Positions 1 to 40,007 of a stretch of 40,007 nucleotides of DNA are shown here, piece after piece. Origin of the DNA: Oscillospiraceae bacterium (GTDB taxonomy: Bacteria > Bacillota > Clostridia > Oscillospirales > CAG-272); assembly GCA_015065215.1 (NCBI GenBank), contig SVQT01000015.1:1-40007 (forward strand). The letters run 5' to 3'. The notes below the pieces were generated by a model, which did no database searches, was not told the DNA's origin, and was given only the letters and a program-made list of their open reading frames with translations. Position numbers and translations under genes: made by a program. Numbering within the stretch: the first letter of the stretch is position 1; the number at the start of each line of letters is the position of its first letter.

Positions 1-223
1 TTTTCTGCACGTCACGATCCAGGTCCATACCGTTCACCGTAACACGGCCGCTATCCTTAGTCAACTGACCACACAGAACGTGGATCGTGGTGGATTTGCC
101 CGCGCCGTTTACGCCAAGAAAGGCAAACAGCTCTCCTCTTCGCACGTGAAAGCTTAGGTCCCGCACAGCCTGGATCTCACCAAAGCTCTTGTAAAGACGC
201 TCGATCTCAATGATATTTTTCAT
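1..223 (-). CDS. ABC transporter ATP-binding protein, N-terminal part (runs off the window)
   Basis: The 74 visible residues begin MKNIIEIERLYKSFGEIQAV and contain a Walker A motif, GVNGAGKST, at about residues 40-48, followed by a TTIHVLCGQL stretch. This is the layout of the ATPase subunit of an ABC-2 type transporter, which couples cytoplasmic ATP hydrolysis to export by a membrane partner. The ATG at 223 is preceded at a good distance by GGGGAGGAG. The signature motif, Walker B and any permease partner lie beyond the left edge, so the substrate cannot be inferred. The ATPase family is certain; the subfamily is a guess from the N-terminal region. Confidence 0.93.
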   Translation of the reverse strand, partial: MKNIIEIERLYKSFGEIQAVRDLSFHVRRGELFAFLGVNGAGKSTTIHVLCGQLTKDSGRVTVNGMDLDRDVQK

Positions 224-253
224 ATTGCTCCTCCCCTTGGTGGCTTTGACCTT

Positions 254-281
254 ATTTTACACGAAATCGCGCAAAATGCAA
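254..281 (-). promoter_or_regulatory. Probable sigma-A promoter for the ABC ATPase gene
   Basis: TTGCAT (276-281) and TAAAAT (254-259) are read on the minus strand with a 16 bp spacer. They sit about 30 bp upstream of the ATPase start, in the gap after the GH3 gene. No terminator is visible in that gap, so readthrough from the GH3 gene is also possible. Confidence 0.55.
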
Positions 282-288
282 GAGGGTA

Positions 289-2574
289 TCAGGATTCGGT
301 CGAAATAGGCGTGTAAGCGGCATCCTCCGCCTCGGTCGTCAGCTCCGCCATCAACCGAAGCTCGGGATTAGAGCCGATCATAACCGTGACACGCGCGTTT
401 TCTACCTCCCATTTCTCACGGATCGAATACACGCAAAGCTCCTCGCTTCCCAGTGTAAAGCTGACCCTTTTCGTCTCTCCCGGCAGCAGATACACCCGCT
501 CGTAGCCACGCAGCTCCTTAGCGCGTCTTCTCACCGAATTTCCGCTGCCGCTGATATACAGCTGCACCACCTCGGTGCCGGCCACAGCCGACTCGTTTTT
601 GACGGCGGCAGATACTTGAAAGCGGTTTTTGCCAAGGCGCTCCAGTTGCAGATCGGAATAGGAAAAGCTCGCATAGGAAAGGCCGTAGCCGAAGGGATAC
701 AAAACCGGATGCAGATGATCCAGATAGGTACGGTTGTACGCCTTGCGCTTGACCTCTCGCTTCGTTCTTTCATAGCGATTGTAATAGACAGGCAGGCAGG
801 CGGAGGATACCGGTATCGAGACCGAAAGCTTACCCGATGGATTAACGCGCCCCGTGAGAATATCACCGATGGCACGCCCACCCTGCAAACCGGGATACCA
901 GGCCGCCAGCACCGCATCAGCAAGCTCGTTTTCTTCAGTGATCTCATAGGGTCTGCCGGCGATCATCACAAGAACGACAGGGATCCCCTCTGCCTTCAGC
1001 CGTCGGATCAGCGCGGTCTGATTACCGGGCAGACGCAGATCTGCCACGTCGCATCCTTCGCCGCAATCCAGAAAGGTTTTTGATCCTGCCGCCGCGCCAG
1101 TGTGGGAATCATATTTTGCCTCTGCCAACGCTCGCGCAGAACTACCGCCTACCGTGACCACGGCCACGTCGCAATCACGCGCAAGCTCCAGCGCATGCTG
1201 CATATCTCCGTCGTCTCCTTCAAAATCCCAGCCCCTGGTATATTGTAGCGCATCAAATCGCTCCCGCAGGGCCTCCAAAAGCGTAACGCACGTCTGCGTA
1301 TTCTGGAGCGATGTATAATCGCCCAACAAGTAATAAATATTTGCCGCGTGCGCACCGAACAGCGCTACACGCTTGTGAGGAGATAGCGGCAGGATACCGT
1401 TGTTTTTTAAAAGCACCGCCGACTCGCAAGCCGCCTCGTAGGCGAGCTTTTGCTGTACCCCGCTCTGCTGATACGCCACCAAGGAACCGTCATCCTTTAC
1501 AAAGGGATCGTCAAAGAGCCCCAGCTCGTATTTCTTTTCAAGGATCCGCAACACCGCCTCATCGATCAGCTCCTCCTCCAAAATCCCCTTTTCGCAAGCA
1601 CCGATCAAATGTAGGAACGCGCCGTGATCCGCCAGACTCAGGTCGATCCCCGCTCGCAGCACCGTAGCGGCGCCGGTCTCCTCGTCAAGCCCCATTTGCT
1701 CGATGGCTCTGGCAACACCCCATCCGTCCGAGAGTAGGATCCCGCGAAAGCCCAGCTCCTCGCGCAAAACGTCCCGCAACAGATATTTGTTCATGTGACA
1801 CGGCACGCCGTCCACGGTGTTATAAGCCGCCATTACCACGTCGGCACCGGCGCGGATCGCATTTTTTGCCCCGGTGAGATGAATATCGTGCAGCTCGCGA
1901 CGGCCGACGTTCACCTCGGCAGTATTGAGCCCGCCATAGGAATCCCCAGCGGCGCAGAAATGCTTGCAGCAAAGCAGCGCGTTGGCTGTTTTAAAGCCCT
2001 TGACACCGCTTTTCGCATAGCGACCGATCAGATACGGATCCTCCGAAAGGCACTCCTCGGTGCGCCCCCATCGCGGGTCCCGCGCCACGTCCAGCATCGC
2101 GGTAAAGCCCATATGATTGGCGGAAAGCGCGATTTCCTTGCCCACGCTTGCCATGATTTTGCCGTACAGCTCGTCGTGAAACATGCACCCAAGCCCCAGA
2201 TTGGTGGGAAAGACCTCGCTACCCAGGGCCATTACGCCATGATTCGCCTCTACCTCTATCAATACGGGAATGGGCACTCTCGCCCTGTCAAGCACCTCTC
2301 TTTGCAGCTGATTGGCCACCTTTACACGGTGCCTTGGCTCGATTCCCTCCGCAAAGCTTTCTACCGCAAAGGGATCTGCCCGCAGGAGGTTACTGATGGC
2401 ACCCATCGCCCCATATTCCTCCAAAAAGGAATAAAAGGCAGGTTGAAAAAAGAAATCCTCGCCCTTTCGGCAAAAGCCGCGGTATCCTGCCACCGTTTGG
2501 GAAAGCTGGGCAACCTTTTCCCGCAGAGTCAGGCGCTTCAAAAGCTGGCGTGCGTAGAGTTCACAATTTTTCAT
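289..2574 (-). CDS. Glycoside hydrolase family 3 protein (beta-glucosidase/xylosidase type)
   Basis: The product is about 761 residues with the usual GH3 order: an N-terminal TIM-barrel domain, the alpha/beta sandwich domain, and a C-terminal fibronectin-III-like domain near EVVQLYISG. The catalytic nucleophile is the Asp of GFRGILLSDGWG, about residue 283, and the KHF substrate-binding motif is present near LCCKHFC. Family members release terminal beta-linked glucose, xylose or related sugars from oligosaccharides. There is no signal peptide, so it probably acts in the cytoplasm on imported oligosaccharides. I chose the ATG at 2574 rather than the upstream ATG at 2613 because AGAGGATC lies just before it and the extra 13 residues are only Lys/Arg-rich sequence overlapping the promoter. 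Exact sugar specificity cannot be read from the sequence. Confidence 0.93.
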   Translation of the reverse strand: MKNCELYARQLLKRLTLREKVAQLSQTVAGYRGFCRKGEDFFFQPAFYSFLEEYGAMGAISNLLRADPFAVESFAEGIEPRHRVKVANQLQREVLDRARVPIPVLIEVEANHGVMALGSEVFPTNLGLGCMFHDELYGKIMASVGKEIALSANHMGFTAMLDVARDPRWGRTEECLSEDPYLIGRYAKSGVKGFKTANALLCCKHFCAAGDSYGGLNTAEVNVGRRELHDIHLTGAKNAIRAGADVVMAAYNTVDGVPCHMNKYLLRDVLREELGFRGILLSDGWGVARAIEQMGLDEETGAATVLRAGIDLSLADHGAFLHLIGACEKGILEEELIDEAVLRILEKKYELGLFDDPFVKDDGSLVAYQQSGVQQKLAYEAACESAVLLKNNGILPLSPHKRVALFGAHAANIYYLLGDYTSLQNTQTCVTLLEALRERFDALQYTRGWDFEGDDGDMQHALELARDCDVAVVTVGGSSARALAEAKYDSHTGAAAGSKTFLDCGEGCDVADLRLPGNQTALIRRLKAEGIPVVLVMIAGRPYEITEENELADAVLAAWYPGLQGGRAIGDILTGRVNPSGKLSVSIPVSSACLPVYYNRYERTKREVKRKAYNRTYLDHLHPVLYPFGYGLSYASFSYSDLQLERLGKNRFQVSAAVKNESAVAGTEVVQLYISGSGNSVRRRAKELRGYERVYLLPGETKRVSFTLGSEELCVYSIREKWEVENARVTVMIGSNPELRLMAELTTEAEDAAYTPISTES

Positions 2575-2603
2575 TTTGATCCTCTTTTTTCGCATTTTTT
2601 TAT

Positions 2604-2633
2604 ATTTTATCATATTTCCTCACGCCAACGCAA
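2604..2633 (-). promoter_or_regulatory. Possible promoter of the GH3 gene
   Basis: TTGCGT (2628-2633) and TAAAAT (2604-2609) on the minus strand have an 18 bp spacer, about 30 bp before the chosen start. The -10 is good and the -35 is only fair. Confidence 0.45.
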
Positions 2634-2668
2634 GGCGTTTGCGGAAGTTTTCACAAAAAAGCGCACGC

Positions 2669-2695
2669 AAAAAGGCCGCCAACGGCGGCCTTTTT
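2669..2695 (-). terminator. Intrinsic terminator after sigG
   Basis: The stem is GGCCGCC / GGCGGCC with an AAC (minus: GTT) loop, flanked by A-run and T-run so that it can work in both directions. It lies a few bases after the sigG stop and separates sigG from the GH3 gene. Confidence 0.85.
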
Positions 2696-2698
2696 GGC

Positions 2699-3472
2699 TT
2701 ATATCTGTCCGCGCATGCGCTCCAGAGCGCCCTTTTCCAGGCGGGAAACCTGCGCTTGCGAGATGCCGATGCTCTCGGCGATCTCCATTTGCGTCTTGTT
2801 TTGATAATAACGCAGCTCTATAATTTTTCGCTCTCGCTCAGACAGCTTGTTCATGGCATCGCGCAGGGCGATATTTTCCAGCCAATGCTCATCGCCGGCG
2901 GAGGTGTCGCTGAGCTGATCCATCACATAGATCGAATCACCGTTTTCGCTGTAAACCGGCTCGTAAAGCGAGATCGGCTCAATGATCGCCTCCATGGCGC
3001 GCAAAACCGCTTCCCGTTCCTCCCCAAGCTTAGCGGCGATCTCGTCCACAGTGGGATCCCGTTCCTTTTCATGGGTCAAATCCTCTCTTGCCTGTAGGGC
3101 GCGATAGGCAAGATCCCGTACAGAACGGCTGATGCGGATTGAATTGTTATCACGCAAATAGCGACGGATTTCACCGATGATCATGGGCACCGCATAAGTG
3201 GAAAACTTTACATCCAGATCGGTATTAAAATGATCCACCGCCTTGATCAGGCCAATACAGCCCACCTGAAACAGATCGTCCGCGTTTTCCTTTCGCCCGG
3301 AAAAACGCTGAATAATCGAGAGAACCAATCGCAAATTGCCATAGATCAGCTCCTCGCGGGCGTTGGTATCGCCCGCTTTCACTTTGAGCAACAACGCTCG
3401 CTTTTCTTCATCCGATAAAGTCTTTAGCTTCGAAGTGTTTACACCGCAAATTTCAACTTTATTCCAATACAT
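2699..3472 (-). CDS. sigG: RNA polymerase sporulation sigma factor SigG
   Basis: This 257-residue protein has the diagnostic SigG N-terminus, NKVEICGVNTSKL, the extended region 2 (GNLRLVLSIIQRF, DDLFQVGCIGLIKAVD, KFSTYAVPMIIGEIRRYLRD), and a region 4 helix-turn-helix ending ISQAQVSRLEKGAL. SigG directs late forespore transcription after engulfment. Length and motif order match the family, and SigF is excluded by the VEICGV start. GGGGAAG precedes the ATG. In many Firmicutes sigG follows spoIIGA-sigE; here the upstream neighbour is an unrelated Gfo/Idh gene, so it appears to be transcribed alone. Its presence shows the organism, or a recent ancestor, makes endospores. Confidence 0.96.
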   Translation of the reverse strand: MYWNKVEICGVNTSKLKTLSDEEKRALLLKVKAGDTNAREELIYGNLRLVLSIIQRFSGRKENADDLFQVGCIGLIKAVDHFNTDLDVKFSTYAVPMIIGEIRRYLRDNNSIRISRSVRDLAYRALQAREDLTHEKERDPTVDEIAAKLGEEREAVLRAMEAIIEPISLYEPVYSENGDSIYVMDQLSDTSAGDEHWLENIALRDAMNKLSERERKIIELRYYQNKTQMEIAESIGISQAQVSRLEKGALERMRGQI

Positions 3473-3515
3473 TTTCTTCCCCTTTTTTGGAGTAAGAAAA
3501 GTATTGCCGCCGCTG

Positions 3516-3547
3516 CATTTTGTTATGCAGCGGCGGCTTTTCTAAAA
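3516..3547 (-). terminator. Strong hairpin between the Gfo/Idh gene and sigG
   Basis: A perfect 13-bp stem (GCCGCCGCTGCAT / ATGCAGCGGCGGC) with a 6-base loop. On the minus strand the following bases are AATACTTTTCTT, a weak U-tract; on the plus strand CTTTTCTA follows. It most likely terminates the ThuA-Gfo/Idh transcript. Because it ends 44 bases before the sigG start, it could instead lie in the sigG leader. Confidence 0.6.
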
Positions 3548-3563
3548 TATGTCAATTTGGTGT

Positions 3564-4655
3564 TCAATCGTTTTGGAAGCGGTACATTTCGCCGGTCTTG
3601 GCAGACTCATAAATACCCTCTAAAATGCGGGTCACGCAATAGGCCTGTTCGGGCAGGGTTACGGGGTCGGTGCCGTTGCGGACCGCCTCGATCCAAAGGC
3701 GCTCCTCGCGCTCGGCGGCGGATTCGCCCTTAGAGCCCTTGTTGAACGCCACACCACCCGCCTCAAAGCTGGGCTTCAGGATGTACTGGCGGCCGTTGCG
3801 GATGCCGTTGAGGCGCAGACCGTCATTCATATCCGCGCCGCCCTTGGTGCCGCAAATTGTGGTAATCGCCTCGCGGGGGTCGGCGTAGTTGAGCGCCCAG
3901 GAGGATTCCAGCACGATGGTAGCGCCGTTTTCCATGACCACAAAGCCGAAGGCAGCATCCTCAACGGTAAACTTGTCGGGATCCCAGTTGCCCCACATAT
4001 TACCCTGCTCGGTATCCTTGTTGAGCTTGTGATAGGTGGTGCCGACACAGTACTTCGGGCGGTAGTTATTCATCATATAAAGGGTCAGGTCAAGCGCGTG
4101 GGTGCCGATGTCGATCAGCGGACCGCCGCCCTGCTCGTATTCGTTGAGAAACACGCCCCAGGTAGGTACGGCGCGGCGGCGAATGGCGGTTGCCTTGGCA
4201 TAGTAGATCTCACCGAAAGTGCCCTGCTCCGCCTCCTCCTTCATATAGATGGCATCATCGCGAAAGCGGCTCTGGTAGCCAATAGAGAGCTTTTTGCCGG
4301 TGCGCTTGGCCGCGTCCAGCATCTTTTTGGCCTCGGCTGAGTTGATGGCCATCGGTTTTTCGCACATGACGTGCTTGCCGGCTTCCAGCGCGTCTACCGT
4401 GATAAAGCTGTGAGAGCGGTTGGGGGTGCAGACGTGTACGACGTCGATGGTGGGATCCTTCAAAAGCTCTTTATAATCGGTGTAGAACTTGGCATCAGGC
4501 GTGCCGTACTTCTCTGCCGCCTCCTTGGCGCGCTCAGGGACGATGTCGCAGAACGCAACCATTTCACAGTCCGCCACCTTCTTAAGGGCAGGCATGTGCT
4601 TGCCGTTGGCGATGCCGCCGCAACCGATGATACCAACACGAATCAATTGAGCCAT
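3564..4655 (-). CDS. Gfo/Idh/MocA family NAD(P)-dependent oxidoreductase
   Basis: A 363-residue cytoplasmic dehydrogenase. It has an N-terminal Rossmann motif, GIIGCGGIA (about 8-16), the family EKP motif at 99-101 with its catalytic-site Lys, and the GGGPLIDIGTHALDL segment (about 176-190) carrying the Asp and His usually used in catalysis. Family members oxidise or reduce sugars, inositols and sugar-acid derivatives. The gene starts 19 bp after the ThuA-like gene with CGGAGGAA before the ATG, so the two form an operon. ThuA plus Gfo/Idh pairs are known from trehalose and disaccharide utilisation. Substrate is not identifiable. Confidence 0.93.
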   Translation of the reverse strand: MAQLIRVGIIGCGGIANGKHMPALKKVADCEMVAFCDIVPERAKEAAEKYGTPDAKFYTDYKELLKDPTIDVVHVCTPNRSHSFITVDALEAGKHVMCEKPMAINSAEAKKMLDAAKRTGKKLSIGYQSRFRDDAIYMKEEAEQGTFGEIYYAKATAIRRRAVPTWGVFLNEYEQGGGPLIDIGTHALDLTLYMMNNYRPKYCVGTTYHKLNKDTEQGNMWGNWDPDKFTVEDAAFGFVVMENGATIVLESSWALNYADPREAITTICGTKGGADMNDGLRLNGIRNGRQYILKPSFEAGGVAFNKGSKGESAAEREERLWIEAVRNGTDPVTLPEQAYCVTRILEGIYESAKTGEMYRFQND

Positions 4656-4674
4656 AACGCTATTCCTCCGTTTT

Positions 4675-5412
4675 TTATTTCTTTACGCGCTCATACCCTT
4701 CGGGGTTGCCGAAGTGATGCACATGGGGGCATTTGATTTCCGCGCGGTAGCGGGGGGCTACAAAACGCACAGCGTTACGGATAACCGTCTGTACCTCGGG
4801 GATGTAATAGGTCGGGAAGGTCTCGTGACCGGGCTGGAAGTAGAATATCTGGCCGTTGCCGCGCTGGAAGAGACACCCGGAGCGGAAGGCCTCGCCGCCG
4901 GAATAGCTGCCGATGAACAGCACCTTATCGGGGTTGGGGATCGAGAAGGGCTCGCCATAGGTCTCCTCATGCGGCAAGGAGATGGCGTAATTGATCCCCT
5001 GCGTGATGGGGTGAGAGGGGTCGGTGACCCAGACCAGCTCGCTGTCCCCACTTTCACGCCAGGTCAGGCTACAGGGGGTGCCCATGAGCATCTTAAAGGG
5101 CTTGGAGTGGTGAGCGGAATGCAGGAAAATAGCACCCATACCGCTGTGAACGGCGTCACGCACCAGTGTAGCCACCTCGTCCGGCACCTTGTTGTGTGCC
5201 ATATGGCCCCACCAGATCAGAACGTCGGTCTCGTCCAAAATTTCCTTAGAAATACCGCAGTTCTCGTCATCCAGAGTGGCGGTCTTTACCGCAATGTCGT
5301 CACAGCGCAAAAAATCGGCAATGGCGTTGTGAATGCCGCTTGGATAGATCTCCTTGACGGCATCCTTGGTCTTTTCGTGCTGAAATTCGTTCCAAACAAG
5401 TACGCGGATCAT
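4675..5412 (-). CDS. ThuA-like domain protein (trehalose-utilisation family)
   Basis: About 245 residues beginning MIRVLVWNEFQHEK. The fold is glutamine-amidotransferase-like: VLIWWGHMAHN (about 63-73), GAIFLHSAHHSKPF, and SHPITQGI, which is typical of ThuA proteins. I prefer the ATG at 5412 over 5454 because AAAGGAG lies 7 bases before it and the family N-terminus starts there. ThuA of rhizobia takes part in keto-disaccharide catabolism together with the dehydrogenase ThuB; the Gfo/Idh gene directly downstream fits that pairing. Exact reaction unknown. The C-terminus (CPHVHHFG) has a Cys/His cluster that may bind metal, which is inference. Confidence 0.88.
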   Translation of the reverse strand: MIRVLVWNEFQHEKTKDAVKEIYPSGIHNAIADFLRCDDIAVKTATLDDENCGISKEILDETDVLIWWGHMAHNKVPDEVATLVRDAVHSGMGAIFLHSAHHSKPFKMLMGTPCSLTWRESGDSELVWVTDPSHPITQGINYAISLPHEETYGEPFSIPNPDKVLFIGSYSGGEAFRSGCLFQRGNGQIFYFQPGHETFPTYYIPEVQTVIRNAVRFVAPRYRAEIKCPHVHHFGNPEGYERVKK

Positions 5413-5456
5413 AATTTGTCTCCTTTTCTTTCCGAAAACTCGGATTTCTTGCATTC

Positions 5457-5485
5457 AGTATAACATAGCCTCCCTTCGATTGCAA
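5457..5485 (-). promoter_or_regulatory. Sigma-A type promoter for the ThuA-Gfo/Idh operon
   Basis: TTGCAA (5480-5485) and TATACT (5457-5462) on the minus strand with a 17 bp spacer, about 45 bp before the ThuA start. Confidence 0.7.
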
Positions 5486-5505
5486 GTTTTTGAAGAAAAA
5501 AAGTT

Positions 5506-5555
5506 GAAAAAATACCCCGCCCCAATGGCCGTAATGCCTTGGAGCGGGGTAAAAT
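5506..5555 (-). terminator. Intrinsic terminator of the orphan gene at 5596-6279
   Basis: On the minus strand the outer stem ACCCCGC / GCGGGGT continues through CCAA / TTGG and GGC / GCC to a 6-base loop, and is followed by ATTTTTTC. It ends this single-gene unit just before the ThuA promoter. Confidence 0.85.
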
Positions 5556-5595
5556 TAAAATGTGACGCCAGAAACAAATTACCAAAATTCATATT

Positions 5596-6279
5596 TTAAA
5601 AATTCACCGAATATTGGCAGAACAGGCTTGTTACCATCGCATCTCCTTCCTTTATGTCTTTTTTTATGGGACATTCGGGGAAAAACTTACCCGATTCACA
5701 TTGAAATGCTACATTAACATTTTCGATATAATGCACTCCAGTTTCGATTGTCGCCTGCCAACCCAACTTTTCATCTATTTGTATGGAATATTCTTTCAAT
5801 TCGATCCCTTCCGCTTTTGCCCCCTCTTGGAATAGCTTAATAAAATCGCGCGTGCTAGGTGAAAGAATCATATTCCAAATTATCTTTCTTTTCGTTGGAA
5901 AGACATAACACGTGCGCTTGAAATTCACACACACACACGGTTCCACACAAAGTAACGGAGTATAATAATAGCGGAGGGACGGCATTAGCGACTCGGCCTT
6001 TCTTTCACGCAACAAGTTATAGAAGTCCCTTTCCTCTCCATAAGTACCACACTTCAATGGATTTACCTTAAATGTTCCGTCAATATACCTTCCTCCATTT
6101 TTGTTTGAATATTCTCCGCTCGTGCTTTTCTTTTTAATAATTCCTTTTAATCTTTCCAATTCTTGATCCGCCCATTTCTTTGCTATTTTTAGTCTAAAAT
6201 CAATCACCTTCTGCCCCAGATCATTCAAAGTATCTTGGGTGCGTGCGATCTGCCCCAAATCCTTCAAAAAGTCGCTCAT
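5596..6279 (-). CDS. Orphan protein of unknown function with an attenuator-type leader
   Basis: I do not recognise this 227-residue protein. It starts MSDFLKDLGQIARTQ and has a Lys/Glu-rich helical N-terminus (about 1-50), a short low-complexity KKKSTSGEYSNKNGG linker, then a mixed region with clustered cysteines (CVEPCVC near 111-117, CESGKFFPEC later). There is no signal peptide or clear membrane helix. The ATG at 6279 is chosen because AGGAG lies about 10 bases upstream; the longer frame from 6339 would be encoded by the terminator hairpin. Base composition is visibly more A/T-rich than the neighbours, hinting at separate ancestry. It is monocistronic, with its own promoter, structured leader and terminator. 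Confidence 0.75.
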   Translation of the reverse strand: MSDFLKDLGQIARTQDTLNDLGQKVIDFRLKIAKKWADQELERLKGIIKKKSTSGEYSNKNGGRYIDGTFKVNPLKCGTYGEERDFYNLLRERKAESLMPSLRYYYTPLLCVEPCVCVNFKRTCYVFPTKRKIIWNMILSPSTRDFIKLFQEGAKAEGIELKEYSIQIDEKLGWQATIETGVHYIENVNVAFQCESGKFFPECPIKKDIKEGDAMVTSLFCQYSVNF

Positions 6280-6299
6280 TTTTCTTTTTCTCCTAAAAC

Positions 6300-6327
6300 A
6301 AAAAAGTGTGTGGCCGAAGCCACACAC
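6300..6327 (-). terminator. Intrinsic terminator inside the leader of the orphan gene
   Basis: On the minus strand GTGTGTGGC-TTCG-GCCACACAC is followed at once by TTTTTT (6305-6300) and lies about 20 bases before the start codon, just upstream of the Shine-Dalgarno site. A perfect 9-bp stem with a stable TTCG loop and U-tract in this place would stop transcription before the gene unless an alternative fold forms. Confidence 0.8.
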
Positions 6328-6353
6328 CGAAAAATGCATGGCTCCGATTTGCT

Positions 6354-6460
6354 ACCACACAAACTTCCTATACCCGAAAAAAGTATACGAAAATAGAGCA
6401 TACATTTTTACCAAAAGTAAAAAACGTATACCTTTTCGGTTTTTATGAAGTTTGTGTGGT
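6354..6460 (-). promoter_or_regulatory. Long nested inverted repeat at the 5' end of the orphan gene leader (candidate attenuator/riboswitch)
   Basis: The outer arms ACCACACAAACTTC (6460-6447, minus strand) and GAAGTTTGTGTGGT (6367-6354) are perfectly complementary over 14 bp. Inside, CCGAAAAGGTATACG pairs with CGTATACTTTTTTCGG (one bulge, one G-U), and a small TTTTTAC / GTAAAAA hairpin lies within. The outer arms share a 7-base CCACACA / TGTGTGG core with the downstream terminator arms, so alternative pairings that break the terminator are possible. The left arm falls on the predicted transcription start. A MITE-like remnant is the alternative explanation. Confidence 0.65.
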
Positions 6461-6466
6461 GATTCT

Positions 6467-6495
6467 ATTTTAGCACAACGGACGGAGTTTGTAAA
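6467..6495 (-). promoter_or_regulatory. Sigma-A type promoter of the orphan gene
   Basis: TTTACA (6490-6495) and TAAAAT (6467-6472) on the minus strand with a 17 bp spacer. The predicted start at about 6460 gives a 181-base leader. Bases 6496-6604, between this promoter and the next terminator, show nothing recognisable. Confidence 0.72.
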
Positions 6496-6604
6496 GACTT
6501 AATTTTTATTTGGGGGTGTTTTCAGGTGAATTTCAAATTTTGATTTGTCGGGGTGTTTGATGTGTTCGCACTCGCCCAAAGCGATAAATCCCAATTTAAA
6601 GCAA

Positions 6605-6647
6605 ATAAAAGCTCCCCGCCGCAAGGATTTCTCCTTGCGGCGGGGAG
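6605..6647 (-). terminator. Intrinsic terminator after the metallophosphoesterase gene
   Basis: A 16-bp stem, CTCCCCGCCGCAAGGA / TCCTTGCGGCGGGGAG, with a 4-base loop. On the minus strand it is followed by CTTTTATTTG. It lies 9 bases after the stop codon of the upstream gene. Confidence 0.88.
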
Positions 6648-6656
6648 TTGGTGCGA

Positions 6657-7733
6657 TCAAATGTTTCTTTTCTCCGGCACGGCGCCGTTGCTGTCGGTAA
6701 AGGTGATCTCAGTTCCCTGCTCGCCAAACACCAGGCCACAGCCGCACCAGCGCTCCTTTTCGGGGCGGCCGCCTACCACCACGGTACAGGGCTGACCCAA
6801 ATTGTCTTTGGGACCGCCTACCTCCCAAACGCCGATCTGATGCACGTGACCGCAAAGCATAAGGTCGGGCTTTACCTCCTCGCGCAGCAGCCTTGCCCAT
6901 TCGGTATAGATATCCTCCTCGATGTTAAAGGGCGGGTTGAAGCGCGTGGCAAAGGGCACGTGGGAGATGACCAAGCGGTGCTTGACACCCGCTGCCGCAT
7001 ATTCGGTCTCCTTATTTGCGATCACGCGGCGCAAAAACGCCGTCTGGCGCCTGCGAAACTGCTTACAACAGACTGTATAGCCGTACTCAGCGTTTGCATC
7101 CACCTTATCCTCACCGCAATCCATCAAAATGCCCCAAATACTGCCCACGCGAAAGGTGTAATAGGTTTTCCCACTGGCGTTGGGGGTGTAATCGGCAAAG
7201 CGCTCGGCATAATTCCCTCGCATATCGTGATTGCCGCGTGAAAACACCACGGGCTTGCTGCCGCCGGTCAGGCGGGCGCAAATGTCATATATGTTATCGA
7301 ATTTGGAGGGATCGCCGCTGTGGTCGATCACGTCGCCGTTTAGGATCAACAGATCGATCTCGCCAAAGGCGTTTGCCGCCGCCGTAGGCTGGGTGCGGCG
7401 GTTGTGGGCATCCGAAATGTGATAGATACGCACGTTTTCCGCGGGTACGGGATGGAACGCAAAGGTCTTTTCCCACAGGGGCTCGGTCTCGGTAAAATAA
7501 GGCTTTCGCTCGATCAAGGGACGCACGCAAACGGTATACGCCTTGGCCGCATCCAGTGCCGCCATGGGCACTGACACACGGTGCAGGTCGGACAGTGAGC
7601 GCATAATGCCGTTTGATTCGTCAAAATATTCCTCATTCCCCACGCGCACCGAAAACAGGGCGCGTTTCGTGGTGCTGACCATGATCTGATATTCATTTTC
7701 CACTGCAAATACGGCAGGCGTTGTTTTCAGCAT
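6657..7733 (-). CDS. Metallophosphoesterase (calcineurin-like)
   Basis: About 358 residues. An N-terminal domain of about 100 residues, probably all-beta, precedes a calcineurin-like phosphoesterase domain with every metal motif in order: ISDAHN, LNGDVIDH, SRGNHDMRGN, ISHVPF and LCGHVHQ. Such enzymes hydrolyse phosphomono- or diesters with two metal ions; the substrate is unknown. There is no signal peptide, so it is probably cytoplasmic. Two adjacent ATGs (7736 and 7733) are possible; the second lies 7 bases from the GGAGG and is preferred. The first would overlap the DUF1653 stop as ATGA, so the two genes are translationally coupled. Confidence 0.9.
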   Translation of the reverse strand: MLKTTPAVFAVENEYQIMVSTTKRALFSVRVGNEEYFDESNGIMRSLSDLHRVSVPMAALDAAKAYTVCVRPLIERKPYFTETEPLWEKTFAFHPVPAENVRIYHISDAHNRRTQPTAAANAFGEIDLLILNGDVIDHSGDPSKFDNIYDICARLTGGSKPVVFSRGNHDMRGNYAERFADYTPNASGKTYYTFRVGSIWGILMDCGEDKVDANAEYGYTVCCKQFRRRQTAFLRRVIANKETEYAAAGVKHRLVISHVPFATRFNPPFNIEEDIYTEWARLLREEVKPDLMLCGHVHQIGVWEVGGPKDNLGQPCTVVVGGRPEKERWCGCGLVFGEQGTEITFTDSNGAVPEKRNI

Positions 7734-7951
7734 CATTCTTCCTCCCCGATATAGGTAAATCTTTGATAGGTCTTGCCATCGCGCTCCACCGTCTCGTTCC
7801 ACATAGCGGCAGGGCGTGCCCAAAGGCCGCCGTCGCCGTAAAGCGCGCGGTAGACCACCATCGGCTCCAACGTTTCCGAGTGCCGGGCGACACCGATCAC
7901 CTCATATTCCATTCCTTTGAAATGGCGGTATTTTCCGAGCTTGATCTCCAT
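7733..7951 (-). CDS. DUF1653 domain protein
   Basis: A 72-residue protein that is entirely one DUF1653 domain: GKYRHFKGMEYEVIGVARHSET, then VVYRALYGDGGLWARPAAMW and a final RF-containing strand. The family is widespread, small, cytoplasmic and functionally uncharacterised. GGGGAGGA precedes the ATG. It is the first gene of a two-gene operon with the metallophosphoesterase; the start of the latter overlaps or abuts its stop codon. Confidence 0.93.
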   Translation of the reverse strand: MEIKLGKYRHFKGMEYEVIGVARHSETLEPMVVYRALYGDGGLWARPAAMWNETVERDGKTYQRFTYIGEEE

Positions 7952-7979
7952 ACAATCCTCCCCGTAAATGCTTTATTTT

Positions 7980-8008
7980 ATTGTAACATAAAAATGACGG
8001 CGTGGCAA
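7980..8008 (-). promoter_or_regulatory. Sigma-A type promoter for the DUF1653-metallophosphoesterase operon
   Basis: TTGCCA (8003-8008) and TACAAT (7980-7985) on the minus strand with a 17 bp spacer, about 30 bp before the DUF1653 start. Confidence 0.72.
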
Positions 8009-8043
8009 GTCCACTCTGTATAAATTTATATGGAATACCAACA

Positions 8044-8081
8044 CAGCCCTCGGGTCGCTTGACCCGAGGGCTGATTTTATT
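8044..8081 (-). terminator. Terminator hairpin after the beta-propeller gene
   Basis: The stem CAGCCCTCGGGTC / GACCCGAGGGCTG (13 bp, perfect) has a 4-base loop and begins right at the stop codon. The minus-strand tail is T-poor, while the plus-strand side reads ATTTTATT. The same 12-base stem core recurs in the terminator at 12004-12039. Confidence 0.7.
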
Positions 8082-9972
8082 CGGAGATCGACTTCACGGC
8101 AAAGTCGGTTTCGCCAAAGAGATAGAAGTAACCGTCAATGAGCAATCCGCGCTTGCCGTGGTTGTCCCCCATTAGGGGCTCGCGCAGGATCTTGTTTAGC
8201 TTACTGCCGTTAAAGTGCAACAGGATATAATGTGAGCCCTCCTGCATCGTTTTGTTGTGTTCATGGATGCCAAGCCCCACAAGGCTGTTTTCACGATCGA
8301 TGAAATAGGACTTGTAATCGGTGGAATAGCTGACGTTCTCCAGCTCCCAGGCACAAACGGACACAACGCCCGTATCGCTCTCGCGGTAGATCTCGATCTT
8401 CAGGTTGCCGAGCGAAGCCCCCACGCCAATACCCAAAAGATAGCCGTCACCAAAATTCACAAGAGAGGTAGAATACCCCTCAATCACGCCGGTATCCTTG
8501 TAGGTAATGTTGGACAGGTCTGACAGGTCAAAAAAGAACACAGGATCTGAAAGCTCGGCCACCAAGGCAGTGCAAACATAAGCAATATCCCCATCAAAGC
8601 GCACCGATTCCGCGCTCTCCCCCGCCGGCGCAAAGCCGATCACCGAGGCGATCGTTTGCAGATCGAAGAGACTGATGCAGTAAAGATCGGCACTCAGAGC
8701 GGGGCTACCAACCGTCATCACGTTTTCACCGTTCGCGCTTTTTCGTACCGTCGCAACGCGGGTGGTGGTCACAACACGCAGAACACCGTTGTAGGCATCC
8801 ATGCTATACTGATCCTTCACCGTTCCGTTCAGATGGACACTACCCTTGTGCGCCAGCATACCGTCCACATAGGAAACACGGGCGATCTCGGTACGGGATA
8901 TGCCGTAGGTCACGCCGTCCCGCTCCTCGTACTCGGTGTAGGGGCGGGTCACGAAAATATCCTCGGCGGATACGTAAGCATCGGTGGAATAGGAAAGAAG
9001 CGCGGTGTGATCCAGCAAAGCAAGTCCTTCCTCGCGCAGACTGCAAATAACTGTGTACTGCGCGCTGCTCACCGTATCGGGGGAAAGGATGTCACCAACG
9101 GGCAGGCATTGTTTGCCTCTGCCGTCATCCAGATGCGGCACAAATTCGAGCGCATCCGAAAAATCCGGATTGTATTTCACGTCAAAGCGGCTCATCAGCA
9201 GCAGCTCTCCGTTTACCATACGGGAGGAAAGATAGTATCCGCTGACGGTCAGCTGCGCCTTCTGCGTAATATTGGCAGGATCGCTGACATCCAACGAGAT
9301 CAGACCCACGTAATACGCGCCCACCTCACGGTCATAGAAGGGGGCGATGACCGTCACCGTTCTGCAATCCTGCGACAAATACAGCTCCCAATCTCCGTCA
9401 AACAGCGTCTTATTACCCACGCTACCCGCGTTTCCCGGAGAGATGGCGTGTGTAGCGACCTTTGCGCTCTCCTCGCCCGCGATGCTATAGATCTCCAGCT
9501 TGTCAGCGTTCAGGTAGTAGATATACCGGTCGCTACGTTTGATCCGATCTCCCTCGATCACGCCGGCCACCTGATTGTCGGTAGCCTCCACGTATTCGTC
9601 GCCATATTCTCCGCCACATTCAGCATCACCGGGGGCAGCTGCCATATCCTTGTCCGTAGTGTACCTGAAGATATTCGCGATATACTTTTCGAAATTGTTT
9701 TTACTGGTCGGTTTTTTGTGGGTCAAAACATTTAACCGCTGGATAATACCGTAATACTCGCTGCTCTCATACATCGAAATATCGGGTGGCGAGGTGTTGA
9801 ATGGGATAAACAACCAAAGCCCCAGCGCCAGCATCAGTCCTGTAAGGCAGGCAACCAGCACGAGCCGCTTGAGCTTTGGGCGCTTTTTTTCCTTTCTCCG
9901 GTAGGGCGACGCCTTTTCCAAAAGGTCGTCATCCACCAGATTCATGGCTCTCGCGAGCTTTTCTTTTTTCAT
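8077..9972 (-). CDS. Membrane-anchored beta-propeller domain protein, probable partner of the ECF sigma factor
   Basis: 631 residues. A basic cytoplasmic segment of about 35 residues (LVDDDLLEKASPYRRKEKKR) precedes one transmembrane helix (about 36-57, VLVACLTGLMLALGLWLFI). The large extracytoplasmic part carries the hallmark of the Beta_propel family (PF09826) at DNQVAGVIEGDRIKRSDRYI. The start codon overlaps the stop of the sigma-factor gene (ATGA), so the two are made together. The short acidic-then-basic cytoplasmic N-terminus followed by one membrane helix is common in clostridial proteins paired with ECF sigma factors. I infer an anti-sigma or sensor role; the propeller ligand is unknown. 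It has no catalytic motif I can recognise. Confidence 0.85.
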   Translation of the reverse strand: MKKEKLARAMNLVDDDLLEKASPYRRKEKKRPKLKRLVLVACLTGLMLALGLWLFIPFNTSPPDISMYESSEYYGIIQRLNVLTHKKPTSKNNFEKYIANIFRYTTDKDMAAAPGDAECGGEYGDEYVEATDNQVAGVIEGDRIKRSDRYIYYLNADKLEIYSIAGEESAKVATHAISPGNAGSVGNKTLFDGDWELYLSQDCRTVTVIAPFYDREVGAYYVGLISLDVSDPANITQKAQLTVSGYYLSSRMVNGELLLMSRFDVKYNPDFSDALEFVPHLDDGRGKQCLPVGDILSPDTVSSAQYTVICSLREEGLALLDHTALLSYSTDAYVSAEDIFVTRPYTEYEERDGVTYGISRTEIARVSYVDGMLAHKGSVHLNGTVKDQYSMDAYNGVLRVVTTTRVATVRKSANGENVMTVGSPALSADLYCISLFDLQTIASVIGFAPAGESAESVRFDGDIAYVCTALVAELSDPVFFFDLSDLSNITYKDTGVIEGYSTSLVNFGDGYLLGIGVGASLGNLKIEIYRESDTGVVSVCAWELENVSYSTDYKSYFIDRENSLVGLGIHEHNKTMQEGSHYILLHFNGSKLNKILREPLMGDNHGKRGLLIDGYFYLFGETDFAVKSISE

Positions 9973-10526
9973 AGTACAATGCCCTCCTTTTCCAAAAACA
10001 GCTTTAGCTTATTTCTGGCGCGATGCAGAGTGACCTTGATACGATTTTCACTGATTGCCCGGCTTTTGGCAATATCCCGCACAGAAGCGCAGTAAAAATA
10101 CCGTTGCAAAAAAATGATCATTGTCTCCTCTGGTAAGGCACGTAAAAAGGCGTTCAACGCTTGACGTAAGGCAATTTCCTCGGTGAGATCGGCGCTTGCC
10201 GTGTCTGGTACGCATTCTGCCAATTCATCTAACACCAAGGGGATCTCGCCACCGCCCCGTTTTTCGGCCATTGTCCTCTCCCGCCTGTTCAGCGCCAGAT
10301 TGCGGGTGATCTTACCGAGAAAGGCGGCAAGCTTGATCGGCTTATGGGGCGGCATGGCATGCCAGGCGCCAAGCCAGGTGTCATTCACGCATTCCTGCGC
10401 GTCTTCGTTGTTTGACAAAATATTGTTGGCAATATAATGACAATAGGTGCCGTATTTGCGCTCACTCTCGGCAATGGCCTGCTCAGAACGTTCCCAATAC
10501 AGCTCTACAATGCGTTTATCCTCCAA
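9969..10526 (-). CDS. ECF-type RNA polymerase sigma factor
   Basis: 185 residues with sigma region 2 (YCHYIANNILSNNEDAQECV, then WLGAWHAMPP) and region 4 (LPEETMIIFLQRYFYCASVRD, with a helix-turn-helix near ISENRIKVTLHRARNKL), the minimal two-domain layout of extracytoplasmic-function sigma factors. It starts at a TTG (10526), with GGAGG 9 bases upstream; no ATG is available nearby. Coupling with the downstream membrane beta-propeller gene suggests release from the membrane on an envelope signal. A candidate self-recognised promoter lies at 10568-10600. The target genes are unknown. Confidence 0.92.
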   Translation of the reverse strand: MEDKRIVELYWERSEQAIAESERKYGTYCHYIANNILSNNEDAQECVNDTWLGAWHAMPPHKPIKLAAFLGKITRNLALNRRERTMAEKRGGGEIPLVLDELAECVPDTASADLTEEIALRQALNAFLRALPEETMIIFLQRYFYCASVRDIAKSRAISENRIKVTLHRARNKLKLFLEKEGIVL

Positions 10527-10567
10527 TTCTCCCCGCCTCCTTTCTTTTGGTCAAGGTACCTCTCACC

Positions 10568-10600
10568 CTAATACACAGAATTTGGAATAAAAAGGTTACA
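10568..10600 (-). promoter_or_regulatory. Candidate ECF-type, possibly autoregulated, promoter
   Basis: On the minus strand TGTAACC (10600-10594), with a T-run after it, precedes GTGTATTAG (10576-10568) at a 17-base gap. An AAC-containing -35 with a T-tract and a GTNTA-like -10 resembles ECF promoters more than the TTGACA/TATAAT class seen elsewhere in the window. It lies about 40 bp before the sigma-factor start. Confidence 0.5.
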
Positions 10601-10638
10601 TTGAAAACTTAATTTTTTTGCGCCTTGCTTTATTTTTT

Positions 10639-10788
10639 ATCAAGCCTCGATCAAGCTTACGCGTTTGTGATCTCACGGGCGCAATCGGTGATCCCGCACG
10701 CGATGGCTGTCAGTCCCCACACAAGGGCGCACACCGGAGCTGCGGATGGTCAGGTAGCTTGTGGCGATCCTATTTTTGTACTTCGGAT
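10639..10788 (-). ncRNA. Candidate structured RNA or long 5' leader (unidentified)
   Basis: A strong minus-strand promoter (10795-10823) faces about 150 G/C-rich bases without a credible gene. The predicted RNA ends can pair: CAAGCT with AGCTTG and GCC with GGC (plus-strand 10756-10768 and 10639-10657), and inner CTTGTG/CACAAG-type pairings exist. No U-tract terminator follows, so it may be the leader of the sigma-factor operon rather than a free RNA. I could not match it to 6S, SRP, tmRNA or a riboswitch by eye. Confidence 0.3.
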
Positions 10789-10794
10789 AATTTC

Positions 10795-10823
10795 ATTATA
10801 CCGCATAGCCAAAACAGAGTCAA
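10795..10823 (-). promoter_or_regulatory. Strong sigma-A promoter upstream of the ECF operon
   Basis: TTGACT (10818-10823) and TATAAT (10795-10800) on the minus strand with a 17 bp spacer. It is 270 bp from the sigma-factor start, so it either drives a long leader or a separate RNA. Confidence 0.72.
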
Positions 10824-10876
10824 GCATCCCTATTTTTTAAAAATATCCAATTTATATAGAAATCAAGGCGCGCGTG

Positions 10877-10885
10877 TGATATAAT
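10877..10885 (+). promoter_or_regulatory. Extended -10 promoter for the gene at 10930
   Basis: TGATATAAT (TATAAT at 10880-10885) is an extended -10 element; no good -35 lies 16-18 bp upstream. It is 45 bp before the start codon. Confidence 0.55.
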
Positions 10886-10929
10886 GGAGTTATCAGGCAG
10901 CAAGCTGTATGAAAAAGGAGATCGCACTT

Positions 10930-12000
10930 ATGGCTAAAAGAACATTGCAAACCGGCATCGCCTATCACGGTAACCGTATGCCCTCCCACGTCCGTACCGA
11001 CATGGTGGAGATCGCCAAGGCGGATATGGACATTGTAGTACATATGCTCTCGCACACCGACTGGACGCGCCACAAGCGTGTGATGAAGGATATTTTTGCC
11101 ATCACCGAGGATGCGGGCCTTGAGGTCTGGGTAGACAACTGGGGTCTTGGCGGCTCCCCCGGCGACTGTTCGCACTTCCTTGCCTTCCACCCCGATGCGC
11201 ATATGTATTTCAGCAACGGTGAGATGCATCCCAAGCAGGTTTGCCTCAATTCCCCTGATTATCGCCAATTTGTGCGGGATTGGATCGACACCGTGGCAGA
11301 GCTTGGTGCCAAAACCGTTTTCTGGGACGAGCCGCACTTCCCCTATAAGCGTTCCGCCGACAAGCGCGATAACATTCTGTATTGCTGCTGTTGCCCACGC
11401 TGCAAAAAGATGTTCGAGGAGCGTTACGCTCGCCCCTTCCCCACCTTTATGGCAGAGAACGAATTTGACCCCGACGTCAATCAGTTCCGCACCGACACAA
11501 TGCTGGACTATTTTGGCGAGATCACCGGCTATGCAGCCTCTCTTGGCCTGAAAAACGTGATGTGCGTGATGCTGAACCCCAAGCTCGGCCTTGACCTCAG
11601 CACCTTGGACAAGGTATGCGGTCTGCCCCATTTGGATAACATCGGCGCTGACCCTTATTGGCTGGATCACGAGGGTGTTTCCCCCTACGATTTTGTATAT
11701 AAGGGAACCAAAAAGTGCATGGATATTGCCACGCAATACAAAAAAGAGCACAACGTCTGGATCCAGACCTATAAGACCCCCCGCGGCCGCGAGGAGGAAA
11801 TCGTAGAAGCCTGCGAGGCAGCATACGATGCCGGCGCGCGCACCATTCTTGCCTGGGGCTATATGGGCAGCGAGTCAAACAGCTACGGTGCCGAAAACCC
11901 CTTACGCACCTGGAACGCGACCGTGGAGGGCATGCGCCGCATCCGCGCAACGGAGCGCGACCGCATCCTTGCCGAAAACCGCAAAAAATATATGTATTAA
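10930..12000 (+). CDS. Unrecognised protein resembling a TIM-barrel glycoside hydrolase
   Basis: 356 residues starting MAKRTLQTGIAYHGNRMP. AAGGAG lies 9 bases before this ATG; the in-frame ATG at 10909 is just upstream of that site and is not used. Motifs spaced as in (beta/alpha)8 enzymes include VWVDNWGLGG, KTVFWDEPHFPY, a CCCCPRCKKMF cysteine cluster, and RTILAWGYMGSES near the end. The Asp/Glu in FWDEPHF is a candidate acid/base or nucleophile, and similar Cys clusters occur in GH42-like barrels and other uncharacterised hydrolases. There is no signal peptide. It is monocistronic, ending at a bidirectional terminator. Glycosidase activity is inference. Confidence 0.75.
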   Translation: MAKRTLQTGIAYHGNRMPSHVRTDMVEIAKADMDIVVHMLSHTDWTRHKRVMKDIFAITEDAGLEVWVDNWGLGGSPGDCSHFLAFHPDAHMYFSNGEMHPKQVCLNSPDYRQFVRDWIDTVAELGAKTVFWDEPHFPYKRSADKRDNILYCCCCPRCKKMFEERYARPFPTFMAENEFDPDVNQFRTDTMLDYFGEITGYAASLGLKNVMCVMLNPKLGLDLSTLDKVCGLPHLDNIGADPYWLDHEGVSPYDFVYKGTKKCMDIATQYKKEHNVWIQTYKTPRGREEEIVEACEAAYDAGARTILAWGYMGSESNSYGAENPLRTWNATVEGMRRIRATERDRILAENRKKYMY

Positions 12001-12003
12001 TAC

Positions 12004-12039
12004 CAAAAGCCCTCGGGTCAAATGACCCGAGGGCTTTTG
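12004..12039. terminator. Bidirectional intrinsic terminator
   Basis: A perfect 17-bp palindromic stem from CAAAAGCCCTCGGGTCA to its complement, with A-run and T-run on either side, sits between two convergent genes (stops at 12000 and 12041). It can serve both. Its AGCCCTCGGGTC core is shared with the hairpin at 8044. Confidence 0.92.
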
Positions 12040-12040
12040 C

Positions 12041-12781
12041 TCAATTAAAGGCAAGCTGAATGCCCATATCTGTAATTTTTTGGCAAGCCTTCACAACGCG
12101 ATCCGGGCGGTAATCCCGCACACGGTGCCCATCAAAGCCTACGCTAAGGCGCATGCCGGCTTCACGGATGATTTCCTGCTGCTCGCGATCCGCAAAAAAG
12201 CGCAGCACATAAGCGTGCTCTCTGTAGTGATGGATGCTGTCGTAGCTCACGTTCATTTCCCAAAAGATCCCCTGCTCGGCCATGCGTTTGAAATAGCGGT
12301 AAGGGTCCTCGCCGATGCGCTCGATATAACCGAACATATCGGTATGCGCCAGCCCCACAGGGCAGCCGCAGCGCTCGGCGTAGCGAAAGAGATCGCCGCC
12401 TGTGACAGAGTCAGGACTATCCACCGATTCTAACAAACAATAATCAAAAAAGGAAATATCGGCTGTTTCGGGCAGTACCGTTCTCTCGTTGCGCGGTAGC
12501 GTTGCCACCTCGATGCCGCACAGCACACGGATCTGATCGGCGTATTTCTCCTTGATCAGCTGTAAATGGTCAAAATAGCGAATTAACGTGCCGCCGCAAT
12601 CGTTGAGGAAAGCATCATCCTGTGCCTTGTAAACCGTCTTGCGAGCGTTGGAAATACCGTAATTATGATCGCATATGCCAAACAGCTCGACGCCGCCGGC
12701 GATGGCCGCTTCTACGATGGTTTCAGGCTTGTCCTCTCCGCAAAAGGAATAGTAGGTATGGGCGTGAATATCCTGAATCAT
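12041..12781 (-). CDS. PHP-domain phosphoesterase
   Basis: 246 residues. The PHP metal-binding motifs are in order: DIHAHTYYS (His 6 and 8), GICDHN (Asp/His near 37-38), the CGIEV glutamate, GLAHTDMF, and SVGFDGH near the C-terminus. PHP proteins hydrolyse phosphate esters such as histidinol phosphate, or serve in polymerases; at this length and without the histidine operon the substrate is open. It is the last gene of a five-gene operon, starting 15 bp after folD. Confidence 0.88.
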   Translation of the reverse strand: MIQDIHAHTYYSFCGEDKPETIVEAAIAGGVELFGICDHNYGISNARKTVYKAQDDAFLNDCGGTLIRYFDHLQLIKEKYADQIRVLCGIEVATLPRNERTVLPETADISFFDYCLLESVDSPDSVTGGDLFRYAERCGCPVGLAHTDMFGYIERIGEDPYRYFKRMAEQGIFWEMNVSYDSIHHYREHAYVLRFFADREQQEIIREAGMRLSVGFDGHRVRDYRPDRVVKACQKITDMGIQLAFN

Positions 12782-12796
12782 GAAGCCTTCCCCTCG

Positions 12797-13654
12797 TTAT
12801 TTCGCACCCATTTTGGCGGCGGCGGTAAAGGTGTTTTGCATCAGCATCGCGATGGTCATTGGGCCAACACCGCCGGGAACGGGGGTAATATAAGAGGTAA
12901 GCGGCGCCACCGAGGCATAGTCCACATCGCCGCAAAGCTTGCCGTCAGCGGGGCGGCGATTCATACCAACGTCGATCACCACGGCGCCTTCCTTGACATA
13001 GGAGGCGTCAAAGAACTCCGGCTTACCGATGGCGGCTACTAAAATGTCAGCACGCTTGCAGACCTCTTTTAAATTCTTGGTACGGCTATGGCAAACCGTT
13101 ACGGTGCCGTTTGCCTGCAACAACAGCATGGCCTGGGGCTTACCCACGATATTAGAGCGACCGACGACCACACATTCCTTACCCTCAATGGTGATATTGC
13201 TACGTTTGAGCAATTCCATCACACCGGCGGGGGTGCAAGGCAGAAAATCGTAATTGCCGATCATGATTTTGCCCACATTGTAAGGGTGGAAGGCGTCCAC
13301 ATCCTTGCGGGGATCAATGGTCAGCAGCACCTTTTCCTCGTCCAAATGGCGGGGCAAGGGCAGCTGTACCAAGATGCCGTGTACGCTATCGTCCGCGTTC
13401 AGCTTCTGCACCAGCGCGATCAGTTCCTCCTCGGAGGTTTCAGCGGGCAGTTCATAGCCAAGCGAGGTGAAGCCAATCTCTTCACAGGCCTTGTGCTTAT
13501 TGCGCACATAGACCTTAGAGGCAGGATCCTCGCCCACAATGATCACGGCAAGACAGGGGGCAAAGCCGTTCTTTTCTTTAAAAACGGTAGTTTTTTCGGC
13601 AAGCTCACGGCGGATCTCGGCAGAGATCGCCTTTCCATCAATGATATTCGGCAT
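12797..13654 (-). CDS. folD: FolD, methylene-tetrahydrofolate dehydrogenase / methenyl-tetrahydrofolate cyclohydrolase
   Basis: 285 residues, the normal FolD length. The signature YVRNKHKACEEIG carries the catalytic Lys (about 53), and the NADP-binding loop VVGRSNIVGKPQAMLLL and C-terminal PGGVGPMTIAMLMQNT are both intact. The enzyme interconverts 5,10-methylene-, 5,10-methenyl- and 10-formyl-tetrahydrofolate in the cytoplasm, feeding purine, formyl-Met and C1 metabolism. The start is 3 bp after the lgt stop and its Shine-Dalgarno site AAAGGAG lies inside the end of lgt, so translation is coupled. Confidence 0.97.
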   Translation of the reverse strand: MPNIIDGKAISAEIRRELAEKTTVFKEKNGFAPCLAVIIVGEDPASKVYVRNKHKACEEIGFTSLGYELPAETSEEELIALVQKLNADDSVHGILVQLPLPRHLDEEKVLLTIDPRKDVDAFHPYNVGKIMIGNYDFLPCTPAGVMELLKRSNITIEGKECVVVGRSNIVGKPQAMLLLQANGTVTVCHSRTKNLKEVCKRADILVAAIGKPEFFDASYVKEGAVVIDVGMNRRPADGKLCGDVDYASVAPLTSYITPVPGGVGPMTIAMLMQNTFTAAAKMGAK

Positions 13655-13657
13655 CGT

Positions 13658-14695
13658 TTACTCCTTTTCTCCGCCCTCGGCGACGCTGACTTGATCTTCA
13701 TTAGGGTCAATTGGTTCTGTTTGCCGCTCTTGTGCCAGTACGCTGTCTACAAGCGACGCTTCACCGCTCTCCTCTTCGGTCGCCGCGCGGCGGCGAGAGG
13801 TTCCGCGGAGCTTATCATACACGGTATCGTATGTTTCGCCGTCCTTCTTGGCTCGTTGCGCCCGCACCAGAAAAAGAACCAACAGTATGGTGCAAATCAA
13901 AAAACAAAGGAATCCGACCACCTGCGAAACACGGAACACGCCGATATAAAGACTGTCGGTGCGCAATCCCTCAATCAACATTCTGCCAAAACCGTACCAG
14001 GCAAGATACATCAGCATGATCTGACCGTCAAATTTCTTTTTTCTGTAGAGAAGATTGATCAGTACAAAACCGAGCAAATTCCAAAGCGACTCATAAAGAA
14101 AAGTGGGGTGGTAGAAAATGGTTCTGTTTGGATAAGGCGTATCCGCGCCGTATCCGCGAAGTCCCATACGCAAAAAAAAGCGCTCTGAGGTCTCAACGCC
14201 GTGCGCCTCGCCGTTAAAGAAATTGCCCCAACGACCGATCAGCTGACCCAGCATAACGCCGGGCGAAACCACGTCAAAAACCTTTAAAACCTGATTTTTC
14301 TTGAATTTTTTTACCAAGCTGACCACAACAATGGCGGCAGCACCCGCAATAACGCCGCCATAAATGGCCAAACCGCCTTCCCAAACGGCGATCACATCTA
14401 TAAAGCTGTGGTAATTCCAATGGCCGCTGGCATCCTTTAGCGTGGTCAACACATAGTAAAGACGGGCGCCGATGATAGCACAAAGAATCACCCAAAGGGC
14501 ATAATCCAAAATATCGTCATATTTCAGGCCCTCCTCTTTCGAGCGATACATGGCATACCCAACGCCGGCGATAATGCCCAGCGTGATAATGATGCCATAC
14601 CAGCGCACATCCATATTGCCGATGCTGAACGCCACCTTATTGATGGTCATTTCCCCGATGCCAAAGCCGGGAAAGGATACAATTACATCGTTCAT
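13658..14695 (-). CDS. lgt: Lgt, prolipoprotein diacylglyceryl transferase
   Basis: 345 residues of a polytopic membrane protein. Lgt motifs include MDVRWYGIIITLGIIAG, GARLYYVL, WEGGLAIYGGVIAG and the Lgt signature GRWGNFFNGEAHG (about 154-166). It moves a diacylglyceryl group from phosphatidylglycerol to the lipobox Cys of prolipoproteins. A charged C-terminal tail of about 60 residues (from KKDGETYDTV) extends past the usual end. AAGGAG is well placed before the ATG. It lies third in the M16-M16-lgt-folD-PHP operon. Confidence 0.96.
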   Translation of the reverse strand: MNDVIVSFPGFGIGEMTINKVAFSIGNMDVRWYGIIITLGIIAGVGYAMYRSKEEGLKYDDILDYALWVILCAIIGARLYYVLTTLKDASGHWNYHSFIDVIAVWEGGLAIYGGVIAGAAAIVVVSLVKKFKKNQVLKVFDVVSPGVMLGQLIGRWGNFFNGEAHGVETSERFFLRMGLRGYGADTPYPNRTIFYHPTFLYESLWNLLGFVLINLLYRKKKFDGQIMLMYLAWYGFGRMLIEGLRTDSLYIGVFRVSQVVGFLCFLICTILLVLFLVRAQRAKKDGETYDTVYDKLRGTSRRRAATEEESGEASLVDSVLAQERQTEPIDPNEDQVSVAEGGEKE

Positions 14696-14725
14696 ATCAA
14701 TCTCCTTTCTTTAGGGTCTATTCCT

Positions 14726-16006
14726 TCACGTAGGGGTAATAATAGAAATCGTAAACAAGCGCGGATCAAAAAACTCTTCAAACAGGGACTGAATATAGTC
14801 AAAATCCATATTTTGCAGCAATTGCGTATAGGCAAAGATCTCTGCCCCGTCAAAAGCAAACGAGACAAGCGTATTGGCAATTTCCTCGGTAGAATCAAAG
14901 CCCTTGATCCACTCCGCGAATTCCACCTTGCAAATACGCTCAAAATCTTTCCTGGAAAGCCCCTTGCGGCGCTGCTCCTCGATATACGCGAGGATCTCCC
15001 GCAGCACAGCATCGGGATCGTCTGCCTCGCCGGAAATTTGCAAAAAACCAAAATCCTTGGTTAAGGCGTAATCGGCAGAAAACTCGGGGGAGATCAAGCG
15101 CCGATCAAAAAGGTCGTTGTAAAGCTCACCCGACTCAGAAAAGAGCATTTCTGAAAGGATCCCCATAGCCGCGTCCCGTTTGGCACGCTCAGCGGGGTCA
15201 ACGGGAATGCGCACATCCTTTACACCGATCGAAAAAATCGGCTTTGCCACCTGGCCCCGATCGGTAACGCGGGAACGGTGAACGGTGGCGGGCTCTTGCA
15301 AGCAAGAGGAGAGCGGCGGCCGCTTTGCGGGAGGCATAGAAAACCGTGCGTTGACAATGGCCATAATCCCCTCCACCGTCACGTTTCCGCACACCACCAA
15401 GGCCATATTGTCCGGTCGGTAATAGGTTTGATAGCAGTCGTATAGCGTTTTTTCGGTGATTTTGGAGATCGAACCCACACAACCGCAAATATCGGTCTTG
15501 ACCGGATGCCGATGATACAGCCCCTCGAGCATATTGTAATAGCAACGGTCATAAGGGTTGTCCCGACACATGCGAATTTCCTCGGCAATGATCCCCTGCT
15601 CTTTTTTGACTGTTTCCTTGGTGAAAAAGGGATGGGTCACAAAATCAATGAGCTCACCAAAGGAGTCGGCAAAGCGGTCAGTCGCGGTAAAGAGATAGAC
15701 GGTTCTTGTGTGAGAGGTATAGGCATTGGCATCAGCACCATAAGCGGAAAACCGCTCAAAGGAGTCGCTGCCATCCTCGTTGGAAAAGAGCTTATGCTCT
15801 AAGAAATGCGCGATACCGTCAGGAAAGGGCTTATTTCCGTTGGCATCCGTCACGTTATCCACCGAACCGTAGTTCACCGCAAGCAGGGCGTGCGTTGTGG
15901 ACATTTCTTTGGGAAAGACATAGACCGGCAGGCCGGAGGCGTGCGTTACGCGATAGTAGGTCTCGCCCAAAAGCTCGCTTTCAAAAATTTGCACAGAAGA
16001 GGTCAT
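14726..16006 (-). CDS. M16 family zinc peptidase (YmfH-like)
   Basis: 426 residues. The inverted zinc motif HxxEH is present as HFLEH (His67, Glu70, His71), and the third ligand region EEIRMCRDNPY follows about 75 residues later. M16 peptidases form a chamber that degrades small peptides or processes precursors. Here it overlaps by 4 bp the gene for a non-catalytic partner, matching the YmfF/YmfH pairs of Firmicutes, where a heterodimer is expected. No signal peptide. Substrate unknown; a bacteriocin (AlbE/AlbF-like) role is unlikely because no peptide or radical-SAM gene is nearby. Confidence 0.9.
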   Translation of the reverse strand: MTSSVQIFESELLGETYYRVTHASGLPVYVFPKEMSTTHALLAVNYGSVDNVTDANGNKPFPDGIAHFLEHKLFSNEDGSDSFERFSAYGADANAYTSHTRTVYLFTATDRFADSFGELIDFVTHPFFTKETVKKEQGIIAEEIRMCRDNPYDRCYYNMLEGLYHRHPVKTDICGCVGSISKITEKTLYDCYQTYYRPDNMALVVCGNVTVEGIMAIVNARFSMPPAKRPPLSSCLQEPATVHRSRVTDRGQVAKPIFSIGVKDVRIPVDPAERAKRDAAMGILSEMLFSESGELYNDLFDRRLISPEFSADYALTKDFGFLQISGEADDPDAVLREILAYIEEQRRKGLSRKDFERICKVEFAEWIKGFDSTEEIANTLVSFAFDGAEIFAYTQLLQNMDFDYIQSLFEEFFDPRLFTISIITPT

Positions 16007-17286
16007 TCCTCATCCTCCTCTTCGCTTAAATTTCCTTTCAAAAAGAAGGTAGCCCCCTTGGATACGTGTTGGGCCGCCGTCACGATTTCTTCTTTGGTCA
16101 CACGGGCAACCGCTTGGCGGAAGCTGTCGATCGTTTCTGTATTGCCAATCAGGGCCCGCTTCGCGTAAAAGGAGGAAAGCGCCGCCGGATTATCCAAGGC
16201 TTGCCGATAGGAATGATCTAACGATCTTCTGGCCGCCTCAAACTCGGCATCGGTGATCTCCCCCCTGGCAATGGCGTCAAATTCGGTTAGCATGGCCTCC
16301 TCGGTAATGGCCCGGTTCCCCGGCGTCATACCCGCGTTGGCAAATAAAACACCCTTATACAAATCCAAAGAGGAGCTGCAATGATAGCAAAGACTGCGCT
16401 TTTCCCGCACATTGAGAAACAGCTTGGATGCGGGTGAGCCGCCAAAAATTTCGTTTAGCAGCAGCATAGCGGGCGCCATCGCGTGTAAAGCGGAAATGTC
16501 AGTGCGAAAGCCAATCGAGAGCTTGCCTTGACAAAGCGGCATTTCCTCTTCTCCCCAAAGCGGCTCCCCTTCAAATTTTTTAACGATCGCCCGATACGCG
16601 CTTTCCTTTTTGTCAAAATGGGGAAAGGAGGCGGCAATCATTTGGGCCGCTTTTTCGGCAGGGGTATTTCCTACATAGAAAAAGGTAGGCACAGCGTTTT
16701 CTATCACATGGCGGTATCTGGCCGTTAGTGTCTTTGGCGTAATGGCGGAAAGCGTTTCCTCCTCGCCGATCAAAGAAAGCGCAAAGGGCTCGCCGGCGCA
16801 CAGCATCTGGCGGCATTTTGCCATCGCGTAACCACGGGGATTATTGATCGCGGCGCGAATGGCATCCCGCATATTGCTCTTTTCGCTTTCCACATATTCT
16901 GCGCAAAAAAGGCCGTTCTCTAAGGCGGGGCGGTAGAAAAGCTCCGCCAACATATCAATCACTTCCGGTAAAACGCCTTTTCCACCGTCCACATAGCGGC
17001 TCCCCAGCAAATCCGCGGAAAAGCCGATACGCTGCATGTCTCCCATTCGCTGATTGCGGGATGAAACAGAGGTGGAATACAACTCATCCAAATGGCGATT
17101 GATGGCAAGCTTTGTGGGGTGGCGTTCGCTCCCCCGACCCAAAACCGAGGTCAGCAGCGAATTTTGCTGAACGGTATCTGCCTCCAGGGGCAATGTGAAA
17201 CGAAGCGAAAAATACTCGCTTTTAAATTTATCGGTGGCAATACAAAAAAGCTTTGCGCCGCCGATCTCTGTCAAACTCGGTCGCAT
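16003..17286 (-). CDS. M16 family peptidase homologue lacking the zinc motif (YmfF-like)
   Basis: 427 residues with M16 fold features (RGSERHPTKLAINRHLDELY, GFRTDISALHAMAPAMLLLNEIFGG, SPASKLFLNVREKRSLCYH) but no HxxEH anywhere near the position used by its partner. In other M16 pairs the inactive subunit supplies an Arg/Tyr pair for substrate positioning. It is the first gene of the operon, with AAAGGAG before the ATG. Its stop overlaps the start of the active subunit, consistent with equimolar production of a heterodimer. Confidence 0.88.
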   Translation of the reverse strand: MRPSLTEIGGAKLFCIATDKFKSEYFSLRFTLPLEADTVQQNSLLTSVLGRGSERHPTKLAINRHLDELYSTSVSSRNQRMGDMQRIGFSADLLGSRYVDGGKGVLPEVIDMLAELFYRPALENGLFCAEYVESEKSNMRDAIRAAINNPRGYAMAKCRQMLCAGEPFALSLIGEEETLSAITPKTLTARYRHVIENAVPTFFYVGNTPAEKAAQMIAASFPHFDKKESAYRAIVKKFEGEPLWGEEEMPLCQGKLSIGFRTDISALHAMAPAMLLLNEIFGGSPASKLFLNVREKRSLCYHCSSSLDLYKGVLFANAGMTPGNRAITEEAMLTEFDAIARGEITDAEFEAARRSLDHSYRQALDNPAALSSFYAKRALIGNTETIDSFRQAVARVTKEEIVTAAQHVSKGATFFLKGNLSEEEDEE

Positions 17287-17328
17287 TTTCGCTCCTTTCT
17301 ATAAAATTAAAAGTAAAGATATACACAT

Positions 17329-17357
17329 ATCATACACTAAAATCCTGTTTTTTGCAA
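17329..17357 (-). promoter_or_regulatory. Sigma-A type promoter of the M16-M16-lgt-folD-PHP operon
   Basis: TTGCAA (17352-17357) and TATGAT (17329-17334) on the minus strand with a 17 bp spacer, about 40 bp before the first start codon. Confidence 0.72.
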
Positions 17358-17395
17358 GTGTTCTGAGAAAAATGGGACTCTCAGAGCAAATAAAA

Positions 17396-17450
17396 AGCCG
17401 CACCGCAAGACTTTTCTTGGCTCAAAAGTCTAAAATTTGACGGTACGGCT
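17396..17450 (-). terminator. Intrinsic terminator after the Mrp-type gene
   Basis: Outer stem AGCCG-ACCG / CGGT-CGGCT and inner AGACTTTT / AAAAGTCT are separated by an internal loop. On the minus strand TTTTTATTTG follows. It starts 10 bp after the stop codon. Confidence 0.8.
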
Positions 17451-17460
17451 CTGTTTTTTG

Positions 17461-18291
17461 TCAATTCAGGGTCTTTTCCAGTTGCGCAACCGCGTCAGAT
17501 AGCGGATTTTCTTCCAGCTTCTCAATCCTACCCGCATCCACCAAGGCGGCAAGCGACGGATCCATCGGGAGACGTGCCAGCACCGGATAGCCAAACCTTT
17601 GGGCAATCTCCTCGATATGGCTCTCACCGAAAACACGAATTTCCTTGCCACAATCGGGGCACTTGACATAGCTCATATTTTCCACCAGGCCAAGCACCGG
17701 GATCTTCATCATATCCGCCATATTGGCGGCCTTGGAAACGATCATAGCCACCAGATCCTGGGGACTGCTGACAATTACGATACCGTCCAGCTTGATCGAC
17801 TGGAAGATGGTCAGCGGTACGTCGCCGGTGCCGGGAGGACAGTCGATGAGCAGGTAATCCAGGTTATCCCAGATCACATCGGTATAAAACTGCTTGACGG
17901 TGCCGGCGATCACAGGGCCGCGCCAGATCACGGGGCTGGTCTGATCCTGTAGCATCAGGTTCAGCGACATAATTTCGATACCGTTATCACTCTTGGGGGG
18001 GTACAGGCCGTTTTCATCCCCCTCCACCGGGTCGATGACACCGAACGCCTTCGGGATAGAGGGGCCGGTGATGTCCGCATCCAAAATACCCACACGGTAG
18101 CCCTTTTGCGAAAGCGCCACGGCAAGCATAGAGGTGACAATCGATTTACCCACACCGCCCTTGCCGCTGACAACGGCTATCGTGTGCTTGATCTTACTTT
18201 TCGCGTGGGGCTGCTCAAATTGGGGCGCCTGACGGGAGGCACAGTTACTGGAGCAAGAGGAGCAGTCATGCGTGCAATTTTCTTCTGCCAT
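17461..18291 (-). CDS. Mrp/NBP35 (ApbC) family P-loop ATPase, Fe-S cluster carrier
   Basis: 276 residues. The deviant Walker A SGKGGVGKS (about 42-50) is followed by LDADITGPSIPKAFG, the ATPase segment LLIDCPPGTGDVPLT, and the bridging CxxC site KCPDCGKE used by Mrp proteins to hold a 4Fe-4S cluster at the dimer interface. It probably transfers Fe-S clusters to apoproteins in the cytoplasm. The N-terminus is unusually Cys-rich (CTHDCSSCSSNC at 5-16), as in NBP35-like Mrp proteins of anaerobes, and may hold a second cluster. It is monocistronic between a promoter and a terminator. Confidence 0.93.
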   Translation of the reverse strand: MAEENCTHDCSSCSSNCASRQAPQFEQPHAKSKIKHTIAVVSGKGGVGKSIVTSMLAVALSQKGYRVGILDADITGPSIPKAFGVIDPVEGDENGLYPPKSDNGIEIMSLNLMLQDQTSPVIWRGPVIAGTVKQFYTDVIWDNLDYLLIDCPPGTGDVPLTIFQSIKLDGIVIVSSPQDLVAMIVSKAANMADMMKIPVLGLVENMSYVKCPDCGKEIRVFGESHIEEIAQRFGYPVLARLPMDPSLAALVDAGRIEKLEENPLSDAVAQLEKTLN

Positions 18292-18341
18292 TTTAAAAAC
18301 CTTTCCGCCGCGGTTGCGGCCTTTTGATGCTTTACATTATT

Positions 18342-18369
18342 ATTATACTCTTTTCCAATCAAAAATCAA
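18342..18369 (-). promoter_or_regulatory. Sigma-A type promoter of the Mrp-type gene
   Basis: TTGATT (18364-18369) and TATAAT (18342-18347) on the minus strand with a 16 bp spacer. It is divergent from the exporter promoter at 18411. Confidence 0.6.
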
Positions 18370-18410
18370 GACTTTACGCAAAAAAATAACAGGCATGTTT
18401 TGCGAACATC

Positions 18411-18439
18411 TTGCCAAAATCATCTATATGTGCTATAAT
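18411..18439 (+). promoter_or_regulatory. Sigma-A type promoter of the ABC exporter-manA operon
   Basis: TTGCCA (18411-18416) and TATAAT (18434-18439) with a 17 bp spacer. GGAGGTG at 18464-18470 is the ribosome site of the first gene. Confidence 0.75.
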
Positions 18440-18480
18440 AACCTCGTATTTCTATCAAGATATGGAGGTGCTGCCCTCAC

Positions 18481-20217
18481 ATGCGCAAGTTATTGCGTTT
18501 TTTAAAGCCATATCGGGCCGAGTCTGTTCTGGGACCTCTTTTTAAAATGCTGGAGGCTCTTTTTGAGCTTTTTATTCCGTTGGTGGTGGCTGACATCATT
18601 GACGTGGGCATCAAAAGCAACGATACCGACTTCATCTGGCAACGTTGCGGCATCATGGTGGCGCTTGGGGTGATCGGACTTGTCTGCTCGATCACGGCGC
18701 AATATTTTTCCGCAAAGGCCGCCGTTGGCATGGCGGCGGGAATGCGCCGGTCGCTGTTTGCCCACATCGGCAAGCTGTCCTATGCCCAGACAGATCGCAT
18801 CGGAACCGCTACCCTGCTCTCCCGCACCACGGCTGATGTCAATCAGATACAAAACACCGTCAATCTGGTGCTTCGGCTGTTCTTACGCTCTCCGTTCATC
18901 GTATTTGGCGCCATGATCATGGCCTTTACCGTCTCCGCCCCGGCGGCAATCACCTTCGTGATCACCATTCCCGCTTTGTCGGTGGTCATTTTCGGTATTA
19001 TGCTGATCAGCATTCCCTTGTTCCGCCGTGTGCAAGGCAAGCTGGACCGTGTGTTGGGGCTGACACGTGAAAATCTGACCGGCGCCCGTGTGGTGCGCGC
19101 CTTTGTGCGGGAACAGGAGTCCATTGAAGAGTTTTCTGCCGCCAATCAGGAACTGACCAAGCTCCAGCGCTTTACCGGTCGCTTTTCTGCCCTGCTCAAT
19201 CCCCTCACCTATGTTATTCTCAATCTGTCGATCCTTTTGATCATCTACCGCGGCGGGTTGCAGGTGCAGCTCGGCAATCTGGAAACCGGCCAGGTGATCG
19301 CCCTTTACAACTATATGTCTCAGATTCTGGTGGAGCTGATCAAATTAGCGAATTTCATCATTCTGATCACCAAAGCCTGTGCCTCTGCCTCCCGTATCAA
19401 CGAGGTGTTTGATACGCCGGCCGGAATGACAAAATCCGACATTTTCGAGCAAAAAAACACAATAAAAGATGCCCCTGCGGTTGTCTTTGACAAGGTCTCG
19501 TTTTCCTATCATGAGGGGGGAGAAGCCGCCCTGGAAAACATCTCCTTCCGGGCTCCTGCCGGCAGTACCGTCGGCATCATTGGCGGCACCGGCTCGGGCA
19601 AGAGCTCTCTGGTAAATTTGATCCCTCGCTTTTATGATGTCACCTCCGGTTCTGTTTTAGTCAACGGAAAAGACGTTCGGCATTACGCCGACCCGGAGGC
19701 CTTGCGCGCGCAGATCGGCGTTGTGCCGCAAAAGGCAGAGCTTTTTGCGGGAACGATACGTGAAAACCTGCGCTGGGGCCGTGAAAACGCCAGCGACGAA
19801 GAGCTTTTCAAAGCATTGGAAGCCGCCCAAGCCGCAGCCTTTGTCAAAGAAAAAGAAAACGGCCTTGATTTCAAAATCGAGCAGGGCGGCCGCAACTTAT
19901 CCGGCGGCCAGCGACAGCGTTTAACCATTGCCAGAGCCTTGGTGCGGCGCCCCAAAATTCTCATTTTGGACGATAGCGCTTCCGCGTTGGATTTTGCCAC
20001 CGACGCCGCCCTGCGCCGTTCTGTAGCCAATCTGGAGGATCACCCCACCACCTTCATTGTTTCGCAACGCACCGCCTCGATCAAGGAAGCGGATCTGATC
20101 CTTGTGCTGGACGACGGTCGGATTGCGGATCAAGGCACCCACGAGGTTTTGCTTTCCCGTTGCCCCATTTACCGTGAGATCTATGAATCACAGTTCAAGG
20201 AGGTGACGGCGGAATGA
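18481..20217 (+). CDS. Heterodimeric ABC exporter subunit with degenerate catalytic site
   Basis: 578 residues: a six-helix exporter transmembrane domain (about 1-310) then an ATPase domain with Walker A GGTGSGKSS (about 366-374) and a canonical LSGGQ signature (about 472). The residue after Walker B is Asp (ILILDDSASALD) instead of the catalytic Glu, and the switch His is Gln (IVSQRTASI). This is the pattern of the non-catalytic half of heterodimeric exporters such as BmrCD, LmrCD or TM287/288. Its stop overlaps the next gene by 4 bp. It probably exports a drug, lipid or peptide; substrate unknown. Confidence 0.93.
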   Translation: MRKLLRFLKPYRAESVLGPLFKMLEALFELFIPLVVADIIDVGIKSNDTDFIWQRCGIMVALGVIGLVCSITAQYFSAKAAVGMAAGMRRSLFAHIGKLSYAQTDRIGTATLLSRTTADVNQIQNTVNLVLRLFLRSPFIVFGAMIMAFTVSAPAAITFVITIPALSVVIFGIMLISIPLFRRVQGKLDRVLGLTRENLTGARVVRAFVREQESIEEFSAANQELTKLQRFTGRFSALLNPLTYVILNLSILLIIYRGGLQVQLGNLETGQVIALYNYMSQILVELIKLANFIILITKACASASRINEVFDTPAGMTKSDIFEQKNTIKDAPAVVFDKVSFSYHEGGEAALENISFRAPAGSTVGIIGGTGSGKSSLVNLIPRFYDVTSGSVLVNGKDVRHYADPEALRAQIGVVPQKAELFAGTIRENLRWGRENASDEELFKALEAAQAAAFVKEKENGLDFKIEQGGRNLSGGQRQRLTIARALVRRPKILILDDSASALDFATDAALRRSVANLEDHPTTFIVSQRTASIKEADLILVLDDGRIADQGTHEVLLSRCPIYREIYESQFKEVTAE

Positions 20218-21995
20218 AAAAGCAAAAAAGCCGCGCCCCACGCGGCACCATGCGCCGTGTCCTTTCCTATTTAAAAGGCTATCGCGTCTATTTGTTCTTC
20301 TCCCTGCTTTTGGCGCTCGCCTGCGTGATCCTGACCCTGTATCTGCCGGTGCTGATCGGCAAGGCCATTGACTGCATTGTGGGGCCAAATCGTGTAGATT
20401 TTGATACCATTCGGGCACTATTTTTGCAAGCAGCCATCATCATTGCCGCCACGGCACTCGGCCAATGGCTTATGAACGTGTGCAACAACAAAATGACCTT
20501 CGGTATCGTTCGCAACATCCGCAACGACGCCTTTTGCCATTTGCAAAAGGTACCGCTTTCCTATCTGGATACCCACAAAACCGGTGATATGGTCAGCCGG
20601 ATCATTGCCGATGTCGATCAGTTTTCTGACGGCCTTTTGCTTGGCTTCACACAGCTCTTTACCGGTATTTTAACCATTCTCGGCACCGTGATCTTTATGC
20701 TGATCCTGCACCCCGGCATCACGCTTGTTGTCATTTTGGTCACGCCCCTTTCGCTCTTTGTCGCGGCGTTTATCGCCAAGCGCACCCACAGTATGTTCAA
20801 ATTGCAGTCAGAGGTCCGCGGCAAGCAGACCGCCCTAATGGAGGAGGCCATCGGCTCTCACAAGGTAGTGGTCGCCTTCTCGCAGGAGGACGAGCTGCTG
20901 GAGCGCTTTGACGAGCTGAACGGCAAGCTGCAAAAGGCCTCACTGCAAGCCACCTTCTTCTCCTCGATCACCAATCCCTCTACCCGCTTTATCAACAGCC
21001 TGGTCTACGCCGGTGTCGCCCTGGTCGGCGCGCTGACCGTTATGGGCTCCGGCGGTGCCGCGCTCTCGGTGGGTATGCTTTCCACCTTTCTTGCCTACGC
21101 CAACCAGTACACCAAGCCCTTTAACGAAATTTCCGGTGTGATCACCGAGCTGCAAGGGGCCCTTGCCTGTGCGGCGCGCATCTTCGAGGTGCTGGATTCC
21201 GACGTGGAAATATCCGACGACGAAGCAGTCAGCGAAAATTTCGCGCCCAAAGGTAAAGTAGAGTTTTGCAATGTTTCCTTTTCCTATTCCCCTGACCGGC
21301 CCTTGATCCAAAATATGAACCTAACAGTCGAGCCGGGACAGCACATTGCCATCGTGGGGCCCACCGGTTGCGGCAAAACCACGGTGATCAATTTGCTCAT
21401 GCGCTTTTATGATGTAAAGGAAGGCGGCATTTTGATTGATGGCACCGACATTCGTCAAATCCCCCGTAAGAATCTGCGCCAATCGCTTGGCATGGTGTTA
21501 CAGGAGACCTGGCTGCGCTCCGGCACCGTTTTTGACAACATCCGGTTCGGAAATCCCACCGCCACAGAGGCTGAAATCATCGCCGCCGCCAAAGCGGCAC
21601 ACGCCCATAGCTTTATCAAGCGCCTGCCCGACGGCTACAACACCCGTATCGGCGAGGATGGCGGCTCGCTTTCCCAGGGACAAAAACAGTTGCTGTGCAT
21701 CACGCGGCTGATGCTTTCCCCACCCCCTATGCTCATTTTGGACGAGGCAACCTCCTCCATTGACACCCGTACCGAGATCCGTATTCAGCAAGCCTTCGCC
21801 AAGCTCATGCGCGGGCGCACCACCTTTGTGGTGGCGCACCGTCTTTCCACCATACGGGAATCCGACCTTATTTTGGTTATGAAGGATGGCAACGTGATCG
21901 AGCAAGGCAACCACGAAGCTTTGCTGCAAAAGGGTGGCTTTTACGCCAATTTGTACCAAAGCCAATTTGAACAGATCAAAGGAGAAGCCAAATGA
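20214..21995 (+). CDS. Heterodimeric ABC exporter subunit with catalytic site
   Basis: 593 residues with an N-terminal exporter transmembrane domain (about 20-320) and an ATPase domain: Walker A GPTGCGKTT (about 382-390), catalytic Glu in LILDEATSSID, and switch His in VVAHRLSTI. Its signature motif is LSQGQ rather than LSGGQ. Together with the partner subunit this gives one consensus ATP site (this subunit's Walker motifs plus the partner LSGGQ) and one degenerate site, as in BmrCD-type multidrug exporters. It overlaps both neighbours by 4 bp, so the three-gene set is translationally coupled. Confidence 0.94.
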   Translation: MKKQKSRAPRGTMRRVLSYLKGYRVYLFFSLLLALACVILTLYLPVLIGKAIDCIVGPNRVDFDTIRALFLQAAIIIAATALGQWLMNVCNNKMTFGIVRNIRNDAFCHLQKVPLSYLDTHKTGDMVSRIIADVDQFSDGLLLGFTQLFTGILTILGTVIFMLILHPGITLVVILVTPLSLFVAAFIAKRTHSMFKLQSEVRGKQTALMEEAIGSHKVVVAFSQEDELLERFDELNGKLQKASLQATFFSSITNPSTRFINSLVYAGVALVGALTVMGSGGAALSVGMLSTFLAYANQYTKPFNEISGVITELQGALACAARIFEVLDSDVEISDDEAVSENFAPKGKVEFCNVSFSYSPDRPLIQNMNLTVEPGQHIAIVGPTGCGKTTVINLLMRFYDVKEGGILIDGTDIRQIPRKNLRQSLGMVLQETWLRSGTVFDNIRFGNPTATEAEIIAAAKAAHAHSFIKRLPDGYNTRIGEDGGSLSQGQKQLLCITRLMLSPPPMLILDEATSSIDTRTEIRIQQAFAKLMRGRTTFVVAHRLSTIRESDLILVMKDGNVIEQGNHEALLQKGGFYANLYQSQFEQIKGEAK

Positions 21996-22951
21996 CAGAT
22001 CTTTACCCCATGAAGCTTACTCCCGTGGCCAAAAGCGCCATTTGGGGCGGGGAGCGCTTGCGCCGTGATTGGCAAAAGCCCTCCGACCTCCCCGTTGTAG
22101 CCGAGACCTGGGAGCTGGCCGTGCGCGAAAAGGAAAACAACATCATCCAAAACGGGCCTTTTCAAGGTAAAACACTGGCAAACGTGTTCAAAAACACGCA
22201 AAAAGACCTAATTGGAACACGCGCCGGCGGCGACCGCTTTCCTTTGCTTGTCAAGTTCATTGATGCCAACGATCGCCTCTCGGTTCAGGTGCATCCGGAT
22301 GACGCGTTTGCCGGTGCCGTGGAGGGCGATCTTGGCAAAACCGAGATGTGGTATATCGTGGATGCTGACGAGGGCGCTTCGATCCTTTTGGGGCTGGTGC
22401 CGGGCGCCACTGCCGAGGATTTTGCCAGAGCCACGGCGGCCGGCGATCCGGAGCCGGTCCTGCGCCGTATCAAGGTGCAAAAAAACGACTGCTTTTTCAT
22501 CCCGGCGGGGATGCCGCACGCCATTGGGAAAGGTATTCTTGTGGCGGAAATTCAGCAGAATTGCGACCTAACCTACCGTGTTTTTGATTACAACCGCCGC
22601 GACAAGAACGGTAACCTGCGCGAGCTGCACATTGACAAGGCCTTGCAGGTCACCAAGCCCTTTACCGATAACGAGGTAGATGCTATCCGCTACGCAAGAG
22701 GAAAAGAAAGTAACGGTCAGCTTGCCAACTGCCCCTATTTTGCGGTTCAGAAAGTGGCGTTGGAGAAAATTTTCGAGGGCAATGTAACAAACGAGAGCTT
22801 TTGTTCTCTGCTTTTCCTATCAGGTGAGGGCGAGGTCACCGCGAACGGCGTTTCTGTTCCCTTCGTCAAGGGTGACAGCATCTTTTTACCCGCCGGCATT
22901 GGCGCATACACCCTGCACGGCACCGGCGAGGTGCTGATCAGTACCCTATAA
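21992..22951 (+). CDS. manA: Mannose-6-phosphate isomerase, class I
   Basis: 319 residues. Cupin-type zinc motifs are visible: VQVHPDDAFA, GKTEMWYIVDAD and PAGMPHAIGKGILVAEIQQ, followed by YRVFDYNRRD carrying the active-site Arg. It interconverts mannose-6-phosphate and fructose-6-phosphate in the cytoplasm and is the short Firmicute form. Its ATG overlaps the exporter stop by 4 bp, so it is cotranscribed with the exporter although no functional link is obvious. A terminator follows directly. Confidence 0.95.
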   Translation: MTDLYPMKLTPVAKSAIWGGERLRRDWQKPSDLPVVAETWELAVREKENNIIQNGPFQGKTLANVFKNTQKDLIGTRAGGDRFPLLVKFIDANDRLSVQVHPDDAFAGAVEGDLGKTEMWYIVDADEGASILLGLVPGATAEDFARATAAGDPEPVLRRIKVQKNDCFFIPAGMPHAIGKGILVAEIQQNCDLTYRVFDYNRRDKNGNLRELHIDKALQVTKPFTDNEVDAIRYARGKESNGQLANCPYFAVQKVALEKIFEGNVTNESFCSLLFLSGEGEVTANGVSVPFVKGDSIFLPAGIGAYTLHGTGEVLISTL

Positions 22952-22961
22952 CCGTTTTGAA

Positions 22962-22990
22962 AGGGCTCCCTTACCGGGGAGCCTTTTTTA
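22962..22990 (+). terminator. Intrinsic terminator after manA
   Basis: GGCTCCC / GGGGAGCC stem with a short loop, followed by TTTTTTATT. Confidence 0.9.
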
Positions 22991-23078
22991 TTCTTTGCAC
23001 GCTCGATTCTTGTGTAGCACCGCCAATCGGTATTTTATGTTCCATACACGTGCAGAGACGATGTCAATACGACACATT

Positions 23079-23347
23079 GTAGGGGCGACCATCGGTCGTC
23101 CGTTCTTTGTAGGGCGACCATCGGTCGTCCGTTCATCGGCAAACGGACGTGCAATGCACGCCCCTACGGTGGTAATCCAAAGGTAACGAGGTAGGGGCGA
23201 CCATCGGTCGTCCGTTCATCGGCAAACGGACGTGCAATGCACGCCCCTACGGTGGTAATCCAAAGATAACGAGGTAGGGGCAACCATCGGTCGTCCGTTC
23301 ATCGGCAAACGGACGTGCAATGCACACCCCTACGGAGGAATTACACT
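23079..23347. repeat. Tandem 83-bp palindromic (cloverleaf-like) intergenic repeat, three full copies and one fragment
   Basis: A short fragment (23079-23107) is followed by copies at 23109-23190, 23191-23273 and 23274-23347. The period is 83 bp, and the first full copy lacks one G. Each copy holds outer arms GTAGGGGCG / CGCCCCTAC enclosing three hairpins: CGACC-ATC-GGTCG, GTCCGTT / AACGGAC, and GTGCA-A-TGCAC. The last copy is degraded at its end. Between copies is GGTGGTAATCCAAAGRTAACGA. Open frames across it are artefacts. Such GTAGGGGCG elements are known to me as dispersed intergenic repeats in gut bacteria. Confidence 0.93.
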
Positions 23348-23416
23348 TCATGCGGCGGTCCCCTGCTTCAAGGCAAAAAAATGCGTAATTGCAGCAGGCA
23401 AAATCCGTCAAGTCGC

Positions 23417-23493
23417 AAAATGCACAAGAACACGCCTTTGTTTTTGCCAAATCCCACAAAACGGGGTAAAAAAAGCGGTTTTTTGTGCATTTT
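23417..23493. repeat. 11-bp inverted repeat just upstream of the giant-gene promoter
   Basis: AAAATGCACAA (23417-23427) and TTGTGCATTTT (23483-23493) are perfect complements 55 bp apart. The right arm ends 16 bp before the -35 box, so it may be a two-site operator or a terminator remnant. The rest of 22991-23078 and 23348-23416 shows nothing recognisable. Confidence 0.5.
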
Positions 23494-23509
23494 TATTTTG
23501 CGGAAAGTG

Positions 23510-23538
23510 TTGACAATTCCCTGCGCGTATTGTATAAT
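23510..23538 (+). promoter_or_regulatory. Perfect-consensus sigma-A promoter of the giant gene
   Basis: TTGACA (23510-23515), 17 bp spacer, TATAAT (23533-23538). It is the only promoter in the window matching the consensus at every position, suggesting strong expression unless repressed. Predicted start about 23545, giving a leader of about 150 bases. Confidence 0.88.
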
Positions 23539-23547
23539 AATCCCAAG

Positions 23548-23642
23548 AGTACGTGCGTGTACTTTGTCTTTGCTATGCTTTTTGTAGCAATTTCACGGCG
23601 CACGCACACTTCCTTCTGCCCCTCGCGCATGCGTGAGCGGCA
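23548..23642 (+). promoter_or_regulatory. Structured 5' leader of the giant gene
   Basis: A hairpin AGTAC-GTGCGT-GTACT (23548-23563) lies at the predicted RNA 5' end. Its GTGCGTG segment can instead pair with CACGCAC at 23601-23607. A 26-base imperfect palindrome (TGCC.CTC.CGCA / TGCG.GAG.GGCA, 23617-23642) lies about 40 bases before the AGGAGG (23684-23689). There is no U-tract, so effects on RNA stability or translation are likelier than attenuation. Confidence 0.45.
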
Positions 23643-23694
23643 GGACATCATTTTTCAAGCGGATCCGATTGGTCGGGTCCAAAAGGAGGAAAAA

Positions 23695-26600
23695 ATGAAA
23701 GTTACACTCAGACGCACGCTTCTCGTGGCTCTGCTCGTGCTGATGGTCGTAAGCCTTACGGTTTTCGGCATCAGTGCGTCGCTGACCTCCGCTGACGACA
23801 GCAATGCCGTTGCAAAGGTCACCGAGAACGGAAGCGAGGCCACCTACTACACCACGCTACAGGAGGCGGTTGATGCCGTGTCAAGCACAGGCACCGTTTC
23901 TCTTGTGCGAGATGTAGAACTGCCCGAAACGGTTATTATCGCAACCGACAAGGTCGTTACTGTAGATCTTAACGGCTGCAATATTACCGTGGTTCTGGAC
24001 AGCACCAGAACCGATGGTGGTCACATCTATGCGTTCAACAATCTGGGCACTCTCACCCTGAAGGACAGTGAAGGCACCGGCTCCGTAACGGCGCGCGGCA
24101 TTTACAACGGTTACGTTGCAAATGGCGATCCTGTTGCAACCGCACAGATCACTGTTGAAAGCGGTACATACTATGCCCAGGATTCTACCGGCGGCTCCGC
24201 AATCTTCAATTACGGCGTTGCAACCATTAACGGCGGTGAATTCAATGCATTGAACTATGCTTTGAACAACCGGAACACTATGACCGTAAACAACGCAACC
24301 ACCAGTGAAAGTGGCGGCGGCGTATATCACGAAGGTGCAGAGCTTCTCATCAACAATGCCACCTTCCTCAATCTCAACGGCAACGGCGGTCAACACGGCA
24401 TTTATGCCGCTTCCGGTACTGTGACAATTGAAAACATCCATCTTGTCACTAACAGGTCTGCCATTTACTTGGCTGGTGCAACCGTGAACGTCAATGGCGG
24501 TGTGATCAACAACTCCGACTCTACCGTGTCCGAAATTGCACCGTATGTTTTTGAGGGCGTCAGCGGAACGCTGAACATCACCGGCGGTACCATTATTGGT
24601 GACACATGCCGCACGCTAGACACATTGACGCTGAATGTTTCCGGCGGCACCATTGATGCCCCCTCCTTCGCCAAGCAAGGCACCGGCGCTGTCACTGTCA
24701 CCGGCGGCACTTTTGCTACGGAAGATTTTGCCTCTTATATTGCTGACGACTCTCTGCTTGTCAACAACCGCGACGGCACCTACACCACCGTTGCGTTTGA
24801 CGACGTGATGGTTCTGCCCGAGGGGCTGACCCAGGCAAACTATGCAGAAGCATTCGGCGAAAATACCGTAACCGACGGTAACGGCAATTACTGGGCTACC
24901 ATGCAGGCAGCTTTGAAAGACATTCACGATGCCGCCAACGGCATGACAGTCGATACCCTGTACTGCAAGCCCGGCGCAAATGTGGGTGAACTTACACACG
25001 GCCACGTGTGCGGCTCGCTGACTGTTTACGGCAATGATGCCTACGTTTCCGGTGGCGAGCATGATTTTGCTATCGGTACACCTCAAGCTAACGGCACTAC
25101 TTGCACCAACGGTATCGCTGCCGACATGACCTTGAAGGTTATTATGCTGGATGGCGCTGCCGCTTGGGGAACCCCCAACTTTGATCATACTGTGAGTGTT
25201 GTGTTCGAGAGCTGCGATAACATGCACAAGATTTTTCTCAACAACACAGTTGGCACCACCAACATTTCGCTCACTGGCTGCTCCTTTGATATGAGCAGCA
25301 ATGCGCAGCTGCCCGCTCAAGGTTGCGGCGTTTATTCCAACGCCAGCGGCACCATTACCGTAAAGGATTGCTCCTTTGTTGGCTTGTCGCAGCCCATCTG
25401 TCTCAACCACAAAGCAACCGGCACGCAAAGCGTGATTGTAGAAAACGTTACCTTTGAGGCCTGCGGCTCTGATAGTAATGCCGCCGATCACGCTCCCATT
25501 CGTGTGCTTTCCTCTGTTGCGGGCGGCGAATCCAAGCTGACCGTAACCAACGCTACCTTTATTAATACTAAAGCAAACGACGCCAATGCCAGTGCCGATA
25601 TCCTCCTCGACAATGGCGCAGGTGAAACCGTTACCGCAATTTCGGAAACCAATGCCAAAGTGGTTATCGTTACGCTTGACGACGAAAGCAACAAGGTACT
25701 GACCCCCACCCCTGTCACCGAGGATGAGCCTTTCATTGACAATGCGGTTGCCGAGGCAGACGGCATCTACTTCAGAACCTTGGCTGACGCCGTAGCGTAC
25801 GCTACCAATACGACCATCACGCTGCTCTCCGACATCACCGATCCCAACCTGTTGGTTGAGGGTGGGGCGGTTAGCCCGATGCCCGATCTTGAATCTAGCA
25901 AAGGCTACATTTTGGTTACAGCAGACAAAACCATTGTTTTGGATTTGAACGGTCATACAATTTCTACCGCAGTCTCCGGTACTATCATTGTTAACCGAGG
26001 CACGCTGACCATCAACGACAGTAGCGATGCCGAAACTGGTCTTATTGAAACTACGGCCGCTATCTACCTCATAGAAAACCGCGGCGGTAATCTGACCATC
26101 AACGGCGGTACGCTCCGTCAAGCAAACAACAGCGCCTGTATAGCAATTAATCACTGGGCAAATACCACCGGCGACGCCTACCTGACCATCAACGGCGGTA
26201 CGATAACAAGCACTAATTGGGGCGTTTATATTTACGCTGAGTCTGCTAAGGGTGATGTCAACGATAGCGGAACGGTTTATTTCACCATGACAGGCGGATC
26301 TGTTATTGCCTATAACGCTACTGGCGATCTTAAAACATACGGTGTTTACTTGTTTAGTGCGCACCCAACTTACGAAGACAACGGTGCCAACATTGAGATT
26401 TCCGGCAATTCGGTTATTGAAGGCGGTACATACGCATATTATTCTCATGAATCTACGGACTTTATCGATAATCCTAACTTTAACACCACCATTTCCGGCG
26501 GTACATTTAACGGTACGGTTCGTGCCAAGAACGGTGACATCACCATTACGGGCGGTACGTTTAACGGTGCGGTTCAGATCCGCACATTAAAGAGCGATGG

Positions 26601-29600
26601 AAGCGGGATGACCTCGCTCGAACCTTCCGACGCCATCAGCGGCGGTACGTTCAACGCAGGCTTGAGACCCATCTATCTTGCTTCTACTGCTGACGCGCTT
26701 CTCGTTGTCTGCGTGACCGCGGCAGATGGCAGCGCTTCCGTTTACACCTTTGAAACCATGGAAGCTGCCCTTACCGCACTGGCGAGCGTAGATCCCTCCG
26801 CTACCGTCAATGTTTCCTTCTGCAAGGATCTTGACGTAACCGATAGCATCGTTCTCGACCGTGACATGATCATTGACGGCAACGGCTACGTTATTTCCTC
26901 CGCTACCGCAGCCGCAACTATCACTGTCAACGCTGATGTTGTTCTTTCCAATATTATTATTACCAACACCGCCGAGAACGGCGTGGCAATTGCCCTTGGC
27001 ACCGATGCTACTCTGCATGCAGAGCCCACCACCGTGCTGACTGCCTCCGCTCCCTTCTCCGGCTACACCGTCGGTCAGGCAATCACCACCACCGACGAGG
27101 CGTTTGCCGCTGCACTGAATGCGGCAGGCTACGCCCTGACGGCAGCTACCGTTGACGAGGTTACCACCTACACGGTTGTGACCAACGCCCCCAAGGCGGC
27201 GCTCAACGGCTGGCATTACGACACCTTTGCCAACGCATTGGCTGACGCCGAGGATGGCGACACCGTCTCTCTGCTCAGGAACCTTATCGTTGGCGGAACG
27301 ATCGTGATTTCCAAGGACATCACCATCGACGGCAACGGCTATTCCATCACCTCGGATGCATACGGCGCTATGTTCACACTGAACGCAAGCCTTGCGCTGA
27401 ATAACGTTTCCATTAATAATAGGAGGGCTGACGTTCCCGCATTTGCACTGGCGAACGACGCCGGCCTGACCATTGAGGGCAACTGCTCGCTGTCCTCCTC
27501 TCCCATCCTTTCCGGCTACGATGAAGTAGGCCACACCCATGAGGTCTCTGTAGGCAACGCGGCTCTTGCCCAGCTTTTGGAGACCGAGGGCTACTTTATG
27601 GTTCCAAACGGTGCTTACTACACCATTTCTGAGCATGCCGCCGCCAAGATCGGCAATACCCTTTATGAAACCCTTGCCGATGCGCTTTATGCGGCAGTAA
27701 ACGGCGATACTATTATTATTCTGAAGAATATTGAGCTTGCTGACACCGTGGCGATCGACAAGAAGATCACCATTTACGGTCACTTTACCCTGCTCACCTC
27801 CACCAACGATACCGCTGTATTCAGCCTTGGTGAGAATGCCTCTCTCACCATCAACTGCGCGATCGAAAAGGCCGACGGTGCCAAGGTGCTTGCCGCTTGG
27901 GCAGGCCAGACCGTTAAGACCGACAACGTCGATGTTCGCGATATGCTGAACGCAGAGGGCTACGCCATGGTCGAGGAGACCACCGGCGTTTGGACCGTTC
28001 AGACCGCAAAGGCAAAGATCGGCGATCTGAACTACGCTTCCCTGGCCGCGGCTCTTGCCGCCGTGCAGGACAACGAAACCATCGTTCTGCTGGCCGATGC
28101 CGAGCTGACCGCCCCCGTGATCATTGACAACACCGTCACCATTGACTGCGGCGAGTACACCGTCACCTCCTCCGCCTCCACCACCTTTGTGGTCAGCGGC
28201 ACTCTGACGGTAAACGGCGCTATGGTCAATACTTACGCGACCGGCTCTATGTTCACGCTGAGCAACGGCGCTACCGTGGCCATCAACGGCACTGTGACCG
28301 CAAACAAGGTGCTTGTTGGCTATGACAAGGACCTGCATACTGTTACCACCACTGTTCAGGCAACCGCTGAAAAGCTGAACGGCGAGGGCTACGCTCTGGT
28401 TAAGACCGATTCCACCTGGACCGTCATGACCGATGCTCCCGAGGCTAAGGATGCCAACGGTTGGAACTATGTGACGCTGGAAGACGCACTCGTAACCGGC
28501 GGCACGATCACCCTGCTCCGCGATGTGACCGTTGAGGCTACCATTGAGGTTACAGGCGCACTCACCCTGACCGGTGATTACACGCTGACCTCCACCGCCT
28601 CCACCGCATTCAAGCTGAATGCCGGCGCAACGCTTGCCATCAACTGCAAGCTGACCGCCGCCGACGTGCTGGACGCTACCGGTGCCTGGGCTGTGACCAC
28701 CTCCGTGAAGGCCATTGCCGAGCAGCTGAACGGCGAGAACTACTCTCTCACCGAGAGCGCGGGCGTCTGGACCATTACCAGCAACAAGCCCCAGGTCGCC
28801 ATCAACGGCTGGAACTACGATACCCTGGTGAATGCCATTGCCGCCGCACAGGCCGGTAACACCATTGACCTTCTCACCGACGTTACCGTGAGCGGCAACA
28901 TCGACATCGTGGCCAAGAGCCTTACCATCAACGGTAACGGCAAGCTGGTGACCGCCACCTCTACCGGCACCAACGTATTCCGCATCTACGACTGTGCCGT
29001 GACCTTTGAAAACATCAGAGTCAAGGGCGGCCGCGACGGTATCACGCTGGTTTCCAAGACCGCGAACACCGCAACCAACGTTGTCATTAACAACTCTACC
29101 ATCAACGCCAACCGCTACGGCATCTGCATTTGGGAGGTTCCCGAGGCAGACAGCACGCTGACCATCAGCAACACCACCATCAGCGCCGCTGAGAACACCA
29201 CCGTTACCAATGCGGGCGGCATTACCTCTTCCGACTCTGCCGTGACCGTTACCCTGCAGGACGACGTTTCCATCACAAGCACCCAATACGGCATCTATTC
29301 AATGGGCTCCGAATCTGTGAAGGATGCGTGCAAGTACATCGTATCCGGTAACGCTTCGATCAACGGCAGCATTACCGATGTACATGCCACTTACAACGCA
29401 ACCACCGCGACCTTCAACTTTGACGGCTCCAGGTACGTTGCTTCCCTGCTTGGCGTACAAAGCAACGGTACCACTCGCGACTTCAACGTTTACGAGAGCC
29501 TTGCAGACGCCCTTGCAGCTCCCATTTCGGGTGCCGCAACCAACGTTGTCACCCTGCACCGGAACGTAACCGACTTTGCCGGCACAAGCGTTGCATATCC

Positions 29601-32600
29601 CTGCACGCTGGACGGCAATGGCTACTCCATTACCGTGGCTGACGGCAAGACCGCCTTCACGCTGGGTGCAGGCTGCACTTCCTTCGCGCTGAACAACGTT
29701 TCTGTCAACGGTAACATCCTTGCCGGCTTCAACGGCCAGACCGTGACCACCAATATGGAAACCGTTGCCAACGCGCTGAACACACAGGGCTACGCTCTGC
29801 ACAAAGAAGGCGACATCTGGACTGTTGCGGGTCTTGGCGTGGTATCCCTGAACGGCTGGAATTACGCCACCATTCAGGAGGCCCTCGGCCTGATCAAGGA
29901 CGGCGAGTCCCTGAACGTGCTGATCGACTTCACCACCGATGCTACCATCGCCATTGACAAGCCCATCACCATCTACGGTAACGGCAAAACGATCACCTCT
30001 ACCGCAAGCCCTGCGATCAACGTAACGTCCGTCGCGACCATTCATGATCTCACTGTGGACGCTACTGCGGGCAATGCTGTGCATTTCAGTAACAATCTCA
30101 CCCTGGACAATGTGACCCTTTACGCAACCGGCGTGGGTATCAAGTCTTACAACGGTACGGTTGACACGGTTACCCTGACCATGGAAGACTGCACTGTGGG
30201 TGACGCTACAAAGCCCATTGGCTCTCACGGCATCGAATTCAAGCAGCACGGAACCGTAAACGATGCTACAGCAAACATCTTCACCAAGGATGTTGTTCTG
30301 ACCATGAACAACTCCACCGTTTACTCTGTCGGTCGCTGCATTTATACCGATATGGATGCTAACCGCACCGTGACCATAACCATCACGATGGATACACTGG
30401 ATGAGACCAATCCCACCCTGACCTCTACCGGTAACAACGGTCTCACCTTCCACTGGTCCAACGATGCAAACGTTACCTTGGAAAAGGTTTACATCAAGGC
30501 AGAAAGTGTTGCCTTTGGTGCTTCTCAGCACGTTAACAACGACGCCAACAATCCCAAGATCGTTGTGGCAACTGCCACCAACTGTAAGTTCGAGTCCACC
30601 ACCGACACTGCCGTAGCCATGAACATCAACAAGGGCAACACCAACAACCGCTTTATTGCAGATATTACCCTGACCAACTGCACGATCAGCGGTGTTACCC
30701 ACGGTGTCATTCTGGACGGCAGCACCACCGAGCACGGTGCCTCTAAGCTGACCATCAGCGGTGGCTCTGTCTCCTGCACTGCAACCGGCATCCACCTGCG
30801 CGGCGACGTGACTGCCAGCGTTTCCGGCGCCTCCGTCACCTCTACCAACGGCTGGGCGATCTACACCGAGCAGACCGGCGATACCGCCAACACCGTTCCT
30901 TACATTGATCTGACTGTAACCAACAGCACCCTGTCGGGTCTTGGCGGCATCCGCTTCTCCGCCGTTGCAGACGCAACCCGCGGCAACTCTAAGCTGACCG
31001 TGAACGGCGGTACCATCACCGCTACCGGTGCGCACAACGCCGCATATACAGGAAGCGGCGACACGACCAACTACGACGACAAGCCCACCTATGCAGGTAT
31101 TCTGGTAACCGGTGCCGCAGACGTTGCTGTCAGCAACGCCACCATCTCGGCTCCCTCTACCATCGGTATCCACTTCTGGCAATACTGTGCCAGCGCCAAC
31201 CTGACGCTGACCAACTCTCATGTGGGTACGGCTAATGACCTCATCGGACGCCTTGGTATCTACGTATACCAGAGCAACGCCGACGCTGTCAACATCACGC
31301 TGATCAACTCTACCGTTGCTTCCAAGAACATCGCCATCAAGGTAAACGGCAAGGCTGCACAGGTCGCCAACGTCACCGTGACCAACGATGCCCTGGATAC
31401 AGCCAATTATACCCTGTACAGCAAGGACGTTAACGCTATTTCCGCTAACTGGGCTTGCGATCTGCACGTAGAGCTGACCAACGCTTATATCAGCGCAAAG
31501 CAGAACGCCATCAACCTTACCCAGCACAGCACCAATCTTGATGCGAAGAATCCCAAGATCCTCAGCGGTACCATCACAAACTGCCGGATCGTTTCGGATG
31601 CCAATGTAATCAACGCTTACACCGGTGCCAGCGATGATGCAACCAAACAGCCTATGTTCGGCTTGCAGCTGACCGTAACCGACTCCACCCTGGAGGCGGG
31701 GGCCAGCAGCACCGCCGTGCTTCTTTCGGCATACGAGGGTCTTGAGGGCAACTACCTGAACCTGAACGGCAACACCCGCCTTGAGGGTATTTTCGGCTTG
31801 TATCTGCGCGGTGTAGGCGGCTACATCACCGTCACCGCCACCAAGTCCACTGCCGGGTCCCTGACCATTGTGGGCACCACCAACGCCGTTTACATTGATT
31901 CTACCATTGGTGTGACCTTCACTGCCGACGGCGGCAGCATCACCTCTACCAGTGGCGCGGCCATCTACCGCAAGAAAGACAGCGGCAACTCCACCACCGT
32001 GGTCAGTCTGACGGGCGTGGAACTCTCTTCTGAACAGAATTGGGCCATCGACCTGATGCAGGATGCTTACGCCATCAACTCCCACAAGGTTGACGTCACC
32101 CTGACGAATTGCACCGTTACCGGCGCGTACGGCGTAAACGTGGGCGGCTATGAGCTGGGCACCGCTGCCAACGAGAGCGGCTATGCCCTGCAGATCACGG
32201 GTGGCTCCATCAACACCACCAGCGACGCACTCAGCTTGCGTGGCATCTACGCCATCGTGAAGAACGCTACCCTGACCACCTCCGCAAACGCTGCCAGCAC
32301 CCGTGCTGTTTATATGCAGTCCAATCCGAACAACGCGCCCAAGCTGGTGCTGGATAACACCACGCTGTACTTCTACAAGGGTAGCGATGCTGCTATCTAC
32401 CTTGCCAACAACGGCTACAACACGGTCGTTCTGCAAAACAATTCCAGGATCGTGTCCTCCGCAGACGGTATCCGCGTGGGTTGGGAAACGATGTATAACA
32501 ACACCATCACGCTGGATGACTCTACCATCGAGGCAAACGGCACTGGTATCGTGATCAGCGGTTCCAACTATCAAGTAGCGGGCACCATCGCCATCACCCT

Positions 32601-35600
32601 GACCAACGGCTCTCTGATCGATTCGGGCACTTACGGCATTCGTACCGCCGCCCGCATTTCCGAGAATGGCGAGCTGAACATTTCCCTGACGGATTCCGAT
32701 ATCGAGGCGGGCGGTCACGGTATTTACGTCGATAACGATGTCGAGGGCTCTATGTCCGTTTCTCTGACCGACTCCTCTATCGTGGCAGCAGGTCGCTACG
32801 GCTTCTATGTGAATGGCACGCAATCCCAAACCGTCACGGTTAACCTGAATAACGGTCAGATCATTACCACCGGTGTCACGCCGGAGGCAAACAAGGATGA
32901 CTCCAACCGTTATACCGCCGCTATCTACTGCTCTGACTCGGCATTGACGCTGAATATGCAAGGCATTGACAGCCTGATTTCCGGTACCGGCAAATATGCT
33001 GTCGGCATCTATCTCGTTAACTCTGCGGCTCAATCCAAGCTGAACGTACAGATGACGGGCGGTCGCATCGTCGGTTACGCCTACGGTATCCAGCTGCGCG
33101 GCAATACGAGTGCCTCGGTGACCCACGTGGTCAATATGGACATCGCTGCCCCGAACGCAGACGGCTCCGCCAACCTGGAGGCAACCAACGGTCACGCCTT
33201 CCATGCCCACAACCACCTGAACCTGTCCTTCACCGCCAAAAACGCCTATATCAAGGCATCCAGCGCAGCTGTGAATAAGACGGATCCCAGTGTGGCTGCT
33301 AACCGTACAATTATCATGTACTTTGAGGGCACCACCTTTGAAGCTGGTGCCGATTATGCAGTCAATGTTTGGGCGAATAAGGATCAACAAAGTTACGCCT
33401 TGATAACCGCAACCTTTAAGAACTGTTCGTTTACAAGCTGCAACGGTATGTTCCAGGGTGACGGCAGAGTTGAAAAGGATGCGGACAACAAGATCGTTCA
33501 GACTTCCACCCTGACTGTTGAAAACTGCAAGGGTGCAAACGGCGAGGCAATCAGCTTTAAGAAGGCTATCATTCTGGTGCGCGAGCACTTTGCCGTTACC
33601 ATTAAGAATTCCAAGCTGACCTCTAACACCTCGAATGTTGTCCTGTTCACCCAAAACGCGGGCGATATTAATTCTGATTTTGAGTACTCGCTGTATGCAG
33701 AAAACAGCACCTTGACCGGTCATAACACCATCTATGCCGACACCGGTGACTACAGCGCTCTCACCAGTATTGAGCTGAAGGACACCTATCTGGTCAACAA
33801 CAAGGCAGACGGTGCCGCCATCCATACCCACGTACGCAACAGCAACGGCGCCGATGGCAAGAACAACAACGGCAAGGTCTTAAAGATCACCTACACCATG
33901 ACCAATGCCATTGATCTGCAAAATCCCACCATTACCTCTGATTACCGCGGCTTCTGGTTCCGCAACGGTGCGGATATTCATTTGACCTTGACCAATGTGT
34001 ATGTGGATGCTGCCGAGGCAGCGCTCCTGCGCTCGAACTACGGCACCTGCGATTTCACCGGTACTGTTACCGGCTCTCGCCTTGAATCGGACAGCACATG
34101 GGCTGTGGTTCTCACTCGCGACAACGAGACCAACAATGAGGCTTATGTGAACTTCACTTTCCAGGATACCGACATCGTGCTGACCAACAATGCCAACACC
34201 GCTTACGGTGCCCTGCACATTAACGCCGGTTGGGGTGCTAAGACCTCCTCTGTCACCTTCAAGGGCGGCTCTATCACGGCTCCCTTTGATACCGATACCA
34301 CCGAGGTTACGCCCGGTGCTGCCATCGACATTAAGGGTAACATTATCCTGACCATCGGTTATGATCCGGCTGACAACACGCTGACCGATGCCCAGAAGAC
34401 CGCTCGCACTACCATTACCTCCGGTCTCTCCTGCATCCGCACAGATGACTGCGACAAGGCAGGCATCAACGCCACCATCTATCTCTACAATGCCGATCTG
34501 ACCAACCATAATGCCAGTGACGGCACGACAGTAGATTACAGCTCCGATAAATACAATTACAATTGGGGCTACGGTATCAGCATCTACAACGATAAGGCAC
34601 TTGGTACTGTTAATATCACCTTGGTTGGTACGAATATCTCGTCAGTCAATAACAGCATCAACGTAGTGGGCAACCAAAACAAGCTGACACTGACTGCCAC
34701 CGATTCGAGCCTGCGTTCCACCAAGAACATCGCTATCTTTACCCGTAACAACCAGCCTTCTACCATCAAGTTGGTGGATACCACCATCCACGCCGAGAAG
34801 GCTTGTATCGAGCAGAACTACTACCCGGGTGCTGCCAATAAGCCGATCTCCTCGGAGATCAATATCTCCTTCACCGATGCCAACCTCGCAGGGCGCGAGA
34901 AAGCTGATCTCATCAGCGATACTTACCGCGCTATCAACCTGCGTAGCTGGGGTAGTTATACAGTGAACCTTACCAACGTATGGATTGATGCAAAGACAAG
35001 TGTTCTTTACAAAACAGATCCTACCACCTCTTGCGAGTACGATACCGACGGAAACACCGATAATGGTAATGAGGTCAAATGGGCGATCGTTGCGGGTGAA
35101 TGGACGAACTGCCGTTTGGATGCTGAAACCGATACTGCCATCTACTTGACCGGTGGGGCAACCTGCAGACTCAGCTTTGGCCTGACCCTGGATAGCTGTG
35201 TGATCTCCGGTAAGGGTGGCATGCAGCTCAGCTCTGCCAACAGTGGCACCTCTCAGCTGACCATCAAGAACACGGTTTCGGGCGGCAATAGCAGCATCAC
35301 CGGTACCAATTTCGCGCTTATCGTCAGCGGCTATATCTCGGTTGGAATTGATAGCACCGAGCTGACTGCCGGTACCGAGAATGTATACAACAGCAGCGAG
35401 GGTAATCGCGCCACCGTCCGCGTCTCCGAGGGCGTTTCTGTGGTGACCTTGAACATTTCCAACTCCACCATCCGTCAGTTGGGCAAGGGTCAGATCACCA
35501 CCTGGGACGAGGATGGCGATAAGCCCGACATAAAGCCTGTCACCTCCCTGACCAACACCGCCGCTATGGGTATTTACGTATCGAACGGTGACATTTACCT

Positions 35601-38600
35601 GACCTTGGATAACACCGATGTGTATGCCGAGGGCGAATACGGTGTTGCCATTTACCGCACCGGAGATAACGGTTCCACTGGCTGTGTCACCGATATCAAG
35701 CTGAAAAACAGCTGTGAGCTGAAGGCAGGCTTTACCTGTATCAACTTTACCGAGAACTATAAGAACTATGGTAAGTCCTTTACAGTTACCATTGAGGATT
35801 CTACCCTGACCGCACAAAACGGTTTGGGCATCCGCCTCAACGGCACCAACGCAGGCACGGCTATGACCCTTACTGTCAAGAACTCTACCATCACCACCAA
35901 CGGTGCTGCGCTGACAGACGATACAAGCACCGCAGACGTGAATGAGGGCTACAATCTAGCAGCCATCTACTTGGTTGACGGTAATTACACCCTTAATATT
36001 TCCGGCGATTCCAAGATCAAGACCACCAACGCAAGCTCCTCTCACGCCATCTGGATGACCGCAGGCTCGGTCAATCTTGCTATGACCATGACCGGCGGCG
36101 AGGTCTACGCGGCAAACGGCAATGGCGTCCAATTCTCCAATGGCTTTGAAGGTACCTTCAACCTCTCCGGCGGTAGCATTACCTCCGCTAAGGGTTCGGG
36201 CGTTTGCATCGGCAATTCGGGCGACATCCAATTCACCTTGTCGGGCGGCACCATCACCTCCCAAAAGGCAGAGGGCGTGTACTTCTCCGGTCATCCTTAC
36301 ATCCAGTTCACTATGACCGGCGGCCGCATCGTGGGCGCAACCCGCGGCATCCGCGCTTACCCCTCGATGGATAACGCAAAGACCAACAAGTTCACCATTT
36401 CCCTGTCCGCGCTGGATACCACCACCCCTGCCATTGATGCCACGCTCAGCAATGACGGTCACGCCATTTACTTCCACAACGCCGCCAACATTGAGCTGAG
36501 TTTGACAAACGTGTATCTGCGCGGCGCGCATTACGTGATCTTCAAGACGGATCCCAACGATCCGGGCAAGGGCGATCGCACCTTCACCCTCAACGCGACC
36601 AACTGTAAGATGGAGCTCATTGAAACGAATGACAGCAAGGGCTACTCGATCATCACTATCGCGGACGGTAGTGGCACCAAGTCCTACATGGTCTCCAAGG
36701 TCACGCTGACCGATTGTGAGCTGATCAACAACAGCATCCGTTTGGAGAGCGGTGTCCTGCACTCTCACGCCTTACGTATCGACGCGGCAAAGGGCTCCTT
36801 TGTCAAGATCTACGGCGGCAGTATCGATGTGCCTCACACCGCATTCCGCTTCCGTGAATGGATGGATCTGACCATTGACATCAGCCCCAACACCGGTACG
36901 GGCACCTACATTTCCGTGGGCAACTATCTGGTCGACCCCAACAACAACGATACCTACACAATGCCCGCGGGCGTGACCGAGCTGAATTACACCCAGTCGA
37001 TCACGATCAACGGTGCGGTGCTGGAATCCGGTGCCACAGGCATTCAAGCTCGGGACGCTGCCAACAGAAATGTTGATTTCATCCTGACCATGACCGACAC
37101 CACGCTGACCACGGTCGGCGCGGCGATCGACCTCGTCATTACCGGTGACGCAATCGTGACCATGACCAACTGCACGATCACCACCACCGGCAACAACGTC
37201 AAGGCGATCCGCTATGACGATGAGAACAAGGCGAAGGACATCACCATGACCCTGACCGATGTTATCATCAACAGTACCGGCACCGCGATCAACTTCTGTA
37301 GCAACGGTCACGTTGAGCTGATCTACACCATGACCACGCCTTACGGTGCTACACCCACCGTTACGACCACTCAGAAGGGTGACAACAACGGTCACTTCAT
37401 CCACATTCAGGAGGCCACCACCGCGAATATCGTTCTCACAAACGTTTACGCCGATGCAGCCTACCACGGTATCTACCGCTCGAACGCGGACGCGAATCTG
37501 GATAGCTTCTTCCGTCTGGTGATGAACGGTTGCCGCATCGATGCCGCAAGCGACCTGTTCAATGTGGCTACCGACAACGACGACCCCAGCCAGCAGTACA
37601 TTGACATCACCCTGAACAACACCGTTCTGAACGGCGAGGGCTCCGATGCCATCAAGCTGGGCGGCAGAGCCGACGCCAACTCGGTATTCACCATGAACGG
37701 CGGCGAGATCAACACGACCGAAACAGCATTCTACCTTGGCAGACAGATTACCATCCATCTCAACGGTGTGACCGGTATCGTTGGCAAATACGTGGTCAAT
37801 CTCTTTGATAACACGACCGACGTGGCGCAAGCCAAGTTCGTGATCAACATGACCAACTGTGACTTCACCTCCAAGTACGGTATCGCGACCGACGAGGCTG
37901 TTCTGTCTACCATTACCCTGCGCGATACCAACCTGCGCTGCACGCATGTGGTCTTCTCGATGAAGGGTGTGACAGGCTCTGTTCTAAACATCATCGGCGG
38001 TATCTTCACCAATGCCCAGAGCGAGTCTGTGCTGGAGTTGTACGGCTACTACGAGGCTAACATCTACGCCGGTTACTTCCGCAGTGAGAACACTATCGTG
38101 CTCCGCGGCCGTGACTACGCGAAGTTGAATGTTTACGGCGGCTACTTCGAGCTGGCTCCTGCTGAGGGAATTGAGCTGAACAAGTGGAAGGGTGTTGTCC
38201 GCATCGGTACCGACGCGGCCGGCGCCGGCACCCTGACCAACATCTACGGCGGCACCTTTGTGGCTCCTGACGACGCGCCTGTCTACATCTTCTGCCTGAA
38301 CAAGGGACGTAACATCAATCTGTACGCCTTTAACGCAAAGGGTGGCATGGCAGTTTACGCGAACCAGAACGCGGCCAATGTGGTTTTGGATTACCCGACT
38401 GCCGAGAAGTTCTATTCCACCAACACCCCTGTTTTGACCAGCGGTGCTCAGGTGCGCCTGGTTCTGGGTGAGAACAACGAGGGCGGCATCCGCTTCGTAT
38501 CCACCCTGCCCGCCTCTATCTTCGCATACCTCCAGTACATTGCTGACAACGCAAGCGACATCACCTTCGGCACGCTGATCGCTCCTCTGGATTATGTCCA

Positions 38601-39135
38601 GCAGGTACCTGCCTTCACCGCCGATCTGCTGGCGAGTGCCGGTCTTGACTACCTGGAGATCGAAGCTAAGAACGGTTTGATCTACAACGCTGACGGCAGC
38701 GTAACCATCCGCGCCGCCATCACCGGTATCAAGGAAAAGAACTACGACCGTGCCTTTGCGGCAATCGCGTTCGCCAAGTATACGGTGAACGGCGAGGTCG
38801 TTTACCTCTACTCCTACTTTGATGAACAGGCAAACGCCCGCAGCATCAAGCAGTTGGCTGAACGCGCACTGGCTGATACCGCAAAGATCCAGACTTCCAT
38901 CTACCGCTTCCCTGTTGGCGACGGCACCTACAGCCGCTACACCGACGAGCAGCGCGCAGCAATGTCCCTCTATGTCAACTGCCAGTATGCTGAGGAGATC
39001 CTCATTGCTCCTGGAGCAACCACCCCGGGCTTGAAGAAGGTCTGGTGTGACAGCTGCGGCACCTACTACGAGGAGCTGATTCCTCCTACCGGCAGAGTAG
39101 AGGCCATTATCCCCGACAATGATCACGCTGCTTGA
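23695..39135 (+). CDS. Giant secreted repeat protein (about 5146 residues) with beta-helix-like architecture
   Basis: The ATG at 23695 follows AGGAGG by 5 bases and opens a signal peptide (MKVTLRRTLLVALLVLMVVS, cleavage likely after GISA), so the frame's earlier in-frame ATG at 23485 is rejected. The layout has four parts: Ser/Thr/Gly/Asn-rich repeats to about residue 1015; modules of the type NGWNYDTL...DGDT...IDGNGY to about 2130; about 2700 residues of short beta-strand repeats (LTNCTI, VNGGTI, LTNVYIDA), typical of right-handed parallel beta-helices; and a C-terminal domain from about 4916 (GGIRFVSTLP, FGTLIAPLDYV, ITGIKEKNYDRAFAA, ARSIKQLAERAL) seen in many secreted gut Clostridia proteins. 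No LPxTG, membrane helix or S-layer domain follows; the last residues hold WCDSC and IPPTG without an anchor. The frame is uninterrupted. Adhesin, matrix protein or polysaccharide-binding roles are all possible; no catalytic motif is evident. Confidence 0.95.
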   Translation: MKVTLRRTLLVALLVLMVVSLTVFGISASLTSADDSNAVAKVTENGSEATYYTTLQEAVDAVSSTGTVSLVRDVELPETVIIATDKVVTVDLNGCNITVVLDSTRTDGGHIYAFNNLGTLTLKDSEGTGSVTARGIYNGYVANGDPVATAQITVESGTYYAQDSTGGSAIFNYGVATINGGEFNALNYALNNRNTMTVNNATTSESGGGVYHEGAELLINNATFLNLNGNGGQHGIYAASGTVTIENIHLVTNRSAIYLAGATVNVNGGVINNSDSTVSEIAPYVFEGVSGTLNITGGTIIGDTCRTLDTLTLNVSGGTIDAPSFAKQGTGAVTVTGGTFATEDFASYIADDSLLVNNRDGTYTTVAFDDVMVLPEGLTQANYAEAFGENTVTDGNGNYWATMQAALKDIHDAANGMTVDTLYCKPGANVGELTHGHVCGSLTVYGNDAYVSGGEHDFAIGTPQANGTTCTNGIAADMTLKVIMLDGAAAWGTPNFDHTVSVVFESCDNMHKIFLNNTVGTTNISLTGCSFDMSSNAQLPAQGCGVYSNASGTITVKDCSFVGLSQPICLNHKATGTQSVIVENVTFEACGSDSNAADHAPIRVLSSVAGGESKLTVTNATFINTKANDANASADILLDNGAGETVTAISETNAKVVIVTLDDESNKVLTPTPVTEDEPFIDNAVAEADGIYFRTLADAVAYATNTTITLLSDITDPNLLVEGGAVSPMPDLESSKGYILVTADKTIVLDLNGHTISTAVSGTIIVNRGTLTINDSSDAETGLIETTAAIYLIENRGGNLTINGGTLRQANNSACIAINHWANTTGDAYLTINGGTITSTNWGVYIYAESAKGDVNDSGTVYFTMTGGSVIAYNATGDLKTYGVYLFSAHPTYEDNGANIEISGNSVIEGGTYAYYSHESTDFIDNPNFNTTISGGTFNGTVRAKNGDITITGGTFNGAVQIRTLKSDGSGMTSLEPSDAISGGTFNAGLRPIYLASTADALLVVCVTAADGSASVYTFETMEAALTALASVDPSATVNVSFCKDLDVTDSIVLDRDMIIDGNGYVISSATAAATITVNADVVLSNIIITNTAENGVAIALGTDATLHAEPTTVLTASAPFSGYTVGQAITTTDEAFAAALNAAGYALTAATVDEVTTYTVVTNAPKAALNGWHYDTFANALADAEDGDTVSLLRNLIVGGTIVISKDITIDGNGYSITSDAYGAMFTLNASLALNNVSINNRRADVPAFALANDAGLTIEGNCSLSSSPILSGYDEVGHTHEVSVGNAALAQLLETEGYFMVPNGAYYTISEHAAAKIGNTLYETLADALYAAVNGDTIIILKNIELADTVAIDKKITIYGHFTLLTSTNDTAVFSLGENASLTINCAIEKADGAKVLAAWAGQTVKTDNVDVRDMLNAEGYAMVEETTGVWTVQTAKAKIGDLNYASLAAALAAVQDNETIVLLADAELTAPVIIDNTVTIDCGEYTVTSSASTTFVVSGTLTVNGAMVNTYATGSMFTLSNGATVAINGTVTANKVLVGYDKDLHTVTTTVQATAEKLNGEGYALVKTDSTWTVMTDAPEAKDANGWNYVTLEDALVTGGTITLLRDVTVEATIEVTGALTLTGDYTLTSTASTAFKLNAGATLAINCKLTAADVLDATGAWAVTTSVKAIAEQLNGENYSLTESAGVWTITSNKPQVAINGWNYDTLVNAIAAAQAGNTIDLLTDVTVSGNIDIVAKSLTINGNGKLVTATSTGTNVFRIYDCAVTFENIRVKGGRDGITLVSKTANTATNVVINNSTINANRYGICIWEVPEADSTLTISNTTISAAENTTVTNAGGITSSDSAVTVTLQDDVSITSTQYGIYSMGSESVKDACKYIVSGNASINGSITDVHATYNATTATFNFDGSRYVASLLGVQSNGTTRDFNVYESLADALAAPISGAATNVVTLHRNVTDFAGTSVAYPCTLDGNGYSITVADGKTAFTLGAGCTSFALNNVSVNGNILAGFNGQTVTTNMETVANALNTQGYALHKEGDIWTVAGLGVVSLNGWNYATIQEALGLIKDGESLNVLIDFTTDATIAIDKPITIYGNGKTITSTASPAINVTSVATIHDLTVDATAGNAVHFSNNLTLDNVTLYATGVGIKSYNGTVDTVTLTMEDCTVGDATKPIGSHGIEFKQHGTVNDATANIFTKDVVLTMNNSTVYSVGRCIYTDMDANRTVTITITMDTLDETNPTLTSTGNNGLTFHWSNDANVTLEKVYIKAESVAFGASQHVNNDANNPKIVVATATNCKFESTTDTAVAMNINKGNTNNRFIADITLTNCTISGVTHGVILDGSTTEHGASKLTISGGSVSCTATGIHLRGDVTASVSGASVTSTNGWAIYTEQTGDTANTVPYIDLTVTNSTLSGLGGIRFSAVADATRGNSKLTVNGGTITATGAHNAAYTGSGDTTNYDDKPTYAGILVTGAADVAVSNATISAPSTIGIHFWQYCASANLTLTNSHVGTANDLIGRLGIYVYQSNADAVNITLINSTVASKNIAIKVNGKAAQVANVTVTNDALDTANYTLYSKDVNAISANWACDLHVELTNAYISAKQNAINLTQHSTNLDAKNPKILSGTITNCRIVSDANVINAYTGASDDATKQPMFGLQLTVTDSTLEAGASSTAVLLSAYEGLEGNYLNLNGNTRLEGIFGLYLRGVGGYITVTATKSTAGSLTIVGTTNAVYIDSTIGVTFTADGGSITSTSGAAIYRKKDSGNSTTVVSLTGVELSSEQNWAIDLMQDAYAINSHKVDVTLTNCTVTGAYGVNVGGYELGTAANESGYALQITGGSINTTSDALSLRGIYAIVKNATLTTSANAASTRAVYMQSNPNNAPKLVLDNTTLYFYKGSDAAIYLANNGYNTVVLQNNSRIVSSADGIRVGWETMYNNTITLDDSTIEANGTGIVISGSNYQVAGTIAITLTNGSLIDSGTYGIRTAARISENGELNISLTDSDIEAGGHGIYVDNDVEGSMSVSLTDSSIVAAGRYGFYVNGTQSQTVTVNLNNGQIITTGVTPEANKDDSNRYTAAIYCSDSALTLNMQGIDSLISGTGKYAVGIYLVNSAAQSKLNVQMTGGRIVGYAYGIQLRGNTSASVTHVVNMDIAAPNADGSANLEATNGHAFHAHNHLNLSFTAKNAYIKASSAAVNKTDPSVAANRTIIMYFEGTTFEAGADYAVNVWANKDQQSYALITATFKNCSFTSCNGMFQGDGRVEKDADNKIVQTSTLTVENCKGANGEAISFKKAIILVREHFAVTIKNSKLTSNTSNVVLFTQNAGDINSDFEYSLYAENSTLTGHNTIYADTGDYSALTSIELKDTYLVNNKADGAAIHTHVRNSNGADGKNNNGKVLKITYTMTNAIDLQNPTITSDYRGFWFRNGADIHLTLTNVYVDAAEAALLRSNYGTCDFTGTVTGSRLESDSTWAVVLTRDNETNNEAYVNFTFQDTDIVLTNNANTAYGALHINAGWGAKTSSVTFKGGSITAPFDTDTTEVTPGAAIDIKGNIILTIGYDPADNTLTDAQKTARTTITSGLSCIRTDDCDKAGINATIYLYNADLTNHNASDGTTVDYSSDKYNYNWGYGISIYNDKALGTVNITLVGTNISSVNNSINVVGNQNKLTLTATDSSLRSTKNIAIFTRNNQPSTIKLVDTTIHAEKACIEQNYYPGAANKPISSEINISFTDANLAGREKADLISDTYRAINLRSWGSYTVNLTNVWIDAKTSVLYKTDPTTSCEYDTDGNTDNGNEVKWAIVAGEWTNCRLDAETDTAIYLTGGATCRLSFGLTLDSCVISGKGGMQLSSANSGTSQLTIKNTVSGGNSSITGTNFALIVSGYISVGIDSTELTAGTENVYNSSEGNRATVRVSEGVSVVTLNISNSTIRQLGKGQITTWDEDGDKPDIKPVTSLTNTAAMGIYVSNGDIYLTLDNTDVYAEGEYGVAIYRTGDNGSTGCVTDIKLKNSCELKAGFTCINFTENYKNYGKSFTVTIEDSTLTAQNGLGIRLNGTNAGTAMTLTVKNSTITTNGAALTDDTSTADVNEGYNLAAIYLVDGNYTLNISGDSKIKTTNASSSHAIWMTAGSVNLAMTMTGGEVYAANGNGVQFSNGFEGTFNLSGGSITSAKGSGVCIGNSGDIQFTLSGGTITSQKAEGVYFSGHPYIQFTMTGGRIVGATRGIRAYPSMDNAKTNKFTISLSALDTTTPAIDATLSNDGHAIYFHNAANIELSLTNVYLRGAHYVIFKTDPNDPGKGDRTFTLNATNCKMELIETNDSKGYSIITIADGSGTKSYMVSKVTLTDCELINNSIRLESGVLHSHALRIDAAKGSFVKIYGGSIDVPHTAFRFREWMDLTIDISPNTGTGTYISVGNYLVDPNNNDTYTMPAGVTELNYTQSITINGAVLESGATGIQARDAANRNVDFILTMTDTTLTTVGAAIDLVITGDAIVTMTNCTITTTGNNVKAIRYDDENKAKDITMTLTDVIINSTGTAINFCSNGHVELIYTMTTPYGATPTVTTTQKGDNNGHFIHIQEATTANIVLTNVYADAAYHGIYRSNADANLDSFFRLVMNGCRIDAASDLFNVATDNDDPSQQYIDITLNNTVLNGEGSDAIKLGGRADANSVFTMNGGEINTTETAFYLGRQITIHLNGVTGIVGKYVVNLFDNTTDVAQAKFVINMTNCDFTSKYGIATDEAVLSTITLRDTNLRCTHVVFSMKGVTGSVLNIIGGIFTNAQSESVLELYGYYEANIYAGYFRSENTIVLRGRDYAKLNVYGGYFELAPAEGIELNKWKGVVRIGTDAAGAGTLTNIYGGTFVAPDDAPVYIFCLNKGRNINLYAFNAKGGMAVYANQNAANVVLDYPTAEKFYSTNTPVLTSGAQVRLVLGENNEGGIRFVSTLPASIFAYLQYIADNASDITFGTLIAPLDYVQQVPAFTADLLASAGLDYLEIEAKNGLIYNADGSVTIRAAITGIKEKNYDRAFAAIAFAKYTVNGEVVYLYSYFDEQANARSIKQLAERALADTAKIQTSIYRFPVGDGTYSRYTDEQRAAMSLYVNCQYAEEILIAPGATTPGLKKVWCDSCGTYYEELIPPTGRVEAIIPDNDHAA
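26740..30100 (+). repeat. N-terminal 'NGWNYDTL / DGDT / IDGNGY' module array of the giant protein
   Basis: Modules of about 120-230 residues start near 26740, 27196, 27646, 28015, 28450, 28798, 29482 and 29848, with divergent relatives near 23830 and 25768. Each begins with a strand like NGWNYDTLADALAAA, then DG(D/N)T(V/I)LLRDV, a TIxIxKxITIDGNGYxITS strand pair, and most end with ATxEALNGEGYALVK-like sequence. DNA identity between copies is moderate, so this is an old, diverged duplication. Confidence 0.8.
30370..38400 (+). repeat. Seven-copy supermodule in the beta-helix region of the giant protein
   Basis: A recurring block has this order: a T-M-D/N-rich strand, then nP(T/A)(L/I)TS, a short ..HWSNDAN- or FRNGAD-like strand, LTN(V/A)YI(D/K)A, an AI-xKTDP-like turn, an ATNC(K/R)-E strand, T-D-AI, and a VTLTNC-ISG strand. 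Blocks begin near 30409, 31405, 33169, 33922, 34903, 36427 and 37354 (residues about 2239, 2571, 3159, 3410, 3737, 4245, 4554). Uneven spacing (0.75-1.76 kb) suggests decayed intermediates or inserted strands. Confidence 0.7.
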
Positions 39136-39152
39136 TTTGGGCAACTGATCCC

Positions 39153-39229
39153 GGCGGTGAGGGCAACCTCACCGCCCCGTTGGGCAAACAAAATCCCGAA
39201 AGGGCGGAGATCACCTCCGCCCTTTTTTC
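39153..39229 (+). terminator. Double terminator after the giant gene
   Basis: A first hairpin, GGCGGTGAGG-GCAA-CCTCACCGCC (39153-39176), lacks a U-tract. A second, AGGGCGGAG-ATCA-CTCCGCCCT (about 39201-39222), is followed by TTTTTTCTT. The second is the functional terminator; the first may protect the mRNA 3' end. Confidence 0.92.
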
Positions 39230-39289
39230 TTCCAGATAACGCATATCAAGATTGTGTGCGGAAGCGGATAAGAAATTTGCTATATGCTC

Positions 39290-39318
39290 TTGATTTTTGG
39301 CGTTGACTGTGTTAGAAT
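39290..39318 (+). promoter_or_regulatory. Sigma-A type promoter of the pheS T-box transcript
   Basis: TTGATT (39290-39295) and TAGAAT (39313-39318) with a 17 bp spacer, giving a leader of about 325 bases. An overlapping TTGACT at 39303 lacks a matching -10. Confidence 0.65.
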
Positions 39319-39324
39319 ATAAAT

Positions 39325-39609
39325 TAATCATGAAAACGCGTTGATGAAGCGTGCCCCACCCCAAAACGTAGCGCAGAGAATGTTGCCTTGGCTGTAAGCA
39401 ACTGTACGTGGGTGAACGGCTTTTCCCTTCGGAGCGGATGCGGTGAACGCTCACCCCTGTGAGCCAATAGTCGCATACGGCAGACACCGTTAACAGTCAC
39501 AAGAGCGTTGGTTTTGTCAATAGCGCCACTATCGGCAAGCCTTCAATCGGGTGGTACCGCGAGCGATCTTCGCCTCGTCCCGTTTATTTCGGGGCGGGCT
39601 TATTTTTTT
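39325..39609 (+). promoter_or_regulatory. T-box leader controlling pheS
   Basis: The T-box sequence GGGTGGTACCGCG is at 39549-39561. Its UGGU bulge would pair with the ACCA end of uncharged tRNA, fitting the A discriminator of tRNA-Phe. A stem I candidate, CACCC..CGTA / TACG.GGGTG, lies upstream at about 39345-39415, and a TTC (Phe) triplet in the following CTTTTCCC is a possible specifier. The terminator stem CTCGTCCCG / CGGGGCGGG (39574-39598) with TTATTTTTTT follows. Under phenylalanine shortage uncharged tRNA stabilises the antiterminator and pheS is transcribed. Confidence 0.9.
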
Positions 39610-39650
39610 GCCCTGACACCCCCAAAGAGTACAAGAAAGGAAAAGACACA

Positions 39651-40007
39651 ATGAAACAAACCTTGGAAAAAATCAAATCCGCCGCCATGGCGGAGCTGGC
39701 AAGCGCTGACGCGGATATTGAGCAGATCCGTGTGCGTTATTTGGGCAAAAAGGGCGAGCTGACCGCCGTATTGCGCGGTATGGGCCAGCTATCCCCCGAG
39801 GAGCGCCCTGTGGTGGGTCAGCTTGCCAACGAGGTACGTGCCGCCATTGAGGGGGCTATTACCGCCAAAGCAAAGGAACTGAAGGAAAAAGCGCTGAACG
39901 ACCGTTTGGTCAGCGAAAAGCTAGACGTGACCATGCCCGGCAAATGTGACCGCGTGGGCCACCAGCATCCCCTGACCCGCGCTCAGCGCGAGATGGAGGA
40001 GATCTTT
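39651..40007 (+). CDS. pheS: Phenylalanyl-tRNA synthetase alpha subunit, N-terminal part (runs off the window)
   Basis: The visible 119 residues begin MKQTLEKIKSAAMAELASAD and contain the N-terminal coiled-coil tRNA-binding arm and the conserved VRYLGKKGELTAVLRGMG stretch of PheS, then KLDVTMPG and GHQHPLTRAQREMEEIF at the start of the catalytic core. PheS with PheT charges tRNA-Phe in the cytoplasm. AAAGGA precedes the ATG. The T-box leader upstream confirms the assignment; pheT is expected beyond the right edge. Confidence 0.97.
   Translation, partial: MKQTLEKIKSAAMAELASADADIEQIRVRYLGKKGELTAVLRGMGQLSPEERPVVGQLANEVRAAIEGAITAKAKELKEKALNDRLVSEKLDVTMPGKCDRVGHQHPLTRAQREMEEIF

Follow-up and report, generated by a model that had tools for sequence, protein, structure and literature searches.

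The GEMM RNA (RF01051, the c-di-GMP-I riboswitch) is a single RNA class that is present in many copies per genome, ahead of diverse cell-surface genes, and exerts its control through a transcription terminator. In other Clostridia, c-di-GMP controls surface genes. SAM-I and purine riboswitches employ a terminator/antiterminator platform, the preQ1, fluoride (crcB) and ZTP (pfl) riboswitches are pseudoknotted, and U.A-U triple helices are found in ENE and telomerase-type RNAs. Attenuation is under the control of a protein in the case of PyrR or antiterminators of the LicT type.

The window analysed here, a 40,007-nucleotide stretch of DNA from an Oscillospiraceae bacterium (GCA_015065215.1, contig SVQT01000015.1), carries a leader at positions 6280-6495 on its minus strand (Table 1). 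This leader is one copy of a family of RNA leaders, apparently undescribed so far, in uncultured gut bacteria. Judged from its sequences, the family is predicted to be a riboswitch-like transcription attenuator that apparently lies outside every named riboswitch class.

The leader in the window

An earlier note on this DNA had proposed a transcription attenuator in front of an orphan gene, an interpretation that is supported in part. The good promoter that it described is present, with a TG ahead of the -10 element, and the -10 ends 5 nt ahead of P1. The perfect inverted repeat of 14 bp was found at 6354-6367 and 6447-6460, spanning 107 bases, as was the TTCG-loop terminator, GTGTGTGGC-TTCG-GCCACACAC at 6327-6306 of the minus strand with six T at 6305-6300. 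This T run lies 20 bases from the ATG at 6279-6277, matching the distance of about 20 bases that had been given. The predicted folding of the RNA from 6460 to 6280 reaches -64.8 kcal/mol (z = -7.5 against shuffles, whose mean is -35.7), a value that none of 200 shuffled sequences equalled. When the window copy is folded by itself, the best predicted structure pairs the 5' strand of P2 with the end of X instead of its consensus partner.

Table 1. Features of the leader copy in the window
Feature	Position	Strand	Remarks
Promoter	6467..6495	-	-35 TTTACA, 17 nt, extended -10 TGcTAAAAT
Strand a CACCACACAA, 5' side of closing helix P1	6452..6461	-	At expected transcription start
P2 5' side GGTATACG	6425..6432	-	Family consensus partner is 6383-6389
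Strand W TTTTTTAC	6417..6424	-	Local hairpin with A-run of X
Strand X GGTAAAAATGTATGCTC	6396..6412	-	Partner is W, or Y over long range
Strand a' TTGTGTGGTA, 3' side of P1	6353..6362	-	First four bases have alternative partner a''
Strand a'' GCAA	6349..6352	-	Four-pair mini-hairpin with start of a', exclusive with inner end of P1
Strand Y CGGAGCCATGCATTTTT	6330..6346	-	Partner is X, or Z (as antiterminator)
Strand Z GTGTGTGGC	6319..6327	-	Terminator 5' arm and antiterminator 3' arm
Strand Z' GCCACACAC and six T	6300..6314	-	Intrinsic terminator 3' arm and U-run
Shine-Dalgarno AGGAG of downstream gene	6290..6294	-	Sequence
Downstream gene, 227 aa	5596..6279	-	Small orphan family

The downstream gene itself is indeed an orphan: its product passes no Pfam or NCBIfam cut-off, and a PDB search at E up to 1 returned no chain. 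The leader, however, is not confined to this gene. In the genus the search accepted one homologue, with 27% identity over 104 aa, and the own genome has a distant paralogue, with 25% over 110 aa. Each of these two is preceded by a copy of the leader; of three comparisons among these relatives, the third was not significant.

The note had also known of no named riboswitch with such a layout, and in Rfam 15 no family reached its gathering score at the window, at seven loci of the own genome (E up to 1) or at 18 further loci. Below the cut-off, a plant miRNA model scored 25.2 of 200 bits at the window copy and the ylbH leader 22.4 of 50 bits at the L007 copy, each on the strand opposite to the leader. 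No description of the motif was found in the available text of the literature; an entry without a name may be present in the supplementary tables of PMC8040213 and PMC2864571. The family is therefore not placed in any named riboswitch class.

Between the leader and the end of a neighbouring phosphoesterase gene lies a 16-bp perfect hairpin (CTCCCCGCCGCAAGGA, 6612-6647) with a T-rich tail, most simply the terminator of that gene. Further along the window, a stop-free frame of 5216 codons extends over 23485-39135 of the plus strand. After an internal ATG, it opens with an apparent signal peptide and then Gly/Thr/Asn-rich sequence (by eye, first 600 residues), and therefore likely encodes a giant secreted protein. 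Neither half of this frame had a Pfam match at E 1e-4, nor did the opposite-strand ORF at 29299-33831 (1510 aa), which is probably not a gene.

Distribution of the leader family

When the leader was used as a BLAST query against the own genome, six further loci came up, each with 69-76% identity to the window copy and ahead of a different gene. A model of the 3' part of the element, from the 3' strand of P1 to the terminator (R1, built from 29 copies), located nine places in this 85% complete genome at E <= 3e-10, the next four having E above 0.15. Because R1 contains both the terminator and Y, copies without either are beyond its reach. Within the genus, R1 matches 19 of 21 genomes at E <= 0.001, or 18 if the threshold is set at 1e-5. 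Copies were also located in at least 141 of 394 genomes of the order and in at least 96 of 391 genomes of the class, at least 93 of the latter being neither the own genome nor members of its order. Surveys of more than 40 genomes scored 13 or 18 candidates per genome, and their copy numbers and tallies are lower bounds; on this scale, a phylum-wide sample of 299 genomes gave the own genome as the only match. In a deeper R1 search at E <= 1e-5, twelve copy-rich genomes had between 11 and 23 copies apiece. Among the matches listed, the named carriers are uncultured, mostly gut and rumen MAGs, with labels such as Oscillospiraceae, Ruminococcaceae, Clostridia and similar.

Ten pairs of leaders are arranged in tandem on one strand, 189-324 nt apart (L028, L107, L122, L128, L134, L149, L184, L190, L194 and L205). 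The first copy of the L134 pair is cut by the locus end, and the second of the L028 pair has its own promoter-like sequence. No copy was found among plasmids or, using two sequence patterns, in IMG/VR. A phage collection contained two faecal scaffolds with copies, both marked UNVERIFIED; from their ORFs, read by eye, one resembles bacterial chromosomal DNA, and genes for an integrase and HTH proteins are present on the other. At L229 (4147-4268; deposited as phage, unverified), a copy precedes a zinc-ribbon-like protein and a lipoprotein (by eye) and has an integrase nearby, and copies may therefore travel on islands.

Anatomy and covariation

The anatomy of the family is based on 189 distinct elements. 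In order, the RNA consists of the promoter, strand a, a variable stem, W, X (GGYAAAAAYGCAYGCUC), a variable stem, a' and a short a'', followed by Y (GGAGYUAUGCGUUUUUCGG), Z, Z' with the U-run, the Shine-Dalgarno sequence and the start codon. Seven of the 189 elements were left out for short upstream DNA or the lack of a U5 match, 15 of 182 for the lack of an X anchor, and 5 of 167 for a weak or distant P1, leaving 162 copies; alignment A4 was made from 135 of these, and alignment A5 from 25 of the 27 long copies. The alignment of the longer subtype places X in an open apical loop beside a GGG...CCC hairpin, which is followed by a U-run.

The position of the promoter with respect to P1 is fixed. 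For the counts of promoters and shared 7-mers, 11 of 182 elements with a weak P1 or little DNA upstream were set aside. In 143 of the 171 others the end of the -10 lies exactly 5 nt ahead of P1, and 160 have TG in front of the -10, against 20 in shuffled sequence. All 10 pairs of P1 changed on both sides among 135 copies, with 98.1% of cells paired. Changes on both sides are also seen at all seven pairs of the P2 helices (79.6-89.4% of cells paired), at 3 of 8 pairs of W:X (93.5%) and at 8 of 14 pairs of X:Y (92.0%), and in 156 of 167 copies X:Y binds better with its own partner than with the mean of swapped partners. The mini-hairpin between the start of a' and a'' is fully paired in 159 of 182 copies (shuffled mean 143.7, maximum 150).

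An independent set started from 72 matches. Sixteen were removed because they came from the same order, had been seen before or had E above 1e-4, which left 56 unused copies from other orders. Here the own partner was the better one in 46 of 56 copies for P1, in 44 of 55 for X:Y and in 45 of 55 for Y:Z, and 49 of 56 copies had the whole mini-hairpin, where shuffling gave 35.3 on average and 41 at most. The A5 of X and the U5 runs of W and Y are highly conserved; they might come together in a U.A-U triple helix or mark a site of pausing. Nearly invariant bases that are unpaired in both folds are the AUA after P1 and the CG after U5 (alignment A4).

Genes behind the leader

An ATG with a Shine-Dalgarno-like sequence lies 15-30 nt past the U-run in 121 of 189 elements, as compared with 100 of 3780 random positions, and none of the 189 has a gene start on its divergent side. 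By the start-codon rule, 10 copies lack a downstream ORF; among the 179 distinct downstream ORFs, 162 have a Shine-Dalgarno-like sequence, and the median distance from U-run to start is 22 nt.

These genes are strongly enriched for secreted and surface proteins, a conclusion that follows from the secretion and lipobox counts. A simple N-terminal rule marks 82 of the 179 products as secreted or membrane-anchored. Among named loci, for proteins of at least 100 aa, 30 of 46 leader genes are scored as secreted versus 73 of 434 other ORFs there (odds 9.3, P 1e-11). The secretion rule is a rough one, based on the N-terminus, and start codons were assigned by closely similar but not identical rules in leader genes and background. 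Lipobox-like starts are found in 18 of the same 46 versus 25 of the 434, and in a second locus set, from the twelve copy-rich genomes, 31 of 34 products look secreted. Also encoded behind the leader are many small proteins that are probably cytosolic, and the window gene is among the genes outside the secreted/surface group.

The Pfam scan covered 118 of the 179 ORFs and returned 22 proteins with BspA-type leucine-rich repeats, 5 with WG repeats, 5 with double zinc ribbons, 4 with SLH and 4 with AMP-binding domains. In several genomes the leader precedes a gene for a small protein rich in cysteine (VIDITGVELTPGEPTVCLGNG...FECCCDECDYYLLCFPEFD), namely at L007, L027, L028, L031, L045, L062, L071 and L077, with relatives at L248 and L292; the L071 protein has no Pfam or NCBIfam match.

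Proposed mechanism and alternatives

Taken as a whole, the leader is most likely an attenuator in which Y pairs with either X or Z, in mutually exclusive folds of which one is predicted to stop transcription. We infer the mechanism, direction and signal of this switch: Y would be the decision strand, its pairing with Z would block the terminator and so act as an antiterminator, and its pairing with X would free Z and let the terminator form. As expected of a switch, the antiterminator and terminator hairpins are close in energy, with a mean difference of 1.6 kcal/mol (sd 2.8); in the window copy the best fold, with the antiterminator, is at -62.3 and the best with the terminator at -61.3, before any X:Y energy. 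An intrinsic terminator and an exclusive antiterminator with a common strand are both conserved, as in transcription attenuators, and the conserved 5' leader has a structured domain overlapping the expression platform, as in riboswitches generally.

The leader may, tentatively, be a candidate for a new orphan riboswitch class: one switch for many secreted and surface proteins in a large group of gut Clostridia, with a pseudoknot at its core, possibly a U.A-U triple helix of the three conserved runs, and a signal other than c-di-GMP. RF01051 matched none of the leader copies tested. It is present in 2 of 21 genomes of the genus and GGDEF in 3, as against 19 for the new RNA, and neither was found in the own genome. 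Among the twelve copy-rich genomes, GGDEF is absent in five and present in seven; the genomes being incomplete, single absences of GGDEF are weak. The RF01051 search matched 0 of 14 named control genomes and gave clear matches in two genus genomes, and therefore works. With 18 of the 21 genomes lacking GGDEF and 19 lacking RF01051, c-di-GMP is unlikely as the general ligand. Genomes G003 and G006 have c-di-GMP-I riboswitches together with GGDEF genes; G006, which is only 70% complete, has the most of both, and no copy of the new RNA was seen there.

A trans-acting RNA-binding protein on P1, the mini-hairpin or X could tip the same fold. Small regular hairpins with covarying stems, such as the mini-hairpin, can be protein sites, and one regulator could serve up to 23 copies; however, the mini-hairpin loop varies with strand a and is therefore not a fixed recognition loop, and protein control seems on balance unlikely. 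A kinetic or stochastic switch without a ligand, in which co-transcriptional folding, temperature, NTP levels or pausing of the polymerase at the conserved U5 determines the readthrough fraction, would suit the small energy difference as well as the nearly fixed transcription start and U5. Such a switch is nonetheless improbable, as the nearly invariant bases left unpaired in both folds suggest more than helix balance.

The switch of the earlier note, in which the arms of P1 swap partners with those of the terminator via CCACACA and TGTGTGG, is almost certainly wrong: both 7-mers are present in the window copy, but a' and the terminator have a 7-mer in common in only 8 of 171 copies, and it was rejected on this family comparison. 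A leader peptide is hardly tenable either. Its NUG start (CUG included) would lie inside Y (GGAG-NN-NUG-CGU-UUU-UCG), and the translating ribosome would decide the fold; 135 of 167 copies have NUG at this place, and in the alignment most have GGAG directly before it. Yet the UUU codon is fixed in 167 of 167 copies, the distance between the U-tract and the U-run of the terminator falls into all three classes modulo 3 (113, 29, 25), and the gap from Shine-Dalgarno sequence to start is only 2-3 nt. This reading was rejected because no short ORF is kept in frame with synonymous change; the NUG is accounted for by the pairing of Y with X. The many copies per genome, the tandem pairs (all under 450 nt apart), the copies without an ORF by the rule used and the one near an integrase would fit a mobile promoter-plus-terminator cassette, MITE-like with the P1 arms as terminal repeats, or a free-standing small RNA family. 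Both are highly improbable, given the divergence of the six BLAST copies and the place of P1 at the expected transcription start; the cassette is not favoured, since the six own-genome copies are not near-identical to the window copy and leader position and orientation are tied to gene starts.

Should the attenuator work through Y as proposed, a single RNA element, in up to 23 copies per genome, would help to determine which surface proteins these widespread intestinal bacteria present to their host and neighbours. It would also be a candidate orphan riboswitch; because its consensus is strong, its on and off folds are clearly predicted and natural variants are numerous, ligand screens and mutational tests can be planned directly. 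The leader is, in addition, a marker for secreted-protein genes in uncultured genomes.

Comparison with known systems

As in ENE and telomerase-type RNAs, the conserved A5 run and the two U5 runs of the new leader concern the same strand; compared with those RNAs, its putative triple helix is argued from conservation. The combination of a pseudoknot with an overlapping terminator recalls the preQ1, fluoride/crcB and ZTP/pfl riboswitches, and overlapping terminators are described for crcB and pfl leaders in the available part of PMC2864571. The new leader differs from these in size, consensus and gene set, and has no Rfam match at the cut-off. With SAM-I and purine riboswitches it has in common its place in the 5' UTR, a closing helix P1, and exclusive antiterminator and terminator with a common strand. 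Unlike in these, again with no Rfam match at the cut-off, it is a loop strand, X, that captures the switching strand by pairing with it at long range, and the mini-hairpin competes with P1. Like GEMM, the leader is a multi-copy element, one RNA class before diverse surface genes with predicted terminator control; it differs in having no match to RF01051 and in its distribution within the genus, where GEMM is present in 2 and the new leader in 19 of the 21 genomes.
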